64,000 nucleotides of DNA. Origin: Streptomyces alboflavus. GTDB taxonomy: Bacteria; Actinomycetota; Actinomycetes; Streptomycetales; Streptomycetaceae. How positions within the stretch are numbered: the stretch's first letter is position 1; each line of letters opens with the position of its first letter. Of the stretch, positions 1 through 64,000 are shown in pieces. The notes beneath the pieces were generated by a model, which did not search any database, was not told the origin of the DNA, and saw only the letters and a list, made by a program, of their open reading frames with translations. The position numbers and the translations under genes are program-made. The stretch covers positions 72,838-136,837 of the forward strand of contig NZ_JNXT01000014.1 of NCBI RefSeq assembly GCF_000716675.1, given 5' to 3'.

Positions 1-1
1 G

Positions 2-910
2 ACCTCACCGATTGATGAGCTGCTCCAGGGCGCTCTGCTGCTCGACGAATCCCCTGCCCCCCACGACCCGGTGCCGACCCGACCCGCCCTGCCGCCGCGC
101 CCGGCCGCGGCCGACGACCCCGGCCACACCACCGCCCGCGCGGCCGACAGCGATCTGCGGATCCTGTGCGAGGCCGTCGTGACCACCACGCCCCTGGCGT
201 CCCTGACCGACTTCCTCACCGAGTTCCTGCCCACCCCGTCGGGCGCGCTCGTCCTCGGCTGCATGCTGCGCCTCAACGACAGCGCGCACACCGCCCGTTT
301 CCTGTGGCAGTACGCCGCCGGGGCCGGGGAGACGGCGGCGGCCTACTGCCTCTATCTGCACCACCTCACGCTCGGCGAGACCGACGACGCGGCCTGGTGG
401 AAACAGCAGACCCCGGACGCCGCCCTGCCCGCCCCGGAAGCCGACGCCCCCCTGCCCGGCCGCGCTCCCCGCCCCGAACGGGGCGCCCCCCTGCTGAAAC
501 TGGAGTGGCCCACGGAGCCGCCGGCCGTCAGCGTGGCAGCCACACTGCGGATGCTGGGCATCCTCAGGATGACCAATCGGGCGACGTTACGGTCCTGGCC
601 TCCCGTCGCCCTCGCCGTCATGGAGTACGCCGCCCTGGCGGTGCGGTTCGTCGACGACGACGTCGAACTCCCCCTGCCCGTGGGCGGGTTCCACGACCGT
701 GTCCGTCATCTGACCGCCCGGCCCGGTCACGCGCTCGACCCCGCGCCGCGCGCCGACCCCGCCCCCGACGAACGCGACGAACTCCCGCCCCGGCCCGCGC
801 GGCCGGGCCCCTGGCTCCCGGGGCCCTGGCAACAGCACCCCACGTACCGCAGGCGAGGACGCGGCAACCGCGCCTACGTCGTCGAGTACAAGCTCAAGTG
901 CGGCGCGTGA
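2..910 (+). CDS. Unrecognised protein, 5' end outside the window
   Basis: The frame is open from base 2 to the TGA at 908-910 (302 visible residues). The stretch before the first in-window GTG (71) reads like normal protein (SPIDELLQGALLLDE), so that GTG is probably internal and the gene starts upstream of the window. I do not recognise a family. The middle is rich in Leu/Ala helices, with a Pro-rich linker and an Arg-rich C-terminus ending VEYKLKCGA. A TTA leucine codon lies at 587-589, a rare codon in high-GC actinomycetes that makes translation depend on the bldA tRNA. The MerB-family gene follows 155 bases later on the same strand. Coding status is likely; function is unknown. Confidence 0.6.
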   Translation, partial: TSPIDELLQGALLLDESPAPHDPVPTRPALPPRPAAADDPGHTTARAADSDLRILCEAVVTTTPLASLTDFLTEFLPTPSGALVLGCMLRLNDSAHTARFLWQYAAGAGETAAAYCLYLHHLTLGETDDAAWWKQQTPDAALPAPEADAPLPGRAPRPERGAPLLKLEWPTEPPAVSVAATLRMLGILRMTNRATLRSWPPVALAVMEYAALAVRFVDDDVELPLPVGGFHDRVRHLTARPGHALDPAPRADPAPDERDELPPRPARPGPWLPGPWQQHPTYRRRGRGNRAYVVEYKLKCGA

Positions 911-1065
911 CCGGCGACTTCGGGGCCAAGGTTCCCGGGGCCGTGCGCGGCGGTGACGCCGGACGCGTACGTGTCGTGGGCCTTCGGCCGCACGAGCGTG
1001 CAAGCGTCGCGCGGCTCCGGGCGCCCCCTGGACACACGGCGTCGACCAGTGATGGAGTCGCGGGC

Positions 1066-1773
1066 ATGACCGGGAACACCCCAGCGGCACCGACGGGCCC
1101 CAGCCGGACGGAGCGGGTCCGTCTCGCCGTCTACCAGGGCTTCGCCCGCACCGGTCGCGCGCCGGGCGTGCCGGAGCTCGCCGCGCTCACCGGGCTCGCC
1201 CCCGACGAGGCGCGTCAGGAGCTGCGCGCCCTGCACGAGAGCCACGACGTGGTCCTGGACCCGCGGGACCACGACCGCGTCGTCATGGCCCACCCCTTCG
1301 CCTCCGTGCCGCTCGGCTTCTCCGTCATGGGGGCGCGCACGCTGTGGTGGGGCGGCTGCGCCTGGGACTCGTTCGCCCTGCCCCACCTGCTCCGGGACGA
1401 GCCCGACGTCCTAGTCGCCACCCGCTGTCCGGCCTGCGACACCCCGCACGCCTGGGTGGTGGGCCGCGACGCGCCCCCGGACGGCGGCCAGGTGGCCCAT
1501 TTCCTCACCCCCATGGACCGGGTCTGGGACGACGTCGTGCACACCTGCGGCAACCAGCGCCTGTTCTGCTCCACCGACTGCGTCGAGAGCTGGCTGCGGC
1601 AAACAGGCCTGCGACGCGGTCACGTCATGGATCTGGGCACCCTGTGGCGCCTCGCCGGCGACTGGTACACCGGACGCCTCGACCCGGGCTACACCCGCCG
1701 CGACCCGGCCTCCGCCTCCGCCTACTTCGCCGGGGTCGGCCTGCGCGGATCCTTCTGGGGACTGCCCGACTGA
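1066..1773 (+). CDS. MerB-family (alkylmercury lyase-like) protein
   Basis: 235 residues. Residues 14-65 look like the winged-helix N-terminal part of organomercurial lyases. Residues 95-103 (WGGCAWDSF) carry the Cys-x-x-Asp pair (C98, D101) that corresponds to catalytic C96 and D99 of MerB. C168 in LFCSTDCVESW is placed like MerB C159. A CPAC pair (121-124) and C161 are extra cysteines. The three catalytic positions are therefore present. MerB breaks carbon-mercury bonds, but no MerA reductase, transporter or MerR lies nearby, so resistance to organomercury is not shown and the actinobacterial branch may have another role. The ATG at 1066 gives the standard length; the frame is open much further upstream but reads as Arg/Pro-rich noise. 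Confidence 0.75.
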   Translation: MTGNTPAAPTGPSRTERVRLAVYQGFARTGRAPGVPELAALTGLAPDEARQELRALHESHDVVLDPRDHDRVVMAHPFASVPLGFSVMGARTLWWGGCAWDSFALPHLLRDEPDVLVATRCPACDTPHAWVVGRDAPPDGGQVAHFLTPMDRVWDDVVHTCGNQRLFCSTDCVESWLRQTGLRRGHVMDLGTLWRLAGDWYTGRLDPGYTRRDPASASAYFAGVGLRGSFWGLPD

Positions 1774-1840
1774 GGCCCGGGCCCCCGCCCGCCCCGGCGC
1801 GACGCCGTCAGGGTGACCCGGCGGCGGAGCCCCTGCCCCG

Positions 1841-2659
1841 TCACCTGCGGAGCCAGGCGCCGGCCGCCTCCCGCCACTCCTGAAACAGCTCCCGGTCCCC
1901 CACGATCTCCACCGCGTCGTCCAGGACGGAGTCCCGCTGGTACATGAGCATCAGGAGCGCCGCGGCCGAGCCGCGCAGGCTCACGGCCGCTTCCCCCGGG
2001 GTACGCTCCCCCGCCCCGGAGCGCCGCACGGCGGGGGCGTCGCCGGTGAGGTCGATCAGCCAGTCGCCCTCCGTCCCGGGGGCCGTGTCCGTGGTGTGGA
2101 AGTGGACGGTCCTGCCGGGCCCGAGCAAGGCGCGCATCGCCTCGACGGACTCATAGACCTGCGGCAGTTCGAGGAAGCCGAGCCACTCGGCCAGGGCGTC
2201 GAGGGCGACGTCGTGGTCCAGGGTGTACGTCCCGTCGACGGCCCCGACCGCGTCCGCGCGGTGCACCACCGTCTCCACCGTCATGCGGCGCGCCCAGAAC
2301 ACCGGGGTGCCGCCGGGCGCCACCGTCCACACCTGCGCGTCCGGTCCCGCCTTCCGCAGGGCGTCCGCGTACAGCGCCGCGCCCTCGGTCAGCCAGGCGC
2401 CGAGCGCGGCGACGTCCGCCCGGTCGTCGCCGGACACGTCGTTCACCTGGTCGTCGGGGACCGGGCCCGTCGCCCGGGTGCGGACGATCTCCTCGGCCCA
2501 GCGGTGCGCGCCGCCCAGGTGCCGCAGGAGGTCGCCGAGGCTCCACCCCGCGCAGGTCGGTACCGGGGCGGCGAGGTCCGCGCCCTTGATCGATGAGGTC
2601 AACTGCTCTGTCTGGGCGACGATTTCGGCGGCGTAGCGATCCAAGGTCAAGTCGGTCAT
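1841..2659 (-). CDS. Maleylpyruvate isomerase family, mycothiol-dependent-type enzyme
   Basis: 272 residues. The N-terminal ~150 residues match the mycothiol maleylpyruvate isomerase N-domain (DinB-like four-helix bundle). PTCAGWSLGDLLRHLGGAH gives the typical Trp-Ser and histidine positions, and a later VVHRADA supplies the third likely metal-binding histidine. The C-terminal ~90 residues form the small domain often found in this family (RGSAAALLMLMYQR). Family members use mycothiol or act as metal-dependent transferases; the substrate here cannot be told. It is convergent with the MerB-family gene and is not in an obvious operon. Confidence 0.8.
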   Translation of the reverse strand: MTDLTLDRYAAEIVAQTEQLTSSIKGADLAAPVPTCAGWSLGDLLRHLGGAHRWAEEIVRTRATGPVPDDQVNDVSGDDRADVAALGAWLTEGAALYADALRKAGPDAQVWTVAPGGTPVFWARRMTVETVVHRADAVGAVDGTYTLDHDVALDALAEWLGFLELPQVYESVEAMRALLGPGRTVHFHTTDTAPGTEGDWLIDLTGDAPAVRRSGAGERTPGEAAVSLRGSAAALLMLMYQRDSVLDDAVEIVGDRELFQEWREAAGAWLRR

Positions 2660-2884
2660 GGGGTCACGATAGCGAGGGGTCGGCGCCGGGGCCCGGCAGT
2701 TTTCAGGGGCGTGGGGCGTCGGGTTCCGGGGGTCGTGGAGCGCAGCGTTCCGCGAGCTCGGAGTGCCGCGTGCGCCGCGCGCGGGGCGCCGCCCGCACCG
2801 GGCCCGTGGGCGCGGCGGGGCAGGGCGGCCGCGTGCGCCGCGGCCGCCCTGCCCGCACCGGTCAGGTCCCGTCCACGCCCCCGC
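2660..2884. other. Intergenic region with a strong hairpin
   Basis: No gene is supported here. The region holds the promoter side of the isomerase-family gene (bases just above 2659) and the hairpin at 2818-2854. The rest is GC-rich, low-complexity sequence. Confidence 0.5.
2818..2854 (-). terminator. Probable terminator of the ABC exporter gene
   Basis: Perfect 16-bp inverted repeat (2818-2833 GGGCAGGGCGGCCGCG with 2839-2854) around a 5-base loop, 31 bases past the stop of the exporter gene. There is no T-tract, as is common for actinomycete terminators. Confidence 0.6.
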
Positions 2885-4858
2885 TCAGGACGACGTCGCC
2901 AGGAACTGCGTCGCGGCCAGCTCCCCGTACAGCGGGTCCCCCTCGACCAGTTCGTCGTGCGTGCCGACCGCGCGGACCCGGCCCGCGTCCATGACCACAA
3001 TCCGGTCGGCCAGCGTGACCGTCGACAGACGGTGCGCGACGACGAGGACCGTGACGGTCTTCGACACCTCGGCGACGACGTCGCGCAGCGCCAGCTCGTT
3101 CACGGCGTCCAGCTGCGAGGTCGCCTCGTCGAGGAGCAGCAGCCGGGGCTTGCGCAGCAGGGCGCGGGCGATGGCCACGCGCTGGCGCTCGCCGCCGGAG
3201 AGCTTGGAGCCGCGGTGGCCGACCACGGTCTCAAGGCCGTCGGGAAGCTTCGCCACGAGGCCGTCGAGGCGTGCCTGCACGAGGACGTCGTGGACCTCGG
3301 CGTCCGTGGCGTCCGGCGCGGCGAACAGCAGGTTCTCGCGCAGGGTGCCCGCGAGGACGGGGGCGTCCTGCTCGACGTACCCGATGGTCGCGCGCAGTTC
3401 GGCGAGCGGCCAGTCCTGTACGTCCCTGCCGTCGACGAGGACGCGGCCGCCCGTCGCGTCGTAGAAGCGCTCCACGAGTCCGAAGACGGTGGTCTTGCCC
3501 GCGCCGGACGGGCCGACGAAGGCCGTCATGCCGGGGCCGGGGACGGCGAAGGTCACGCCGTGGTGGACGTGGGGCAGGTCGGGGCGGTAGCGGAAGGTGA
3601 CGTCGTCGAAGAGGACGGACGCGGGCCGCTCCACGGCGGCGCGACGGCCCGCCGCCCGCCCCGGCACACCGGCCTGGTCCTCGACGACGGCCGCTTCCTC
3701 GGTCTCCATCCGCTCCGCCTGCACGATGCGGGCCACGGCGGCGGAGCCCACCTGGTACTGGGTGACGGCGTCGACGAGACGGCTCACCGGGTCGATCAGA
3801 TAGAAGAGCAGCATCAGGAACGCCACGAGGGTCGCGACGGAGATCGCCTCGGAGGCGACGCGGGCGCCGCCGACGCCGAGCACCGCGAGGAATGACACCT
3901 GGATCGCGAAGCCCATCGAACTCCACGCCACCGCCTGCCACTTGGCCGACTTCACGCCGTGCCGCCAGGCCTCGCGCGCCGCCGCCTCGACCTTGACGAC
4001 CTCGCGCTCCTCCGCGCCGGACGCCTTCAGCGTGCGGAACGCGCCGAAGGCCCGCTCCAGGGCGGTCGAGATCATGCCCACGGCTTCCTGGGAGCGCTGG
4101 GTGGCCTTGGAGATCTTCGGCATGACCAGGCCGGTGGCGGCGCCGATGAGGACGATCACGCCGAGCGTGACGCCGAGGAGCACCGGGTCCATGAAGGCCA
4201 TCATCACGATGGTCGCGACGACGGTGAGCGCCCCGGAGAACGCGGACACCACGGCCTGCGTGGTGACGGCCTGGAGCAGCGTGGTGTCCGAGGTGACACG
4301 GGACATCAGGTCGCCGGGCTGCACGCGCTCGATCTCCGCGACCTTCAGGCGCAGCAGGCGGCCGACGAGAGCGCGACGGGAGTCGAGGACGACGGACTGC
4401 GCGGTGCGTTCCAGGATGTAGCTGCCGACGGACTCGACGGCCGTCCCGATCACCAGGAGCCCCGTGAGCAGCACGAGGATCGAGGTGATCGACTCGTCGT
4501 CCTGGAGCCGGCTCACCAACTGCTCGACCGCGACCGGCTGCGCGAGGCCGGTGGCGGCGCCGACGAGCGTGAACAGCGCGCCGAGCGCCACGATGCCGCG
4601 GTGCGGCTTGAAGTGGCGGTACAGGACGGTCCAGGTCTCCCGCGCGGGAAGCCGCTCGGGCCCGCCCCCCTTCTCGGAATTCTCGGAGTTCTCGGAATTC
4701 TCAGAGCTCTCGGGGTTCTCGGATTCCTCCGTGTTCTCGGCCGCCTCGGCGTCCACCGGCTCCTTGGCCGGGTCCGTGTCGGGTCCGGCCCCGCGCGGGC
4801 CGGTGGGGTCTCTCTCCGCGTGAGGTTGTTTGTCGAACGTTGGTTCTGAACTGGTCAC
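2885..4858 (-). CDS. ABC exporter, fused membrane and ATPase domains
   Basis: 657 residues, half-transporter architecture: about six membrane segments from ~residue 85 to 370, then an ATPase domain. Visible motifs are Walker [11 protein letters not shown] (~445), signature LSGGERQR (~552), Walker B LLLLDEAT (~572) and an H-loop VVAHRLST. It resembles the BmrA/MsbA multidrug and lipid exporter group and probably works as a dimer. The first ~75 residues are a disordered acidic tail with Glu/Ser/Asn repeats ([11 protein letters not shown]), unusual for the family. The GTG at 4858 has no clear ribosome-binding site, so the start may lie further in. The aldolase-family gene lies 82 bases upstream on the same strand and could share its transcript. 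The substrate is unknown. Confidence 0.9.
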
Positions 4859-4940
4859 ACACGACAGGACGCGTCAGGGCGCGTTCTGCCTGACTGGATT
4901 TCGCGGTCGGCCGCGGGGGCTTCGGGCGGGGACGTGCGGG

Positions 4941-6035
4941 TCAGGTGTTGGTGCCTCGTGCGGTGACCTGCCAGCGGTCGACCACCTCGCGGTCCCGGAC
5001 GACCAGCAGCTCGTCGGCGAGGTTCACCGGCGTGCAGATGTGGTTGGGGACGACGGCGACCGACGACCCGAGGCGCGGCCCTCGCACCCCCTCCGGGAGC
5101 CGCACCACGGCGTGGTGCTCCCACAGTCCGGTGACGGTCCCCTCGGGGAACAGGGGCAGGTATCCGTGGCCCGTCACCCAGGGCGACCGGTCGGAGCCGA
5201 GGACCTTGCTGCCGACGTCGAGGACGAAGCGTTCCGGGGCGGGAACGCTGATGACCGTCGCCACGGCGGCCAGCGCGAGGTCCTCCACCCCGCAGGTGCC
5301 GATGGCCAGCTGGGTGGCGTCGTTGAAGACGTAGACACCGGGCCGCAGCTCGTTCACCGCGCCGGGCCGCCACTGCCCCACGGTCGGGGTCGACCCGCCG
5401 CTGACCACACGGACGTCGAGCCCGATGTCCCGCAGCCCCTGCGCGGCCTCCCCCAGCGTGCGCTCCTCGTCCCGTGCGGCCCGCTCCCGCGCGCGGGCGT
5501 CGTGGCCGTAGCCGTGCCCCGGGAAGGTGAAGACGCCGACCACGTCCAGGCCCTCGTCGGCCGCCGCCTTGCCGACCTCACCGGCGGCGTCGGGCCGCAC
5601 CCCCGTCCGACGGCTCCCGCTGTCGACCTCGACGAGCACCCCGACCGCCCGGTCGCTGCCGCGCAGGGCGTCCCCAAGACGCCGCGCGCCCTCGACCGAC
5701 TCCACGCCGACCCTCAGGGCGACGTCGTCCGCCAGTCGCCGCAGCCGCCGCGCCTTGTCGGCGTCGAGCCACACGGGGTAGGCGATGAACAGGTCGTCCA
5801 CGCCCGCGCGGGCGAACGCCTCGGCCTCGCCGATCGTGGCCACCGAGAGTCCGCGCGCGCCGGACCGGAGCTGACGGTCCGCGATCCGCGCGCACTTGTG
5901 ACTCTTGGCGTGCGGACGCAGGGCGAACCCCTGGGCGCGCGAGGCCTCGGCCATCCGCGCGATGTTCCGGTCCAGCACGTCCGGATCGACGACCAGCGCC
6001 GGTGTGGCCAGCCCGTCGGGCAGCGGTATCGCCAT
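4941..6035 (-). CDS. D-threonine aldolase / D-serine dehydratase-like PLP enzyme
   Basis: 364 residues. An alanine-racemase-type N-terminal barrel carries the PLP lysine K44 in RPHAKSHK. The C-terminal DSD-like domain has the metal pair H332 and C334 in PNHICTPVN, known in D-serine dehydratase and D-threonine aldolase to bind Zn or Mn. Such enzymes act on D-3-hydroxy amino acids in the cytosol; which one cannot be told from sequence. The ATG at 6035 is chosen because GGGAGG sits 7 bases before it; an ATG at 6059 is in frame but has no such site. Confidence 0.85.
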   Translation of the reverse strand: MAIPLPDGLATPALVVDPDVLDRNIARMAEASRAQGFALRPHAKSHKCARIADRQLRSGARGLSVATIGEAEAFARAGVDDLFIAYPVWLDADKARRLRRLADDVALRVGVESVEGARRLGDALRGSDRAVGVLVEVDSGSRRTGVRPDAAGEVGKAAADEGLDVVGVFTFPGHGYGHDARARERAARDEERTLGEAAQGLRDIGLDVRVVSGGSTPTVGQWRPGAVNELRPGVYVFNDATQLAIGTCGVEDLALAAVATVISVPAPERFVLDVGSKVLGSDRSPWVTGHGYLPLFPEGTVTGLWEHHAVVRLPEGVRGPRLGSSVAVVPNHICTPVNLADELLVVRDREVVDRWQVTARGTNT

Positions 6036-6139
6036 TTCTTGCCTCCCACCTCGGAACACGACGGGATGATCATGACAGGTGGGCGCACGCCGGCCGCAGG
6101 GCCACCGCCGACGGCCCCCGCACCGGTCGGGAAGAGCGC

Positions 6140-6610
6140 CTAGGACCGCCGCCCGCCCAACTCCGCGGCCCGGGCCCCCGCGTTCACCGTGATCCTCCGC
6201 AGCGCCCCCTGCAGCGCGGCGATCTCGGCCTCGTCCACGCCCATCGCCTCGCCGATCGCCGCGGGCACGTGGGCCGCCTGCTGCCGCATCGCGCGCCCGT
6301 CGGCCGTGAGGACGACGGCGACCGAGCGCTCGTCGTCGGGGCGGCGGCGGCGCTCGACGAGACCCCGCGCCTCAAGGCGCTTCAGGAGCGGGGACAGCGT
6401 GTTGTAGTCGAGCCGCAGCTCCTCCACCAGCTCCCGGACCGTGCTCTCGTCCCGTCGCCACAGCACCAGCATCACCAGGTACTGGGGGTAGGTGAGACCC
6501 AGCGGGTCGAGGAGCACCCGGTACACGGACGTGACGCTGCGCGAGGCCGCGTAGAGGTCGAAGCAGAGCAGTTCGGCCAGCGGTGACGTGTCTTCCCTCG
6601 TGCCTTCCAT
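6140..6610 (-). CDS. MarR-family regulator, OhrR-like
   Basis: 156 residues. The N-terminal LLCFDLYAASR with C16, followed by LTYPQYLVMLVLW, is the hallmark of OhrR-type organic peroxide sensors, in which this cysteine is oxidised and releases DNA. The winged helix follows (VRELVEELRLDYNTLSPLLKRLEARGLV). There is no ohr/OsmC-type peroxidase gene beside it; instead it is divergent from an alpha/beta hydrolase, its likely target. The start at 6610 gives the family length; an extension to 6634 is possible. It probably represses itself and the hydrolase through the dyad at 6642-6654. Confidence 0.88.
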   Translation of the reverse strand: MEGTREDTSPLAELLCFDLYAASRSVTSVYRVLLDPLGLTYPQYLVMLVLWRRDESTVRELVEELRLDYNTLSPLLKRLEARGLVERRRRPDDERSVAVVLTADGRAMRQQAAHVPAAIGEAMGVDEAEIAALQGALRRITVNAGARAAELGGRRS

Positions 6611-6624
6611 GAGGACCACTGTAA

Positions 6625-7572
<948 letters not shown>

Positions 7573-7609
7573 GCGAGCCCGTGCGGAGATGACCGGGCCG
7601 GGGGTCGGG

Positions 7610-8911
7610 TCAGAGCGCCGCCCGCGCCGCCGGGCCGAGCAACGGCCCGGCCCCCGGCGCCTCCCCGGTCTCCTCCCGCCGCCGCCCGCCCCGCGCCAGG
7701 AAGTCCGCGAGCGGCAGCGTCGCCGCGCCCACCGTCACCGCGTCCGGGCCCAGCTCACCGAGCACCACGGTGACGCGGGCCGCGGGGTGGCGCAGGGAGT
7801 ACGCGGCGGCGTGCTCGCGGACGGCGGGCAGCAGGTGCGGGCCGAGGGCGAGGCCGGCCCAGCCGCCGACGAGGACCCGTTCGGGGCCGAAGAGGTTCAC
7901 CAGGCCGGAGATGCCCGCGCCCAGATACTCGGCGGTCTCGTCGAGCACGGCCCGTGCCACGGGGTCCCCGGCGCCGCCGCCCTCGGGGTGGGCGGCCGCG
8001 AGCAGCGCGGCGACCCCGCTCTCCTCACCGGTCGCGGGCGGCTCGCCCCCCGCCTCGCGCCAGCGGTCGAGCAGCGCCTCCGCCCCCGCGTACGCCTCCA
8101 GGCAGCCAAGAGCACCGCACCGGCAGCGCCGCCCGCGGACGTGGACGGTCAAGTGCCCCCATTCGCCCGGCCCACCGTGGGCGCCGCCGTGGATGACGCC
8201 GTCGGTGACGATGCACGCGCCGACGCCGGAGCCGAACAGGACGATGACGGCGTCGCGCACGCCGCGGCCGCCGCCGAACCACATCTCGGCCTGGCCGAGC
8301 GCGCGGGCGCCGTTGTCGATGAAGTACGCCGTGTCCGCCGGGAGTCGGACGGCCTCGCGGAGCAGGGACTCCAACGGCACCGCGTCCCAGCCGACGGTCT
8401 GGCCGTGGACGAGGGCGCCGCCGGGGGCGGTCGTCTCGACGATGCCGGGGACGCCGACGCCGACGCCGATCAGGCCCTCGCCCGCCGTGAGCCCGGCGGC
8501 GGCGGTGACTTCGGCGATGCCGTCGCGGATGTGACCGACGACGGCCTCGACGTCATGGCCGGTCGGGGTCAACGGGCGGTCGGTGCGGGCGAGTTCGGTG
8601 AGGGCGAGGTCGAAGGCCTCGACGCGGACGCGGGTCTCGCCGACGTCCACGCCGATGAGGTGCCCGCTGCCGGGGGCCACCCGCAGCAGGGTGCGGGGGC
8701 GGCCGCCGTCGGACTCGACGACGCCGGCCTCCTCCAGGAGGTGGTCCGCGGTGAGTTCGGCGACGACGTTGCTGACGGAGCCGGAGCTGAGCCCGGTCGC
8801 GCCGCCGAGCGCCTGGCGGCTCATCGGCCCGTGAAAGTACAACCGGCGCAGCACCGAAGCCCGGTTGCCCAGGCGCAGGTCACGCACGGTTCGGCTGTTC
8901 CGCTCGGCCAT
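7610..8911 (-). CDS. ROK-family transcriptional repressor
   Basis: 433 residues. An N-terminal winged helix (VLRRLYFHGPMSRQALGGATGLS) precedes a ROK sugar-kinase-like fold with IGVDVGETRVRVEAF and the zinc motif CRCGALGCLEAYAG. Many ROK proteins with this helix are sugar-responsive repressors (XylR, NagC, Mlc). The divergent sugar importer and beta-glucosidase are the probable targets, so the inducer is likely a beta-linked oligosaccharide or a product of it. ATG 8911 is chosen because AGGAG lies just before it and the open frame to 9028 contains no domain sequence. Confidence 0.9.
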   Translation of the reverse strand: MAERNSRTVRDLRLGNRASVLRRLYFHGPMSRQALGGATGLSSGSVSNVVAELTADHLLEEAGVVESDGGRPRTLLRVAPGSGHLIGVDVGETRVRVEAFDLALTELARTDRPLTPTGHDVEAVVGHIRDGIAEVTAAAGLTAGEGLIGVGVGVPGIVETTAPGGALVHGQTVGWDAVPLESLLREAVRLPADTAYFIDNGARALGQAEMWFGGGRGVRDAVIVLFGSGVGACIVTDGVIHGGAHGGPGEWGHLTVHVRGRRCRCGALGCLEAYAGAEALLDRWREAGGEPPATGEESGVAALLAAAHPEGGGAGDPVARAVLDETAEYLGAGISGLVNLFGPERVLVGGWAGLALGPHLLPAVREHAAAYSLRHPAARVTVVLGELGPDAVTVGAATLPLADFLARGGRRREETGEAPGAGPLLGPAARAAL

Positions 8912-8953
8912 GTGGCTCCTCTCCCCGTTCGCAACATACCCGTGCCGAACCTC

Positions 8954-9000
8954 TTGACGCGACTTGTCTTCAGGATTTAACTCACGTCCTAAATTAAGTC
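8954..9000 (+). promoter_or_regulatory. Candidate promoter and ROK operator for the sugar importer
   Basis: TTGACG at 8954-8959 could be a -35 box, with an AT-rich -10 candidate TTTAAC at 8976-8981. It overlaps an imperfect dyad: GACTT(N6)AGGA at 8961-8975 and TCCT(N5)AAGTC at 8987-9000. The position, between the repressor gene and the importer, fits a ROK binding site. The exact boxes are inferred. Confidence 0.45.
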
Positions 9001-9139
9001 GTGAAGCTCGTTCAAGCACTGAACACAACCGTCACGGGGACCCCTCGCGCCACTCATCGGGTTCCCCGACACGGCCGTGCTCGCAGGGACTTGGGCGCAG
9101 CCACCGCCGAGATCCTCCCCGGAAAGGGGCGTATCCGTC

Positions 9140-10450
9140 ATGCGCAGACTCCGAGCCGCAGCCGCCGTCGCCGCGCTCACCGCTCTCACCGCCACCGCGT
9201 GCGGCGGCGGCACCGCCACGGGCGGCGGGAGCAACGACTCGCCGAAGACGCTCACGTACTGGGCGTCGAACCAGGGGCCGAACATCGAGGCCGACAAGAA
9301 GATCCTCACGCCCCGGCTCGAGAAGTTCGAGGAGCAGACCGGGATCAAGGTCAAGCTGGAGGTGATCCCCTGGTCCGACCTGCTCAACCGCATTCTGACC
9401 GCGACCACTTCGGGCCAGGGCCCGGACGTCCTGAACATCGGCAACACCTGGTCGTCCTCGCTGCAGGCGAGCGGCGCGCTCTTGCCGTGGGACGCGAAGC
9501 GGTTCGGGCAGATCGGCGGCAAGGACCGGTTCGTGTCCGCCGCGCTCGGCTCGACGGGGGCGCGCGGCAAGGATCCCGCCGCGGTGCCGCTGTACTCACT
9601 GGCGTACGCCCTCTACTACAACAAGAAGATGTTCGAGGACGCGGGCATCGAGAGGCCGCCCGCGACCTGGGAGCAGCTGGTCGCCGACGGCAAGAAGCTC
9701 TCCAAGGGCGGCAAGTGGGCACTGGGGGCGGAGGGCTCGAACCTGGTGAACAACATTCACCAGGTCCATGTCCTCGGCAAGCAGCACGGCGCGGACTTCT
9801 TCGACGCCGCGGGGAAGCCGACGTTCACGTCCCCCGGCGCGGTCGCCGCCGTGAAGCAGTACGTCGACTTCATGGCCAAGGACAAGATCATCGCGCCGGG
9901 CAACGCCGAGTACGCGCGCAACCAGTCCCTTCAGGACTTCGCCAAGGGCAGGACGGCGATGGTGCTGTGGCAGGCGGCCGCGACGACCTTCGCGTCGCAC
10001 GGCATGAAGCCCGCCGACTGGGGCGTGGCACCGGTGCCGGTGCCCTCGGGGACGCCGGGCGTCGGCAAGCAGGTCAACTCGATGGTCGCGGGCATCAATC
10101 TGGCCGTCTTCAAGAACACCGACAACCTCGACGGCGCGGTGAAGTTCGTGAAGTTCATGACGAGCGACGCCGAGCAGACCGGGCTCAACAAGGCATACGG
10201 CTCGATCCCTCCGGTGAAGGCGGCCCAGTCGGACCCGGCGTTCGCCCGCCCGGAGACCGCCGTGCTGCGCGACACACTCGCCGAGAGCGCGGCGCCGCTG
10301 CCCCAGGTGCCCCATGAGTCGCAGTTCGAGACGACGGTGGGCACCGCCGTCAAGGAGCTGTTCGCCGACGCCGCCGAGGGCCGTCCGGTGACCACGGACT
10401 CGGTCAAGTCGGCGCTCACCAAGGCGCAGCAGCAGATGCCGAAGGGCTGA
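9140..10450 (+). CDS. Sugar ABC transporter, substrate-binding lipoprotein
   Basis: 436 residues. A basic start and hydrophobic segment end in the lipobox LTATACGG, so the mature protein would be lipid-anchored outside the membrane. The remainder is an extracellular solute-binding family 1 protein (LTYWASNQGPNIEADK, then PDVLNIGNTWSSSLQASGALLPWD). It is the first gene of an importer operon with two permeases and a GH1 enzyme, so the ligand is likely a beta-linked di- or oligosaccharide such as cellobiose; that is inference. No ATPase gene is present, so it probably uses a shared MsiK-type ATPase as other Streptomyces sugar importers do. The ATG at 9140 is preceded by GGAAAGGGG. Confidence 0.92.
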   Translation: MRRLRAAAAVAALTALTATACGGGTATGGGSNDSPKTLTYWASNQGPNIEADKKILTPRLEKFEEQTGIKVKLEVIPWSDLLNRILTATTSGQGPDVLNIGNTWSSSLQASGALLPWDAKRFGQIGGKDRFVSAALGSTGARGKDPAAVPLYSLAYALYYNKKMFEDAGIERPPATWEQLVADGKKLSKGGKWALGAEGSNLVNNIHQVHVLGKQHGADFFDAAGKPTFTSPGAVAAVKQYVDFMAKDKIIAPGNAEYARNQSLQDFAKGRTAMVLWQAAATTFASHGMKPADWGVAPVPVPSGTPGVGKQVNSMVAGINLAVFKNTDNLDGAVKFVKFMTSDAEQTGLNKAYGSIPPVKAAQSDPAFARPETAVLRDTLAESAAPLPQVPHESQFETTVGTAVKELFADAAEGRPVTTDSVKSALTKAQQQMPKG

Positions 10451-10458
10451 GCCGCGCC

Positions 10459-11490
10459 ATGACCGCTCTGACCACCGCCCACGACGAGCACGACAAGCAC
10501 GACGAGCACGACAAGGCTGTCGCGGCGCCCGTGCGCAAGGAGGGCCCCGGTACGCGACCGCGCGCACGCCGTCCGCGTGGACGGCTGCGCCGCCTCGCCC
10601 TGCCGTACTTCCTGCTGCTCCCCGCGCTCCTTCTCGAACTGCTCGTCCATCTGATCCCGATGGCCGTGGGCATCTTCATGAGCTTCAAGGAGCTCACGCA
10701 GTTCTACATCCGCGACTGGGGCGCCGCGCCCTGGGCCGGGCTCGACAACTACTCCCTGTCGGTCGACTTCGACGCGCCCGTCGGCGAGGCGCTGCTGCAC
10801 TCGTTCTTCGTCACCTGCGCGTTCACCGTGGTGTCGGTGGGCCTGTGCTGGCTGATCGGCACGGCCGCCGCGCTGTTCCTCCAGGACCACTTCCGGGGCC
10901 GGGGCCTGCTGCGCGCCCTGTTCCTCACGCCGTACGCGCTGCCCGTGTACGCGGCCGTGATCACCTGGGCGTTCATGTTCCAGCGCGACAACGGCCTGGT
11001 GAACCACGTCCTGCACGACCAGCTCGGGATCACCGACGGCCGGCCCTTCTGGCTGATCGGCGACAACAGCTTCTTCGCGCTCGCCACCGTGTCGGTGTGG
11101 AAGCACTGGCCGTTCGTGTTCCTCATCGTCACGGCCGGGCTGCAGAACATTCCCAAGGAGCTGTACGAGGCGGCCGCCATCGACGGCGCCGGGATGTGGC
11201 AGCAGATCCGCCGCATCACGCTGCCCTCGCTGCGGCCGGTCAACCAGGTCCTGGTCCTGGTGCTCTTCCTGTGGACCTTCAACGACTTCAACACGCCGTA
11301 TCTGCTGTTCGGCGATGCGGCGCCGGAGTCGGCGGACCTCATCTCGATCCACATCTACCAGTCGTCGTTCGTCACCTGGAACTTCGGCACGGGCGCCGCG
11401 ATGTCGGTCCTGCTGCTGCTCTTCCTGCTCGTGGTGACGGCCGCGTACCTGCTCCTCACCTCCCGTGGAAGGAGGGCCGTTGATGGCTAG
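10459..11490 (+). CDS. Sugar ABC transporter permease, MalF type
   Basis: 343 residues with about six membrane segments and the EAA loop EAAAIDGAGMWQQIRRITLP, which contacts the ATPase. It starts 8 bases after the binding protein and overlaps the next permease by 8 bases, so it is in the same operon. The N-terminus has an odd charged repeat (DEHDKHDEHDK, residues 9-19) encoded by a short direct repeat, probably a disordered cytoplasmic tail. Confidence 0.93.
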   Translation: MTALTTAHDEHDKHDEHDKAVAAPVRKEGPGTRPRARRPRGRLRRLALPYFLLLPALLLELLVHLIPMAVGIFMSFKELTQFYIRDWGAAPWAGLDNYSLSVDFDAPVGEALLHSFFVTCAFTVVSVGLCWLIGTAAALFLQDHFRGRGLLRALFLTPYALPVYAAVITWAFMFQRDNGLVNHVLHDQLGITDGRPFWLIGDNSFFALATVSVWKHWPFVFLIVTAGLQNIPKELYEAAAIDGAGMWQQIRRITLPSLRPVNQVLVLVLFLWTFNDFNTPYLLFGDAAPESADLISIHIYQSSFVTWNFGTGAAMSVLLLLFLLVVTAAYLLLTSRGRRAVDG

Positions 11491-12379
11491 CGCGACCAAG
11501 GCCCCGCCGGTGCCCGCCACCGCGCGACGGCGCTCGCCGATGGCGCCGCCCCGCTCGTTCCTGTGGCTGCGCCGCGTCTTCCTCACGCTGCTCGCCGGGT
11601 TCGTCCTGGTCCCGGTGTACGTCATGGTGTCCAGCTCCCTGAAGCCGCTCCAGGACGTCGCGGGGAGCTTCCGCTGGCTACCGTCCACCGTGACGTTCCG
11701 CCCGTACGCCGACATCTGGACGACGGTGCCGCTCGCGGACTACTTCATGAACTCGCTGATCGTGGCGGGCGCGGCCACGGTGTGCTCGGTCGTCGTCGCG
11801 GTGTTCGCGGCGTACGCGGTGAGCCGCCACCGCTTCCGCGGCAAGCGCGTGTTCACCGTGACCGTGCTGTCCACGCAGATGTTCCCGGGCATCCTCTTCC
11901 TGCTGCCGCTGTTCCTCATCTACGTCAACGTGGGCAACGCGACGGGCATCGCGCTGTTCGGCTCCCGCGCGGGGCTCATCCTCACCTATCTCACGTTCTC
12001 GCTGCCGTTCTCCATCTGGATGCTGATCGGCTACTTCGACTCGGTGCCCAAGGAGCTGGACGAGGCGGCGCTCGTCGACGGGTGCGGTCCGCTGGGCGCG
12101 CTGTTCCGGGTCGTCGTCCCGGCCGCGGTCCCCGGGATCGTGGCCGTCGCCGTCTACGCGTTCATGACCGCGTGGGGCGAGGTCCTCTTCGCCTCGGTGA
12201 TGACCAACGACACCACCCGCACCCTCGCCGTGGGCCTCCAGGGCTACTCCACGCAGAACGACGTGTACTGGAACCAGGTCATGGCCGCCTCGCTGGTCGT
12301 CAGCGTGCCGGTGGTCGCCGGATTCCTGCTGCTCCAGCGCTACCTCGTCGCCGGGCTCACCGCCGGAGCCGTCAAGTGA
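11483..12379 (+). CDS. Sugar ABC transporter permease, MalG type
   Basis: 298 residues with six predicted membrane segments and the EAA motif [29 protein letters not shown] at 11471-11476 supports ATG 11483, inside the end of the MalF-type gene (translational coupling). It forms the membrane channel with the preceding permease. The GH1 gene follows 50 bases later. Confidence 0.93.
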
Positions 12380-12429
12380 CCGCTTCCGCGCCCGTCCCGC
12401 CCCGCACTCCCCCTGCCGAAAGGACCTCC

Positions 12430-13794
12430 GTGACCGACGCCTCCGACCTCGCCGCGCTCCCCCACCCCTTCACCTGGGGGGTCGCCACGTCGGCGTACCA
12501 GATCGAGGGGGCCGCCGCGGAAGACGGCCGCTCCCCGTCCATCTGGGACACCTTCTCCCGCACCCCCGGCAAGGTCGCGGGCGGCGACACCGGCGACGTG
12601 GCCTGCGACCACTACCACCGCTGGCCCGAGGACATCGCCCTGATGCGGGAACTCGGCGTCGACTCCTACCGCTTCTCCGTGGCCTGGCCGCGCGTCGTGC
12701 CGGGCGGCGACGGGCCGGTCAACGCGGCCGGGCTCGCCTTCTACGACCGGCTCGTCGACGCCCTCCTCGAAGCGGGCATCACGCCGAACGCCACCCTCTA
12801 CCACTGGGACCTGCCGCAGGCCCTCCAGGACCGCGGCGGCTGGCCCGCGCGCGACACCGCCGGACACTTCGCCGCGTACGCCGCCGTGGTCGCCGAGCGC
12901 CTAGGCGACCGCGTGCCGCAGTGGGCGACGCTCAACGAACCGCTCTGCTCGGCCTGGATCGGCCATCTGGAGGGCCGCATGGCCCCCGGACTCACCGACA
13001 TCAGCGCCGCCGTGCACGCCTCGTACCACCTGCTGCTCGGCCACGGCCTCGCCACCCAGGCCATCCGCGCCGCCGCACCCGAGGCCGAGGTCGGCATCGT
13101 CAACAACCTCTCCCCCGTCGAGCCCGCCACGTCCCGCCCCGAGGACGTCGCCGCGGCCCGGCGCGTCGACGGCCACACCAACCGCTGGTGGCTCGACCCG
13201 CTGCACGGCCGGGGCTTCCCCGCGGACATGCGGGAGGTGTACGGCGTCGAACTCCCGGAACAGCAGGGCGACCTGGACGTCATCGCGCGGCCCCTGGACT
13301 GGCTGGGCCTCAACTACTACTTCCCGGCCCACGTCACCGACGACCCCGCGGGCCCGCCCCCGCACGCCCACCAGATCCACCGCCCCGGCCGGCGCCACAC
13401 CGGCATGGACTGGGAGATCGACGCGAACGGCCTGGAGACCCTGCTCCTGCGCCTCACCGAGGACTACGGCGCGCGCAAGCTGTACGTCACCGAGAACGGC
13501 TCGTCCTACCCGGACGTGGTCCGCGCCGACGGCTCCGTCGACGACCCCGAGCGCGCCCGGTACCTCCGCGAACACCTCGCGGCCTGCGCCCGCGCCGCCC
13601 ACCGGGGCGCGCCCCTCGCCGGGTACTACGCCTGGTCCCTCCTGGACAACTTCGAGTGGGCGTACGGCTACGACAAGCGCTTCGGCCTCGTCCACGTGGA
13701 CTACGCGACGCAGCGGCGGACGGTGAAGGGCAGCGGGCGCCTGTACGCGGACCTGATCCGGCGGCACCGGCTGCGGGCGCGGCGGGCGGCCTGA
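12430..13794 (+). CDS. Family GH1 beta-glucosidase
   Basis: 454 residues, the full GH1 length. The opening [15 protein letters not shown] is typical. The acid/base is E170 in TLNEP and the nucleophile is E355 in VTENGSSY. It lacks a signal peptide, so it should hydrolyse imported beta-glucosides in the cytosol, matching the importer upstream. GTG 12430 is chosen because GAAAGGA lies 6 bases before it; GTG 12376, which overlaps the permease stop, is in frame but would add a Pro-rich tail. It ends 3 bases before the convergent GntR gene. Confidence 0.93.
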
Positions 13795-13797
13795 GAC

Positions 13798-14493
13798 TCA
13801 GGAAGGCCCGGGGCGGGCCGCGTCGGTGAGGGCGGTCGCGGTCTGGGTGAGGTGCTGCGCCAGGACCTCGGCCGCCGTGTCGGCGTCGCGGGCCAGGGCC
13901 GCTTCTTCGAGGCGGCGGTGTTCACCGAAGCCGTCCCGGTCGGGGTCGCGCAGGGCCGACCAGCGGCGGGCCAGCTCGCTCGCGGTCCACATGCGGTCGA
14001 AGGTCTCCAGGAGGACGCGGTTGCCGCAGCCTTCGAGCAGGGTGCGGTGGAAGACGCGGTGGGCCTCGGACCAGGCGCTGCTGTAGTGCTCGCCCTCGCC
14101 CGGTTCGTACGCCGGGGTGCGGGCGAGGCGGTGGTGGGCGGCCCGTACGCGGGCCTCCCAGTCGACGTCGCCGCGCTCGATGGACATGCGCAGGACGACG
14201 GGTTCGACGGTCCTGCGGGCCTCGGCGATCTCCTGCCAGCGGTGGTCGGAGAAGGCCGGGACGGCGAAGCCGCGGTTGTGCAGGCGGTCGGCGAGGCCTT
14301 CGCCGACAAGGCGCACGAGCGCTTCGCGCACGACGGCCAGGCTCACGCCCTGGTCCTTGGCCAGGTCCTGCGGTTTGAGGGCGTCGCCCGGGGCGAAGTC
14401 CCCGCGCATGATCGCGTCCCGCAGGTGTGCGTGGACCTGCTCGGAGAGCATCTGCTTCCCGGGCGGGGGTGAGGTGGGGGCCGTCTGCGTCAT
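13798..14493 (-). CDS. GntR-family regulator with FCD domain
   Basis: 231 residues. Winged helix at 14-75 (LSEQVHAHLRDAIMRGDFAPG...DLAKDQGVSLAVVREAL), then an all-helical FCD ligand domain. FCD-type regulators usually sense carboxylic acids or sugar acids and release DNA. The promoter-side palindrome at 14519-14530 is the probable site, controlling this gene and the divergent YbhB-type gene. Confidence 0.9.
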   Translation of the reverse strand: MTQTAPTSPPPGKQMLSEQVHAHLRDAIMRGDFAPGDALKPQDLAKDQGVSLAVVREALVRLVGEGLADRLHNRGFAVPAFSDHRWQEIAEARRTVEPVVLRMSIERGDVDWEARVRAAHHRLARTPAYEPGEGEHYSSAWSEAHRVFHRTLLEGCGNRVLLETFDRMWTASELARRWSALRDPDRDGFGEHRRLEEAALARDADTAAEVLAQHLTQTATALTDAARPGPS

Positions 14494-14518
14494 GCCGTCA
14501 GCATAGACGATCCCTTCA

Positions 14519-14530
14519 ATAATCGATTAT
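14519..14530. promoter_or_regulatory. Candidate GntR operator
   Basis: ATAATCGATTAT is a perfect 12-bp palindrome in otherwise GC-rich DNA, 26 bases before the GntR start and 117 bases before the YbhB-type gene. Confidence 0.55.
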
Positions 14531-14646
14531 CGGTGCTATGGTCGATTCATCGGCGGCGAGAAGCGGCGGCGCGTCGGCACGACGCCGCGTGCCCTCCGCC
14601 TGCCACCTCGTCGCCATCCCCAGCACGGCTTGAAAGGAACGACGCG

Positions 14647-15180
14647 ATGAACGCCAACAACCCGTTCGCCCGCCTCCCCGAGGCGGCCACCTTCACCGTC
14701 ACCAGCGCCGACGTCACCGACGGCGCCGCCTGGTCGCCCGCGCAGCTCTCCGCCGGTGTCCCCGGCGGCAAGGACGTCTCCCCACAGCTGTCGTGGAGCG
14801 GCGCCCCGGAGGGTACGAAGAGCTACGCGGTCACGGTCTACGACCCCGACGCCCCCACCGGGTCCGGCTTCTGGCACTGGGCGGTCGCCGACATCCCCGC
14901 CACCGTCACCGAGCTGCCGGCGGGCGCGGGCGACGACACCGGCTCGGGCCTGCCGGAGGGCGCCTTCCAGCTGCCCAACGACGCCCGCCTGGCCCGCTAC
15001 ATCGGCGCCGCCCCGCCCGCCGGGCACGGCCCGCACCGCTACTTCGTCGTGGTGCACGCCCTCGGCGTCGAGTCCATCGGCGTCCCGGCGGAGGCCACCC
15101 CGGCCTTCCTCGGGTTCACCATCGCCGGCCACATACTCGGCCGCGCGGTCCTGACCGCCACCGCCGAGACGTCCGCCTGA
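14647..15180 (+). CDS. YbhB/YbcL-family (PEBP-like) protein
   Basis: 177 residues of the phosphatidylethanolamine-binding / Raf-kinase-inhibitor-like family. Visible motifs are the ligand-pocket YDPDAPTGSGFWHW (~76-89) and the GPHRYFVVVHAL strand near 135. The biochemical role of bacterial members is poorly defined. GAAAGGAACGAC precedes the ATG. The DtxR-type gene follows after 8 bases, suggesting co-transcription, and the GntR gene upstream is the likely controller. Confidence 0.9.
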   Translation: MNANNPFARLPEAATFTVTSADVTDGAAWSPAQLSAGVPGGKDVSPQLSWSGAPEGTKSYAVTVYDPDAPTGSGFWHWAVADIPATVTELPAGAGDDTGSGLPEGAFQLPNDARLARYIGAAPPAGHGPHRYFVVVHALGVESIGVPAEATPAFLGFTIAGHILGRAVLTATAETSA

Positions 15181-15188
15181 CGCACGGC

Positions 15189-15881
15189 ATGACCCGACTC
15201 ATCGACGCCACGGAGATGTACCTCCGCACCGTCCTGGAGCTGGAGGAGGAAGGTGTGGCCCCGCTGCGGGCCCGCATCGCCGAGCGGCTCGACCAGAGCG
15301 GCCCCACGGTCAGCCAGACCGTGGCCCGCATGGCACGCGACGGGCTGCTGCGTGTGGCCGCCGACCGGCGCCTCGACCTGACGGAGGAGGGGCGGCGCGT
15401 CGCCACACGCGTGATGCGCAAGCACCGGCTCGCGGAGTGCCTGCTCGTCGAGGTGATCGGGCTCGACTGGGAGCAGGCCCACACCGAGGCCTGCCGCTGG
15501 GAGCACGTGATGAGCGAGGCCGTGGAACGCCGCGTCGTGCGGCTGCTGCGGCACCCGACCCAGTCGCCCTACGGCAACCCGATCCCCGGCCTTGAGGAGC
15601 TGGGCGAGGGGGGCGCCCCACGGCCGGCCACCGACGCCGGCATGGTCAGCCTCAGCGACCTCGCCCCCGGTCCTGACGGCGCGCGTGCCGTCGTCCGGCG
15701 CATCAGGGAACGCGTCCAGACCGACCCGCAGTTGATGGACACCCTGTGGCGTGCGGGGGTGCGGCCCGGCGCGGTCGTGAGCGTGACCTCGGCACCCGGC
15801 GGCGTGCTGGTCGGCAGCGGCGGGGCGACCGCCGAACTCCCCGCGCGCACTGCCGCGCACGTCTTCGTGACGGAGCACTGA
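15189..15881 (+). CDS. DtxR/IdeR-family iron-dependent regulator
   Basis: 230 residues, three domains: winged helix (SGPTVSQTVARMARDGLL), metal-binding dimerisation domain and a C-terminal SH3-like domain. All expected metal ligands are visible: M10, H79 and E83 in HRLAE, H98, C102, E105 and H106 in AHTEACRWEH. It should bind iron-box DNA when loaded with Fe(II). A matching iron box is present elsewhere in this window at 61696-61714. Whether it is the main iron regulator of the cell (DmdR1-like) or a paralogue cannot be decided here. Confidence 0.92.
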   Translation: MTRLIDATEMYLRTVLELEEEGVAPLRARIAERLDQSGPTVSQTVARMARDGLLRVAADRRLDLTEEGRRVATRVMRKHRLAECLLVEVIGLDWEQAHTEACRWEHVMSEAVERRVVRLLRHPTQSPYGNPIPGLEELGEGGAPRPATDAGMVSLSDLAPGPDGARAVVRRIRERVQTDPQLMDTLWRAGVRPGAVVSVTSAPGGVLVGSGGATAELPARTAAHVFVTEH

Positions 15882-15912
15882 GCCCGGCGGGGCACCGCCG
15901 CGGACGCACACC

Positions 15913-15952
15913 GGGATGGCTCCCGACCACCGTGGTGGTCGGGGGCCATCCC
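15913..15952. terminator. Bidirectional terminator hairpin
   Basis: A near-perfect 19-bp inverted repeat, GGGATGGC at 15913-15920 through its partner GCCATCCC at 15945-15952, between the convergent DtxR and MurJ genes. Confidence 0.75.
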
Positions 15953-15983
15953 TGTCCCTGGCCGAAGGCTGTCCGTCTCCGGC

Positions 15984-17612
15984 TCAGCGCAGGACGCGCA
16001 GCCGAAGCTCACCGACCCTCAGCAGCCGCGCGAGCAGCACGTATCCGGCGATCAGGGCGGCGGCACCCGCCGCGAGCGCGAGGGCCGTCGTCGCCGTGTT
16101 CGCGGCGCCCGCCCGGTCTGCGCAGGCACGGGCCACCAGCCAGGCGAGGGCCCCGGCGGGGGCGGCGGCCAGGGTGAGCTTGCCGTACGTGCGCACCAGG
16201 CGTTTGCCGTCCATGCGGCCGTCGAGACGCCTGCGCAGCAGGCGCGCGGTGAGCAGCAGACCCGCGGCGTACGACAGCGTGTACGCGGCGGCCATGCCGA
16301 CGACCGCCCAGCGTGCGGGCAGGAGCTGATAACAGGCGGCGGCCAGGGCGATGTTCACGGAGGCGATCCAGGCCACCGTCCAGAACGGCGTGCGGGTGTC
16401 CTCGTACGCGTAGAAGCCGCGCAGCAGCAGGTACTGGGCGGAGAACGGGATCAGGCCGAGGCCGAAGGCCTGGAGCATCTGGCCGAGCGGGCGTGTGGCC
16501 GCCGCGTCGGCGGCTCCGTGGCCGAACAGCAGCGCCGCCGTCTGCGGGCCGAGCGCCAGGAAGAAGAATCCGGCGGGCACGATCACGACTCCGGTCAGGC
16601 GCAGCGCGCGGGACAGTTCGCCGCGCAGGTCGTCGGTGCGGCCCTGCGCCGCGGCCTTGCTGAGCCGGGGCAGGAGCGCGGTGACCAGCGAGACCGTGAC
16701 GATGGACTGCGGCAGGAGCCAGATGGTCTGTGCGTACGTGTACGCCGTGTACCCGGCTCCCGCGTGCGGAAGGCGCTGGTCGGTGGCGTTGGCGTAGTTC
16801 GAGACGACGGTCAGGGCGACCTGGTTGACGAGCACGAACAGCAGGGTCCAGCGGGCGGCCCGGGCGCTCTTGCGCAGGCCCGTGCCGCGCCAGTCGAAGC
16901 GCGGCCGGAAGCGGAACCCCGCCTCGCGCACGTACGGCACGAGCGCGAGGGCCTGCAGCGCGATGCCGCAGGTGGTGCCGACACCGAGGAGCCTGACCTG
17001 CTCGGCGGTGATGTCGCCGACGCTGTCCGGCGTCGCCATCAGCCCCAGGTAGGCGCCGAACATGGCGATCAGGACGACGTTGTTGAGGACGGGCGTCCAC
17101 ATCATCGCGCCGAACTTCTCGCGGGCGTTGAGGACTTGGCCGAGCATGCCGAACATGCCGTAGAAGAAGATCTGCGGCAGCAGGAAGCGGGCGAAGACGA
17201 CGGTGAGTTCGAACGCCTCGTGGTTCTCCGCCGTGTCCCGCATGTACAGGCCGACGATCTCCGGCGCCGCCCACACGGCGAGCGCCGTGCCCGCCGCGAG
17301 GACGCACAGCACCAGGGTGACCAGGCGCTGTTCGTAGGCCCGGCCGCCGTCGGCCTGGGTGGCGCGGGCCCGGACGAGCTGCGGCACGAGCACGGCGTTG
17401 AGCGCGCCGCCGATCAGCAGGGTGTACAGGCCGGTGGGCACGGTGTTCGCGGTGTTGTACGTACTGGCGAGCAGGCCCGTGCCGAGTGCCGCCGCCTGGA
17501 GGACCTGCCGGATGAGGCCGGTCGCCCGCGAGACGACGGTCCCGGCTGCCATGAGCAGCGAGGACCGCGCGAGGCTGCCCTCTTTCGCACTGTTCTTCTT
17601 GTGTTTCGCGAT
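15984..17612 (-). CDS. murJ: MurJ-type lipid II flippase, apparent AUC start
   Basis: Polytopic membrane protein of the MurJ/MviN family (about 14 membrane segments), which flips lipid II for cell-wall synthesis. It is the shorter form without a large N-terminal extension. The first ATG is at 17552 (522 residues), but no ribosome-binding site precedes it. The sequence just upstream in frame (AKHKKNSAKEGSLARSSLL) is protein-like and fits the N-terminus I recall for this family. GGGGAGGGG lies 6 bases before an ATC codon at 17612-17610, and an in-frame TAG lies just above, with no ATG, GTG or TTG between. I therefore place the start at the ATC (542 residues), which is unusual and could also be a point mutation or sequencing error. 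Confidence 0.8.
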   Translation of the reverse strand: MAKHKKNSAKEGSLARSSLLMAAGTVVSRATGLIRQVLQAAALGTGLLASTYNTANTVPTGLYTLLIGGALNAVLVPQLVRARATQADGGRAYEQRLVTLVLCVLAAGTALAVWAAPEIVGLYMRDTAENHEAFELTVVFARFLLPQIFFYGMFGMLGQVLNAREKFGAMMWTPVLNNVVLIAMFGAYLGLMATPDSVGDITAEQVRLLGVGTTCGIALQALALVPYVREAGFRFRPRFDWRGTGLRKSARAARWTLLFVLVNQVALTVVSNYANATDQRLPHAGAGYTAYTYAQTIWLLPQSIVTVSLVTALLPRLSKAAAQGRTDDLRGELSRALRLTGVVIVPAGFFFLALGPQTAALLFGHGAADAAATRPLGQMLQAFGLGLIPFSAQYLLLRGFYAYEDTRTPFWTVAWIASVNIALAAACYQLLPARWAVVGMAAAYTLSYAAGLLLTARLLRRRLDGRMDGKRLVRTYGKLTLAAAPAGALAWLVARACADRAGAANTATTALALAAGAAALIAGYVLLARLLRVGELRLRVLR

Positions 17613-17681
17613 GGTGTTCCCCTCCCCGATCCCGCCACCCTAGGCGGTGAAGATCAAGTACGGGCAAAGGGCGCATCGCCC

Positions 17682-18869
17682 TCAAGGGCTGCTGAGACGG
17701 ACGGTGTCGCCCCCTTTCCCACCCCCGATCACGGTGATCCGCGCCCCGGCGTCGGGGTCGGTGAAGGTCTGGCCGGGGGTGTGGGCGGCCAGGTCCAGTG
17801 GTGTGCAGCCGGGCGGCGGGGTGGTGGCGGGTGCGGCGTTCATGACGCGGACGGGGCCCTCGCCGGTCGGGGTGGCGGAGTCGACCTTGTAGATGAGGAC
17901 ACCGGTGGAGCAGGCGTTCCGGTCGTGGCCCTCGGCGCGACGGGACTCGGCGACGTACGCCGTCGTCTCGCCGGTGCGCAGGACGGCGATCTGCGTGCCT
18001 CCCCCGCGCTCCACAGGGGTCAGGCGCACCGTGCGCCGCCCGGCTCCGGGCAGGCAGGCCACCTGCCGGTCGCGGATCCAGCCGAGCTTCCAGGAGTGCC
18101 AGCCGAGGTACTGCGGCGCGCGTCCCGCGATGTCGCCCATGACGTCCCAGCCGCCGGTGTACCGGTGGGTGTCGCCCGTGAACGCGTAGAGGTCGGGCAG
18201 GCCGAAGGTGTGCCCGGTCTCGTGGGCGGCGACCTTGTGCCCCCAGCGCCACAGGTCCTGGCCGAAGGTGACGCCCCACTTGACGCGCCTGCCGTCGGCG
18301 CTGACACCGGACGTGTCCGGGTCGAAGAGGTAGGTCGGCGAGAAGGTGATGGCGGCGGCCGCGCGGGTGGGGACGACATAGACCATGTCGTAGCGGGAGA
18401 AGTCCGCGTGCGGGTCGGCGGCGGCGACGGCGTCGCGTACGTACTTCTCGTGCGCCTCGAAGGTCAGACCGCGCTCGAACCCGTACGAGGTGGAGTCCGC
18501 GGGCATCCGGATCCAGCGGTGCAGCGAGGTGAGGGCGAGCCGGGAGCGGCCGTGGCTGGCCTGCTTCAACCATCGTGCGGCAGGCGCGAGTTGAGCGGCG
18601 TAGGCGCGCGTCGAGTCAGTGGCGGGCGCGTCGGGGAAGTCGACGAACAGGGTCAGGACCTTGCGGGTGCCGGTGGCGCGCTGGAACTGCCGGGTGTCGG
18701 TGTCGTGGCCCTCGTCCGTCCAGCCGGTGCGGCCGGGCAGGGCGCAGTCGGCGGCGGGGGCGGCGGGCCGGTGCGGGGTGGCCGCTTCGGCGGCGGTGGG
18801 GGCGGCGAGGCAGGCGACGAGGGCGAACGCGGCGGTCAGCGGCAGCGGGCGGAGGGGCTGTGCGGGCAT
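17682..18869 (-). CDS. Secreted M6-type metalloprotease
   Basis: 395 residues. A signal peptide at 1-30 ends near AEAA. The zinc motif HETGH is at 216-220, followed by FGLPDLY and the downstream WDVMG typical of M6 (immune inhibitor A-like) proteases. It should act outside the cell on proteins. It lies downstream of, and on the same strand as, the prolyl aminopeptidase and hydroxyproline genes, so it may supply their peptides; the 105-base gap leaves shared transcription open. Confidence 0.85.
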   Translation of the reverse strand: MPAQPLRPLPLTAAFALVACLAAPTAAEAATPHRPAAPAADCALPGRTGWTDEGHDTDTRQFQRATGTRKVLTLFVDFPDAPATDSTRAYAAQLAPAARWLKQASHGRSRLALTSLHRWIRMPADSTSYGFERGLTFEAHEKYVRDAVAAADPHADFSRYDMVYVVPTRAAAAITFSPTYLFDPDTSGVSADGRRVKWGVTFGQDLWRWGHKVAAHETGHTFGLPDLYAFTGDTHRYTGGWDVMGDIAGRAPQYLGWHSWKLGWIRDRQVACLPGAGRRTVRLTPVERGGGTQIAVLRTGETTAYVAESRRAEGHDRNACSTGVLIYKVDSATPTGEGPVRVMNAAPATTPPPGCTPLDLAAHTPGQTFTDPDAGARITVIGGGKGGDTVRLSSP

Positions 18870-18974
18870 GGCTCTCCCGAGGGTGCGGAACGGCCCGAGG
18901 GCGGAAGGGGACGGCGTGCGTGGGGGGGGGCGGCACGTACGGGGGGTGGGGCGGAGCGTGCCGAACGGGCGGAG

Positions 18975-20240
18975 CTAGGCGCGGCCTGCGGCCATCGCCG
19001 TCAGGCGTTCGAGGACGCGGCCACCGGAGGCGGTCACGCCGTCGTGCTCCCACTCGTTGGTGACCCAGACGCGGGCGGCGCCGACCTGGCACGCGGTGCG
19101 CAAGGAGAGTCCGGCGTCCACGTACATGTCGTCGTGGTAGACGATCGCGGCGAGGGGGACCTGGTTGGCCGCGAGGCGGTCGAGGTCGTACAGCGGGGGC
19201 CAGTCGGCGCGGTCGGCAAGGAGGTCGGCGGCGGCCGCGAAGGGGCGCAGGCCCGCGATGTCGCGGAACATCCAGGGGTAGATCATCTCGCCGGTGAGCA
19301 GGAGCGGGTCGGCGTCCTCGGTGAACTCGGCGAAGTCCGCGAGGGCGCGGGACGCGGCCCATCCGGTGGGGCCCGCGCCCTGGCCGTACAGGGTCTCCTG
19401 CATGACGGCGAACAGGGGGTTGTCGGTGAAGCCGGTCACGGCCATCACCGCACGCAGGAACGTGTCGCTCAACTCCCCGTCGTCGTCGAGGGAATCCTCG
19501 AGCAGCCAGTGGATCCTCTCGTAACCGTCGCCCATGCCCAGGGCGAGCCCGAGCGTGCGCAGTCGGCGGACGGTGAGGCGGTCGCCGTCGGGCAGGCGGA
19601 CGTCCTTGACCGCCAGGAGGTCCGCGATCCGGCGCAGGCGGGTGGCGTCCTGCGGATAGCGGGCATAGAGGCCGTGGACGCGGTCGCGCACGCGCGGGTA
19701 GGTGCGGGCGTAGACGTCGTCGGCGGTGCCGGTGAGCCCGGGCAGGCCCCCGGTGACGTAGCAGGCCTTCAGACCCTCGGGCGCACGGGACAGATAGGTG
19801 AGGGTGATGAAGCCGCCGTAGCTCTGCCCGAGGGTCTCCCAGGGTTCGTCCTCGCAGAGTTGACGACGTATCAGCTCGGCGTCGGCGACGATCGCGTCGG
19901 CCCGGAAGCACCCGAGGTACGCGGCGAGCCGGGCCGGGTCGGCGAAGCGGGCGGCGACCCGCGCGGTGACAGGAGTGGAGCGGCCGGTGCCACGCTGGTC
20001 GAGCAGAAGCACCCGGTGGGTCTTCAGCGCCTCGTCCAGCCACCCCGGCGAACCGGCCGAAGGACGCGGCGACTTGCCACCAGGACCACCCTGGAGATAG
20101 AGCAGCCACGGCAGCCGCTCATCCGCACGGCCCGGGTCGACGACCTCGCGGGCGAAGACCTGAAGGGTCTCCCCGCCGGGAGCGGAGTGGTCCAGGGGGA
20201 CGGTGAAGAAGTGGTCGACGGTCGAGTAGGCGGGGTTCAT
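18975..20240 (-). CDS. Prolyl aminopeptidase (S33 alpha/beta hydrolase)
   Basis: 421 residues. The sequence has the S33 motifs LQGGPGGKSPRP (oxyanion), LLLDQRGTGRST and the nucleophile elbow GQSYGGF. Family members remove N-terminal proline, and some hydroxyproline, from peptides in the cytosol. ATG 20240 is chosen because AGGAGAAGG precedes it; the open frame to 20393 adds only a Pro-rich tail. It follows the aldehyde dehydrogenase gene by 149 bases on the same strand and fits the hydroxyproline-peptide theme of the island. Confidence 0.88.
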   Translation of the reverse strand: MNPAYSTVDHFFTVPLDHSAPGGETLQVFAREVVDPGRADERLPWLLYLQGGPGGKSPRPSAGSPGWLDEALKTHRVLLLDQRGTGRSTPVTARVAARFADPARLAAYLGCFRADAIVADAELIRRQLCEDEPWETLGQSYGGFITLTYLSRAPEGLKACYVTGGLPGLTGTADDVYARTYPRVRDRVHGLYARYPQDATRLRRIADLLAVKDVRLPDGDRLTVRRLRTLGLALGMGDGYERIHWLLEDSLDDDGELSDTFLRAVMAVTGFTDNPLFAVMQETLYGQGAGPTGWAASRALADFAEFTEDADPLLLTGEMIYPWMFRDIAGLRPFAAAADLLADRADWPPLYDLDRLAANQVPLAAIVYHDDMYVDAGLSLRTACQVGAARVWVTNEWEHDGVTASGGRVLERLTAMAAGRA

Positions 20241-20389
20241 GGACCTTCTCCTGGAGGGGACGGCGCTGGGCGCCGTCGGGGACGCGGGGGCCGAGGGGAC
20301 GACACCGGGACCGGGCCCCGTATGGGGCGCGGGGAACTGCGCGACCAGCCCCCACCGGACCCGCAGGAGACACACCACGGACCGCGGCG

Positions 20390-21784
20390 TCACGCCACCT
20401 TCGCGGGCGCCAACGTGTAGGTCCGGGTGGCCGCATAGAACTCCAGGGCCACCCGCCCCTGCTCACGCGCCCCATGGCTGGAAGCCTTCGTCCCACCGAA
20501 CGGCAGGTGGAAGTCGACCCCGGTGGACGGAGCGTTGATCCGCACCATGCCGGTGTCGAGCCGGTCGAGCCCACCCAGGGCAGCGTCCAGGTCGGCGGTG
20601 TGCAGCGAGGTGACAAGACCGTGCGGCACGGAGTTGCTGATCCGGACCGCGTGCTCAAGGCTCTCCGCGGGCAGCAGAGCCGCGACGGGCCCGAAGACCT
20701 CCTCGCACAGCAGCCGATGACCGGGGGGAGCACCCTCCACCAGGGTCGGCGCCGCGTGCCACCCGGCCCCGTCCGGCACGGTACCGCCCGCGAGCACCCG
20801 CAGGCCGTGCACGGCATCGACGACCTGATCGCGGGCGCGCGCGTCGATGAGCGGCCCGCACACGGTCGCCACGTCGGCCGGGTCACCGACCGGCACGGCC
20901 CGCAACGCCTCGGCGAGAGCCTCGCGCAGCGGGTCGAGCGCCGCGCCGACGGCGATCACACGGCTCGTGGCGGTGCACTTCTGACCCGCGTACCCGGCGA
21001 TCGCGGCGGCGATGTGCGCGGCCGCCCGCTCGACGTCCGCGTCCGGCAGGACGACGGCCGCGTTCAGGCCGCCCATCTCGGCCTGGACGGGGATGCCACG
21101 GGCGGTGGCGGTGCGCACGACGGCCTGTCCGACGGTGGTGGAGCCGGTGAAGGAGACCACGTCGGAGGCGGAGACGAGCGCGTTGCCCTCGGTGGCGTCG
21201 CCGGGCAGGACGGTGAACACCCCGGCGGGCAGCGCCTGTTGGACGATCTCGGCGAGGCGCTGGGCGCAGGCCGTGGCCTGCGGGGCGGGCTTGAGGACGA
21301 CCGCGTTGCCGACGGCGAGCGCCGGGGCCGCCTTCCAGCTCGGGATGGCGAAGGGGAAGTTCCACGGGGTGATGAGTCCGGCGACGCCGTGCGGCCGACG
21401 GCGGCTCAGAAGGAGCCCGGCACCGGCGGCCGTCTCGTGGACGGCGCCGACGGGGTCGTAGGGGGTCTGGGCGTAGTACCGCCAGATCGCGGCGGTGCGC
21501 GCGACCTCGGCCCGGGCCTCGGTCAGGGGCTTGCCCACCTCGCGCACGGCGAGCGCGGCCAGTTCCGCCGCCGCGGCCTCGACGGCGGCGGCGACGGCGC
21601 CGAGGGCGGCCGAGCGGGCGGCCGCCCCGGCGAGCAGCCAGCCCGCCTGGGCCGCGCGGGCCCGCTCGACGGTGTCGACGGCGGCGAAGGCACCGGGGGC
21701 GCTGAAGCGCAGGACCACGTCGTCGGGGTCGGCCGGGTTGACGGAGCGGTACGCGGTCGCGGACAGCGGGGACACGGCGGTCAC
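20390..21784 (-). CDS. Aldehyde dehydrogenase, probable 2-oxoglutarate semialdehyde dehydrogenase
   Basis: 464 residues. Visible motifs are ITPWNFPFAIPSWKAAPAL (cofactor), FTGSTTVGQ, the general base in AEMGGLNAA and the catalytic cysteine in GYAGQKCTATSR. In hydroxyproline breakdown the last step oxidises 2-oxoglutarate semialdehyde to 2-oxoglutarate; gene context supports that role. GTG 21784 follows GGAGGA and overlaps the stop of the epimerase gene by 4 bases, so the two are translationally coupled. Confidence 0.88.
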   Translation of the reverse strand: MTAVSPLSATAYRSVNPADPDDVVLRFSAPGAFAAVDTVERARAAQAGWLLAGAAARSAALGAVAAAVEAAAAELAALAVREVGKPLTEARAEVARTAAIWRYYAQTPYDPVGAVHETAAGAGLLLSRRRPHGVAGLITPWNFPFAIPSWKAAPALAVGNAVVLKPAPQATACAQRLAEIVQQALPAGVFTVLPGDATEGNALVSASDVVSFTGSTTVGQAVVRTATARGIPVQAEMGGLNAAVVLPDADVERAAAHIAAAIAGYAGQKCTATSRVIAVGAALDPLREALAEALRAVPVGDPADVATVCGPLIDARARDQVVDAVHGLRVLAGGTVPDGAGWHAAPTLVEGAPPGHRLLCEEVFGPVAALLPAESLEHAVRISNSVPHGLVTSLHTADLDAALGGLDRLDTGMVRINAPSTGVDFHLPFGGTKASSHGAREQGRVALEFYAATRTYTLAPAKVA

Positions 21785-22785
21785 AGCAGGAATCCTCCGG
21801 GGAAGGGGTCGTCCGGGTCGAGGAAGTACTGGGCGGTGCCGGTGACCCAGGCGCGCCCGGTGATGGTCGGTACGACGGCGGGCACCCCGCCGACCTCGGC
21901 CTCGGCGACGAGCCGGCCGGTGAACCTCGTACCGATGAAGGACTCGTTCACGAAGTCGCGGTCCAGGGGCAGTTCGCCGCGTGCGTGCAGCTGGGCCATC
22001 CGGGCCGAGGTGCCGGTGCCGCACGGGGAGCGGTCGAACCAGCCCGGGTGGATGGCCATGGCGTGCCGCGAGTGGTGGGCGTCGGAGCCGGGCGCGGCCA
22101 GGTAGACGTGCTTGACCCCGGCGATGTCGGGCCGCTCGGGGTGGACGGGGCGGTCCGGTGAGGCGTTGATGGCGTCCATGAGGCCGAGCCCCGCGGCGAG
22201 CAGGTCGTTCTTGCGGGCGCGGTCGAACGGCAGGCCCAGGGCGTCGAGTTCGACGAAGGCGTAGAAGTTGCCGCCGAAGGCGAGGTCGTAGGTGACCGTC
22301 CCGAAGCCCGGGACCTCCGCCTTGTGCTCCAGGCCGACGCTGAACGCGGGCACGTTGGTGAACGTGGCGGACCGGGCGACGCCGTCCTCGACGCGCACGT
22401 CGACCGGGACGAGCCCCGCCGGGGTGTCGAGGCGCACCGTGGTGACGGGTTCGGTGACGGGGACCAGGCCGGTCTCCACCAGGACGGTCGCGACGCCGAG
22501 GGTGCCGTGGCCGCACATCGGGAGGAGGCCGGAGACCTCGATGAACAGCACGCCGTGGTCGGCGTCGGGGCGGGTGGGCGGCTGCAGGATCGCCCCGCTC
22601 ATCGCGGCGTGGCCGCGCGGCTCGTACATGAGGAGCGTGCGGAGGTGGTCCATGTGCTCGATGAAGTGCAGCCTGCGCTCGGCCATGGTGGTGCCGGGGA
22701 TGACCCCGACACCACCGGTGATCACGCGCGTGGGCATGCCCTCGGTGTGCGAGTCGACGGCGTGGAAGACGTGACGCGTACGCAC
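21781..22785 (-). CDS. lhpA: 4-hydroxyproline 2-epimerase (proline racemase family)
   Basis: 334 residues. Both catalytic cysteines are present: C91 in LPMCGHGTLG and C255 in SPCGTGTSA, which excludes the dehydratase branch that has Thr at one of them. The enzyme converts trans-4-hydroxy-L-proline to cis-4-hydroxy-D-proline. Proline racemase cannot be excluded on motif alone, but dehydrogenase, deaminase and semialdehyde dehydrogenase neighbours fit the hydroxyproline pathway. GTG 22785 is preceded by AAAGGA. Confidence 0.88.
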   Translation of the reverse strand: MRTRHVFHAVDSHTEGMPTRVITGGVGVIPGTTMAERRLHFIEHMDHLRTLLMYEPRGHAAMSGAILQPPTRPDADHGVLFIEVSGLLPMCGHGTLGVATVLVETGLVPVTEPVTTVRLDTPAGLVPVDVRVEDGVARSATFTNVPAFSVGLEHKAEVPGFGTVTYDLAFGGNFYAFVELDALGLPFDRARKNDLLAAGLGLMDAINASPDRPVHPERPDIAGVKHVYLAAPGSDAHHSRHAMAIHPGWFDRSPCGTGTSARMAQLHARGELPLDRDFVNESFIGTRFTGRLVAEAEVGGVPAVVPTITGRAWVTGTAQYFLDPDDPFPGGFLL

Positions 22786-22861
22786 GGAAGGTCCTTTCGG
22801 AAGCGGGCGGTTGCGGTCGGCTCGGAGCCGGTCGGTCGAGGCCGGTGCCGCGCCGTCACGG

Positions 22862-23770
22862 TCAGCGGTGGCCGTGCGCGACGGCCTTCTCGGTGGCCTC
22901 CCGCACGCGCCTCGCGTCCTCGCCGGAGAGCGGGGAGCGCGGCGGGCGCACGGGGCCGCCGGGGCGGCCGACGATGTCCATGGACAACTTGATGGCCTGG
23001 ACGAACTCGGTCTTGGAGTCCCAGCGGAGCAGGGGGTGCAGGGAGCGGTAGAGGGGCAGGGCCGTGGCCAGGTCACCGGCGACGGCGGCGTGGAAGAGCT
23101 CCGCGCAGGAGGCGGGCAGGGCGTTGGGGTAGCCCGCGATCCAGCCGACCGCCCCGGCCACGGCGAGTTCGAGCAGCACGTCGTCCGCGCCGATCAACAG
23201 ATCGAGTTCGGGGGCGAGTTCGGCGATCTCGTAGGCCCGGCGCACATCGCCGGTGAACTCCTTGACGGCGACGATCGCCCCGTCCCGGTGCAGTTCGGCG
23301 AGCAGGGCGGGGGTGAGGTCGACCTTGGTGTCGATCGGGTTGTTGTACGCCACGACGGGCACCCCGGCCTTGGCGACCTCGGCGTAGTGGGCGCGCACGG
23401 CGCCTTCGTCGGCGCGGTAGGCGTTGGGGGGCAGGAGGAGCACCGAGCCGCAGCCGGCCGCGGCGGCCTGCTCGGCCCAGCGCCGGGCCTCGGCGCTGCC
23501 GTACGCGGCGACGCCGGGCATGACGCGGGCGGCGTCACCCGCCGCCTCGACGGCCGTGTGCACCACGCGGGCGCGTTCCTCGTCGGTGAGGGTCTGGTAC
23601 TCGCCGAGCGAGCCGTTGGGGACGACGCCGTCGCAGCCGTTGTCGATGAGCCAGCGGACGTGCTCGGCGTACGCGTCGTGGTCGACGGATCGGTCGTCCC
23701 GGAGCGGCAGGGCGGTGGCGACCATGATGCCGCGCCAGGGGCGGGTGGTGTTCCAGGCGGTGTCGGTCAT
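22862..23770 (-). CDS. DapA-family pyrroline-4-hydroxy-2-carboxylate deaminase (probable)
   Basis: 302 residues, TIM barrel of the dihydrodipicolinate synthase family, with Schiff-base K170 in VAVKEFTGD and Y142 in VVAYNNP. In hydroxyproline catabolism this family removes ammonia and water from the pyrroline made by D-hydroxyproline dehydrogenase, giving 2-oxoglutarate semialdehyde. It starts a new transcript with its own promoter and motif (23784-23812) and is followed on the same strand by the epimerase and aldehyde dehydrogenase genes. Confidence 0.85.
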   Translation of the reverse strand: MTDTAWNTTRPWRGIMVATALPLRDDRSVDHDAYAEHVRWLIDNGCDGVVPNGSLGEYQTLTDEERARVVHTAVEAAGDAARVMPGVAAYGSAEARRWAEQAAAAGCGSVLLLPPNAYRADEGAVRAHYAEVAKAGVPVVAYNNPIDTKVDLTPALLAELHRDGAIVAVKEFTGDVRRAYEIAELAPELDLLIGADDVLLELAVAGAVGWIAGYPNALPASCAELFHAAVAGDLATALPLYRSLHPLLRWDSKTEFVQAIKLSMDIVGRPGGPVRPPRSPLSGEDARRVREATEKAVAHGHR

Positions 23771-23783
23771 GACGGACGACCTC

Positions 23784-23812
23784 TCTATAGTGTGTGACAT
23801 TTTATTGAGGGA
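23784..23812 (-). promoter_or_regulatory. Promoter and shared island motif (site A) for the deaminase operon
   Basis: On the minus strand TATAGA (23789-23784) is a good -10 box, with a weak TCCCTC -35 region near 23812-23807. The 16-bp motif TGTGACATTTTATTGA (plus strand 23793-23808) fills the spacer. It matches sites at 27026-27041 and 28573-28588, so a repressor bound here would block the polymerase. Confidence 0.6.
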
Positions 23813-23852
23813 AGTGCGGTGGCCACAAGGGGGTGCGGGCAGTGGGTGGGCG

Positions 23853-23879
23853 GTCCGGCGGCGGTTGTCGCCGCCGGAC
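23853..23879 (-). terminator. Hairpin after the dehydrogenase genes
   Basis: Perfect 11-bp stem GTCCGGCGGCG (23853-23863) with its complement at 23869-23879 and a 5-base loop, 74 bases past the end of the FAD subunit gene. It separates that operon from the deaminase operon. Confidence 0.65.
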
Positions 23880-23932
23880 CAAGTGACGGTTCTCGCCGCC
23901 GGGGCAGGTGACGGTTCTCGCCGCCGGGGCAG
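23858..23932. repeat. Three tandem 25-base units
   Basis: Units at 23858-23882, 23883-23907 and 23908-23932. The last two are identical (GTGACGGTTCTCGCCGCCGG then GGCAG); the first is diverged and contains the right part of the hairpin. Non-coding. Confidence 0.8.
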
Positions 23933-23952
23933 ATGGCGGGCCGGTCGGCGGG

Positions 23953-25539
23953 TCAGGCGGCAGGCCCGTCGCCGGGTCCGGCCGAGGGTCCTTCGCCGAC
24001 CGGCCCGACGGCGGCCCCGTCGAGCGCGGCAAGCGCCCCCAGCGGCACCGGCACCGCCAGCGGGCGGCGCTCGGCGGGCGGCTCCCCCGGCCCCGCGCCC
24101 GCCGCGAGGCAGGCCACGCCCGCCCCGCACATCCGCCCCTGGCACCAGCCCATGCCCGCGCGGGTGAGGAGCTTGACGGTGCGCGCGTCGCGGGCGCCGA
24201 GGTCGGCGACGGCCGCCCGGACGGTGCCCGCGGTCACCTCCTCGCACCGGCACACGTCCGTGTCGTCGGTGAGCCAGCGCGACCAGCCGGGACCGGGGGC
24301 GTGCGCGGCGGCCATGGCGTCGGCGAAGGCGCGCATGCGGTCGCGGCGCCGCTGGAGCTTCCCGACGCGACCGCCGCGGGCGGGCCGCCCGCGCAGCCGG
24401 GAGACGATCGCGAGACCAGCCAACTCCCCCTCGGCACGCGCCAGTTGTGCTCCGCCGATGCCGCCGGCCTCCCCCGCCGCCCACAGGTCCGGCACCGAGG
24501 TCTCCTGCAGGTCGTCCAGGACGAGGGCCGTGGTGCGGTCGGGGGTGGCGCGGGTCGCGCAGCCGAGGGTCGTGGCCAGTTCGATCTGCGGTACGAGGCC
24601 GTGGCCGACAGCGAGCGCGTCGCACGCGATCCGGCGCGAGGTCCCCGGCAGCGGCCGCCAGTCGCGGTCGAGCCGGGTGACCGTGACGGCCTCCACCCGG
24701 TCGCGGCCGTGCACCTCGGTGACGGCGCTGCGGGTGCGGAGCCGCACCCGGTGCCGCAGCAGGATGCCGCCGTGAAGCGCCGCCTCGGCCAGCTTGTGCG
24801 GGTTGGCCGCGAGCACCCTCGGGTGCCGTACGTACGCCAGATAGCCGGACGCCTCGACGACGGCGGGCACCCGCGCCCCGGCGGCGGCCAGCGAGGACGC
24901 GACCGCGAGCAGCAGCGGACCGCTCCCGGCCACGACGACCCGCTTGCCGGGCAGCACGAGGCCGGACTTGAGCATGGCCTGCGCTCCCCCGGCGCCCACC
25001 ACGCCCGGCAACGTCCAGCCGGGGAAGGGGAGTTGACGCTCGTACGCGCCGGTGGCGAGGAGTACCGCACGGGCCCGCACCCTCACCGGCCGCTCGGCGC
25101 ACCCGTCGGCGCCGGTGACGGCGTGCACGGTCCACGGCCCCTCGCCGCCCGCAAAGCCGCCCGCAGGGCCGCCCGCGGAACCGCTCTCCCTGGAGTCGGA
25201 GCCGCCCTCCCGGGACACCGTCCACACGTGGTGCCCGCCGAGGCGGGTCACCGTGCTCGCCTCCAGGCGTCGGCGGAGCCCGGCGTAGGCGGACCAGTCG
25301 TGGTGCAGGGCTTCGGGACGCAGGGCTCCGGCGGCCGGTGCCGGGTGGCGGTAGAACTGCCCGCCGGTTCCGGTCGCGGTGTCCAACAGGGCGACGGACA
25401 GGCCGAGTTCGGCGGCGGTGACCGCCCCGGCGAGACCGGCGGAGCCCGCGCCGATCACCGCGAGGTCGTACAGACCGGACGGCTCGGCGGGCCCGGCCGC
25501 TTCCGGGGCCGCCGCCGGGTCAGACGCCGAGGTGCTCAT
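23953..25539 (-). CDS. D-hydroxyproline dehydrogenase-type FAD subunit with BFD-like [2Fe-2S] domain
   Basis: 528 residues. N-terminal FAD site LAVIGAGSAGLAGAV, then a second nucleotide site (VVVAGSGPLLLAVASSL). Near residues 430-490 the cysteine set CRCEE...WCQGRMCG is a BFD-like [2Fe-2S] domain. This is the HcnB/LhpF-like subunit of a heterotrimer with the two genes upstream, which oxidises cis-4-hydroxy-D-proline. The C-terminus is a Gly/Pro-rich tail. ATG 25539 lies inside the end of the [2Fe-2S] subunit gene (20-base overlap). Confidence 0.85.
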   Translation of the reverse strand: MSTSASDPAAAPEAAGPAEPSGLYDLAVIGAGSAGLAGAVTAAELGLSVALLDTATGTGGQFYRHPAPAAGALRPEALHHDWSAYAGLRRRLEASTVTRLGGHHVWTVSREGGSDSRESGSAGGPAGGFAGGEGPWTVHAVTGADGCAERPVRVRARAVLLATGAYERQLPFPGWTLPGVVGAGGAQAMLKSGLVLPGKRVVVAGSGPLLLAVASSLAAAGARVPAVVEASGYLAYVRHPRVLAANPHKLAEAALHGGILLRHRVRLRTRSAVTEVHGRDRVEAVTVTRLDRDWRPLPGTSRRIACDALAVGHGLVPQIELATTLGCATRATPDRTTALVLDDLQETSVPDLWAAGEAGGIGGAQLARAEGELAGLAIVSRLRGRPARGGRVGKLQRRRDRMRAFADAMAAAHAPGPGWSRWLTDDTDVCRCEEVTAGTVRAAVADLGARDARTVKLLTRAGMGWCQGRMCGAGVACLAAGAGPGEPPAERRPLAVPVPLGALAALDGAAVGPVGEGPSAGPGDGPAA

Positions 25540-25840
25540 GGCCGTGTCCTTCCTGGGTCGTGATCGCGTCGCCGGGGCGTGCGGGCACCAGGCACGCCCG
25601 GCGGTTGGGCGAGCCGTTGATGGTGGCGAGGCAGTCGTAGCACTGTCCGATGCCGCAGAAGGCGCCGCGCGGCCTGCCGCCCACGCGGGTGGTGCGCCAG
25701 GCGAGGATGTCCGCGGCCCACAGCGCGGCGGCGACGGACTGCCCCGGCAGCGCGGACACGGGGCGGCCGTCGAAGGTGATCTCGAACGGCGGTCCTGGCT
25801 GCGCGCCGACCAGGTCGGCGGGGGTACGGGCACGGGCCAC
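25520..25840 (-). CDS. Small [2Fe-2S] subunit of D-hydroxyproline dehydrogenase
   Basis: 106 residues, plant-type ferredoxin fold like HcnA, with the cluster cysteines in CGIGQCYDC plus a later RACLV. It would pass electrons between the two FAD subunits. GTG 25840 is chosen because AGGAGG lies just before it. It sits 29 bases after the DadA-like gene and overlaps the larger FAD subunit gene. Confidence 0.85.
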   Translation of the reverse strand: MARARTPADLVGAQPGPPFEITFDGRPVSALPGQSVAAALWAADILAWRTTRVGGRPRGAFCGIGQCYDCLATINGSPNRRACLVPARPGDAITTQEGHGHEHLGV

Positions 25841-25869
25841 GGCGGGCCTCCTCTCGACGTGGTGACGGC

Positions 25870-27024
25870 TCAGGTGGTGGGCATGAAGCGGCCGGGGTCG
25901 AACGGGCTCGCGTCCAGGGGCGGTCGGCCGCCGGTCAGACAGCGCGCCACGATCAGGCCGGTCGCCGGGGCGAGCCCGATGCCCGCGCCCTCGTGCCCGC
26001 AGGCGTGCAGCAGGCCGGGGACGCGCGGGTCGGGTCCGATGGCGGGCAGGTGGTCGGGGAGGTAGGGCCGGAACCCCGCGTACGTACGCATCGCCCGGAC
26101 CCCGGCGAGGACCGGGAACAGGGCGGTCGCCTGGGCCGCGAGGCGCCGCAGGACCTCCGTGGACAGGGTGCGGTCGAAGCCGACCCGCTCCCGGCTCGCG
26201 CCGATCAGGACGGGGCCCGCCGCGGTGCCCTCGACGACCGCCGAGGTCTGAAGGGCCGCCGAGCCGCTGGCGACGTCGGCGACGTAGTCGGCCGCGTACA
26301 CCTTGCGCCGCACCACGCGCGGCAGCGGTTCGGTGACGAGGACGAAGCCGCGGCGGGGCAGGACCGGCAGGTCCACGCCCGCGAGCGCGGCGACCTCGCC
26401 GCCCCAGGTGCCCGCGGCGTTCACCACGTACCCGGCGTACAGCTCCCCGGTCGTCGTCGCGACCCCCCGCAGTTCGCCGTGGCCGCCGGCGAGCAGGCCG
26501 GTGACCTCCTCGCCGAGCCTGAGGCGCACCCGGTCGCCGCCCGCCTTGAGCAGGTGGGCGGCGGCCAGGGCGGGCATGACCTGGGCGTCCTGGGGATAGA
26601 GGAAGCCACCCGCGAGGCCGGGGGCCAGATGCGGCTCCAGGTCGTGGAGCCGGTCCGGCGCGACCTCCTCGGCCCGCACCCCGGCCTTCTCCTGTCCGGC
26701 CGCGAAGTCGCGCAGGGCGCGCATCCCGTCCTCGTCGGCGGAGACGACCAGGCCGCCCTTGGTCTCGTACTCGATCTGCGGCGGGAGCAGTCGGGTCAGC
26801 TCCCGCCACAGCTCGGTGGAGAGCAGGGCCAGTTCGAGCTCGGGCCCCGGCTCCTTGTCGGAGACGAGGAGGTTGCCCTCGCCCGACCCGGTGGTGCCGC
26901 CCGAGACCGGGCCGCGGTCGACCACGGTGACGGTGAGACCGGCCTGCGCGGCGTAGTAGGCGCAGGCCGCGCCGACGACGCCCGCGCCGACGACGATGAC
27001 GTCCGAGGAGTTTCTCGTGAGCAC
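25870..27024 (-). CDS. DadA-like FAD subunit of D-hydroxyproline dehydrogenase
   Basis: 384 residues. N-terminal FAD motif VIVVGAGVVGAACAYYAAQAG, C-terminal GHEGAGIGLAPATG. The D-amino-acid oxidase-like fold corresponds to HcnC/LhpB subunits that carry the D-hydroxyproline site. First gene of the three-gene operon. The GTG at 27024 has no ribosome-binding site, and AT-rich DNA ends 5 bases before it, so the message may be leaderless. The shared island motif (27026-27041) overlaps the likely -10 region. Confidence 0.85.
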   Translation of the reverse strand: MLTRNSSDVIVVGAGVVGAACAYYAAQAGLTVTVVDRGPVSGGTTGSGEGNLLVSDKEPGPELELALLSTELWRELTRLLPPQIEYETKGGLVVSADEDGMRALRDFAAGQEKAGVRAEEVAPDRLHDLEPHLAPGLAGGFLYPQDAQVMPALAAAHLLKAGGDRVRLRLGEEVTGLLAGGHGELRGVATTTGELYAGYVVNAAGTWGGEVAALAGVDLPVLPRRGFVLVTEPLPRVVRRKVYAADYVADVASGSAALQTSAVVEGTAAGPVLIGASRERVGFDRTLSTEVLRRLAAQATALFPVLAGVRAMRTYAGFRPYLPDHLPAIGPDPRVPGLLHACGHEGAGIGLAPATGLIVARCLTGGRPPLDASPFDPGRFMPTT

Positions 27025-27025
27025 G

Positions 27026-27041
27026 TCAGTAATATTTCACA
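27026..27041 (-). promoter_or_regulatory. Shared island motif (site B) at the dehydrogenase operon
   Basis: Minus-strand TGTGAAATATTACTGA ends one base before the GTG start. It agrees with sites A and C at 11 or more of 16 positions. It covers the expected -10 region (AATATT) of a leaderless promoter. Confidence 0.55.
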
Positions 27042-27163
27042 TGGCACTGACGATGCCAAGGGTTTCGCACGAGCCGTCCCCGGTTCGGCCGTCCGCCCCG
27101 GGGCGCAGGGCCGCCCCTGCGCCCCGGCGACCGTTGAGCCACCCGGCCCCCGCCGCCCCTGTC

Positions 27164-28525
27164 TCAGCCCTCCATCAGCGCACCCATCCACTCCTCCACG
27201 CCGTCCGGTGTCCGCGGCAGCGCGCCGGACATCAGGCGGGCCCCGTCCGCCGTGATGACGAGGTCGTCCTCGATGCGCACGCCGATGCCGCGCAGTTCGC
27301 GCGGCAGGGTCTCGTCGTCCGGCTGGAGGTAGAGGCCGGGCTCGACGGTGAGCACCTGGCCCTCCTCGAGCACCCCGTCGAGATAGGCCTCCGCCCTGGC
27401 CTGGGCGCAGTCGTGCAGGTCGATGCCGAGCATGTGGCCGCTGCTGCACAGGGTGTAGCGCCGGTGGAACTCGCCCTCGGCGTTCTTCAACACCCCCCAT
27501 TCCGCGAGCCCTTCGGCGATGACGCGCATCGCGGCCCGGTGGAAGTCGCGGAAGGCGGCGCCGGGCCGCAGCGCGGCGATGCCCGCGTCCTGCGCGGCGA
27601 GGACGAGTTCGTAGACCTGCCGCTGGACCGGGGAGAAGCGCCCGGACAGCGGCAGGGTGCGCGTGATGTCGGCGGTGTAGAGGGTGTCGGTCTCCACGCC
27701 CGCGTCGAGCAGCAGCAGTTCGCGGGCGTCCAGGGGGCCGTCGTTGCGTATCCAGTGCAGGACGCAGGCGTGGGCGCCGGACGCGGCGATGGTCTCGTAA
27801 CCGGTGCCGTTGCCCTCGGCGCGGGCGCGCAGACCGAAGACCCCCTCGATCCAGCGCTCGCCGCGCGGCTTGCCGAGGGCGCACGGCAGGGCGCGCACGA
27901 CGTCCTCGAACCCGGTCGTGGTGTGGTCGACGGCGAGCTGCAGCTGGCCCACTTCCCAGGGATCCTTGACCAGGCGCAACTCACTGAGCACGGTGGCGAG
28001 TTCGCCGTCGGAGGCGGCGTTCCTGCCCGGCGGCAGTTCGGCGAGCGGCACACAGCGGACGCCGGTCATCCGCTCGGCCTCCGCGAGGTCGGCGCGCCGG
28101 CCCACCCAGAACTCGCCGTAACGGCGGTCCCGGTAGAAGCCGTTGTCGGTGCGCGGCGACCGGGGACGCAGATGAAGCACCGCCTCGTGGCCGCGCGGCC
28201 CGTCCGGTTCGAGGACCAGTACGTGACCGGCCTGGTCCTCGCCGGTGAGCCCGGTCAGCCAGGCGTACGCGCTGTGCGGGCGGAAGCGGTGGTCGCAGTC
28301 GTTGGAGCGGACCCTCAACTCCCCTGCCGGGACGATCAGTCGCTCGCCGGGGAAGCGGGCCGAGAGGCGGGCGCGGCGGGCCGGGGTGAGGTCGGCGGCG
28401 GGCAGCCGGATGCCGTCGGGCAGTGGGCTCGGGGCCCAGTCGCCGGCCATGAAGGACGCGAACTCGGGGGATTCGGGAAGGTCGTGGCTGACCGTGCGGA
28501 TGCCGGTCGACGCGGGCTCGTTCAC
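27164..28525 (-). CDS. Xaa-Pro aminopeptidase family (M24B)
   Basis: 453 residues. Metal ligands are visible in LLLLDAGVETDTLYTADITRT (two Asp), CSSGHMLGIDLHDC (His), VEPGLYLQ (Glu) and GVRIEDDLVI (Glu), the two-metal site of aminopeptidase P and prolidase. It removes residues before proline or hydroxyproline in peptides in the cytosol. GTG 28525 is chosen because AAGGGG lies 5 bases before it; 28543 is an alternative. It is divergent from the peptide importer and shares its regulatory region. Confidence 0.9.
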   Translation of the reverse strand: MNEPASTGIRTVSHDLPESPEFASFMAGDWAPSPLPDGIRLPAADLTPARRARLSARFPGERLIVPAGELRVRSNDCDHRFRPHSAYAWLTGLTGEDQAGHVLVLEPDGPRGHEAVLHLRPRSPRTDNGFYRDRRYGEFWVGRRADLAEAERMTGVRCVPLAELPPGRNAASDGELATVLSELRLVKDPWEVGQLQLAVDHTTTGFEDVVRALPCALGKPRGERWIEGVFGLRARAEGNGTGYETIAASGAHACVLHWIRNDGPLDARELLLLDAGVETDTLYTADITRTLPLSGRFSPVQRQVYELVLAAQDAGIAALRPGAAFRDFHRAAMRVIAEGLAEWGVLKNAEGEFHRRYTLCSSGHMLGIDLHDCAQARAEAYLDGVLEEGQVLTVEPGLYLQPDDETLPRELRGIGVRIEDDLVITADGARLMSGALPRTPDGVEEWMGALMEG

Positions 28526-28569
28526 TGGGACCCCTTCGGACACAGGTGAGTAACGGACGAGTCGATGCC

Positions 28570-28609
28570 TTGCCAGTACAATTTCACATTACTATGTTAC
28601 CGGTCACAT
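28570..28609 (+). promoter_or_regulatory. Importer promoter with island motif (site C) and a second palindrome
   Basis: TTGCCA (28570-28575) and TATGTT (28593-28598) are separated by 17 bases. The motif on the minus strand, TGTGAAATTGTACTGG (28573-28588), lies across this spacer. ATGTTACCGGTCACAT at 28594-28609 is a palindrome with one mismatch and contains the same TGTGA half. It serves the importer and probably the divergent aminopeptidase gene. Confidence 0.6.
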
Positions 28610-28654
28610 TCCAGCCACCTCGGGGCTGGCCGACTGTTCTCGGAGTGACCACTG

Positions 28655-30397
28655 ATGAACAAGCGCACCCTCACCGCTGTCGCCGCCGTCCTGGCGACGG
28701 CCGTCACCCTAGGCACGGCGGGCTGTTCCGGCTCCACGGCGGGCAAGGGACGGGGCGGCAAGAACCCCGCGACCCTCAACGCCGGGGCCGTGGTCGGCGG
28801 CACTCCGCAGCGCGGCGGCACCCTGACCGTCCTGTCCAACCAGGACTTCACCCACCTCGACCCGGCCCGCAACTGGGTCATGAGCGACATGGACTTCGGC
28901 ACCCGGCTGCTCTACCGCACCCTCGTCACGTACAGGGCCGCCCCCGGCACCGCGGGCGGCGAGCTGGTCCCCGACCTCGCGGCGGACCTCGGCACCCCCT
29001 CCAACGGGGCCAGGACCTGGACCTTCCGCCTCAAGAAGGGCATCAAGTACGAGGACGGCACGCCGGTCACCGCCCAGGACATCAAGTACAACGTCGAGCG
29101 GTCCTTCTCCCCCGACCTGCCCGGCGGCGCCGACTACGCCGCCCGCTACCTCGCCGGGGCCAAGGGCTACCAGGGCCCGGCCGAGGGCGAGCACCTGGAC
29201 TCGGTCAAGACCCCCGACGCCCACACGATCGTCTTCGAACTGCGCAAGCCCTTCGCGGAGTTCCGCAACGTCACGGTCATGCCGACGTTCGCACCGGTGC
29301 CCAGGAAGCGGGACAACGGGCCGCGGTACGACAACAGGCCCTTCTCGTCGGGGCCTTACAAGATCCAGTCGTATCAGCGCGGGAAGAAGCTGGTGCTCGC
29401 CCGCAACCCGCACTGGAAGGCCTCGACCGACGCGGTCCGCAAGGCCCACCCGGACAAGCTCGTGATGGTGATGGGCCTCAAGGCCAACCAGATCGACGAC
29501 CGGCTCATCGCCTCGCAGGGCGCCGACGCCTCCGCCGTCTCCTGGGGTGCGGTGCGGCCGGAGAGCGCCGCCAAGGTGCTGCCGAGCGCCGAGGTCAAGA
29601 AGCGGCTCGTCGCCGAGTCCACGAACTGCACCGACATGGTCCAGATGCACACCGGGCGCGGTCCGTTCACCGATGTGAAGGTCCGTCAGGCCGTGCAGTA
29701 CGCCCTCGACCGGGAGTCGGTGCTCACCGCGTCCGGCGGCCCCGCCTTCAACGACCCGTCCACCGCCTACATGCCCGCGTCCCTCTTCGGCGGCAAGCAG
29801 CCCGACACCCTGAAGATCCCTGTCGCGGGTGACGTCGACAAGGCCAAGCAGTTCCTGAAGGAGGCGGGCAAGCCGGGCGGCTTCAGCACCAAGATGACCG
29901 TCTCCACCGGCGACAAGGGCCGGGCCGAGGCGATACAGGAGTCGCTCGGCAAGGCCGGCATCAAGGTGACCATCGAGACCGTCGACCCGTCCGCGTTCTA
30001 CGCCACGATCGGCGACACCGAGAACCGCACCGACCTCGTCTACACGGGCTGGTGCCCGGACTACCCGTCCGGGTCGACCTTCCTGCCCTTCGTCTTCGAC
30101 GGCCGCTACATCAAGGAGAAGGGCAACACCGGCAACCACTCGCTGTTCCGCGACAGGCCGACCATGAAGCGCATGGACGAGATCGCCGCCATGACGGACG
30201 CGAAGAAGGCGGGCGCGGCCTGGCGGGAGCTGGACGGCGAGATCCTCGCCAAGGCCCCGGCCGTCCCGGTCCTGGTGCGCCGCTGGCCGCTGGTCCTCGG
30301 CAGCAACGTCGCGGGCGCGTACGGCCAGACGTCGTTCGGCGGCCAGCTCGACTACGCCACGGTCGGCCTCAAGGACCCGTCCAAGAGCAACGGCTGA
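28655..30397 (+). CDS. Peptide ABC transporter, substrate-binding lipoprotein (DppA/OppA type)
   Basis: 580 residues. Lipobox LGTAGCSG near residue 24. Family 5 binding-protein features: RGGTLTVLSNQDFTHLDPA at the start, KKGIKYEDGTPVTAQDIKYN, and ALDRESVLTASGG. It binds peptides outside the membrane. Because it shares a regulatory motif with hydroxyproline genes, proline- or hydroxyproline-containing peptides are likely ligands. GGAG sits 9 bases before the ATG. It is the first of five importer genes. Confidence 0.92.
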   Translation: MNKRTLTAVAAVLATAVTLGTAGCSGSTAGKGRGGKNPATLNAGAVVGGTPQRGGTLTVLSNQDFTHLDPARNWVMSDMDFGTRLLYRTLVTYRAAPGTAGGELVPDLAADLGTPSNGARTWTFRLKKGIKYEDGTPVTAQDIKYNVERSFSPDLPGGADYAARYLAGAKGYQGPAEGEHLDSVKTPDAHTIVFELRKPFAEFRNVTVMPTFAPVPRKRDNGPRYDNRPFSSGPYKIQSYQRGKKLVLARNPHWKASTDAVRKAHPDKLVMVMGLKANQIDDRLIASQGADASAVSWGAVRPESAAKVLPSAEVKKRLVAESTNCTDMVQMHTGRGPFTDVKVRQAVQYALDRESVLTASGGPAFNDPSTAYMPASLFGGKQPDTLKIPVAGDVDKAKQFLKEAGKPGGFSTKMTVSTGDKGRAEAIQESLGKAGIKVTIETVDPSAFYATIGDTENRTDLVYTGWCPDYPSGSTFLPFVFDGRYIKEKGNTGNHSLFRDRPTMKRMDEIAAMTDAKKAGAAWRELDGEILAKAPAVPVLVRRWPLVLGSNVAGAYGQTSFGGQLDYATVGLKDPSKSNG

Positions 30398-30412
30398 GGG
30401 GCACCCGCGACC

Positions 30413-31417
30413 ATGACCACCCTCACCCCGAAGACACCCGAACCCACACCCGAACCCGCACCGGCACCCGACCCCACACCGGCACCGACACCGGACCAGG
30501 AACCGGCACCGGCCACCGCGGGCAGCGGCCCCTGGCGCCTCGCCCGCGCGGAACTGCGCCGCCGCACCTCGGCGAAGGTCTCCCTCGTCATCGTCGCGCT
30601 GTTCGCCGTCATGGCGATCGCCGCTCCCCTGCTGAGCGCGCTCGGCGGCTGGTCACCCGAGGAGTTCGACAAGACCGCGGTCGACCCCTATCTCGGCGGG
30701 CAGCCCATCGGGCCGCTCGGCGGGATCTCCGCCGACCACTGGCTGGGCGTCGAACCCGTCACCGGACGCGATCTGTTCGCCCGGGTCGTGCACGGCGCCC
30801 AGGTCTCGCTGCTCATCGCCTTCGCGGCCACGGCGATCGTCGTGATCGCGGGCACGGCGGCCGGGGTCGCTGCCGGTTACTTCGGCGGCCGCGTCGACGC
30901 CGTGCTCAGCCGGATCATGGACCTGACGATGTCCTTCCCCTCCCTCATCTTCATGATCGCGATGATGTCGGTGGCCAAGGACGTCAACCGGGTCCTCCTG
31001 ATGACCGCCGTGATCGGCCTGTTCGGCTGGCCCGGCATCGCCCGCGTGGTGCGCGGCCAGACCCTCTCGCTCAAGCACCGCGAGTACGTCGACGCGGCCC
31101 GCGTGGGCGGCTCGGGGCCCTGGCGGATCCTCACCCGCGACATCCTTCCCGGCGTCGCCGGGCCCGTCATCGCGTACACCACCCTGATCATCCCGGGCAT
31201 GATCGCCACCGAGGCGGCGCTGAGTTACCTCGGCGTCGGCGTCCGGCCGCCCACGCCCTCCTGGGGCCAGATGATCGCCGAGAGCGTCGCCTTCTACGAC
31301 ACGGACCCCATGTACTTCGTCATCCCCAGCACCTGTCTGTTCCTGACCGTGCTCGCGTTCACCCTGCTCGGCGACGCGCTGCGGGACATCCTCGACCCGA
31401 GGGGCAGCCGCACATGA
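30413..31417 (+). CDS. Peptide ABC transporter permease, DppC type
   Basis: 334 residues with six membrane segments and the EAA loop EYVDAARVGGSGPWRILTRD. Unusual N-terminal tail of Thr/Pro/Glu/Ala repeats (residues 5-40), encoded by tandem hexamer-like DNA. It is 15 bases after the binding protein and overlaps the next gene by 4 bases (ATGA). Confidence 0.92.
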   Translation: MTTLTPKTPEPTPEPAPAPDPTPAPTPDQEPAPATAGSGPWRLARAELRRRTSAKVSLVIVALFAVMAIAAPLLSALGGWSPEEFDKTAVDPYLGGQPIGPLGGISADHWLGVEPVTGRDLFARVVHGAQVSLLIAFAATAIVVIAGTAAGVAAGYFGGRVDAVLSRIMDLTMSFPSLIFMIAMMSVAKDVNRVLLMTAVIGLFGWPGIARVVRGQTLSLKHREYVDAARVGGSGPWRILTRDILPGVAGPVIAYTTLIIPGMIATEAALSYLGVGVRPPTPSWGQMIAESVAFYDTDPMYFVIPSTCLFLTVLAFTLLGDALRDILDPRGSRT

Positions 31418-32400
31418 TCCGCTACATCGGCCGCCGCCTGCTCGGCGTGACCGGCGTGCTCGTCGCCGTCGCCGCCGTCACCTTCACCATCTTCTACGTC
31501 CTGCCGTCCGACCCGGCCGCCGCGGCCTGCGGCAAGTCGTGCAGCGCCGACCGGCTCGCGGCGATCCGCGCCAACATGGGCCTGGACCAGCCGATCTGGC
31601 GGCAGTTCTGGGACTTCCTCTCGGGCATCTTCACCGGCCGCACCATCGGCACCGGCCAGTACGCCCTGCGGTGCGACGTCCCGTGCCTCGGCTACAGCTA
31701 CGAGAACAGCGAGGCCGTGTGGGGCCTGCTTATGGACCGCCTGCCGGTCTCCGCCTCGCTCGCGCTCGGCGCGGCCGTGCTGTGGCTGGCGCTCGGCCTG
31801 ACCGCGGGCGTGACGGCCGCGCTGCGCAAGGACACCCTCACCGACCGGCTCCTGATGGTCGGCGCGGTCGGCGCCGCATCGCTTCCCGTGTACTTCACGT
31901 CGATGATGCTGATCTACGGCCTGATCCGCACGGCCGACCTGCTGCCCTATCCGAGTTACGTGCCCTTCGGCTCCGACCCCGTCGACTGGGCGTCCAACCT
32001 GCTGCTCCCCTGGCTCGCGCTCGCCATCCTGTACGCGGCCATGTACGCACGCCAGAGCCGCAGTTCGATGATCGAGACGATGGCGGAGCCGTACATCCGC
32101 ACAGCCCGCGCCAAGGGTCTGCCGCGCCGTAAGGTCGTCGTCAAGCACGGCCTGCGGGCGGGGATGACGCCGATCCTCACGCTCTTCGGCATGGACCTGG
32201 GCGGGCTCCTCGCCGGCGCCGTCATCACCGAGTCCATCTTCGGCCTGCCGGGCATCGGACGGCTCTTCCACGGCGCCCTGTCCACCGGCGACCAGCCGGT
32301 CATCCTCGGCGTCACACTGCTCGCCGCCGCCTTCATCGTCGTCGCCAACCTGGCCGTCGACCTGCTGTACGCCGTCGTCGACCCGCGAGTGAGGTTCTGA
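31414..32400 (+). CDS. Peptide ABC transporter permease, DppB type
   Basis: 328 residues. It starts [20 protein letters not shown] as DppB proteins do, and has the EAA motif [22 protein letters not shown] and [11 protein letters not shown] periplasmic-side loop (residues 34-90) has four cysteines ([16 protein letters not shown]) that may pair. Overlap with neighbours at both ends (ATGA, TGATG) shows tight coupling. The C-before-B order is the reverse of the usual dpp layout. Confidence 0.92.
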
Positions 32401-33440
32401 TGACCCTGCCCTCCCCCGAGGACGCGCCCACGCCGGTCGAGCGGGACGAACCCCTGTTGTCCGTGCGGGATCTGGGCGTCACGTTCACGACCGGACGCGG
32501 CCGGGTCCGGGCCGTGGACCAGCTCTCCTTCGAGGTGCGCCGGGGGCGGACGCTCGGCATCGTGGGCGAGTCCGGATCCGGCAAGTCCGTCACCTCCCTC
32601 GCGATCCTCGGCCTGCACACCGGCGCCGACGTCACCGGCTCCGTCCGGCTGCACGGCCAGGAGCTGGTCGGCCTCGACGAGCGCGGCCTCAACCGGCTCC
32701 GCGGCCGCCGCATGGCGATGATCTTCCAGGACCCGCTGTCCAGCCTGCACCCCTACTACACGGTCGGCGAGCAGATCGCCGAGCACCACCGCGTGCACTT
32801 CGGCTCCCGGCGCGCGGCAGCCCGTCGGCGTGCTGTGGAGATGCTCGCCGAGGTCGGCATCCCCGAGCCGTCGCGCCGGGCGGGCGCGTATCCGCACCAG
32901 TTCTCCGGCGGCATGCGTCAGCGCGTGATGATCGCGATGGCGCTCGCGTGCGAGCCCGAGCTGCTCATCGCGGACGAGCCCACGACGGCTCTCGACGTCA
33001 CGGTGCAGGCGCAGATCCTGGATCTGATCGTCCGTCTGCAACAGGACCGGGGGCTCGCCGTCGTCATGATCACCCACGATCTGGGCGTGGTCGCCCGGGT
33101 CGCCCACGACGTACTCGTGATGTACGGGGGCCGGGCCGCCGAACAGGCCCCGGTGGACGCGCTGTTCGCGACCCCGGCGCACCCCTACACCCGGGGCCTG
33201 CTCGACTCCCTGCCGCGTCTGGACGACGCCGACGACGAGCCGCTGCGGGCCATCCCCGGCAGCCCGCCATCGCTGCTCGCCCCCGCCCCCGGCTGCGCGT
33301 TCGCACCCCGGTGTCCCCGGGCCACGGCCGCCACCGCGGACGAACGGCTGCGGTGCGAGACCCAGCGGCCGCCGCTCGGCGGCCCGGCCGGCCATCCGGC
33401 CGCCTGCCACTTCCCCTCGTACGAAGGCGCCCCCTCATGA
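32400..33440 (+). CDS. Peptide ABC transporter ATPase, DppD type
   Basis: 346 residues. Walker [10 protein letters not shown], signature FSGGMRQRV, Walker [13 protein letters not shown], and the C-terminal oligopeptide-transporter extension with [10 protein letters not shown], whose cysteines bind a 4Fe-4S cluster in known DppD proteins. It pairs with the next ATPase. Confidence 0.93.
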
Positions 33441-34543
33441 CCCCAGCGAACCGGCCCACCACGACGGACCAGCACCCGCTCCTGTCCGTACGGGACTTGA
33501 CGAAGTCCTTCCCGGCCGGGCGGCGCGGCACGGCTGCCGTGCGGGCCGTCGACGGCGTCAGCTTCGACGTGGCCGAGGGCGAGACACTCGGCCTCGTCGG
33601 TGAGTCCGGTTGCGGCAAGTCCACGACCGGCCGCACCATCGTGCGGCTCCTGGAGCCCACCACCGGCACCGTCCACTACGACGGCCGCGACATCAGCCAT
33701 CTGTCGCAGCGCGAACTGCGGCCGCTGCGCCGCGAGATCCAGATGGTCTTCCAGGACCCGCACTCCTCCCTCAACCCGCGCCAGACCGTCGCCCGGATCA
33801 TCGCCGATCCGCTGCTGGTCCAGGGGAGTCCGGCCGCCGACGCCCGCAGGCGCGCCCTCGAACTCATGGAGCTCGTCGGGCTGATCCCCGAGCACGGCGA
33901 CCGCTATCCGCACGAGTTCTCCGGCGGCCAGGCCCAGCGCGTCGGCATCGCCCGGGCGCTCGCCACCGGTCCTCGCCTCGTCGTCGCCGACGAGCCCGTC
34001 TCCGCACTCGACGTCTCCGTCCAGGCCCAGATCGTCAACCTGATGGAGCGCCTGCAGCGGGAGCTCGGCCTCGCCTACCTCTTCATCGCCCACGACCTGT
34101 CGGTGGTCAAGCGGGTCTGCGACCGGGTCGCCGTCATGTACCTCGGCCGCATCGTCGAGATCGGCGCCAAGGAGCGCGTGTACGCGGCCCCCGCGCACCC
34201 CTACACCCGGGCGCTGCTCTCCGCCGTGCCGCTGCCCGACCCGGCGGCCGAGCGGGCCAGGGAGCGCATCACGCTCCTGGGCGACCCTTCCCCTAGCTCT
34301 CAGCTTCGTTCGAGCAGGGGAAGCCCCCGTCGCCCGGCCGCGCCCCCGCCGGGCTGCACGTTCCACCCCCGGTGTCCCAAGGCGCAGGACATCTGCCGGG
34401 CCGAGGCACCGGTCCTGCGCATCGGGATGCCGGGCGAGGCGCGGGAGGTGGCCTGCCACTTCCCCGAGACGGAGGCGGCCGTGACCGTTACGCCCGGAAC
34501 GTCGCCGGGCGCTCGGGGGACGCCGCCGCGAGCGCGTCGGTGA
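33437..34543 (+). CDS. Peptide ABC transporter ATPase, DppF type, with inserted palindrome
   Basis: 368 residues. Walker [12 protein letters not shown], signature FSGGQAQRV, Walker [13 protein letters not shown] and the C-terminal [10 protein letters not shown] motif. Between LLGDP and the AAPPPGCTF segment there is an extra in-frame stretch ([15 protein letters not shown]) encoded by a hairpin element at 34287-34323. The last ~25 residues are low-complexity and overlap the convergent reductase gene by 56 bases. Function is probably kept, since both extra parts lie outside the ATPase core. Confidence 0.9.
34287..34323. repeat. Small palindromic element inside the DppF-type gene
   Basis: CTTCCCCT (34287-34294) pairs with AGGGGAAG (34316-34323), extended by GCTC/GAGC with one bulged base. 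It is AT-richer than its surroundings and looks like the small dispersed palindromes found in Streptomyces genomes. In frame, so it adds residues rather than breaking the gene. Confidence 0.65.
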
Positions 34544-35147
34544 CGGCGGCGACTCCGGCCCGCAGACCGTAGACGGGGGTGTCGGGCTGCTGGCGCCAGG
34601 ACTCGTCGATGCCGCCCGCGTCCACGGTGTCGAATCCGAGCTCGTCGATCAGGTCGCGGACGACCTTCTTGGCGGCCTCGTCGTCACCGGCGACGGGCAG
34701 CGCCATGCGCTCCGGGTCGCCCGCGGGCAGCGGCTTGTCGAGGATGTCCTGGGCGTACGTGCCGTTGAACGCCTTGATGACCGGGTGGCCGATGTGCTGC
34801 TCGGTCCAGCGGCTCTCCGTGACGCCGTCGTCCTCGATGGCGTCGATCCTGCCGTCGCGCCCCGGGTAGTAGTTGCCGGTGTCGAGCACCGCGAGTCCGT
34901 CGGCGGCCCCGTCGAACAAGCCGGACGGCAGGTCGGGGACGTTCTTCAGCGGGATGGTGACGACGACGAGCTCGGCGCCGCGCGCGGCCTCGGCGACGGT
35001 CACGGGCGTGGCGCCGGTCTCCTCGGCCAGGGCGGTGAGGGTCGCGGGCCCCCGGGAGTTCGCCACGGACACCTCGTGCCCGAGCTTCGTCAGGCGCCGG
35101 GTGAGATTGCCGCCGATGTTGCCCGCGCCGATGATGCCGATCTTCAT
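34488..35147 (-). CDS. NAD(P)-binding reductase, F420:NADP oxidoreductase-like
   Basis: 219 residues. Rossmann start [19 protein letters not shown], then VANSRGP, the usual NADPH-phosphate-binding loop, and [13 protein letters not shown]. The fold is that of F420-dependent NADP reductase and related small dehydrogenases; the substrate is unknown. ATG 35147 follows GGAGG. It ends inside the DppF-type gene on the other strand. Confidence 0.85.
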
Positions 35148-35239
35148 GAGGTCCTCCAGGGCCATGGCGCGACGGGGGTGCCGCTGCCGCATGTGTGCAC
35201 CCAACCCCGAGGTCACCGGCACTATTTCCGCCGAGCCCC

Positions 35240-35322
35240 GGGAATATCCGGCGCCCCCGCGCGACGGCGGGGCGCCGTGGCGGGTGGCCTTTGGGGGGCT
35301 TGGAGGAGGCGTGGATATTCCC
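35240..35322. repeat. Nested inverted repeat
   Basis: Outer arms GGGAATATCC (35240-35249) and GGATATTCCC (35313-35322) are perfect. Inside, GGCGCCCC pairs with GGGGCGCC. Could be a regulatory dyad or a small element. Confidence 0.6.
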
Positions 35323-35500
35323 CGCCGATCATTGGATATCGAATGGCTGTCAGCGGACTTCTCATGGGATCCCTATGGCACGGGGCAGCTTCCTTCGGCG
35401 CCCGACGCCCGGCGCCCGAGGCCGACGACGGGCAGGAACGCGCCGACCGGGTTGGCGCCCTGTTCTCGCCCTCTCCCACCAGCGGCTTAGGTCCTGTCCT

Positions 35501-35572
35501 GTCCGACGTGACGCCGGGCGGCCGCGGCTGCGAGGGGTGCCGGGCGCCCGCCTTTCCGACGTCACGTCGGAC
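35501..35572. repeat. 13-bp perfect inverted repeat, 72-bp fold-back
   Basis: GTCCGACGTGACG at 35501-35513 and CGTCACGTCGGAC at 35560-35572, spacer 46 bases. No coding capacity; resembles a small non-autonomous element. Confidence 0.6.
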
Positions 35573-35671
35573 GGCTGCCCCCGCACGGCCGAATCCGTTG
35601 TTCGCGCGTTCTTGCACATAGGTTCGGAGTCACACATCTTGTCGTACGCACGCCGTGAAAGGACCGCTCCC

Positions 35672-36544
35672 ATGAGCACCTCGAACACCTCGCGCCCCGC
35701 CGACGCCTCGGGCAGCTTCGCCCTCGGCGGCGACCTGCCCGTCAACCGGCTCGGCTACGGCGCGATGCAACTCACCGGACCGGGCGTCTGGGGCGAGCCC
35801 AAGGACCGGGACGAGGCCGTTCGCGTGCTGCGGCGCGCCGTGGAGCTCGGCGTGACGTTCATCGACACCGCCGACTCCTACGGCCCGATCGTCAACGAGG
35901 TGCTGATCCGCGAGGCCCTGCACCCCTACGCCGACGACCTGGTCATCGCCACCAAGGCCGGTCTGACCCGGTCGGGGCCGGACGACTGGCGCGCCGTGGG
36001 CCGCCCCGAATACCTGCGCCAGCAGACCGAGTTGAGCCTGCGCCACCTCGGCGTCGAGCGCATCGACCTGTTCCAGCTGCACCGCATCGACGCGCAGGTC
36101 CCGCTCGCCGACCAGCTCGGCGAGCTGGTGCTGCTCCAGAAGGAGGGCAAGATCCGCCACATCGGCGTCTCCGAGGTGACGGTGGATCAGCTCAAGGAGT
36201 CCCGCGAGCACGCCGAGATCGTGTCCGTGCAGAACCAGTACAACCTGGTCAACCGCGGCTCCGAGGACGTCCTCGAGTACGCCGAGCGCGAGAACATCGC
36301 CTTCATCCCGTGGTTCCCGATGGCCACCGGCGAGCTGGCCCGCCCGGGCGGCCCGCTCGACGCCGCCGCCAAGGAGCACGGCGCCTCGCCGTCCCAGCTC
36401 GCCCTCGCCTGGCTGCTGCGCCGCTCGCCGGTGGTCCTGCCCATCCCCGGCACGTCCAAGGTGGCCCACCTGGAGCAGAACACGGCCGCCGCGGAGATCA
36501 CCCTGACCGACGCGCAGTTCGAGGCGCTCGCGGCCGCCGTCTGA
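35672..36544 (+). CDS. Aldo/keto reductase
   Basis: 290 residues. [23 protein letters not shown] (catalytic Asp and Tyr region), the catalytic Lys in IATKAGL, and FQLHRID (catalytic His) are visible, as is the C-terminal NADPH loop [14 protein letters not shown]. It reduces carbonyls with NADPH; the substrate cannot be told. GAAAGGA precedes the ATG. Confidence 0.93.
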
Positions 36545-36629
36545 CGGTCGCCGGGGCATGGGGGGGCCGGCGCTCACCGCCGCATGGTGGGCACCGCCAC
36601 CCCTGGTCTCCGCGCGGCGGGCCCCCGGG

Positions 36630-37817
36630 TCACCGCCGCAGCCCCACCGCCACCACCCCGACCGCCGCGGTCAGCCCGCCGAGCACCATCACCGCCGACG
36701 GCGTCGCCCCGTCCACCACGGCGCCACCGGCCAGCGCCCCCAGCGAGATCGTCGCCTGGAACGACGCGGTGAAGAGCACCGACGCCGCCTCCGGCGAACG
36801 CGGCACCGCCGCCGCGAACCAGGCCCCCGAGCACACCGGCACGGCGCCGTACGCGACCCCCCACACGACGAGCAGCGCCACCGCCCCGCCCGGCCGTTCC
36901 CCGAGCACGGGCAGGAGCAGGGCCGCGGCAGCTATCAGCCCGGCGGCCACCGCGAACGCGGCGCGCGGGCGGCGGGCCACCGCGGCGCCCCCGAGGAAGT
37001 TCCCGGCGATCCCCGCGGCCCCGTACGCCAGCAGGAACACGGTGACCACGCCCGGGCCCACGTCCGTGACCTGCCGCAGGAACGGCGTGACGTACGTATA
37101 GGCACCGAAGTGCGCCAGGACGACGAGGAAGGTCACGAGCAGCGCCCAGCGGGTGTCCGAGCCGCGCAGCGCGGCCCGCAGGACGCTCGCGCGAAGGGCC
37201 TTCTCCGGTGCCAGCGGCGGCAGCACCAGGACCATGGCGCCGCAGCCGACCACGCTGAGAACTCCCATGACGGTGAAGGCTGTTCGCCATCCTGCGGCCT
37301 CCCCCAGGAAGGTGCCGAGCGGCACGCCGAGCACCGATCCGAGGGGCACCGCGGAGAAGATCACCGCCGTGGCCCTGCCGACGGACTCCGGCGGCACGAG
37401 CCGCCCCGCGAGCCCGGCCCCGATCGACCAGAACCCGCCGATGGTCACGCCGACCAGGACCCGGGAGACAAGGACGAGCCAGTACGCCGGTGCCACCGCC
37501 ACGACGAAGTTCGCGAGCGCGAGCAGCGCCATGAAGGCGCACAGCATGACCCGCCGGTCCACGCGAGCCGTGGCCGTCGTCACCAGCGGCGCGGACAGCG
37601 CGGCCAGGAAGCCCGGCATCGTCATCGTCAGTCCGGCCGTGCCGTCCGTGACGTCGAAGCTGCGGCCGATCTCGGGGAGCAGGCCGATCGGCAGGATCTC
37701 CACCGTGACGATGGCGAAGAGCCCCGCCGTGACCGAGCAGACGGCGAGCCAACTGATCAGTGGGGAGCGGGGATCCGCGCCGGAGCGCTCGGCGGTGGTC
37801 GTGCGGGTGTGCGGCAT
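36630..37817 (-). CDS. MFS exporter, drug:H+ antiporter type
   Basis: 395 residues with 12 predicted membrane segments. The motif SRVLVGVTIGGFWSIGAGLAGRL resembles the sugar/arabinose efflux and CmlR-type subfamily (AraJ-like). It probably exports small molecules. ATG 37817 starts just before the first membrane segment; the open frame to 38063 is a noise extension. Two identical palindromes upstream (37891-37916) suggest control by a repressor not found in the window. Confidence 0.9.
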   Translation of the reverse strand: MPHTRTTTAERSGADPRSPLISWLAVCSVTAGLFAIVTVEILPIGLLPEIGRSFDVTDGTAGLTMTMPGFLAALSAPLVTTATARVDRRVMLCAFMALLALANFVVAVAPAYWLVLVSRVLVGVTIGGFWSIGAGLAGRLVPPESVGRATAVIFSAVPLGSVLGVPLGTFLGEAAGWRTAFTVMGVLSVVGCGAMVLVLPPLAPEKALRASVLRAALRGSDTRWALLVTFLVVLAHFGAYTYVTPFLRQVTDVGPGVVTVFLLAYGAAGIAGNFLGGAAVARRPRAAFAVAAGLIAAAALLLPVLGERPGGAVALLVVWGVAYGAVPVCSGAWFAAAVPRSPEAASVLFTASFQATISLGALAGGAVVDGATPSAVMVLGGLTAAVGVVAVGLRR

Positions 37818-37890
37818 GGGTGGGTCCGTCCTGGCGGGGAGTTCCTGCGGGATTCCTACGGGGTTCCCGCGGGATTCCTGCGGAGAAGAC

Positions 37891-37916
37891 ACATCGATGT
37901 ATCGACACATCGATGT
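37891..37916. promoter_or_regulatory. Tandem palindromes upstream of the MFS exporter
   Basis: ACATCGATGT occurs at 37891-37900 and again at 37907-37916, separated by ATCGAC. Centre-to-centre distance is 16 bases. It is typical of a dimeric repressor binding twice. Confidence 0.6.
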
Positions 37917-38071
37917 GGGCGCGCTGAGTGCGCGCCTCAGTCCACCAGGGGGCGGGGTCCGCGGTCTGGCAGGTAACCGACCCCGTGGTCGGCCCCGGCA
38001 CGTACCCGTCGGCGCTGCCCGGCGCCCCGTACCCGACGGAAAACGACAGGCCCGGCCGCGCACCGCGCTGC

Positions 38072-38077
38072 TAGCAT
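38072..38077 (+). promoter_or_regulatory. -10 box of the methionyl-tRNA synthetase leader
   Basis: TAGCAT, then 6 bases, then ATG (38084). The same TAGCAT(N6)ATG geometry occurs at 57831-57845. It implies a leaderless transcript starting at the leader peptide ATG. No clear -35 box. Confidence 0.6.
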
Positions 38078-38083
38078 CCCCGC

Positions 38084-38137
38084 ATGATCACGCCAGAGTT
38101 CCGCGTCGCCATGATGCCCCGCCGACGGGGCTGCTGA
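38084..38137 (+). CDS. Leader peptide with tandem Met codons
   Basis: A 17-residue reading frame, MITPEFRVAMMPRRRGC, starts directly at the probable transcription start. Two adjacent ATG codons (38111-38116) are placed just before a set of mutually exclusive hairpins in front of a methionyl-tRNA synthetase gene. A ribosome short of Met-tRNA would stall there. The peptide itself is unlikely to have another role. Confidence 0.6.
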   Translation: MITPEFRVAMMPRRRGC

Positions 38138-38179
38138 CACCGGACACGAGCGTGCCCGAGGCCCCGAGACGGGGCCTCG
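38117..38179 (+). promoter_or_regulatory. Candidate transcription attenuator
   Basis: Segment 1 CCCCG (38117-38121) pairs with segment 2 CGGGG (38126-38130). Segment 2 can instead pair with segment 3 GCCCCG (38161-38166). Segments 3 and 4 form a perfect 10-bp terminator-like stem (38157-38166 with 38170-38179, loop AGA). Stalling on the Met codons would cover segment 1 and favour 2:3, letting transcription go on. No T-tract follows. Confidence 0.55.
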
Positions 38180-38246
38180 ACCTGTGACACGGCACGGAGC
38201 CCCGCCTCTCCCGTCCGGAGATCGCACGGAGATCCTGGAGGCTCCC

Positions 38247-39779
38247 ATGACCACACCCCGTACGACCTACGTCACGACGACCATTCCGTACGTCAACGCC
38301 CGCCCCCACCTGGGCTTCGCCCTCGAACTCGTGCAGGCCGACGTGCTGGCCCGGCACCGCCGCCACCGGGGGGACAGGGTCCGCTTCCTCACCGGCACGG
38401 ACGACAACTCCCTGAAGAACGTCCTCGCCGCCGAGGCCGAGGGCGTCCCCGTGCAGGACTTCGTCGACCGCAACGCGGACGCGTTCGCCGCGCTGCGCGA
38501 CCCGCTCGCCCTGTCGTTCGACGACTTCATCCGGACCAGCCGGGACCCGCGCCACCGGGTCGGCGTGGAGCGGCTCTGGCGGCGGTGCGCAGCCTCCGGC
38601 GACCTGTACCGCAAGCACTACGAAGGCCTGTACTGCGTCGGCTGCGAGCAGTTCTACACCCCGGCCGAACTCGTCGGCGGCCGCTGCGCCGAGCACGGCA
38701 CGGCGCCCCGGCCCGTCGCCGAGGAGAACTGGTTCTTCCGCCTGTCGCGGTACGCGGACCAGCTGCACGCACTGATCACGTCCGGCCGTCTGCGCATCGA
38801 GCCCGCCGTCCGCCGCAACGAGGTCCTCGCCCTGATCGAGGGCGGTCTGCACGACTTCTCGGTGTCGCGCTCGCAGACCCGTGCCCGCGGCTGGGGCATC
38901 CCCGTGCCCGACGACCCGGACCAGGTCGTGTACGTGTGGTGGGACGCGCTCGGCAACTATGTGACGAGCCTCGGGTACGGCACCGACGACCCCGCGTACG
39001 ACCGGTGGTGGACCGGTGCGACGCGCCGCAGCCACCTGCTCGGGAAGGGCGTCGTCCGCTTCCACGCCGTGTACTGGCCCGCGATGCTCCTGTCGGCCGG
39101 TCTGCCGCTGCCCACCGACATCCTCGTGCACGACTACCTCACCGTCGACGGCCGCAAGATCAGCAAGTCCGGTGGCACGACCGTCGATCCGGCCCAGCTG
39201 GCGGCGGAGTTCGGCACGGACGCGGTCCGCTGGTGGCTGCTGCGCGAGGTGCCCCGGGTCGGGGACGCCGACTTCACCCGGGAGCGGCTGGTGGCGCGCG
39301 CGAACGCCGACCTCGCGGGCGGGCTCGGGAACCTCGTCAACCGGGTCGTGACGATGGCGCACCGCTTCCGCGACGGCCGGGTGCCGGAGCGGAGCACGGC
39401 CGAGGGCGCCCCGGCCGAGGGCACGGAACGCCTGGCGGCCGTCTGTCGTGAGGTGCGGGGCCAGGTCGACGACGCCCTCGCGGACTTCGACTTCCGGCGG
39501 GCGACGGCCGCCGTGTGGCGGATCGTCCAGGAGGCCGACCGCTGTGTCGACGGTACGCGGCCGTGGGAGCTGGCCAGGGCCGAGCGCGCGGGCGACCGGG
39601 CTGCGGGCGACCGGCTCGACGAGGTCCTCGCGGCGCTGGTCGGGGCGTGTCGCACGGTCGCGGACCAGCTCGGCCCGTTCCTGCCGGAGTCCGCGGCGCG
39701 GGTGGCGGCGCAGTGCGCGCCGACGGACGGCCGCCTCCCGGCGGCGCGCCCGCTGTTCGCGCGGGTGGGCGAGGCGTAG
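38247..39779 (+). CDS. metG: Methionyl-tRNA synthetase
   Basis: 510 residues. Class I signatures are HLGF (21-24, the HIGH motif) and KISKS (304-308, the KMSKS motif). One zinc knuckle is visible, C130 and C133 with a second C/H pair in GGRCAEHG. The C-terminal anticodon-binding helices end the protein; there is no tRNA-binding appendix. The sequence looks like the bacterial-type short form, which may be a second synthetase beside the usual housekeeping one. GGAG lies 9 bases before the ATG. Expression is probably controlled by the leader at 38084-38179. Confidence 0.93.
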   Translation: MTTPRTTYVTTTIPYVNARPHLGFALELVQADVLARHRRHRGDRVRFLTGTDDNSLKNVLAAEAEGVPVQDFVDRNADAFAALRDPLALSFDDFIRTSRDPRHRVGVERLWRRCAASGDLYRKHYEGLYCVGCEQFYTPAELVGGRCAEHGTAPRPVAEENWFFRLSRYADQLHALITSGRLRIEPAVRRNEVLALIEGGLHDFSVSRSQTRARGWGIPVPDDPDQVVYVWWDALGNYVTSLGYGTDDPAYDRWWTGATRRSHLLGKGVVRFHAVYWPAMLLSAGLPLPTDILVHDYLTVDGRKISKSGGTTVDPAQLAAEFGTDAVRWWLLREVPRVGDADFTRERLVARANADLAGGLGNLVNRVVTMAHRFRDGRVPERSTAEGAPAEGTERLAAVCREVRGQVDDALADFDFRRATAAVWRIVQEADRCVDGTRPWELARAERAGDRAAGDRLDEVLAALVGACRTVADQLGPFLPESAARVAAQCAPTDGRLPAARPLFARVGEA

Positions 39780-39812
39780 GGGACTGCGGCAGGGGGGCGC
39801 GGCAGGTCTGGC

Positions 39813-40934
39813 CTACGCCCCGCCCTCCACCCGCCCCTGCCCGGGCCCACTCCCCTCACCTCTCACCGACCCTGGGCTCTGTTCCCGCCGTTCGGCATCC
39901 CGTACGAGATCCAGAGCGCGGCCCAGGGTGGTGAGGCGGTCGGCGAGGGTGGCTCCGGCCGGGTAGAGGCGGACGGTGGTGACTCCCGCCGCCCGCCACA
40001 CCCGCAGCCGTTCGCGCACCCGGTCCTCGGTGCCGATGAGCGTCGTCGCGAGGACCATGTCGTCGCTGATCAGCGCCGTGGCGCCGTCCCGGTCGCCGGC
40101 CTGCCAGCGGTCGCGCACCGCGGCGGCGACCTCGCTCCAGCCCTGGCGGCTGTACGCGTCGTTGTAGAAGTTCGTGGCCGCCGTGCCCATGCCGCCCAGG
40201 CTGAAGGCGAGTTCCTTCTTGCGCCCGCCGACCAGCGCGCGCAGGCCGTCCTCGTCGTCGGCGAACGCCACTTCGGCGCCCTGACAGATGTCCAGGTCGG
40301 CGCGGGTCCGTCCCGCTTCGGCGAGCCCGGCGTCGAGGTGGTCGAAGTAGGCCTCCTTGGCTCCTTCGGGTACGAAGCCGGTGCCGAGCCAGCCGTCGGC
40401 GACGCGGCCGGTGAGGCGGAGCATGCGGGGTGAGAGCGTGGCGAGGTGGACGGGCAGGTCGTGCTCGGCGCGGATCGCCAGGCGCATGGGCCGGGCGTCG
40501 CCGCCCGGCAGCGGCAGGGTGAACTCCCGCCCCTCGTAGGCGAGTTTCTCCCCGGCCACCGCCTGCCGGACGATCTCGACGGTCTCCCGCATCCGTGCGA
40601 GCGGCCGGTCGAAGGGGACCCCGTGCAGCCCCTCGACGACCTGCGGTCCGGACGGCCCGAGGCCCAGCAGGAACCGGCCGTCGGAGATGTTCGACAGGGT
40701 GATCGCGGCGCGGGCGATGGCCACGGGCGTGCGGGTGCCGAGCTGGATGACGCCGGAGCCGAGCCGGATGCGGTGGGTGCGGGCGGCCAGATAGCCGAGC
40801 GGGGACGGCGCTTCGGCGCCCCAGGCCTCGGCGACCCAGCAGGTGTCGAGGCCCAGCTTCTCGGCCTCGGTGACGTAGGTGACGGTGTCCTGCCAGTCGG
40901 CGCCGGACGCCTCGACGGTGGTCGCCGTGCGCAT
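39813..40934 (-). CDS. LLM-class F420-dependent oxidoreductase
   Basis: 373 residues. Luciferase-like barrel: EAEKLGLDTCWVAEAWGAEAPSPLGYLA at the N-terminus and GRFLLGLGPSGPQVVEGLHG, both typical of F420-dependent enzymes. It likely uses F420H2 or F420 as hydride carrier; the substrate is unknown. Its ATG overlaps the stop of the SRPBCC gene (TGATG), so the two are coupled. The C-terminus has a Gly/Glu-rich tail. Confidence 0.9.
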   Translation of the reverse strand: MRTATTVEASGADWQDTVTYVTEAEKLGLDTCWVAEAWGAEAPSPLGYLAARTHRIRLGSGVIQLGTRTPVAIARAAITLSNISDGRFLLGLGPSGPQVVEGLHGVPFDRPLARMRETVEIVRQAVAGEKLAYEGREFTLPLPGGDARPMRLAIRAEHDLPVHLATLSPRMLRLTGRVADGWLGTGFVPEGAKEAYFDHLDAGLAEAGRTRADLDICQGAEVAFADDEDGLRALVGGRKKELAFSLGGMGTAATNFYNDAYSRQGWSEVAAAVRDRWQAGDRDGATALISDDMVLATTLIGTEDRVRERLRVWRAAGVTTVRLYPAGATLADRLTTLGRALDLVRDAERREQSPGSVRGEGSGPGQGRVEGGA

Positions 40935-41446
40935 CACGCGTCCCCCTCGGCGAGTGCCTTGATGGTGTCGAGGGTGGCGCTCATCCCGCGCTCCAGTTCC
41001 CGCATCCGTACGAAGACGATCTTCTGCTCCTTCTCCGGTGCCCGCTCGATCGCGAGCGAGAGGCCGGAAGGGCCGGGGCCCATCCGCATCCAGTGCGTCA
41101 GCTCGGTGCCGCCGTCGCGGTCCCGCAGGCTGAACCGCCAGGAGGCGCTGGGGCGTTCGGGGTCGGTGACCGCCCAGCCGAAGACGTGGGGCGGCTCGCA
41201 CTCGACGACGTGGGACGTGGTGGTCCACGCGCCGAAGGCCTCGTGTCCGTTGTGCCCGGCGAAGCGCGCTCCCGGGGCCGGGGCGGCGGCGCCGTCCAGC
41301 CACTCCACGGCCCGCAGTTCGCCGCTGCGGTCCGGCATCAGCGTGATGTCGGTGGCGAGGTCCCACACGCGGTGGGGCGGCGCGTCGATCCAGGTGCGCA
41401 CCTCGACGGTCGGCTGGTCCACGTAACGTACGCCAGTCCACTCCAT
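40934..41446 (-). CDS. SRPBCC-family protein
   Basis: 170 residues with a START/Bet v1-like fold: VEVRTWIDAPPHRVWDLATDITLMPDRS opens the domain, and a C-terminal long helix follows RAPEKEQKIVFVRM. Family members bind lipids or polyketide-like ligands or act as cyclases. Coupling to an F420-type oxidoreductase suggests they share a substrate, which is inference. Confidence 0.88.
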   Translation of the reverse strand: MEWTGVRYVDQPTVEVRTWIDAPPHRVWDLATDITLMPDRSGELRAVEWLDGAAAPAPGARFAGHNGHEAFGAWTTTSHVVECEPPHVFGWAVTDPERPSASWRFSLRDRDGGTELTHWMRMGPGPSGLSLAIERAPEKEQKIVFVRMRELERGMSATLDTIKALAEGDA

Positions 41447-41598
41447 GGCCAGCAGAGTTGCTCAACAGGACTGACCTGTCAAGGAGTTGTCACGCGACCC
41501 GGGCATCGGGAGAACGGGGTTCTTGCCGCGGCAGCTCGGGCACACTGGTGCGGTCGGATCCCCTCTGCGGGGCGGGCGATGCGGGTGAGGCGAGGACG

Positions 41599-41997
41599 AT
41601 GTGGCCGCGGGTCAATGGAATGCGCTCCCTGGAACTGGGCGTCCCGGGGGCGATGCGGGCCGAGCTGAACAGCCTCGTCCTGGCGGGGGCGAAGACGACC
41701 ACGACGGGTCTCCTCGCCGACTACGCCAAGGAGACCGAGGGGCTTGAGTATCCCGGCGAGCGTCTGGCCGTCCTGGACGACTCCGGCGCGTGCGTGACCA
41801 CGGTCGAGATCGTCGGCGTGCGGGTGCTGCCGTTCGCGGAGGTGACGTGGGTGCACGCCGACGCCGAGGGGGAGGGTTTCGCGGACCTCGCGGACTGGCG
41901 CTCGGGGCATCTGCGCTACTGGGCGCGGCAGGGGGTGTCCGTCACGGACGGCACCCTCGTGGTGTGCCTGGCCTTCCGGCTGGTGGAGACGTCTTGA
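41599..41997 (+). CDS. ASCH-domain protein
   Basis: 132 residues. LNSLVLAGAKTTTTGLLADY and WRSGHLRYWARQ are typical ASCH (PUA-like) motifs; the fold binds RNA or nucleosides and some members are ribonucleases or amidohydrolases. ATG 41599 follows GAGGCGAGG. The open frame back to 41458 is not protein-like. A terminator follows at 42060. Confidence 0.88.
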   Translation: MWPRVNGMRSLELGVPGAMRAELNSLVLAGAKTTTTGLLADYAKETEGLEYPGERLAVLDDSGACVTTVEIVGVRVLPFAEVTWVHADAEGEGFADLADWRSGHLRYWARQGVSVTDGTLVVCLAFRLVETS

Positions 41998-42059
41998 CCC
42001 GCTGACGTGACCCGCCGACGGAGGCCGCTCGGCCCGGGAGAAGCCGGGCAAAAAAGAAA

Positions 42060-42083
42060 GCAAGGAGAACACCCGCTCCTTGC
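42060..42083 (+). terminator. Terminator after the ASCH gene
   Basis: GCAAGGAG (42060-42067) pairs with CTCCTTGC (42076-42083), preceded by an A-rich run and followed by CACTCTTAACTT. A good intrinsic terminator that insulates the helR promoter. Confidence 0.7.
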
Positions 42084-42105
42084 CACTCTTAACTTATAGC
42101 GCACC

Positions 42106-42128
42106 GGGGGGCTTGCGGCAAGGCCCCC
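42106..42128 (+). promoter_or_regulatory. Rifamycin-associated element (RAE)
   Basis: GGGGCTTGCGGCAAGGCCC (42108-42126) matches the inverted-repeat RAE reported upstream of rifamycin-resistance genes in actinomycetes, including helR. It is a dyad GGGGG-CTTGC-G-GCAAG-GCCCCC, 63 bases before the helR start. AT-rich DNA at 42087-42099 just before it probably holds the -10 box. Confidence 0.85.
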
Positions 42129-42191
42129 GTCGTACCGCAGAATCGCTGACCTCAGCCAGCCCGACCTGCGGAAACGGGAGATTCACCCAGC

Positions 42192-44396
42192 ATGACCCCC
42201 CTGACCACCAGTGCGTTCAACCTGCCCGACCGACTCGACGCCAAGGCCGACCCGGCGCTCATCGCCGACGACGAGCAGCACTTCGCGGCCATCGCGGAGA
42301 CCCTCGCGCAGACGATCGCCGAGCTGTCCGACCGCCTGGACAGCGTGCGCAGGGCACCCGGCGGCATCGGCCGCCAGGGTCTGGACCGGGACGCGGAGGT
42401 CCACCGGCTGACCGCACGGCTGCGCGCCCTGCGCCGCTTCGGCCTTGACCTGTGCCTGGGGCGCGTCGTCGGCGCGGACGACCCCGAGCCCCTGTACGTG
42501 GGGCGGCTCGGCCTCACCGACAGCTCGGGGCGAAGGCTCCTGATCGACTGGCGCTCCCCCGCGGCCGAGCCGTTCTTCGCGGCGACGCACGCCCGTCCGA
42601 TGGGCCTGGCGAGCCGCCGAAGGTACCGCTGGACCAGCGGGCGGATCAGCGACTACTGGGACGAGGTGTTCACCGCCGACGGCCTCGAGCACCACGCGGC
42701 GCTCGACGACCAGTCCGCGTTCATCGCGAGCCTCGGCAGCAACCGGTCGGAGCGGATGCGTGATGTGCTCGGCACCATCCAGGCCGACCAGGACGCCATC
42801 ATCCGCGCGGGTTCCCGCGGCGCCCTCGTCGTCGACGGCGGCCCCGGAACGGGCAAGACCGTCGTCGCCCTGCACCGCTCCGCGTACCTCCTGTACTCCG
42901 ACCCCCGCCTCGGCCACCACCGGCGCGGCGGCGGCATCCTGTTCGTCGGCCCGCACGAGCCCTACCTGGGATACGTCGCCGACGTCCTGCCCAGCCTCGG
43001 TGAGGACGGCGTCCAGACCTGCACCCTGCGGGACCTCGTCGCCGAGGGCGCGGCGGCGGAGCCCGAAGCCGACCCGGAGGTGGCCCGTCTGAAGTCGTCC
43101 GCGGGCATGGTGCGGGCCATCGAGAAGGCCGTCGCGTTCTACGAGGAGCCGCCCACCCAGGCCATGACCGTCTCGACGCCCTGGGCCGAGGTCCGGGTGA
43201 GCGCCGACGACTGGGCCGAGGCGTTCGGGGCACCGGGCTCCGGTACTCCGCACAACGAGGCGCGGGAGCAGATCTGGGAGGAGCTCGCGTCGATCCTGAT
43301 GGACAAGCAGGGGATGGACGAGGAGGAGGACGGCGTCTCACCCGAGCTGTTCCTGCGCGCGCTGCGCCAGGACCGCGACCTCGTCACGGCTCTCGACCGG
43401 GCGTGGCCGCTGCTCGAGGCCGCCGACCTGGTCTCCGACCTGTGGACGGTCCCGGCCTATCTGCGGATGTGCGCGCCCTGGCTGGACCGCGACGAGGTGC
43501 ACAGGCTCCAGCGCAAGGAAGCGCCGCATGCCTGGACGGTGTCCGACCTGCCGCTCCTGGACGCGGCCCGGCAGCGGCTCGGCGACCCGGAGGCGGCCCG
43601 TCTGAAGCGCCGCAAGGCCGCCGCCGTCGCCGCCGAGCGCGAGCGCATGTCCCGCGTCATCGACGAGATCGTCACGGCCGCCGACATCGACTCGGCCGGG
43701 GACGAGAGCGAGGGCGCGGTGCGGATGCTGCGCGGCAAGGACCTCCAGGACAGCTTGATCGACGAGAACGCCCTGCCCACCGCCGACGCGGACCGGCTCG
43801 CGGGCCCGTTCGCGCACGTCGTCGTGGACGAGGCGCAGGAACTGACCGACGCGGAGTGGCAGATGCTGCTCCTTCGCTGCCCGTCGCGCAGCTTCACCAT
43901 CGTCGGCGACCGCGCGCAGGCCAGGCACGGGTTCACGGAGTCGTGGGAGGAGCGCCTCGGGCGGGCCGGACTCGACCGGATCAGGCCGGCCTCCCTGACC
44001 GTCAACTACCGCACCCCGGAAGAGATCATGACGGAGGCCGAGCCGGTGATCCGGGCCGCGATCCCGGACGCCAACGTGCCGACGTCCATCCGCAGCAGCG
44101 GCCTGCCCGTCGTCCACGGATCCGTCGCGGACCTCGGCACGGTCCTCGACGACTGGCTGGCCACGCACGCCGACGGGACCGTCTGCGTCATCACCACGGG
44201 TGCCACCGAGGTCGGCGCGCTCCCGGCGACGCCCCGGGTCCGGTCTCTCACCCCGGAGCTGTCGAAGGGTCTGGAGTTCGACCTGGTCGTCCTCATCGAC
44301 CCGGAGTCGTACGGCGAGGGCATCGAGGGGGCGGTGGACCGCTATGTCGCGATGACCCGGGCGACGCAGCGGCTCGTCGTGCTCACGAGCGACTGA
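42192..44396 (+). CDS. helR: HelR, RNA polymerase-displacing helicase-like ATPase
   Basis: 734 residues, UvrD/HelD-like. N-terminal coiled-coil arm (residues ~25-100) that enters RNA polymerase channels in HelD-type proteins, then Walker A GGPGTGKT (216-223), Walker B DEAQ (546-549), and C-terminal helicase motifs (SKGLEFDLVVLID, YVAMTRATQRL). HelR frees RNA polymerase from rifamycin and recycles stalled enzyme, giving tolerance. The RAE upstream is strong support for this rather than ordinary HelD. ATG 42192 follows GAAACGGGAG. Stand-alone gene. Confidence 0.92.
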   Translation: MTPLTTSAFNLPDRLDAKADPALIADDEQHFAAIAETLAQTIAELSDRLDSVRRAPGGIGRQGLDRDAEVHRLTARLRALRRFGLDLCLGRVVGADDPEPLYVGRLGLTDSSGRRLLIDWRSPAAEPFFAATHARPMGLASRRRYRWTSGRISDYWDEVFTADGLEHHAALDDQSAFIASLGSNRSERMRDVLGTIQADQDAIIRAGSRGALVVDGGPGTGKTVVALHRSAYLLYSDPRLGHHRRGGGILFVGPHEPYLGYVADVLPSLGEDGVQTCTLRDLVAEGAAAEPEADPEVARLKSSAGMVRAIEKAVAFYEEPPTQAMTVSTPWAEVRVSADDWAEAFGAPGSGTPHNEAREQIWEELASILMDKQGMDEEEDGVSPELFLRALRQDRDLVTALDRAWPLLEAADLVSDLWTVPAYLRMCAPWLDRDEVHRLQRKEAPHAWTVSDLPLLDAARQRLGDPEAARLKRRKAAAVAAERERMSRVIDEIVTAADIDSAGDESEGAVRMLRGKDLQDSLIDENALPTADADRLAGPFAHVVVDEAQELTDAEWQMLLLRCPSRSFTIVGDRAQARHGFTESWEERLGRAGLDRIRPASLTVNYRTPEEIMTEAEPVIRAAIPDANVPTSIRSSGLPVVHGSVADLGTVLDDWLATHADGTVCVITTGATEVGALPATPRVRSLTPELSKGLEFDLVVLIDPESYGEGIEGAVDRYVAMTRATQRLVVLTSD

Positions 44397-44433
44397 GACC
44401 GCGAGCGCACGTGCACCCGGTGCCGGCCGTGGG

Positions 44434-44784
44434 TCAGCGGTGGCTCAGGACGTTGACCACGCGGCCGTCGGGGTCCCGTGCGAAGAACCGCCGCACGCCC
44501 CACTCCTCGTCCTGGAGCGGGTGGACGATCTCCGCGCCGCTGTCCCGCACCGCCGCGTAGGCCGCGTCCACGTCGTCGACCTCCACGCTCATGTCGGGCG
44601 TGACCGGCGCGGTCCTGTCGGCGGCTGCGTAGAGGCTGATCTGCGCCGTTGGAACGGCCGCGGAGGCGAGGGTCATGATCCAGCCGTGGTTCATGACCTC
44701 TTCGAAGCCCAGCAGGCCGTAGAACTCCCGGCTCTGCGCAGGGGCGTCCGAGGGGATGTTGGGCACGACTCGGCGAACGGACAT
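44434..44784 (-). CDS. VOC-family (glyoxalase-like) protein
   Basis: 116 residues, one VOC module: VPNIPSDAPAQSREFYGLLGFE at the start and FFARDPDGRVVNVLSH at the end. It could be a dioxygenase, isomerase or resistance protein. AGGAG precedes ATG 44784; an in-frame ATG at 44820 is an alternative. It follows the HxlR gene by 59 bases and is likely its target. Confidence 0.88.
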   Translation of the reverse strand: MSVRRVVPNIPSDAPAQSREFYGLLGFEEVMNHGWIMTLASAAVPTAQISLYAAADRTAPVTPDMSVEVDDVDAAYAAVRDSGAEIVHPLQDEEWGVRRFFARDPDGRVVNVLSHR

Positions 44785-44843
44785 CGGGGGCTCCTGAGGG
44801 AAGACCACATCAGACGACATCCCGGGGAACGTGTCCGGGGCTG

Positions 44844-45341
44844 TCACGGGGCGAACCGCCTGCGTACGTCGGCCCGTTCGGCCAGGCGGGCCGGGAAGCC
44901 CGGGCCCATCCGGGGGCGGGTGTCCGCAGCCGTCATGGGTTCCTTGCAGTGCGCGCACACGACCTCGGCGGCGCTGTCGTGGTCGCACGGCTCGTGCCGG
45001 AAGACGACGGGCGCGCCGTCGTCGCCGCTCAGCCAGCGGTTGCCCCAGGTGTTCATCGCGGCGAGGACCCCGAAGAAGTCCCGGCCCTTCTCGGTGAGTA
45101 CGTAGTCGTGGCGCACCGGGTCGCTCTGGTACGGGCGCTTGTCGAGCAGCCCCTCGTCGACCAGGCGTCGCAGCCGGTCGGCGAGGGTGTTGCGCGCGAT
45201 GCCCAGCTCCTGCTGGAACGCGTCGAACCGTGTGACTCCGTAGAAGGCCTCGCGCAGCACCAGCGGCGTCCACCAGTCGCCGAGCAGGTCCATGGTGCGC
45301 GCGATGGAACAGGGCCAATTCGCAAAGGAGGTCCGCCTCAT
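44844..45341 (-). CDS. HxlR-family regulator
   Basis: 165 residues. CSIARTMDLLGDWWTPLVLREAFYGVTRFDAFQ is the family signature; the N-terminal Cys is redox-active in known members such as HypR. A C-terminal CAHC knuckle (~130) is an addition seen in an actinobacterial branch. It probably controls itself and the VOC gene in one operon. Confidence 0.9.
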   Translation of the reverse strand: MRRTSFANWPCSIARTMDLLGDWWTPLVLREAFYGVTRFDAFQQELGIARNTLADRLRRLVDEGLLDKRPYQSDPVRHDYVLTEKGRDFFGVLAAMNTWGNRWLSGDDGAPVVFRHEPCDHDSAAEVVCAHCKEPMTAADTRPRMGPGFPARLAERADVRRRFAP

Positions 45342-45387
45342 GGGGTCAGCATAGGAAGGGTTCGCGCACCCGTACGCCTTCTGGAGT

Positions 45388-46068
45388 TCACCGGTTCTCC
45401 TCGCGCCCCTTACGCCCCTGGTCCCGCTGGGACGGCCGGCGTTCCTTGGCGCGCCGGTGGTCCGCCACCCGTTCGCGGGTCGCGCAGCGCGGTGAGCAGT
45501 AGCGGCGCTCCGCCCCGCTGCCGCCGGTGACGTACACGTTGGCGCAGCGCGCCGACGCGCACACTCCGCCGGGGGGCCGCTGGCGGTCCCAGACGAGGAC
45601 GGCGAGGGCCATGCAGGACGACGCGAGGAACCACTCGGCCCAGGGCGCGGTGTCGGCGCTGTCGAGGTGGATGTGCCACGGCGAGCCGCCGCCGTGCGCG
45701 GTGAGCCGGACGGGGCCGCAGCCCTCGGCGAGGAGCCGGTTCAGGCGGGTCGCCGCCGCGTCGACGCCGGGGGCGGTGAAGACCTCGCGCAGTTGGGCCG
45801 CGACGGCACGCATGTCCGCGACGTCCGCGTCCGACAGGTCCAGCGGATCGGTCTCGCCGTACTCGCGCAGGACCGCTGCGAGCGCGGCGAGCGAGTCGGC
45901 CGTGGGCTCGGCTCCGTCGTCGCCCTCGGCGCCGAGGACGTTGACGAGCGCGGCGGCGCGCTGGGCGGACCGCAGCACGGAATGGCGGGTGGACCACTCG
46001 CTCGTCGACCCGCGCTGCGGCTCGCTCTTGGACGGGATGGCGGCTGCTGCGTCGTTCGGCCTCTTCAC
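45388..46068 (-). CDS. CGNR zinc-finger (ABATE-domain) regulator 1
   Basis: 226 residues. The ABATE domain is followed by the CGNR zinc finger CASARCANVYVTGG...RRYCSPRCATRERVADHRR near the C-terminus and a basic tail. These are thought to be stress-response DNA-binding regulators but are little studied. The GTG at 46068 has no ribosome-binding site, and TACCCT ends 7 bases before it, so the message is probably leaderless. It is divergent from an MFS exporter, with a GTAACG array between. Confidence 0.85.
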   Translation of the reverse strand: MKRPNDAAAAIPSKSEPQRGSTSEWSTRHSVLRSAQRAAALVNVLGAEGDDGAEPTADSLAALAAVLREYGETDPLDLSDADVADMRAVAAQLREVFTAPGVDAAATRLNRLLAEGCGPVRLTAHGGGSPWHIHLDSADTAPWAEWFLASSCMALAVLVWDRQRPPGGVCASARCANVYVTGGSGAERRYCSPRCATRERVADHRRAKERRPSQRDQGRKGREENR

Positions 46069-46078
46069 GCCCGTCAGG

Positions 46079-46139
46079 GTAACGCCCTTGGCTGCACTGC
46101 CCGTTACCTTGTAACGTCTTGCGAATGTTAAAGCGTTAC
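46079..46139. promoter_or_regulatory. Four-half-site operator array between CGNR regulator and MFS exporter
   Basis: GTAACG at 46079-46084, CGTTAC at 46102-46107, GTAACG at 46111-46116 and CGTTAC at 46134-46139. Spacers are 17, 3 and 17 bases, a symmetric layout. Half-sites overlap both leaderless -10 boxes (TACCCT on minus; TAACGT 46112-46117 on plus), so binding should repress both genes. Confidence 0.7.
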
Positions 46140-47348
46140 AGCATGACGTTGTATCTCACCGGTGCCACGGCCGCCCGCACCGGGGACGAGATGTCAGGGC
46201 CCGCCCTGCTCCTCGTGGGGCTCTCGGTGACGGGGTCGGCGTCGGCGGCGTCGGCGCTCCTGTCGGCGATCACCGTGTCGGCGGCCGTGGGCGGGCCGGT
46301 CTTCGGCGCGCTGCTCGACCGGGCGGCGCGTCCGGGTCGGCTCCTCGCCGGTGCGCTGGCCGTGTACTGCGCGGCGCTGCTCGTCATCCTGCTGAGCCTG
46401 GGACGGCTGCCGCTGCCCGTCGTCCTCGCCACCGCGGTGTGCGGCGGACTGCTCGGGCCCGCGCTCGCCGGTGGCTGGACCTCGCAACTCCCGTGTATGG
46501 CCGCCCAGGAGGACCTGCCGCGCGCCAACGCCCTGGACGCGCTGACGTTCAACACCGCGAGCCTTGCGGGCCCCGCGCTGGCCGGTGCGGTCGCGATGAC
46601 GGCGGGCGCCTCGGTGGGTGTCGTGGTGTCCCTGGCCCTGATCGCCCTCGCGCTCCCGGCCGCGTGGACGCTCCCGACGCGCGCCCCGGCGGCCCGCGCC
46701 GAGCCGTCCCCGTCCGTCGTCGCCGACCTCTTCGCCGGCTTCGCCGCCATCGGCCGCGCCCGGCCGCTCGCCCGCGCCACCCTCACCTCCGTCGTGTCCT
46801 ACGTAGGTGTCGGCATGCTGGTGACCTGCACGCCCCTGCTCGGCGAACGGGCCCTGGGCTCGACCGGTTCGGGCACGTTCCTGCTCGCGGCCCTCGCCGC
46901 CACGTCCCTCCTCGCGAACGCGCTCCTGGCCCGCCGCCCCGATCTGCTCAGGCCCGACGCCACGATCCTGGGCAGCGTCCTCGTCCTCGCCCTCGCGCTG
47001 CTCCTCGCCGCGACCCTGTCGCCCCTCGCCCTGTTCGCGGCGATGGCGGTGGCCGGAGCGGCGGAGGGACCGCAGTTGACCGCGCTGTTCGCGGTACGCC
47101 ACCGGGAGGCCCCCGACCGGCTGCGCGGCCAGATCTTCACCACCGGCGCCAGCCTGAAGATCACCGGCTTCGCGATCGGCGCGGGCCTCGGCGGTCCGGT
47201 CGCCACCTGGTCGCTGTCCGGCTCGCTCCTCGTGGCGGCGGGCTGCGAAGTCCTCGCCGCGCTGAGCTTCGTACTTCTCACCGTGCTCCCCGTACGTCAC
47301 TCGGACGCGCCGTCGTCACACGCCTCCCGGGCGCGGGTACAGCCGTAA
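46125..47348 (+). CDS. MFS exporter with a TTA second codon
   Basis: 407 residues, 12 predicted membrane segments, drug-efflux-like (LYLTGATAARTGDEMSGPALLLVGL). ATG 46125 is chosen because TAACGT ends 7 bases before it, giving a leaderless message. Its second codon is TTA, so translation would need the bldA tRNA. A downstream ATG at 46143 would avoid the TTA but lacks any ribosome site. The last half-site of the operator lies inside the gene. Substrate unknown; likely exports a compound sensed through the CGNR protein. Confidence 0.88.
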   Translation: MLKRYSMTLYLTGATAARTGDEMSGPALLLVGLSVTGSASAASALLSAITVSAAVGGPVFGALLDRAARPGRLLAGALAVYCAALLVILLSLGRLPLPVVLATAVCGGLLGPALAGGWTSQLPCMAAQEDLPRANALDALTFNTASLAGPALAGAVAMTAGASVGVVVSLALIALALPAAWTLPTRAPAARAEPSPSVVADLFAGFAAIGRARPLARATLTSVVSYVGVGMLVTCTPLLGERALGSTGSGTFLLAALAATSLLANALLARRPDLLRPDATILGSVLVLALALLLAATLSPLALFAAMAVAGAAEGPQLTALFAVRHREAPDRLRGQIFTTGASLKITGFAIGAGLGGPVATWSLSGSLLVAAGCEVLAALSFVLLTVLPVRHSDAPSSHASRARVQP

Positions 47349-47424
47349 CGTCCGCTGCGTCCCGTGCGGCGACGCACCGCAACGCCGCCGCCGACCAGGA
47401 GCCCGGACGGGAGCGCCGCCGCTG

Positions 47425-47940
47425 ATGCCTGCCTTACAGAACCCCTCCGCGCCGCCGGACGCGATCGTGCTCCAGGACTACGACCACCACGGGCGGATGT
47501 GGTCGCTGGAGATCGCGACGGGGCTGCTCAGGCCCGCCTCGGGCCGCTGCCACGGGTTCGTCCACGTGCGGGACGCGCCCGCGCGGGGCGGGCCGCCGGT
47601 CGCCGCCGCCCTGTACGCCGAGGGGCACGGCGCGGGCGTCCTCTGGCTCCAGTACGGGCCGCAGCGCTGGGACTGCGCGGCGGTGGCCGTGCGGCAGGTG
47701 TCCGAACCGGACGGCCACCGGCTCTTCACGGTGTCCGGGGAGCGCGGCCCGGAGCTGGAGCTGCGCTACCCGAAGCCGGATCCGGGGCCGGCGGACCCGG
47801 CGTACGACTGGATCGACACCGTCGCGGACGACTTCTTCCTGTGGGCCGCGGAACGGCTCGCCGACGCCGGCACCGCGGATGCCGCGACCGCCCGGCGGGC
47901 TCTGGCGGAGCACTTCGCGACGGGGTTCCCGCCGGTCTGA
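47425..47940 (+). CDS. Hypothetical protein with a TTA codon
   Basis: 171 residues, soluble. No family recognised. Sequence features are DYDHHGRMWSLEIATGLLRPASGRCHGFVHV and an acidic YDWIDTVADDFFLWAAERLADAG helix near the C-terminus. Codon 4 is TTA (47434-47436). It starts 76 bases after the TTA-bearing MFS gene and could be co-transcribed. Confidence 0.7.
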   Translation: MPALQNPSAPPDAIVLQDYDHHGRMWSLEIATGLLRPASGRCHGFVHVRDAPARGGPPVAAALYAEGHGAGVLWLQYGPQRWDCAAVAVRQVSEPDGHRLFTVSGERGPELELRYPKPDPGPADPAYDWIDTVADDFFLWAAERLADAGTADAATARRALAEHFATGFPPV

Positions 47941-47967
47941 CGTCGGCCCGAACGCGGAGCGGCCCGG

Positions 47968-48576
47968 CTACGGCAGGATCGCCCCGAGCAGCGCCCGCGC
48001 GCACAGGTCCCGCACCTGTGCGCGCGTCAGCTCCGGCTCGTCCAGCCACTCCAGGCACACGGCGACCATGAAGGCCAGCCAGCCGCGCACCGCGAGGCGC
48101 ACGGCGGGGAGTTCGGCGGCCTGGGGCGCCGTCTCGGGGTCGGCGGTGAGGGCGGCGAGGATCTGGCGCTCCTGAGCGGCGAGGCCCTGACGGTAGACCT
48201 CGCGGACCGTGGGGTCGCCCGCGGCCTCCGCCCGGTGGAAGGCGCGGAAGCCCTGGGCGTGGCCCTCGACGTACCCCAGGAAGGCGTCGAGTCCGGCGCC
48301 GAGCTGCTCGCGCACGGGAAGGCCGGGTTCGGCGGTCGTCAGGCGCAGCATGCGCTCGCTCTCGCGCTGCACGACGGCGGCGAAGAAGTCCCGTTTGGTC
48401 GGGAAGTAGTGGTAGAGGAGCCCGCGCGAGACGCCCGCGATCTCGGCGACCCGCTCGATCCAGACGTCGTCGTAGGGGCTCTGCGCGAACAGCCGCGCCC
48501 CCACGGTGAGCAGTTGCTCCTTGCGCTCCTCGGTGCTCAGTCTGCGGCGCGTGCGCTCCTGCGGATTCGCGACCAT
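47968..48576 (-). CDS. TetR/AcrR-family regulator
   Basis: 202 residues. Helix-turn-helix EIAGVSRGLLYHYFPTKRDFFAAVV at ~45-69 and an all-helical ligand domain. Divergent from the cytochrome P450 gene, its probable target. Confidence 0.92.
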   Translation of the reverse strand: MVANPQERTRRRLSTEERKEQLLTVGARLFAQSPYDDVWIERVAEIAGVSRGLLYHYFPTKRDFFAAVVQRESERMLRLTTAEPGLPVREQLGAGLDAFLGYVEGHAQGFRAFHRAEAAGDPTVREVYRQGLAAQERQILAALTADPETAPQAAELPAVRLAVRGWLAFMVAVCLEWLDEPELTRAQVRDLCARALLGAILP

Positions 48577-48589
48577 ACGAGCACCTTAC

Positions 48590-48634
48590 TTGACGTCGGT
48601 TCAACAACAGGACCAGACTCGATGCCCTATTGAA
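48590..48634 (+). promoter_or_regulatory. Candidate P450 promoter and dyad
   Basis: TTGACG (48590-48595) with CAGACT (48614-48619) 18 bases later. TTCAA (48600-48604) and TTGAA (48630-48634) form a wide dyad that might bind the TetR protein. Confidence 0.35.
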
Positions 48635-48685
48635 TCCACGTACAACAGGCTGGAACGAGCCCTGTGCACAAGGGAGATGGCGGTC

Positions 48686-50161
48686 ATGGCGCAGACGACG
48701 CAGCCGACGGGAAGTGCCGAGTCGCTGTCCGGGGACCTGCCGAGGGGATTCCGCGGCGCGGAGGCCGGCTGGCCCGAGCTGCACCGCATACCGCACCCGC
48801 CGCGCCGGCTGCCGCTGGTCGGCGACGTGCTCGGGGCGAACGTCCGCACGCCCGTGCAGGACTCGATGCGCATCGGCCGCGCCCTGGGACCCGTCTTCCG
48901 GCGCAAGGCCTTCGGCAAGGAGATCGTGTTCGTCTGGGGGGCGCGGCTCGCGGCGGACCTGGCCGACGAGGCGCGGTTCGCCAAGCACGTGGGGCTCGGG
49001 GTGGCCAATCTGCGGCCGGTCGCGGGCGACGGCCTGTTCACGGCGTACAACCACGAGCCGAACTGGCAGCTGGCGCACGACATCCTCGCGCCCGGGTTCA
49101 GCCGTGAGGCGATGGCGGGCTATCACCCGCTGATGCTGAACGTGGCCGGGCAGCTGACGGCCCGCTGGGATGCCGCGGCCGCCGCGGGGCGGGCCGTCGA
49201 CGTGGCGGGCGACATGACGAAGCTGACCCTGGAGACCATCGCCCGGACGGGGTTCGGGCACGACTTCGGCTCCTTCGAGCGGTCCCGGCCGCACCCCTTC
49301 GTGACCGCGATGGTCGGCACGCTCTCCCACGCACAGCGGCGCAACGTCCTGCCGCCCGCGCTCGCGCCGCTGCTCCTGCGCCGGTCCGAGCGGCGCAACG
49401 CCGCCGACATGGCGTATCTGAACCGGACCGTCGACAAGGTCGTCGCGGCCCGCCGCGCGGCGGACGCCCGGGACGCCCCCGGCGACCTGCTCGACCGGAT
49501 GCTCGACGTCGCCCACCCGGACACCGGGGAGCGCCTGTCGGCGGAGAACATCCGGCGTCAGGTCATCACCTTCCTCGTCGCGGGGCACGAGACGACGTCG
49601 GGCGCTCTGTCCTTCGCGCTGCACTATCTGGCGGGCCATCCCGAGGTGTGCGCCCGCGCGCGGGAGGAGGTCGAGCAGGTGTGGGGGCGGACGGAGGTGC
49701 CCGCGTACGAGCAGGTGGCCAAGCTCCGTTACGTACGCCGGGTGCTCGACGAGTCGCTGCGGCTGTGGCCGACCGCACCGGCGTTCGCACGGGAGGCGGT
49801 GCGCGACACGGTGCTCGACGGGACGCACCCGATGCGCCGTGGCGCGTGGGCGCTGGTCCTGACGATGCTGCTGCACCGGGACGAGGAGGCGTGGGGCGAC
49901 CGGCCGGAGGCGTTCGACCCCGACCGGTTCACGCCGGCCGCGGTGCGCGCCCGGCCGCCGCACGTCTTCAAGCCGTTCGGCACGGGCGCGCGGGCCTGCA
50001 TCGGCCGTCAGTTCGCCCTGCACGAGGCGACGTTGGTGCTCGGGCTCCTGCTGCGGCGCTACGACCTGGTGCCGGACGCGGACTACCGGCTGCGGGTCGC
50101 CGAGCGGCTCACGCTCATGCCGGAGGGGCTGCGGCTGCGGCTCGTCCGCCGGGCGGGGTGA
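48686..50161 (+). CDS. Cytochrome P450, CYP102-like haem domain
   Basis: 491 residues. I-helix AGHETTS (299-305), ExxR at E356-R359 in DESLRLWP, and haem-binding C438 in FGTGARACIGR. The PRRLPLVGDVLG start and the LWPTAPAFAREA run resemble the haem domain of CYP102-type fatty-acid hydroxylases, but no fused reductase follows. It needs separate ferredoxin/reductase partners, none of which is adjacent. AGGGAG lies 9 bases before ATG 48686; ATG 48677 is too close to it. The TetR gene is divergent. Confidence 0.9.
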   Translation: MAQTTQPTGSAESLSGDLPRGFRGAEAGWPELHRIPHPPRRLPLVGDVLGANVRTPVQDSMRIGRALGPVFRRKAFGKEIVFVWGARLAADLADEARFAKHVGLGVANLRPVAGDGLFTAYNHEPNWQLAHDILAPGFSREAMAGYHPLMLNVAGQLTARWDAAAAAGRAVDVAGDMTKLTLETIARTGFGHDFGSFERSRPHPFVTAMVGTLSHAQRRNVLPPALAPLLLRRSERRNAADMAYLNRTVDKVVAARRAADARDAPGDLLDRMLDVAHPDTGERLSAENIRRQVITFLVAGHETTSGALSFALHYLAGHPEVCARAREEVEQVWGRTEVPAYEQVAKLRYVRRVLDESLRLWPTAPAFAREAVRDTVLDGTHPMRRGAWALVLTMLLHRDEEAWGDRPEAFDPDRFTPAAVRARPPHVFKPFGTGARACIGRQFALHEATLVLGLLLRRYDLVPDADYRLRVAERLTLMPEGLRLRLVRRAG

Positions 50162-50313
50162 GCGCGGGGCTCCGGCCGGGGCGGACGGGGCGGCTCGCGC
50201 GCCGGTCGCGGGGCACGCGCGCGTGGTGGTTGAAGGGCAATTGTCAGACCCGTGCGCAAGAGTGGGGGTTGCACCTTCGACCTTGGTGACCGCGCGCAAA
50301 GGAGCCCACCGAC

Positions 50314-50580
50314 ATGACCGGCACGACACACCCCGAACTGGCCGCGGCACAGGCGTGCTTGCGCCTCCTCCACACAGCACGCGCCGCCCTGTCCGGACCC
50401 GTGACGGCGCAGACCGCGGCGCTGCTCGCCGTGCCGATCGCGGACGCCGACGAGGCCCTCAGCCGCGCGGGCTTCGCGGGCAACGAGGCGGCGCTCCTGA
50501 ACAGGATCTACGACCTGTCGCCACCCGCGTCGGCATCCGATCCCGCCCCCGCCCCTCGCCCCGAGGGGAGCCTGCGGTGA
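50314..50580 (+). CDS. Small hypothetical protein
   Basis: 88 residues. Helical first 60 residues (LAAAQACLRLLHTARAAL, ALLNRIYDL), Pro-rich tail. AAAGGAG precedes the ATG. Its stop overlaps the GTG of the next gene (GTGA), so the two are translationally coupled. I do not recognise a family. Confidence 0.7.
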   Translation: MTGTTHPELAAAQACLRLLHTARAALSGPVTAQTAALLAVPIADADEALSRAGFAGNEAALLNRIYDLSPPASASDPAPAPRPEGSLR

Positions 50581-51683
50581 GCGGCGCGGAGCGGGAGCCG
50601 ACGGGTGGCCCCGAGGCGGGCGAAAGCGGGGCGGGCGAGAACGGCGCGGGCGCCGACTCGGCGGGGAGCGAGGAGGCGGGCGGCAACGCCACGTACGGCA
50701 AGAAGCCGTTCAAGCGCTCGCGCAGCCACTTCGCCGACCGCGTGACCGCCGACGGACGCGACGGCTGGCCGGTGGAGGCCGGGCGCTATCGCCTCGTGGT
50801 GAGCCGCGCCTGCCCCTGGGCGAGCCGCGCGCTGATCTCCCGCAGGCTGCTCGGCCTGGAGGACGCCCTCTCCCTCGCGGTCACCGACCCCATCCAGGAC
50901 GACCGCAGCTGGCGCTTCACGCTGGACCCGGACGACCGCGACCCGGTCCTCGGGATCCGCTATCTGAGCGAGGCGTACGACGCACGGGAGACGGGCTATC
51001 CGGGCGGCGTGAGCGTCCCGGCGATCGTGGACGTCCCGAGCGGCCGGCTGGTCACGAACGACTACCAGCAAATGACGCTGGACCTGGCCACGGAGTGGAA
51101 GGACCTGCACCGCCCCGGAGCCCCCGATCTGTACCCGGAGGCGCTGCGCGACGAGATCGACACGGTGATGGACGGCATCTACCGCGACGTCAACAACGGC
51201 GTGTACCGATCGGGTTTCGCGTCCTCCCAGAGCGAGTACGAGAGCGCGTGCCGCGATGTGTTCCGGCGCCTGGAGGAGACGTCGCGGCGCCTCGCCGACC
51301 GCCGCTATCTGGTCGGCGACAGCATCACGGAGGCGGACATCCGCCTGTTCACGACGCTGGTGCGCTTCGACGCCGTCTACCACGGCCACTTCAAGTGCAA
51401 CCGCTGGAAGCTGACCGAGGACCCGGTCCTGTGGGCGTACGCCCGCGACCTCTACCAGACACCGGGCTTCGGCGACACGGTCGACTTCGACCACATCAAG
51501 CGGCACTACTACGAAGTGCACACGGGCATCAACCCGACCGGCATCGTGCCTCTCGGCCCGGACCTCGGCGGATGGCTGACACCGCATCACCGCGAGCGGC
51601 TCGGCGGCAGCCCGTTCGGGAAGGGGACGGCACCGGGTCCGGTGCCCGAGGGCGAGGAGGTGGCGGAGGCGGGGCGGCCCTGA
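50577..51683 (+). CDS. ECM4/YqjG-type glutathione S-transferase family protein
   Basis: 368 residues. Catalytic C79 in SRACPWASRAL is the CPWA motif of glutathionyl-hydroquinone reductases. The C-terminal helical domain carries YRDVNNGVYRSGFA and HFKCNR typical of that class. Streptomycetes make mycothiol rather than glutathione, so the enzyme probably reduces mycothiolyl-hydroquinones or a related adduct; that is inference. The first 40 residues are a Gly/Glu/Ala-rich disordered tail. Confidence 0.9.
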   Translation: MSGAEREPTGGPEAGESGAGENGAGADSAGSEEAGGNATYGKKPFKRSRSHFADRVTADGRDGWPVEAGRYRLVVSRACPWASRALISRRLLGLEDALSLAVTDPIQDDRSWRFTLDPDDRDPVLGIRYLSEAYDARETGYPGGVSVPAIVDVPSGRLVTNDYQQMTLDLATEWKDLHRPGAPDLYPEALRDEIDTVMDGIYRDVNNGVYRSGFASSQSEYESACRDVFRRLEETSRRLADRRYLVGDSITEADIRLFTTLVRFDAVYHGHFKCNRWKLTEDPVLWAYARDLYQTPGFGDTVDFDHIKRHYYEVHTGINPTGIVPLGPDLGGWLTPHHRERLGGSPFGKGTAPGPVPEGEEVAEAGRP

Positions 51684-51780
51684 CGGGGCATGCGGAGGGG
51701 CGGCCGTGAGGGGCGGCGACGGGTACGGGCGCCCCATCGCCGCGCCCGCCCCACGGCCTGAATGACCCTCACCCCTGCGC

Positions 51781-51890
51781 GATCCGCCCCACGGACTTGG
51801 ATATCCCTTACCCTCGCCCGATCCGCGCCACCGCCCGGACCACCCTCACCCCCGCCCGATCCGCCCCACGGCCCGGACGACCCGGCCCGC
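51781..51890. repeat. Decayed ~39-base tandem repeats at the glycosyltransferase 3' end
   Basis: GATCCGCCCCACGG-like starts occur at 51781, 51820 and 51858. The last copy encodes the C-terminus of the glycosyltransferase; the earlier copies lie past its stop. A further partial copy precedes 51781. Confidence 0.6.
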
Positions 51891-53060
51891 CCCGTCCTCC
51901 GTCGCCATCGACCGCGAGACGGCCAGGGCGGCGCGAGCGCAGGCCGGTTCACGGACCGCGCGGGTGAGCGCGTCGGCCAGGCGCGCCGCCGTGAGGGCAC
52001 GGAAGGGGACAGGGGCGGGGGCGGCGCCGAGCGCGGTCAGGCGCGCCGCCCAGAAGGGCTGGTCGGCGGTGACGGGGACGGGCACGGCAGGGACTCCGGC
52101 GCGCAGCCCCGCCGCCGTCGTGCCCGCGCCCGCGTGGTGCACCACCGCGGCCACACGGGGGAAGAGCAGGGCGTGCGGCAGCTCGCCGACCGTGAGGACG
52201 TCGTCGCCGGACGCCTCCAGACCGGCCCGCCCGGACTGCAGGACGCCCCGCAGTCCGGACCGCCGCAGCGCCGCCACGGCGAGTTCACCGAGCCGCTCGC
52301 CCTCCCCCGCCGCCATGCTGCCGAAGCCGACGAAGACGGGCGGCGGACCGGCGGCCAGGAAGTCCTCGACCCGCGACGGCAGCCGCTCGTCCGGATCGTG
52401 GTGCGGCCACCAGTTGCCGACGACGTCGAGCCCGGCGCGCCAGTCGGCAGGGCGCGGTACGACCGCCGGGCTGAAGCCGTGCAGCACCGGCCCGCCCGCC
52501 CGTTCCCGACGCGCGCGGACGGCGCCGGACGCGGCGGCGGGCAGACCGAGGCGGGCCCGCAGGTCCCGCACCGCGTCGGCGTACACGCGGTCGACCATGC
52601 GCAGCGACAGGCGTCCCAGGACGCGGTTGCCCCAGCGCCCCAGGGACCGCATGCCGCTCACGACCGGGGCGAACTCCCCCGTCGGATGGGTGGGCTGGAG
52701 GTAGGCGCCGAGCGTCGGCACGTCGAGAGCCTCGGCGAGCTGCCAGCCCGGCGGGGCCGTCGTCGTGGACAGGACGAGCAGGTCGTCGCGGTCGTCGACG
52801 GCGTCCGCGAGTCCGGCACCGAGGTCACGCACGAAGACAGCGGCCGCCCGCATCAGCTCGCGGCGCCCCACCGCCGGGCCCGAGGCACGGGCGTCGGCGG
52901 GCAGCGGCCGGAATCCCAGACCGGCGCCGCGCACCAGCGGCGCGAAGCTCTCGTGCGTGGCGAGCGCGACCTCGTGGCCCGCCGCACGCAGGCGGGCGCC
53001 GAGGCCGGTGTACGGAACGACGTCGCCGTGGGAACCGGCTGCGGCGATCAGGATTCGCAC
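51846..53060 (-). CDS. GT1-family glycosyltransferase (MGT/UGT type)
   Basis: 404 residues. MRILIAAAGSHGDVVPYTGLGARLRAAGHEV is the N-terminal acceptor domain start, and VVHHAGAGTTAAGLRAGVPAVPVPVTADQPFWA is the nucleotide-sugar motif. Similar enzymes glycosylate macrolides, sterols or drugs. The GTG at 53060 overlaps the end of the TipA-like regulator by 13 bases, so the two genes form an operon and the regulator may sense a compound this enzyme modifies. Confidence 0.9.
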   Translation of the reverse strand: MRILIAAAGSHGDVVPYTGLGARLRAAGHEVALATHESFAPLVRGAGLGFRPLPADARASGPAVGRRELMRAAAVFVRDLGAGLADAVDDRDDLLVLSTTTAPPGWQLAEALDVPTLGAYLQPTHPTGEFAPVVSGMRSLGRWGNRVLGRLSLRMVDRVYADAVRDLRARLGLPAAASGAVRARRERAGGPVLHGFSPAVVPRPADWRAGLDVVGNWWPHHDPDERLPSRVEDFLAAGPPPVFVGFGSMAAGEGERLGELAVAALRRSGLRGVLQSGRAGLEASGDDVLTVGELPHALLFPRVAAVVHHAGAGTTAAGLRAGVPAVPVPVTADQPFWAARLTALGAAPAPVPFRALTAARLADALTRAVREPACARAALAVSRSMATEDGAGRVVRAVGRIGRG

Positions 53061-54016
53061 CGCACACCCCCACGCATCTCACCCTCAGGTTCAGCTTTAC
53101 CCTTGCCGCCGCCGAGGCCGGTGCCGAGGACACCGGCGACCACCTCGGTGTCGCCACCGGTCTCCGCATCGGCACCGGATGCACCGCCGACTTCGACCCC
53201 GGCTTCGACCCCGGCTTCGGCATTGGCGTCGGCACCGGCTTCAGCCCCGGATTCAGCACGGGCGTTGGCGCGGACGGCCTCCCACACATACCGGGCGAGC
53301 CCCGGCCGCTGCTGCGAGGGCGGCACGACCAGCGCGAACGCCCGGGCGTCGCTGACGAAGTCGTCGGCGATGCGCAGATGCATGGCGGGCGGGCAGTCGG
53401 TGAACCAGCGGCCGATGTGCCGCCGGTGCTCGTCGGCGAGCGCCCTCGCCCGCTCCCCGTCGGCGGGTTCATGGGCGTCGAAGGCCTCGAGGAGCCGCTC
53501 CCGCCAGGCCGCGGCCTCCTCCATGAGGCGGGCCCAGTCCTCCGGGGAGTGCGCGGCGGCGCGGGTCATGGCCTCTCGGTGTCCGGCGCTGCCCGCCCAT
53601 TTGATCTCGGCCTCGGTGGCGTAGCTCAGGTCGAAGGCGATCTCGCCGAAGACCTCGAAGCGTTCGCGCGGGGTCAGCGTGACGCCCGTCTGCTGGACCT
53701 CCATGGCGCGGTCGGCCACCTCGACGAGCCGTTCGAGGCGGTCGATCTGCTCGCGCAGCGTCTTGCGCCGGGCCCGGAGCAGTTCGAGTGCGTGGGCCTG
53801 CGGGTCCGTCAGGATCTCGGCGATCTCGTCGAGCGCGAAGCCGAGTTCGCGGTAGAAGAGGATCTGCTGGAGGCGGGCGAGGTCGGTGTCGCCGTAGAGC
53901 CGGTAGCCGCCCGCGCTGCGCTCGCTCGGCGTGAGCAGGCCGGTCCGGTCGTAGTGGTGCAGCGTGCGGACGGTGACCCCGGCGAAGCCCGAGACCTGCC
54001 CGACGGTGTAGCTCAT
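53048..54016 (-). CDS. MerR-family TipA-like regulator with repeat tail
   Basis: 322 residues. MerR winged helix (YTVGQVSGFAGVTVRTLHHYDRTGLL), dimerising coiled coil, and a TipAS-like ligand domain (residues ~130-250; HLRIADDFVSDARAFA). TipA binds thiopeptides and other drugs and activates its own gene. Beyond ~residue 255 there is an extra ~70-residue Glu/Ala/Gly/Val tail with repeats (EAGVEAGVEVGG), absent from standard TipA (~253 residues). AAGGG precedes ATG 54016. Confidence 0.9.
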   Translation of the reverse strand: MSYTVGQVSGFAGVTVRTLHHYDRTGLLTPSERSAGGYRLYGDTDLARLQQILFYRELGFALDEIAEILTDPQAHALELLRARRKTLREQIDRLERLVEVADRAMEVQQTGVTLTPRERFEVFGEIAFDLSYATEAEIKWAGSAGHREAMTRAAAHSPEDWARLMEEAAAWRERLLEAFDAHEPADGERARALADEHRRHIGRWFTDCPPAMHLRIADDFVSDARAFALVVPPSQQRPGLARYVWEAVRANARAESGAEAGADANAEAGVEAGVEVGGASGADAETGGDTEVVAGVLGTGLGGGKGKAEPEGEMRGGVRCES

Positions 54017-54130
54017 GATCGTCACCCTTTCGTCGCCGTACAGCGTGCGGCCTGACGCGACGTGAGGGTCAACCGGCGACGGTGGCGGTGCGGGCGACAC
54101 CGGCCACCCGCACCGCCCCGAACCCACTTT

Positions 54131-54151
54131 TGTTAATGGGATCCATTTTCA
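54131..54151. promoter_or_regulatory. Zur box upstream of the L32 gene
   Basis: A 21-base near-palindrome, TGTTAATGG at 54131-54139 mirrored by CCATTTTCA at 54143-54151. On the other strand it reads TGAAAATGG..., as in Streptomyces Zur sites. The -10 box TAGCCT (54154-54159) is 2 bases away, so zinc-loaded Zur would block it. Confidence 0.75.
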
Positions 54152-54203
54152 TGTAGCCTCCGGGGCAGCTTCCCACCCGCACGCATCACCCCCGGAGGAC
54201 CCC

Positions 54204-54374
54204 ATGGCCGTACCCAAGCGGAAGATGTCCCGCAGCAACACGCGGCACCGCCGCGCCCAGTGGAAGGCGACCACCCCGCAACTGGCGCCCGTCACGGTCG
54301 ACGGCGTCACGCATCTCGTGCCGCAGCGGCTGGTCAAGGCGTACGAGCGCGGCCTCATCAGCCCGGAGGGCTGA
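54204..54374 (+). CDS. rpmF: Ribosomal protein L32, zinc-independent form
   Basis: 56 residues. [21 protein letters not shown] is an unmistakable L32 start, but the usual four zinc-ribbon cysteines are absent; the second half is [18 protein letters not shown]. This C-minus paralogue replaces the zinc form when zinc is scarce, freeing zinc from ribosomes. GGAGGA sits 4 bases before the ATG. The Zur box upstream fits. It stands alone here; in many Streptomyces it clusters with other zinc-free ribosomal proteins. Confidence 0.95.
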
Positions 54375-54398
54375 CGCGAACCCGGAGGGCCGTCCCGG

Positions 54399-55112
54399 TC
54401 AGCTCACGTCGACAGGCGCAGCGGCCGGCTTGAGATAGCCCTGGTCGAGGAGCCACTTCACGTTCAGGCGCTGGCCCTCGCCGGGGTTCAGGAAGACCGG
54501 GTCGAGCTTGATCTGCTCGCCGCCGCCGGGCTGCTCGAACCAGGGGGCTATCCCGCCCTGCCACACGGTGAACGGCTTCGCCACCTTGTACACGCGATAG
54601 TCGCAGGCGTACGCGGCGTCGCGGGTGTTGAGGTTCTGCGGCGGCAGCGAGCGCTCCGCGTAGGAGTCCCCGGCGGGCGCGAGGAACGAGCCGAACTCCG
54701 AGCCGAAGCGGTCGAGCAGCTCGCCCTTCTCCAACTGCTCCGGATGCTTGTCGACCTCGCCGTTGACCGTCTCGAAACCGTCGTTGGGCGGGTACTTCCA
54801 GGTGCCGGAGTCCGCCGGGCCCTCCCAGTACTTCTTGAGGAAGGCGGACGGCGTGAGCTTGCCGGTACGCTTCCACTTCTTCAGGAGCGGTCCGACGGGC
54901 TTCTGCCACTTCTTGGGCAGCCACTTGGGGCCGAGGCGGGCGTCGTCGAGCAACGCGCCAGTGCAGGGCTCGGGCTTCGCCCCGGCAGCGGGGGCCGTCG
55001 CGGCGGTGGCCGAGCCGGACGGCGCCGCGTTCGCGGTGGGCGCGACGGCGACGACCGTCACCACGGCGGCCGTCACCCCCATAGCGGCCAGGGTCGTACG
55101 GATCCGGGTCAC
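54399..55112 (-). CDS. Secreted TNT-domain protein (putative NAD+ glycohydrolase)
   Basis: 237 residues. Signal peptide to about residue 30 (VVAVAPTANAAP). The C-terminal ~110 residues match the tuberculosis necrotizing toxin fold: YPPNDGFETVNGEV, LLDRFGSEFGSFLAPAG, RSLPPQNLNT and GGIAPWFEQPGGGEQIKL, where the Gln-containing loop corresponds to the TNT active-site region. Such domains destroy NAD+ in target cells. No immunity gene is recognised beside it. GTG 55112 is used because GGAG precedes it and the signal peptide then has a normal length; a start at 55184 is possible. Confidence 0.8.
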   Translation of the reverse strand: MTRIRTTLAAMGVTAAVVTVVAVAPTANAAPSGSATAATAPAAGAKPEPCTGALLDDARLGPKWLPKKWQKPVGPLLKKWKRTGKLTPSAFLKKYWEGPADSGTWKYPPNDGFETVNGEVDKHPEQLEKGELLDRFGSEFGSFLAPAGDSYAERSLPPQNLNTRDAAYACDYRVYKVAKPFTVWQGGIAPWFEQPGGGEQIKLDPVFLNPGEGQRLNVKWLLDQGYLKPAAAPVDVS

Positions 55113-55212
55113 ACAGCTCTGCTCCACTCGGCGACTCCTCAGGTCTGCGCTCACACGGGCGCGGGCATCAAGATTCACTCGCACAACGTAGCGACCTGGT
55201 GCTGCTGAGTCG

Positions 55213-56367
55213 TCAACTCGCTTGTGTGGATGGCTGTTTTACGGCGGCAGCGCCCAACACGCAGCGGGGGCGGGTGCGTCCGGCGTACGACCTGGCCGCG
55301 ACAAGGAGACCCCAGCCGAGCCCGCCGAAGGCGAGACCGCCAAACGCCACCATCCAGGCGAGCCCCGAGCCGGTCGTGAACACGCCCTCCGGCTCCGGCT
55401 TCGACAGCACCCCGGCCGCCATCAGCAGGGCCCCGCACGTGAGCAGCGTCCCGTAGAGCGCGAGGGCGAACCCGGTCAGCAAGGCGGGGATCAGCGGCAG
55501 GAGCCGCGGCACACGCCGACCGGCGAGCGGCAGGGTCCAGCGCGGGAAGACCTGGCCCCAGCGGTGCGTGAGGCCGAGCGTCAGGAACACCCCGAGCAGC
55601 GCGGCGAGCACCGTCACGTCCACGCCCACCGAGGCGAGCGCCCGCGCGCCGCCGGTCGCGTCCGCCTCCATCTCGCGCTGCCAGGCCTCCCCGCTCACCC
55701 CGATCGCGTCACCGCCGAAGAGCCAGACGTTCTTCACGACGGACCACGGAAGGAGCCCGCACAGCAGCGCGTACGCCGCCCGGCGCGTCCGGCGGGGCGC
55801 GGTGGACGCGTCGGGGTGGCTGAGCGGCCCCTCGCCGTCGCCCGGATGCGGGTGCCCGCAGCGGGGGCAGAGCCCGCGGCCCCTACGGAAGTACGAGACG
55901 GCGACCATGCCGAGCAGGGCCGTTCCGGGCGTGAGCAGCAGGAGATTGGCGAGGCCGGTGGCGCTCTCCAGGCCCGAGCCCGACAGGAGGACGACGACGT
56001 ACAGGGGGAGGCCGATCACGCCCCAGCCGAGCGCCGGGATCAGCACGACGAGCGCACCGCCGACGGCACGGCGGGCCCGGCGGGTGAGCGGCCTGGTCGT
56101 GGCGAGGCCGACGGCGGCGGCGAGCAGGGCGAGGGCGGCCAGGAGGAGTTGGAGGACGGCCGGGGTGTGTCTGTCCCCGGCCAGCGGTACGACGGTGCCG
56201 GTGGCCGCCCACAGCGTCTGGGCCGTGGCGTACGCGACGCCCCAGGCCGCGGTGGCGCGGGGCGCCCAGGCGGGCCAGCGCCGCCACCACGGCGCGGGCC
56301 GCGCGCGGGCCGACGCTCGCGGGTCGGGCACGGTGTCCGTGCGGGCGGTACGGGCGGGGAGCGCCAC
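55213..56367 (-). CDS. Polytopic membrane protein of unknown function
   Basis: 384 residues with about eight hydrophobic segments. A cytoplasmic-side loop carries GLCPRCGHPHPG, a two-cysteine metal-knuckle-like motif. No family recognised. GTG 56367 has a perfect GGAGGA 4 bases before it; the open frame to 56595 is not protein-like. It is divergent from the lactonase gene, with a 250-base spacer. Confidence 0.75.
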   Translation of the reverse strand: MALPARTARTDTVPDPRASARARPAPWWRRWPAWAPRATAAWGVAYATAQTLWAATGTVVPLAGDRHTPAVLQLLLAALALLAAAVGLATTRPLTRRARRAVGGALVVLIPALGWGVIGLPLYVVVLLSGSGLESATGLANLLLLTPGTALLGMVAVSYFRRGRGLCPRCGHPHPGDGEGPLSHPDASTAPRRTRRAAYALLCGLLPWSVVKNVWLFGGDAIGVSGEAWQREMEADATGGARALASVGVDVTVLAALLGVFLTLGLTHRWGQVFPRWTLPLAGRRVPRLLPLIPALLTGFALALYGTLLTCGALLMAAGVLSKPEPEGVFTTGSGLAWMVAFGGLAFGGLGWGLLVAARSYAGRTRPRCVLGAAAVKQPSTQAS

Positions 56368-56616
56368 GGGGTCCTCCGGAATGCGGCTCGGCAGGAAACG
56401 GCCAGGCCACAGCGGGGGCCTGTGCCTGAGACCCTGCCGTTCGGCCACGGCCCGCACATCGCTCCCACGGACCACGCTCCTCCCCCACACGGCGGAAGAA
56501 GGACACGGAATGGCGTTGCACATACTGCAACTCGGGTTGCGACTCTTGCCTGTTGCCGGGGTTCGGGGCCACTGTGTCTGCCACGTGCGCCCCATCCGTC
56601 ACCACTGACCCGCGAG

Positions 56617-56640
56617 GTGGAGTCATGAGTGGAGTCATGA
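56617..56640 (+). repeat. Tandem duplication of ribosome site plus start codon
   Basis: GTGGAGTCATGA occurs twice in a row (56617-56628, 56629-56640). Each copy holds GGAG and an in-frame ATG of the lactonase gene. Confidence 0.9.
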
Positions 56641-57770
56641 ACAGAAGGCGGTTCCTCGGTACGGGCCTGGCCGTGGCCACCGTGGCGACGACGGGCGTGG
56701 CCACGGCCGCCCCCGGCCCGCGCGGGCGACGGCCCCTGTTCCTCGGCACGTACACCTCGCAGCCGGGCGGCGGCAAGGGCATCGGGCTCGCCACGTACGA
56801 CGAGGAGACGGGCGCCGTGACCGGCGTCGGCACCCTCGGTGGCGTACCGGATCCGTCGTATCTGGCGGCGCATCCGTCGGGGCGGACGCTGTACGCCGTC
56901 AACGAGCGGGAGCAGGGCGGGGTGACCGCGATCGCGCTCTCCCCCGACGGCGACCACCGCGTCCTCGGCACGCGCGGCACCGGCGGCGCCGGGCCCTGCC
57001 ACCTCTCCGTGCACCCCGGTGGCCGCTGGCTGCTCAGCGCCAACTACACGTCGGGCAGCGTGGCCGTGCACCCGGTCGAGGCGTCCGGCGCGCTCGGTGA
57101 GCGCACCGATCTCGTCACGCACTCCACGCCGCCGCCGGGGCCGGGCCAGCAGGGTCCGCACGCGCACCAGATCGTCACCGCCCCGGACGGCCGGTACGTG
57201 CTCGCCGTCGATCTGGGCACCGACACCGTGTACACGTACCGGCTCGACACGAAGGCGGGGAAGGGGAAGCTGAGCCGTGTCTCGTACGCGACGGTGCGGC
57301 CGGGCGCGGGGCCGCGGCACCTCGCCTTCCATCCGTCGGGGCGGTTCGCGTACGTCGCCTGCGAACTCGACAACACGGTCGTGGTCTGCGGCTACGACCC
57401 GGAGACCGGGCGGCTCTCGCCGGGCGAGCCGCAGTCCACGGGCACCAGGCCCGGCGTCACGAGCTACCCGGCGCAGCCCGTCGTGACCGCCGACGGCAGC
57501 TTCGCCTTCCTGGCCAACCGCGGCGACAACAGCCTCACCCGGTACGCCGTCGAGCGTGCCGGGGCCCGCCTGCGGCTGCTCGACACGGTGCCCGTGGGCG
57601 GGGACTTCCCGCGGCACATCGCCCTCGCGCCGTCGGGACGGCTGCTGTTCGCCGCGAACCAGCGGTCGGGGTCGGTGAGCGTCTTCCGCGTGGACGGGCG
57701 CACCGGTGAACTCGCCCTCGCGGGGAAGCCGTTCGGGGCGCCGACGGCGGTGTGCGCGCTGCCGCTGTGA
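56625..57770 (+). CDS. Exported lactonase-family beta-propeller protein
   Basis: 381 residues. A twin-arginine signal (NRRRFLGTGLAVATV) directs folded export, then a seven-bladed propeller of the 6-phosphogluconolactonase/YbhE type (FLGTYTSQPGGGKGIGLATYDEETG; GAGPRHLAFHPSGRFAYVACELDN; FPRHIALAPSGRLLFAANQ). Being exported, it is unlikely to serve the pentose phosphate route; it may open other lactones. Either ATG of the duplicated start (56625 or 56637) could be used. Confidence 0.9.
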   Translation: MSGVMNRRRFLGTGLAVATVATTGVATAAPGPRGRRPLFLGTYTSQPGGGKGIGLATYDEETGAVTGVGTLGGVPDPSYLAAHPSGRTLYAVNEREQGGVTAIALSPDGDHRVLGTRGTGGAGPCHLSVHPGGRWLLSANYTSGSVAVHPVEASGALGERTDLVTHSTPPPGPGQQGPHAHQIVTAPDGRYVLAVDLGTDTVYTYRLDTKAGKGKLSRVSYATVRPGAGPRHLAFHPSGRFAYVACELDNTVVVCGYDPETGRLSPGEPQSTGTRPGVTSYPAQPVVTADGSFAFLANRGDNSLTRYAVERAGARLRLLDTVPVGGDFPRHIALAPSGRLLFAANQRSGSVSVFRVDGRTGELALAGKPFGAPTAVCALPL

Positions 57771-57842
57771 GGTGGGGCGGCGCGTCCCGGGGCCGGTGCG
57801 GGGCGCGCCGACGGGGCGGCGCGGGGCTTCTAGCATGGGCGC

Positions 57843-58184
57843 ATGGCCCTCGATCTCTTCGCAGGAATCCCCGTCAGCGACTTCGCCTCGGCGCTTGCCT
57901 GGTACGAGCGGCTGCTCGGCACCCCGCCGACGTATGTCGCGAGCGACACCGAGGTGGTGTGGGAGCTGGCGGAGCACCGGTCGATCGCCGTCGAGGAGCG
58001 GCCCGAGCACGCGGGGCACGCCCTGCACACCGTCTTCGTGGACGACTTCGACGCCCGGGTCACGGCGATGGCCGCCCGGGGCGTCGAGCCGGTGCGGCGG
58101 GAGACGTACGGCAACGGGGTGCGCAAGGCCCTGTATCGCGATCCTGACGGGAACGAGATCGGGTTCGGCGGGGCGCCGCTCTGA
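57843..58184 (+). CDS. VOC-family (glyoxalase-like) protein, leaderless
   Basis: 113 residues. One VOC module: FAGIPVSDFASALAWYERLLG and YRDPDGNEIGFGGAPL. TAGCAT (57831-57836) lies exactly 6 bases before the ATG, so transcription probably starts at the start codon. Function could be antibiotic binding or small-molecule isomerisation. Confidence 0.9.
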   Translation: MALDLFAGIPVSDFASALAWYERLLGTPPTYVASDTEVVWELAEHRSIAVEERPEHAGHALHTVFVDDFDARVTAMAARGVEPVRRETYGNGVRKALYRDPDGNEIGFGGAPL

Positions 58185-58340
58185 CGGGGACGAGTCTGCG
58201 GGCGCCGCTCTGACGGGGACGAGATGGTCGTTCCGGTCGGTCGGGCCGCGTGCCACCCTCCCGGACAGGGACGAGTGCGCCGCTCCGGCCCCCGGGCCGC
58301 ATGCCGCCCGCTCCCGCAGGGTCGCGGTGGCCGTCCCCGG

Positions 58341-58991
58341 TCAGTCGGGCCGCGTGCCGCCGTGCGGGTGCGCCGTCGTGCCGCCACGTCTGCGGGCCCG
58401 GTACTCCGCCATCTTCGCCCGCGCCCCGCAGGCGTCCATCGAGCACCAGCGCCGCGCCCCCGCCCGGCTCTCGTCGACGAACAGCAGGGTGCAGTCGGCC
58501 GCGGCGCACTCGCGGATCCGGCCGGACAGGGGGCCGCCGAGCAGGTCCGCCGCGTCGCGGGCCAGCAGGCCGAGCAGGCCGGGGGTGTCGAGGGCGGGCG
58601 GCAGCGGCCGGGGGCTGCCGTCGCCGTCGAGGGTGAGGCCCGTGCCGGGCAGCGGCTGCGCCGTCCAGTGGTTGAGCAGGGCCAGGTCCGCCGCTTCGGG
58701 TGCGGTGGCCGCGCGTACCGCCGCCGCGATCCGGTGCACGGCCTCACGCAGCGCCCGCGCCGCCACCAACTCCGCATCGGAAACAGCGAGATGACGATCC
58801 GTCATGCCTGCCTCGCGGAACCAGCGGGACAGGTCCGCCGGGTCCCGCAGCCGCTCGACGGCGCCCGGCCCGCGCCTGCCCACGGTCGCGGTGAGATTCA
58901 GGGACGTCCGGCCGCCGCGCCAGTGGAACTCGCGTGTGGCGGCGGGCGGTTCGCCGTCCGCCGGTACGGGGGCGGTGCGCGCCTTGGTCAT
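58341..58991 (-). CDS. CGNR zinc-finger (ABATE-domain) regulator 2
   Basis: 216 residues. ABATE domain (SLNLTATVG..., ERLRDPADLSRWF) then the CGNR finger CAAADCTLLFVDES...RRWCSMDACGARAKMAEYRAR. It is a paralogue-level relative of the regulator at 45388. TAGCGT (59003-58998) lies 6 bases before the ATG, so it is leaderless. It is divergent from panE, with a GTTAC/GTAAC dyad between. Confidence 0.87.
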   Translation of the reverse strand: MTKARTAPVPADGEPPAATREFHWRGGRTSLNLTATVGRRGPGAVERLRDPADLSRWFREAGMTDRHLAVSDAELVAARALREAVHRIAAAVRAATAPEAADLALLNHWTAQPLPGTGLTLDGDGSPRPLPPALDTPGLLGLLARDAADLLGGPLSGRIRECAAADCTLLFVDESRAGARRWCSMDACGARAKMAEYRARRRGGTTAHPHGGTRPD

Positions 58992-58997
58992 GACTGC

Positions 58998-59039
58998 ACG
59001 CTAGCAGCGTTACCCCATCAGGCAGTAACTCGCTAGGGT
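58998..59039. promoter_or_regulatory. Divergent promoters and candidate CGNR operator 2
   Basis: CGTTAC (59008-59013) and GTAAC (59025-59029) are separated by 11 bases and framed by CTAGC (59001-59005) and GCTAG (59032-59036). The outer edges are -10 boxes: TAGCGT for the minus gene and TAGGGT (59034-59039) for panE. Confidence 0.6.
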
Positions 59040-59116
59040 GGCGGCCGGGCCGTCGAGCGTGCGGCCCGGCCGGGTACCGCGCGGCGGCCCGGCGTCGGCA
59101 CACGGGGAGGTTCTTC

Positions 59117-60097
59117 ATGGCGGAGACGGTGCGGGACGCGGGCGGGGCCCTGAAGGTCGCGGTGGTCGGCACCGGCGGTGTGGGCGGCTACTTCGGCGGG
59201 CGGCTCGCGGAGGCCGGGCACGACGTCGGGTTCGTCGCGCGCGGCGCCCACCTCCAGGCCCTGCGGCGCGAGGGCCTGACCGTCGAGAGCCCGGCGGGCG
59301 GCTTCACCGTCGCACCGGCGCGCGCGAGCGACGACACGCACGACTTCGGCGCGGTCGACGTCGTCCTGCTGTGCGTCAAGACCTGGCAACTGCCGCCCGC
59401 AGTCGCCGCGTTGAAGCCCCTCGTCGGCCCGGACACGGCGGTGGTGACCCTGCAGAACGGCGTCGAGGCGCCGGAGCAGGTGGCCCAGGAGGTCGGCCGG
59501 GACGCGGTCCTGCCCGGCACCGCGAAGATCCTGGCGCACCTGGACGGACCGGGCCGGGTGCGGCACGTCGGCGGCCCCGGCACGCTCGCCTTCGCCGAGT
59601 GGGACGACCGCGCCACGCCCCGCGTCGAACGGCTGCGTGCGGCGCTCGCCGGGGCGGGCGTGAGCGTCACCGTGCCCGACGACATCTGGGCCGAGCTGTG
59701 GGCCAAGTTCCTGTTCGTGGTGCCCTTCGGCGGCCTCGGCACGGTGACGGACGCCCCGTTCGGGGTGCTGCGCTCACGCCCGGGCACCCGGCGCCTCCTG
59801 GCCGAGGGGATGACGGAGATCGAGCGGGTCGCACGGGCCATGGACGTCCGCCTCCCGGACGACATCGTGCCGCGCACCCTGGACTTCGTCGACCAGCAGC
59901 CCGCCGAGGGCACCTCGTCGCTCCACCGAGACATCCGCTCCGGCCGCCCGTCCGAACTGGAGGCGTGGAACGGCTCGGTGGTCCGCCTGGGCGCCCGCAC
60001 GGGGACGCCGACCCCCGTCAACGGCTACTTCTACGAGGTGGCGAGCGTGCTGGCGGCGACCCGGGCCGGGGAGCCGGGCGGGGGCAGCGCGGGCTGA
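59117..60097 (+). CDS. panE: 2-dehydropantoate 2-reductase family protein
   Basis: 326 residues. NADPH site VAVVGTGGVGGYFGGRLAEAGHDV, substrate-region lysine in AELWAKFLFVVP, and LDFVDQQPAEGTSSLHRDI. It would reduce ketopantoate to pantoate for coenzyme A; family members can act on other keto acids. GGGGAGG precedes the ATG. Possibly controlled by CGNR regulator 2. Confidence 0.88.
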   Translation: MAETVRDAGGALKVAVVGTGGVGGYFGGRLAEAGHDVGFVARGAHLQALRREGLTVESPAGGFTVAPARASDDTHDFGAVDVVLLCVKTWQLPPAVAALKPLVGPDTAVVTLQNGVEAPEQVAQEVGRDAVLPGTAKILAHLDGPGRVRHVGGPGTLAFAEWDDRATPRVERLRAALAGAGVSVTVPDDIWAELWAKFLFVVPFGGLGTVTDAPFGVLRSRPGTRRLLAEGMTEIERVARAMDVRLPDDIVPRTLDFVDQQPAEGTSSLHRDIRSGRPSELEAWNGSVVRLGARTGTPTPVNGYFYEVASVLAATRAGEPGGGSAG

Positions 60098-60124
60098 CGG
60101 CCGCCGCTCCCACGACCGCGCACT

Positions 60125-60163
60125 CCCGTGGTCCGGCGCCAAGGCCCGGCGCCGGACCACGGG
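60125..60163. terminator. Strong bidirectional terminator
   Basis: A perfect 16-bp stem: CCCGTGGTCCGGCGCC at 60125-60140 and its complement at 60148-60163, loop AAGGCCC. It separates convergent panE and the isochorismatase-family gene. Confidence 0.8.
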
Positions 60164-60289
60164 CGAGGCAACCCGTCGGCCGCACGGCCGACAGCCGCAC
60201 CGCCGACAACCGCACGGCCGACGTCCATGCGACCAGCAGCCGACGTCCATGCGGCCAGCGACCAGCGACCAGCGACCACGCAGCGTCAA
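60164..60289. repeat. Short tandem repeats
   Basis: GCCGACGTCCATGCG occurs twice (60216-60252 region), CAGCGAC occurs three times in tandem near 60257-60277, and GCACGGCCGAC also recurs. Non-coding. Confidence 0.6.
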
Positions 60290-60889
60290 CTACGGCGCGA
60301 CGAAGCTCACATCGTCCGCACACGGCACGATCTCGACCTCGTCACCGAGCGCCCACTCCGCGACCCGCGACACCGTCGCCGCCGGGACGGCGTCGCTGAT
60401 GCCCGGCGCCGCCGGAATGTCGTACGTCCCGTGCGCGTCATGGGCGATGACGAGGCGGAAGTCCAGGTCAAGGGCGGTGCGCGCGGTGGCGCTCACGCAC
60501 ATCTCCGACATGACGCCGCAGATGGTGAGCGAGGTGACGCCCTCCTCCCGCAGCACGTCCTCGAGTTCGGTCTCCTCGAAGCCGTCGTCGACGGTCTTGC
60601 GGAACAGCAGTTCACCGCGCTCGGTGTCCACCGGGAAGTGCAACTCCCACGTGGGTGTGCCCGGTTCGTCCAGGGCGTCGTCCGGGCCGTCGTTCTGCAG
60701 CTGGATGACGAGCGCGTCGGCGGCCCGCGCCTTGGCGAGGAGGTGCTCGACGCGCGACAGCAGGTGGCGCGCGCCGGGCACGGCTTCGTCACCGGTGACG
60801 AAGCCCGACTGGGTATCGATGATGATCAGGGCCTGAACAGGCTCGACGGGTTCGAATTCTGCGGGGGCGGGACTCATGTGGCCCATCAT
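60290..60889 (-). CDS. Isochorismatase-family cysteine hydrolase
   Basis: 199 residues. Triad visible: Asp in ALIIIDTQSGF, Lys in LFRKTVDDGF and Cys in ICGVMSEMCVSATAR. The family includes nicotinamidases and other amidases; the substrate is unknown. Three in-frame ATGs (60889, 60886, 60877) lie together with no clear ribosome site. Confidence 0.88.
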   Translation of the reverse strand: MMGHMSPAPAEFEPVEPVQALIIIDTQSGFVTGDEAVPGARHLLSRVEHLLAKARAADALVIQLQNDGPDDALDEPGTPTWELHFPVDTERGELLFRKTVDDGFEETELEDVLREEGVTSLTICGVMSEMCVSATARTALDLDFRLVIAHDAHGTYDIPAAPGISDAVPAATVSRVAEWALGDEVEIVPCADDVSFVAP

Positions 60890-60966
60890 CCCCGCGCGTT
60901 GCGCGCACCCGACACCGGGGGCCGCTCACACGTACGAGTTGCCGCGCGACCGGTCCGGGGCGGGCC

Positions 60967-61683
60967 TCAGGACTCGGGCGGCGCCGGACGCAGCACGGGC
61001 CGGCGCAGCAGCCGGGCCTTGGTGAGCAGGGTGTGCATGCGCTCGGTGACCTGGCCGAGGTCCTCCACCGGTTCATGGAAGGGCAGCCGTACGTCGGCCT
61101 GGCTGCTGACGCGTTCCAGGCGCAGGGTCAGGCCGTGGCGGTCGATGGCGAGCGGTTTGACGTCGACGACACCGGCGAGGCTGTCGGCGGCGACGAGCCG
61201 GGTGAGCTGTTCGACGGCCTCGGGGTGGGAGTCGGCCAGGTGCGTGAGGAGCCGGGCCTCGGCGTGCGCCAGCGGGTCGGCGTCGGCGAGCGCGAACTCC
61301 TCCAGGTCGATGCCGGTGCGGCCGGATCCGTCGTGCAGCACCGCGCAGGCGGGCTCGAAGACGAGGTGGTCGCGGGTCGCCGTGAGGGTCCCCGAGAGCC
61401 AGAGCCGTGAGCGCACCCGGTCCCTGACCGGCACCGGCGCGACGTCCGCGAACTCCACGAGCGTGGACGGTTCGCCGCGCGGGGCGCAGATCAGCGCGGC
61501 GGCGAGGGCGCTGTCCTCCGGCGGGTGCAGGAGCACCGTGCCCCGCTCGCTGACGGTGTGGGCGCCGACGAGGTCGTCTCTGCCGATCTCCGTGGTCACC
61601 GCGCAGGACCAGGCGGTGGCGAGCACGGAGCGGGCGCGCGCCGCCGCGCTGGGCATGGTCGTGCTGACGTGTCGGACACCCAT
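60967..61683 (-). CDS. DUF2470 / pyridoxamine-oxidase-fold protein under iron control
   Basis: 238 residues. The split-barrel N-terminal part and the C-terminal DUF2470 module (HAEARLLTHLADSHPEAVEQLTRLV) resemble HugZ-type haem-degrading proteins. GGAGG lies 6 bases before ATG 61683. The iron box at 61696-61714 is just upstream, so it should be expressed under iron shortage; a role in haem or siderophore iron use is inferred. Confidence 0.85.
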   Translation of the reverse strand: MGVRHVSTTMPSAAARARSVLATAWSCAVTTEIGRDDLVGAHTVSERGTVLLHPPEDSALAAALICAPRGEPSTLVEFADVAPVPVRDRVRSRLWLSGTLTATRDHLVFEPACAVLHDGSGRTGIDLEEFALADADPLAHAEARLLTHLADSHPEAVEQLTRLVAADSLAGVVDVKPLAIDRHGLTLRLERVSSQADVRLPFHEPVEDLGQVTERMHTLLTKARLLRRPVLRPAPPES

Positions 61684-61695
61684 CCTCAACCTCCA

Positions 61696-61714
61696 TTAGG
61701 TAAGCCTTGCCTAA
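61696..61714. promoter_or_regulatory. IdeR/DmdR iron box
   Basis: TTAGGTAAGCCTTGCCTAA is a near-perfect 19-bp palindrome matching the iron-box pattern bound by Fe-loaded IdeR/DmdR1. It overlaps the promoter of the DUF2470 gene, 12 bases before its start. Confidence 0.9.
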
Positions 61715-61807
61715 CTTATCGGAGATCGAGTCGTGCTGCCAGCATGCGTGCGGGGTGTCGTGAACGCGTCCGGGATGTCGTGGACGTACCAGTGGGCGTA
61801 CCAAAAG

Positions 61808-61840
61808 GGGCCACCCCCGAACTGTGCTCAGGGGTGGCCC
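61808..61840 (-). terminator. Intrinsic terminator of the mscR operon
   Basis: GGGCCACCCC (61808-61817) pairs with GGGGTGGCCC (61831-61840). On the minus strand the stem is followed by CTTTT, a short T-tract, 58 bases past the hydrolase stop. Confidence 0.8.
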
Positions 61841-61898
61841 GTGCACCGTGGCGCGAGCCGGAACCGGACGGTCCGGCCCGCCGGGGCCGAAGGGCGCG

Positions 61899-62558
61899 TC
61901 AGTGGCCGCGCGCGATCCACTCCTGAAGGTGCGGCGCCTCCGCACCGACCGTCGTGCTGTCGCCGTGCCCGGTGCGCACCACCGTCTGGGGCGGCAGCGT
62001 CAGGAGCCGGTCGCGGATGGAGTCCACGATCGTCGGGAAGTCACTGAAGGACCGGCCGGTCGCGCCGGGACCGCCCGCGAAGAGCGTGTCGCCGGTGAAG
62101 ACCGTGCCGAGCGCCGGGGCGTACAGGCTGACCGCGCCCCGGCAGTGGCCGGGGGTGTGCAGGACCCGCAGCACCGTCCCGGCGACGGTCAGCTCCTGCC
62201 CGTCGGCCAGCTCGCCGTCCGGCGCCCGGTCGGGGTGGGTGAGCTTCCACAGCTCCTGGTCGGCCGGGTGCAGCAGGATCGGCGCGCCGGTGCGGTCGGC
62301 GAGCGCGGGCGCCGCGTCGACGTGGTCGTCGTGGGCGTGCGTGCACACGATCGCCACCAGGCGCCGTTCCCCCACGGCGGCCGCGATGGCCTCCGCGTCG
62401 TGGGCGGCGTCGATGACGACGGCCTCGTGGTCGTCGCCGACGATCCAGACGTTGTTGTCGACCTCCCAGGTGCCGCCGTCCAGCGAGAACGTGCCGGAGG
62501 TGACGAGGTGGTCGACGCGCGCGCCGCCCGGCGCCGCGGAGCCTTCGGAGGCGGCCAT
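61899..62558 (-). CDS. MBL-fold metallo-hydrolase, probable S-formylmycothiol hydrolase
   Basis: 219 residues. The metal motif HAHDDH in VCTHAHDDHVDAAP, a later HTPGHCRG and TGDTLFAGG are typical glyoxalase-II-like ligands. Its ATG overlaps the stop of the mycothiol dehydrogenase gene (TGATG). In actinomycetes this pair detoxifies formaldehyde: the hydrolase would release formate and mycothiol. Confidence 0.88.
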   Translation of the reverse strand: MAASEGSAAPGGARVDHLVTSGTFSLDGGTWEVDNNVWIVGDDHEAVVIDAAHDAEAIAAAVGERRLVAIVCTHAHDDHVDAAPALADRTGAPILLHPADQELWKLTHPDRAPDGELADGQELTVAGTVLRVLHTPGHCRGAVSLYAPALGTVFTGDTLFAGGPGATGRSFSDFPTIVDSIRDRLLTLPPQTVVRTGHGDSTTVGAEAPHLQEWIARGH

Positions 62559-63643
62559 CAGAAGACCACCACCGAGCGGAGGACGTCGCCGTGGTGCATC
62601 CGCTCGAAGGCCTTCTCGACCTCGTCGAGCGCGATCGTCTCGGTGACGAACGCGTCCAGGTCGAGCCGCCCCTGCCGGTACAGGTCGATGAGCATCGGGA
62701 AGTCGCGCGAGGGCAGGCAGTCCCCGTACCAACTGGACTTGAGCGCGCCGCCGCGCCCGAAGACGTCGAGCAGCGGCAGGTCGATCCGCATCTCCGGCGT
62801 GGGCACGCCGACCAGGACCACCGTGCCCGCGAGGTCGCGGGCGTAGAAGGCCTGCTCGTACGTCTCGGGGCGGCCGACCGCCTCGATGACGACGTCGGCG
62901 CCGAAGCCGCCGGTCAGCTCGCGGATGGCCTCGATGGGGTCGCTGCTGCGGGAGTTGACGGTGTCGGTGGCGCCGAGGCCGCGCGCGGTCTCCAGCTTCC
63001 GGTCGTCGATGTCCACAGCGATGATCTTCGCGGCCCCGGCGAGCCGGGCGCCGACGACGGCCGCGTTGCCGACGCCGCCGCAGCCGATGACGGCCACCGA
63101 GTCGCCGCGCCCCACCCCGCCGGTGTTGATCGCGGCGCCGAGTCCGGCCATCACGCCGCAGCCGAGCAGGCCCGCGGCGGCCGGGGACGCGGCCGGGTCC
63201 ACCTTCGTGCACTGTCCGGCGGCGACCAGCGTCTTCTCCGCGAACGCGCCGATGCCGAGCGCGGGCGCGAGCTCGGTGCCGTCGGTCAGCGTCATCTTCT
63301 GCTTCGCGTTGTGGGTGGCGAAGCAGTACTGGGGGCGGCCGCGCTTGCAGGCGCGGCACTGGCCGCACACGGCACGCCAGTTGAGGATCACGTAGTCGCC
63401 GGGCTCGACCTCGGTGACGCCCTCGCCCACCGACTCCACGACGCCCGCCGCCTCGTGCCCGAGCAGGAACGGGAACTCGTCGTTGATGCCGCCTTCGCGG
63501 TAGTGCAGGTCGGTGTGACAGACCCCGCACGCCTGGACCTTCACCACGGCTTCGCCCGGCCCCGGGTCCGGCACGACGACCGTCTCGATCCGCACCGGCT
63601 CACCCTTCGCGCGTGCGACCACGCCCCGCACTTGCTGCGCCAT
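62558..63643 (-). CDS. mscR: S-(hydroxymethyl)mycothiol dehydrogenase
   Basis: 361 residues, zinc alcohol dehydrogenase family. Catalytic zinc motif [14 protein letters not shown], structural zinc cysteines [15 protein letters not shown], and NAD site [20 protein letters not shown]. It oxidises the adduct of formaldehyde and mycothiol, and can reduce nitrosomycothiol. ATG 63643 follows GAGAAGGGCGAGAG; the upstream ATG at 63694 lacks one. First gene of a two-gene operon. Confidence 0.93.
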
Positions 63644-63740
63644 GACTCTCGCCCTTCTCTCGCCTGCGTACGTCCCGTCCGGCACGGCCGCCAAAAGGGG
63701 CCGGAACGCGCCGGTACGAGGAGCCTAAGGCCCCTCGCGC

Positions 63741-63909
63741 CTAGGGCCCTGCTGGTGGATTTCCGCGGGAGAAGGAGCGGCGTTCGGTGCGTGCGATCGG
63801 CGTGCGGTGCGGAGGGTCATGTGGCGGAGCCACCTGGCCCTTTGCACCGCACGGCGAGCGTGCGTGCCGGGCGCCGCGACGCCGCGGAGATCCACCAGCA
63901 GGGCCCTAG
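63741..63909. mobile_element. 169-bp fold-back (MITE-like) element
   Basis: Terminal inverted repeats of 28 bp with one mismatch: 63741-63768 (CTAGGGCCCTGCTGGTGGAT...) and 63882-63909. Inner arms also pair (CGTGCGGTGC with GCACCGCACG), so nearly the whole element folds on itself. Both ends carry CTAG, which may be the target sequence. A 70-codon frame on the minus strand spans it but lacks recognisable protein features. No transposase is present, so movement would need one in trans. Confidence 0.75.
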
Positions 63910-64000
63910 TGCTGCGTTCCTCAAAGGACGTACTCATAGCGGCGCCGTCGTGTGCGGGTGGGAGGGGCCGGTCGGCCCCAGACCCAGGGCTGGGCGCGGG

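What the first reader, a model, noticed from the sequence alone, without database searches (positions are those of the whole stretch)
38084..38246. Methionyl-tRNA synthetase preceded by a Met-Met leader peptide and attenuator
A leaderless 17-codon frame (MITPEFRVAMMPRRRGC) places two ATG codons just before hairpin 1. Segment 2 of that hairpin can pair instead with segment 3 of a perfect 10-bp terminator-like stem. This is the classical four-segment attenuation layout, here for Met-tRNA. I know of no described Met leader of this kind in streptomycetes.
Basis: partly seen in the sequence, partly recalled or inferred. Interest (0 to 1): 0.8.

Follow-up and report, generated by a model that had tools for sequence, protein, structure and literature searches.

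The report
Methionine attenuator before methionyl-tRNA synthetase
A short RNA switch that appears to read how well the cell's methionine tRNAs are charged, by letting a ribosome pause on methionine codons, sits in front of a methionyl-tRNA synthetase gene in this Streptomyces and in many other bacteria, so that the enzyme would be made when charged methionine tRNA runs short.

Summary
The window has a -10 box, a leaderless 17-codon frame (MITPEFRVAMMPRRRGC), two Met codons abutting hairpin 1, and a perfect 10-bp terminator-like stem whose 5' arm can pair with segment 2. The gene behind it is a second (auxiliary) methionyl-tRNA synthetase. The layout is conserved: 107 of 123 loci examined have a Met-codon leader; 65 of 79 main-type leaders keep both Met codons, the other 14 one. 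A leaderless start in frame with them stands in 93 of 98 distinct leaders. Hairpin 1 and terminator covary; the antiterminator is conserved but nearly invariant. In 295 genomes of the genus the 12 strong model hits are the 12 with a close orthologue; 24 usable housekeeping MetRS loci lack ATGATG upstream. Six of seven rhizobial plasmid loci read carry a Met-Met-Met version, four with U-run terminators. In four Frankia-family genomes checked the leader-bearing MetRS is the only one over cut-off. I conclude: a Met-tRNA-responsive ribosome-mediated transcription attenuator, a new specificity of a known kind (compare trpRS1 of S. coelicolor). There are no expression data; why a spare MetRS is needed is open.

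The parts
38072..38077 (+). -10 box TAGCAT (TGC just upstream: extended -10); transcript start expected 6-7 nt downstream, at or next to the leader ATG
   Evidence: sequence; TAnnnT 6 or 7 nt before an in-frame start codon in 74 of 78 distinct main-type leaders and 19 of 20 distinct Frankia-type leaders
38084..38137 (+). leader peptide ORF MITPEFRVAMMPRRRGC, stop TGA 38135-38137
   Evidence: frame conserved
38111..38116 (+). tandem Met control codons ATG ATG
   Evidence: ATGATG in 65 of 79 main-type leaders, one Met codon kept in the other 14
38116..38131 (+). hairpin 1 (segments 1:2), GCCCCG-CCGA-CGGGGC
   Evidence: 82.4% of cells paired, 3 of 6 pairs with changes on both sides
38126..38166 (+). 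antiterminator (segments 2:3): 38126-38132 with 38160-38166, small inner helix within 38141-38158
   Evidence: predicted MFE of 38124-38169, -18.2 kcal/mol; 85.3% of cells paired, no covariation beyond shuffles
38157..38179 (+). terminator-like hairpin (segments 3:4), 10 perfect pairs, no U-run in the window
   Evidence: 86.6% paired, 5 of 10 pairs with changes on both sides; -22.0 kcal/mol; T-enriched tail across leaders
38237..38241 (+). Shine-Dalgarno GGAGG of metS2
   Evidence: by inspection
38247..39779 (+). auxiliary methionyl-tRNA synthetase gene (510 aa)
   Evidence: TIGR00398 411.9 bits over cut-off 336.35; second MetRS on contig C68, 40% identical; best PDB relatives are MetRS

Best explanation
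A Met-tRNA-responsive, ribosome-mediated transcription attenuator. RNA polymerase starts at or next to the leader ATG, so the leader mRNA is leaderless. With enough charged elongator Met-tRNA the ribosome passes the Met codons and reaches the stop, where it covers segment 2; segment 3 pairs with 4 and transcription ends before metS. With too little Met-tRNA the ribosome stalls on the Met codons and covers segment 1; segment 2 pairs with 3 (antiterminator) and metS is transcribed. Without leader translation hairpin 1 forms and termination is the default. In Streptomyces and most other hosts checked this makes an inducible spare MetRS; in the Frankia-family and Actinorugispora genomes checked it governs the only MetRS over cut-off. 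Shown: anatomy, frame, conservation, covariation of two helices, gene association. Inferred: stalling, termination, response to Met-tRNA, physiological role.
For: Anatomy. Met leaders in 107 of 123 loci, typed by eye. In-frame leaderless start: 74 of 78 against 3 and 1 in the other two frames, 19 of 20 in the Frankia type. Helices: 66 of 79 leaders against 20 of 2370 shuffles. Hairpin 1 plus terminator: 85.0% of cells paired, 37 cells changed on both sides, covariation 0.178 against 0.106, 0 of 500 shuffles as high, best of seven registers. Same logic with other letters: GGCCUU:GAGGCC or close variants in 14 of 24 Frankia-type rows, AGGAAGCGG:CCGCUUCCU in L074, GGAAGCGG:CCGCUUCC in L076. Rhizobial plasmids: Met-Met-Met leader in six of seven loci read, U-run terminator in four of the six. 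Gene association: the 12 strong model hits in 295 genomes of the genus are the 12 with MetRS at least 76% identical. Controls: no ATGATG upstream of 24 usable housekeeping MetRS loci and no model hit over 17.3 bits in them. A decayed leader with its Met codons lost in G181 (L168), a genome without a close MetRS orthologue. Masked folding gives the antiterminator before segment 4 is made and the terminator when segment 2 is covered.
Against: No transcript or reporter data. The window's terminator lacks a U-run; actinobacterial tails are only moderately T-rich (27.7% T against 16.1%, 75 of 78 tails). The antiterminator shows no covariation beyond shuffles, and in rhizobia it is only 5 bp. For hairpin 1 plus terminator two of five measures do not stand out from the shuffles (pairs with a change on both sides 8 against 6.7, 117 of 500 as high; further pair types 23 against 20.1, 55 of 500), and relatedness of the sequences inflates the others. 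At equilibrium the terminator beats the antiterminator even with segment 1 masked, so the switch must be kinetic. 16 of 123 loci lack a leader, 4 of them (L032, L037, L067, L079) inside the leader-bearing actinobacterial clade. 13 of 79 leaders failed my helix thresholds. In 10 of 24 Frankia-type rows my automatic search picked other helices. In 396 genomes of the phylum the model found no strong leader but the window's; how many of these hold the MetRS was not checked.
Confidence: 0.85

Rival explanations
1. Translational control: the same leader and Met codons act, but the switch exposes or hides the metS Shine-Dalgarno rather than ending transcription; a GGAGCC/GGCUCC-type helix before metS could sequester it.
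For: The minimum-energy fold of the whole leader pairs the Shine-Dalgarno region; an SD-complementary helix of 6-8 bp is present in the window and several relatives with compensating letters (GGAGCC/GGCTCC, GGAACC/GGTTCC). Most actinobacterial terminators here lack strong U-runs.
Against: Only 9 of 61 testable leaders beat 95% of shuffles for this helix, and the window is not one of them (0.105); stem 3:4 ends about 57 nt before the SD in the window; four of six rhizobial versions and both other alphaproteobacterial ones (L074, L076) have U-run terminators; T-enriched tails in Actinomycetota.
Confidence: 0.08
2. Nascent-peptide or antibiotic-dependent stalling: the leader peptide arrests the ribosome in response to a drug, as in erm-type leaders (recalled), rather than reading Met-tRNA charge.
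For: MMP and MMRP are recurring motifs and the gene is an auxiliary aminoacyl-tRNA synthetase in most hosts checked.
Against: The rest of the peptide varies and its C-terminus follows the hairpin letters; the stop codon lies inside or after hairpin 1 depending on the lineage; Frankia-type and alphaproteobacterial leaders share mainly Met codons before the hairpin.
Confidence: 0.04
3. Chance or purely structural conservation: ATGATG is conserved as part of the RNA stem, not as codons.
For: In the window the last G of the second ATG is in hairpin 1; in the Frankia type more of the Met codons lie in its 5' arm.
Against: In most main-type leaders at most that one base pairs; the start-to-Met distance varies by whole codons (4 to 12) and keeps the frame in 74 of 78; in other lineages the hairpin letters differ and Met codons stay.
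Confidence: 0.02

Closest known systems
trpRS1 attenuator of Streptomyces coelicolor (Vecchione & Sello 2010, J Bacteriol 192:3565; only the title seen, in a reference list; text not held; organism recalled)
   Same: auxiliary aminoacyl-tRNA synthetase gene under ribosome-mediated transcriptional attenuation
   Different: Trp, not Met; TrpRS1 is reported resistant to indolmycin (passage of PMC9437257), here no inhibitor is known
Candidate classical attenuators before trpS and leuS in Streptomyces (Seliverstov et al. 2005, PMC1262725, passages)
   Same: leader peptide, antiterminator and terminator before aminoacyl-tRNA synthetase genes in Actinobacteria
   Different: Trp and Leu; the paper states that no conserved RNA structure was observed before methionine operons
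metL before metNIQ in S. lividans TK24 (PMC8079986, passages)
   Same: leaderless leader peptide said to depend on methionine
   Different: other gene, other peptide (MSTTSDRTPATEATTTPGARCMCRRMCAF), no tandem Met, termination described as unclear; the same paper lists alaL, thrL, leuL2, trpL2 before synthetase genes
Second MetRS gene of Streptococcus pneumoniae subpopulations with altered inhibitor sensitivity (Gentry et al. 2003; only the title seen, in a reference list)
   Same: an auxiliary MetRS present in part of a group of strains
   Different: regulation not known to me to involve a leader peptide
pheST attenuator of gamma-proteobacteria (recalled; mentioned in PMC1262725)
   Same: synthetase gene controlled by leader translation
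   Different: Phe
T-box riboswitches of Firmicutes synthetase genes (recalled)
   Same: output: synthetase induced by uncharged cognate tRNA
   Different: T-box binds tRNA directly; here a translated leader; no Rfam match

Membership tests
Ribosome-mediated transcription attenuator | translatable short ORF upstream of the gene with a start signal | tested here: met
   (sequence evidence; translation itself not shown)
Ribosome-mediated transcription attenuator | codons of the regulated amino acid clustered just before the first hairpin and conserved | tested here: met
Ribosome-mediated transcription attenuator | mutually exclusive 1:2, 2:3, 3:4 pairings | tested here: met
   2:3 by conservation and lineage comparison only, without covariation in the main group
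Ribosome-mediated transcription attenuator | intrinsic terminator with U-tract | tested here: inconclusive
   perfect stem but no U-run in the window; T-enriched tails in relatives; U-runs in four of six rhizobial leaders and in L074, L076
Ribosome-mediated transcription attenuator | expression rises on shortage of the cognate aminoacyl-tRNA, lost on mutating the codons | not testable with these tools
   needs reporters
T-box riboswitch | match to the T-box covariance model | tested here: not met
   no Rfam match in the window at gathering score or in 37900-38400 at E up to 1
SAM or other Rfam riboswitch | Rfam match | tested here: not met
Antibiotic-resistant auxiliary synthetase | resists an inhibitor of the housekeeping enzyme | not testable with these tools
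   both enzymes keep cysteines of a CxxC...CxxH knuckle; no inhibitor known to me

The most novel reading that the evidence does not exclude
This is a mobile, self-sensing backup-MetRS cassette, found in Actinomycetota and on rhizobial plasmids (one typed conjugative), that answers an undiscovered natural inhibitor of MetRS; because Met is also the starting residue of a leaderless leader, the switch would respond to elongator Met-tRNA shortage only while initiator fMet-tRNA is still available, a band-pass that, as far as I know, no other attenuator needs.
Probability: 0.25. Interest if true: 0.8.

Novelty: new member of a known kind. Interest (0 to 1): 0.62.

Why it matters
Attenuators for several amino acids are known, but a methionine one before MetRS did not turn up in my nine searches of an open-access library. 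Methionine is the special case: the same synthetase charges the initiator tRNA that the leader itself needs. The conserved element offers a reporter of Met-tRNA charge, marks an inducible spare MetRS in antibiotic-producing genera and in rhizobia, and points to a stress not yet known (methionine limitation, a methionine analogue, or a MetRS inhibitor) that selected for it. It also adds a case where a synthetase has this control both as a spare copy and as the only copy.

Tried and rejected
T-box, SAM riboswitch or any Rfam family: no match. Leader used by other genes: the covariance model gave 12 strong hits in 295 genomes of the genus, in the 12 genomes with the close MetRS and next to it, and in 396 phylum genomes only the window (stricter filters may lose weak matches, and I did not check how many of them hold the MetRS). 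Of the weaker hits I read 9 of 35 in the genus list and 3 of 37 in the phylum list: one is a decayed leader (L168), the others look by eye like coding sequence or unrelated stems. Zinc-free spare enzyme: both MetRS keep the knuckle cysteines. A second, SD-hiding tier: only weak support. Spread in Alphaproteobacteria: in 289 genomes of the class only L076's own genome matched its enzyme at E 1e-130. The model R1 did not find the alphaproteobacterial or Anaerolineae leaders and found Frankia-type L043, L055 and L062 at the right place with 24.2, 17.8 and 13.1 bits, L058 not. Anaerolineae locus L070 has a Met-rich leader (MMSMVMRM) and a U-run terminator, but no convincing antiterminator; its membership is open although it is counted among the 107. 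Structure prediction and the large protein database search were not used.

Full report
What is there. The + strand of the window shows TAGCAT at 38072-38077, six bases, and an ATG at 38084 that opens MITPEFRVAMMPRRRGC with its stop at 38135-38137. Its tenth and eleventh codons, ATG ATG at 38111-38116, touch hairpin 1 (38116-38121 with 38126-38131). A second hairpin, 38157-38166 with 38170-38179, has ten perfect pairs. Segment 2 can pair with 38161-38166 instead. The gene begins at 38247 after a GGAGG and codes for 510 residues of methionyl-tRNA synthetase (TIGR00398, 411.9 bits against a cut-off of 336.35). The same genome has a second MetRS, 40% identical, on contig C68, so the window gene is an auxiliary copy.

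Is it more than chance. I scored the three helices after the Met codons in 79 leaders of the main type: 66 of 79 met preset criteria, against 20 of 2370 dinucleotide shuffles; for the window 0 of 5000 shuffles were as good in all three. Of 274 other ATGATG sites in the loci fetched by then 13 met the criteria, seven of them being leaders themselves (L055, L063 and L076 with two sites each, L091). The whole leader folds with z -2.19.

Conservation. With the window that is 123 loci, of which 5 pairs have identical upstream DNA. I find a Met leader in 107: 79 main type with the window, 24 Frankia type and 3 other (L070, L074, L076), and L091, whose leader was located by the model. The 16 without are L032, L037, L064, L067, L068, L069, L072, L075, L079-L084, L096, L097. 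Assignment to types was by eye. ATGATG stands in 65 of 79 main-type leaders; the other 14 keep one Met codon beside a Thr, Val, Ile, Ser or Leu codon.

Coding evidence. In 74 of 78 distinct main-type leaders a TAnnnT box lies 6 or 7 nt before an ATG (70) or GTG (4) that is in frame with the Met pair, against 3 and 1 leaders with such a start in the other two frames; the number of codons before the pair varies from 4 to 12; L034, L073, L077 and L113 have none. In the Frankia type it is 19 of 20 distinct leaders, 14 of them with GTG, L044 being the miss. This spacing is what a leaderless transcript needs.

Structure evidence. On the 56-sequence alignment A2 (chosen from the 79 to thin near-copies), hairpin 1 and the terminator together have 85.0% of cells paired (80.5% in shuffles), 37 cells changed on both sides (14.7) and a covariation score of 0.178 (0.106), 0 of 500 shuffles as high for each of the three, and every slid register does worse; but the number of pairs with a change on both sides (8 against 6.7, 117 of 500 as high) and of further pair types (23 against 20.1, 55 of 500) does not stand out. 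The antiterminator has 85.3% paired and is best in register by that measure and by covariation score, but not by cells or pairs with changes on both sides, and it has no excess over shuffles: its letters are nearly fixed, as expected if segment 2 must pair with both 1 and 3. Support for it comes from lineages with other letters: GGCCUU:GAGGCC or close variants in 14 of 24 Frankia-type rows (in the other 10 my search picked other helices), AGGAAGCGG:CCGCUUCCU in L074, GGAAGCGG:CCGCUUCC in L076.

Folding with a ribosome mask. RNA from 38124 to 38169, as when a stalled ribosome covers segment 1 and segment 4 is not yet made, folds into the antiterminator (-18.2 kcal/mol); with 38148-38185 free, as with a ribosome at the stop codon, the terminator forms (-22.0). 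With 38124-38185 free the terminator wins, so the choice must be made during transcription. T is enriched after the stem: 27.7% in 12 nt against 16.1% in the upstream regions, 75 of 78 tails found.

Gene association and controls. A covariance model of A2 searched in 295 genomes of the genus gives 44 genomes at E up to 0.01, of which 12 score 63 bits or more; these 12 are the genomes whose MetRS is at least 76% identical to the window's, while the two with 51-55% identical enzymes (G069, G023) have no hit. Next come 41.1 bits and lower; I read 9 of these 35, and 3 of the 37 weaker phylum hits. One, L168 in G181, is a decayed leader whose Met codons are gone; one search lists no close MetRS in that genome. 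In 396 genomes of the phylum only the window exceeds 32 bits. Upstream of 25 loci from the MetRS family search (housekeeping copies) there is no ATGATG within 400 nt; 24 are usable (L211 was misplaced), L190 with 215 nt only, and the model gives them at most 17.3 bits. The main-type model does find the Frankia leader L043 at its proper place (24.2 bits, E 0.0007).

Spare or only copy. Of 31 genomes checked with TIGR00398, the 12 leader-bearing genomes of the genus have two MetRS over the cut-off. All four f18 genomes checked (G331, G378, G409, G446; f18 holds records identical to named Frankia loci) and G462 (identical upstream DNA to Actinorugispora L058) have one, the leader-bearing one; in G378 a second match is under the cut-off. 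The other leader-bearing genomes of the class in that call have two. In one search the two alphaproteobacterial genomes have two, the Anaerolineae, Acidimicrobiales and Crossiella genomes one at E 1e-60; some are metagenome bins of unknown completeness.

Beyond Actinomycetota. A blastn search of plasmids found 18 records, among them a Streptomyces linear plasmid (L227) and an Embleya replicon (L228), both with the leader, and distant relatives on rhizobial plasmids. A tblastn search gave 9 Rhizobiaceae records. Of seven rhizobial loci fetched (L224, L225, L226, L230-L233; the records H17 and H24 not fetched), six have a Met-Met-Met leader such as MNRSLANATMMMPRS, hairpin 1 and a terminator stem; in four (L225, L226, L230, L231) a run of U follows at once; their antiterminator is 5 bp, GGCGG:CCGCC. 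The seventh, L233, lacks the start of the gene and has no leader. L226 lies on a plasmid typed conjugative. The quick tree of 127 proteins puts 102 rows in one actinobacterial clade (support 100), 98 with a leader, and six alphaproteobacterial rows in another (97), with leaderless lineages between; one origin with losses and two origins are both possible.

Literature. I searched nine times in an open-access library and found no Met attenuator before a MetRS gene. Passages seen: PMC1262725 reports candidate attenuators for trpS and leuS in Streptomyces and none for methionine operons; PMC8079986 reports alaL, thrL, leuL2, trpL2 before synthetase genes and metL before metNIQ in S. lividans; PMC2965389 gives no MetRS case in the passages shown. 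The trpRS1 paper is known to me from memory and from a reference list; its text is not held. Subscription papers are mostly outside the library.

Judgement. The mechanism is of a known kind; methionine specificity, the tie to a mostly auxiliary MetRS, and presence in two phyla (Actinomycetota and Pseudomonadota) are new as far as I could see. What stress calls for the spare enzyme is not shown.

Noticed in passing
L168 1501-1584 (G181): Decayed copy of the leader (38.7 bits) in a genome of the genus for which one search lists no close MetRS orthologue; Met codons lost. A likely trace of gene loss.
   Followed up: partly
L224, L225, L226, L230, L231, L232: Rhizobium, Sinorhizobium and Agrobacterium plasmids carry a MetRS gene with a Met-Met-Met leader; one plasmid is typed conjugative.
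   Followed up: partly
L233 (Rhizobium sp. T1473 plasmid): A relative of the plasmid MetRS whose N-terminal part and leader are missing.
   Followed up: no
window 38196-38245: A GGAGCC/GGCTCC helix could hide the metS Shine-Dalgarno; similar helices with compensating letters in some relatives, not significant overall.
   Followed up: partly
L096 (G069): A genome of the genus whose only MetRS over the cut-off belongs to a leaderless sister clade (55% identical to the window's), with a weaker second match; possible replacement of the housekeeping enzyme.
   Followed up: no
L070 2772-3000: Anaerolineae MetRS with a Met-rich leader (MSIASFITTFFMMSMVMRMAGLPRF...) and a U-run terminator; perhaps an independent Met attenuator.
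   Followed up: partly
L064 2740-3000: Thermomicrobiales MetRS has a GGTGGTACCACG stretch like that of a T-box (recalled) before a stem, but no Rfam match at gathering score.
   Followed up: no
window 38038-38043 and relatives: A GGAAAA-like A-rich element recurs about 30 nt before the -10 box in several leaders, perhaps an upstream promoter element (by eye).
   Followed up: no
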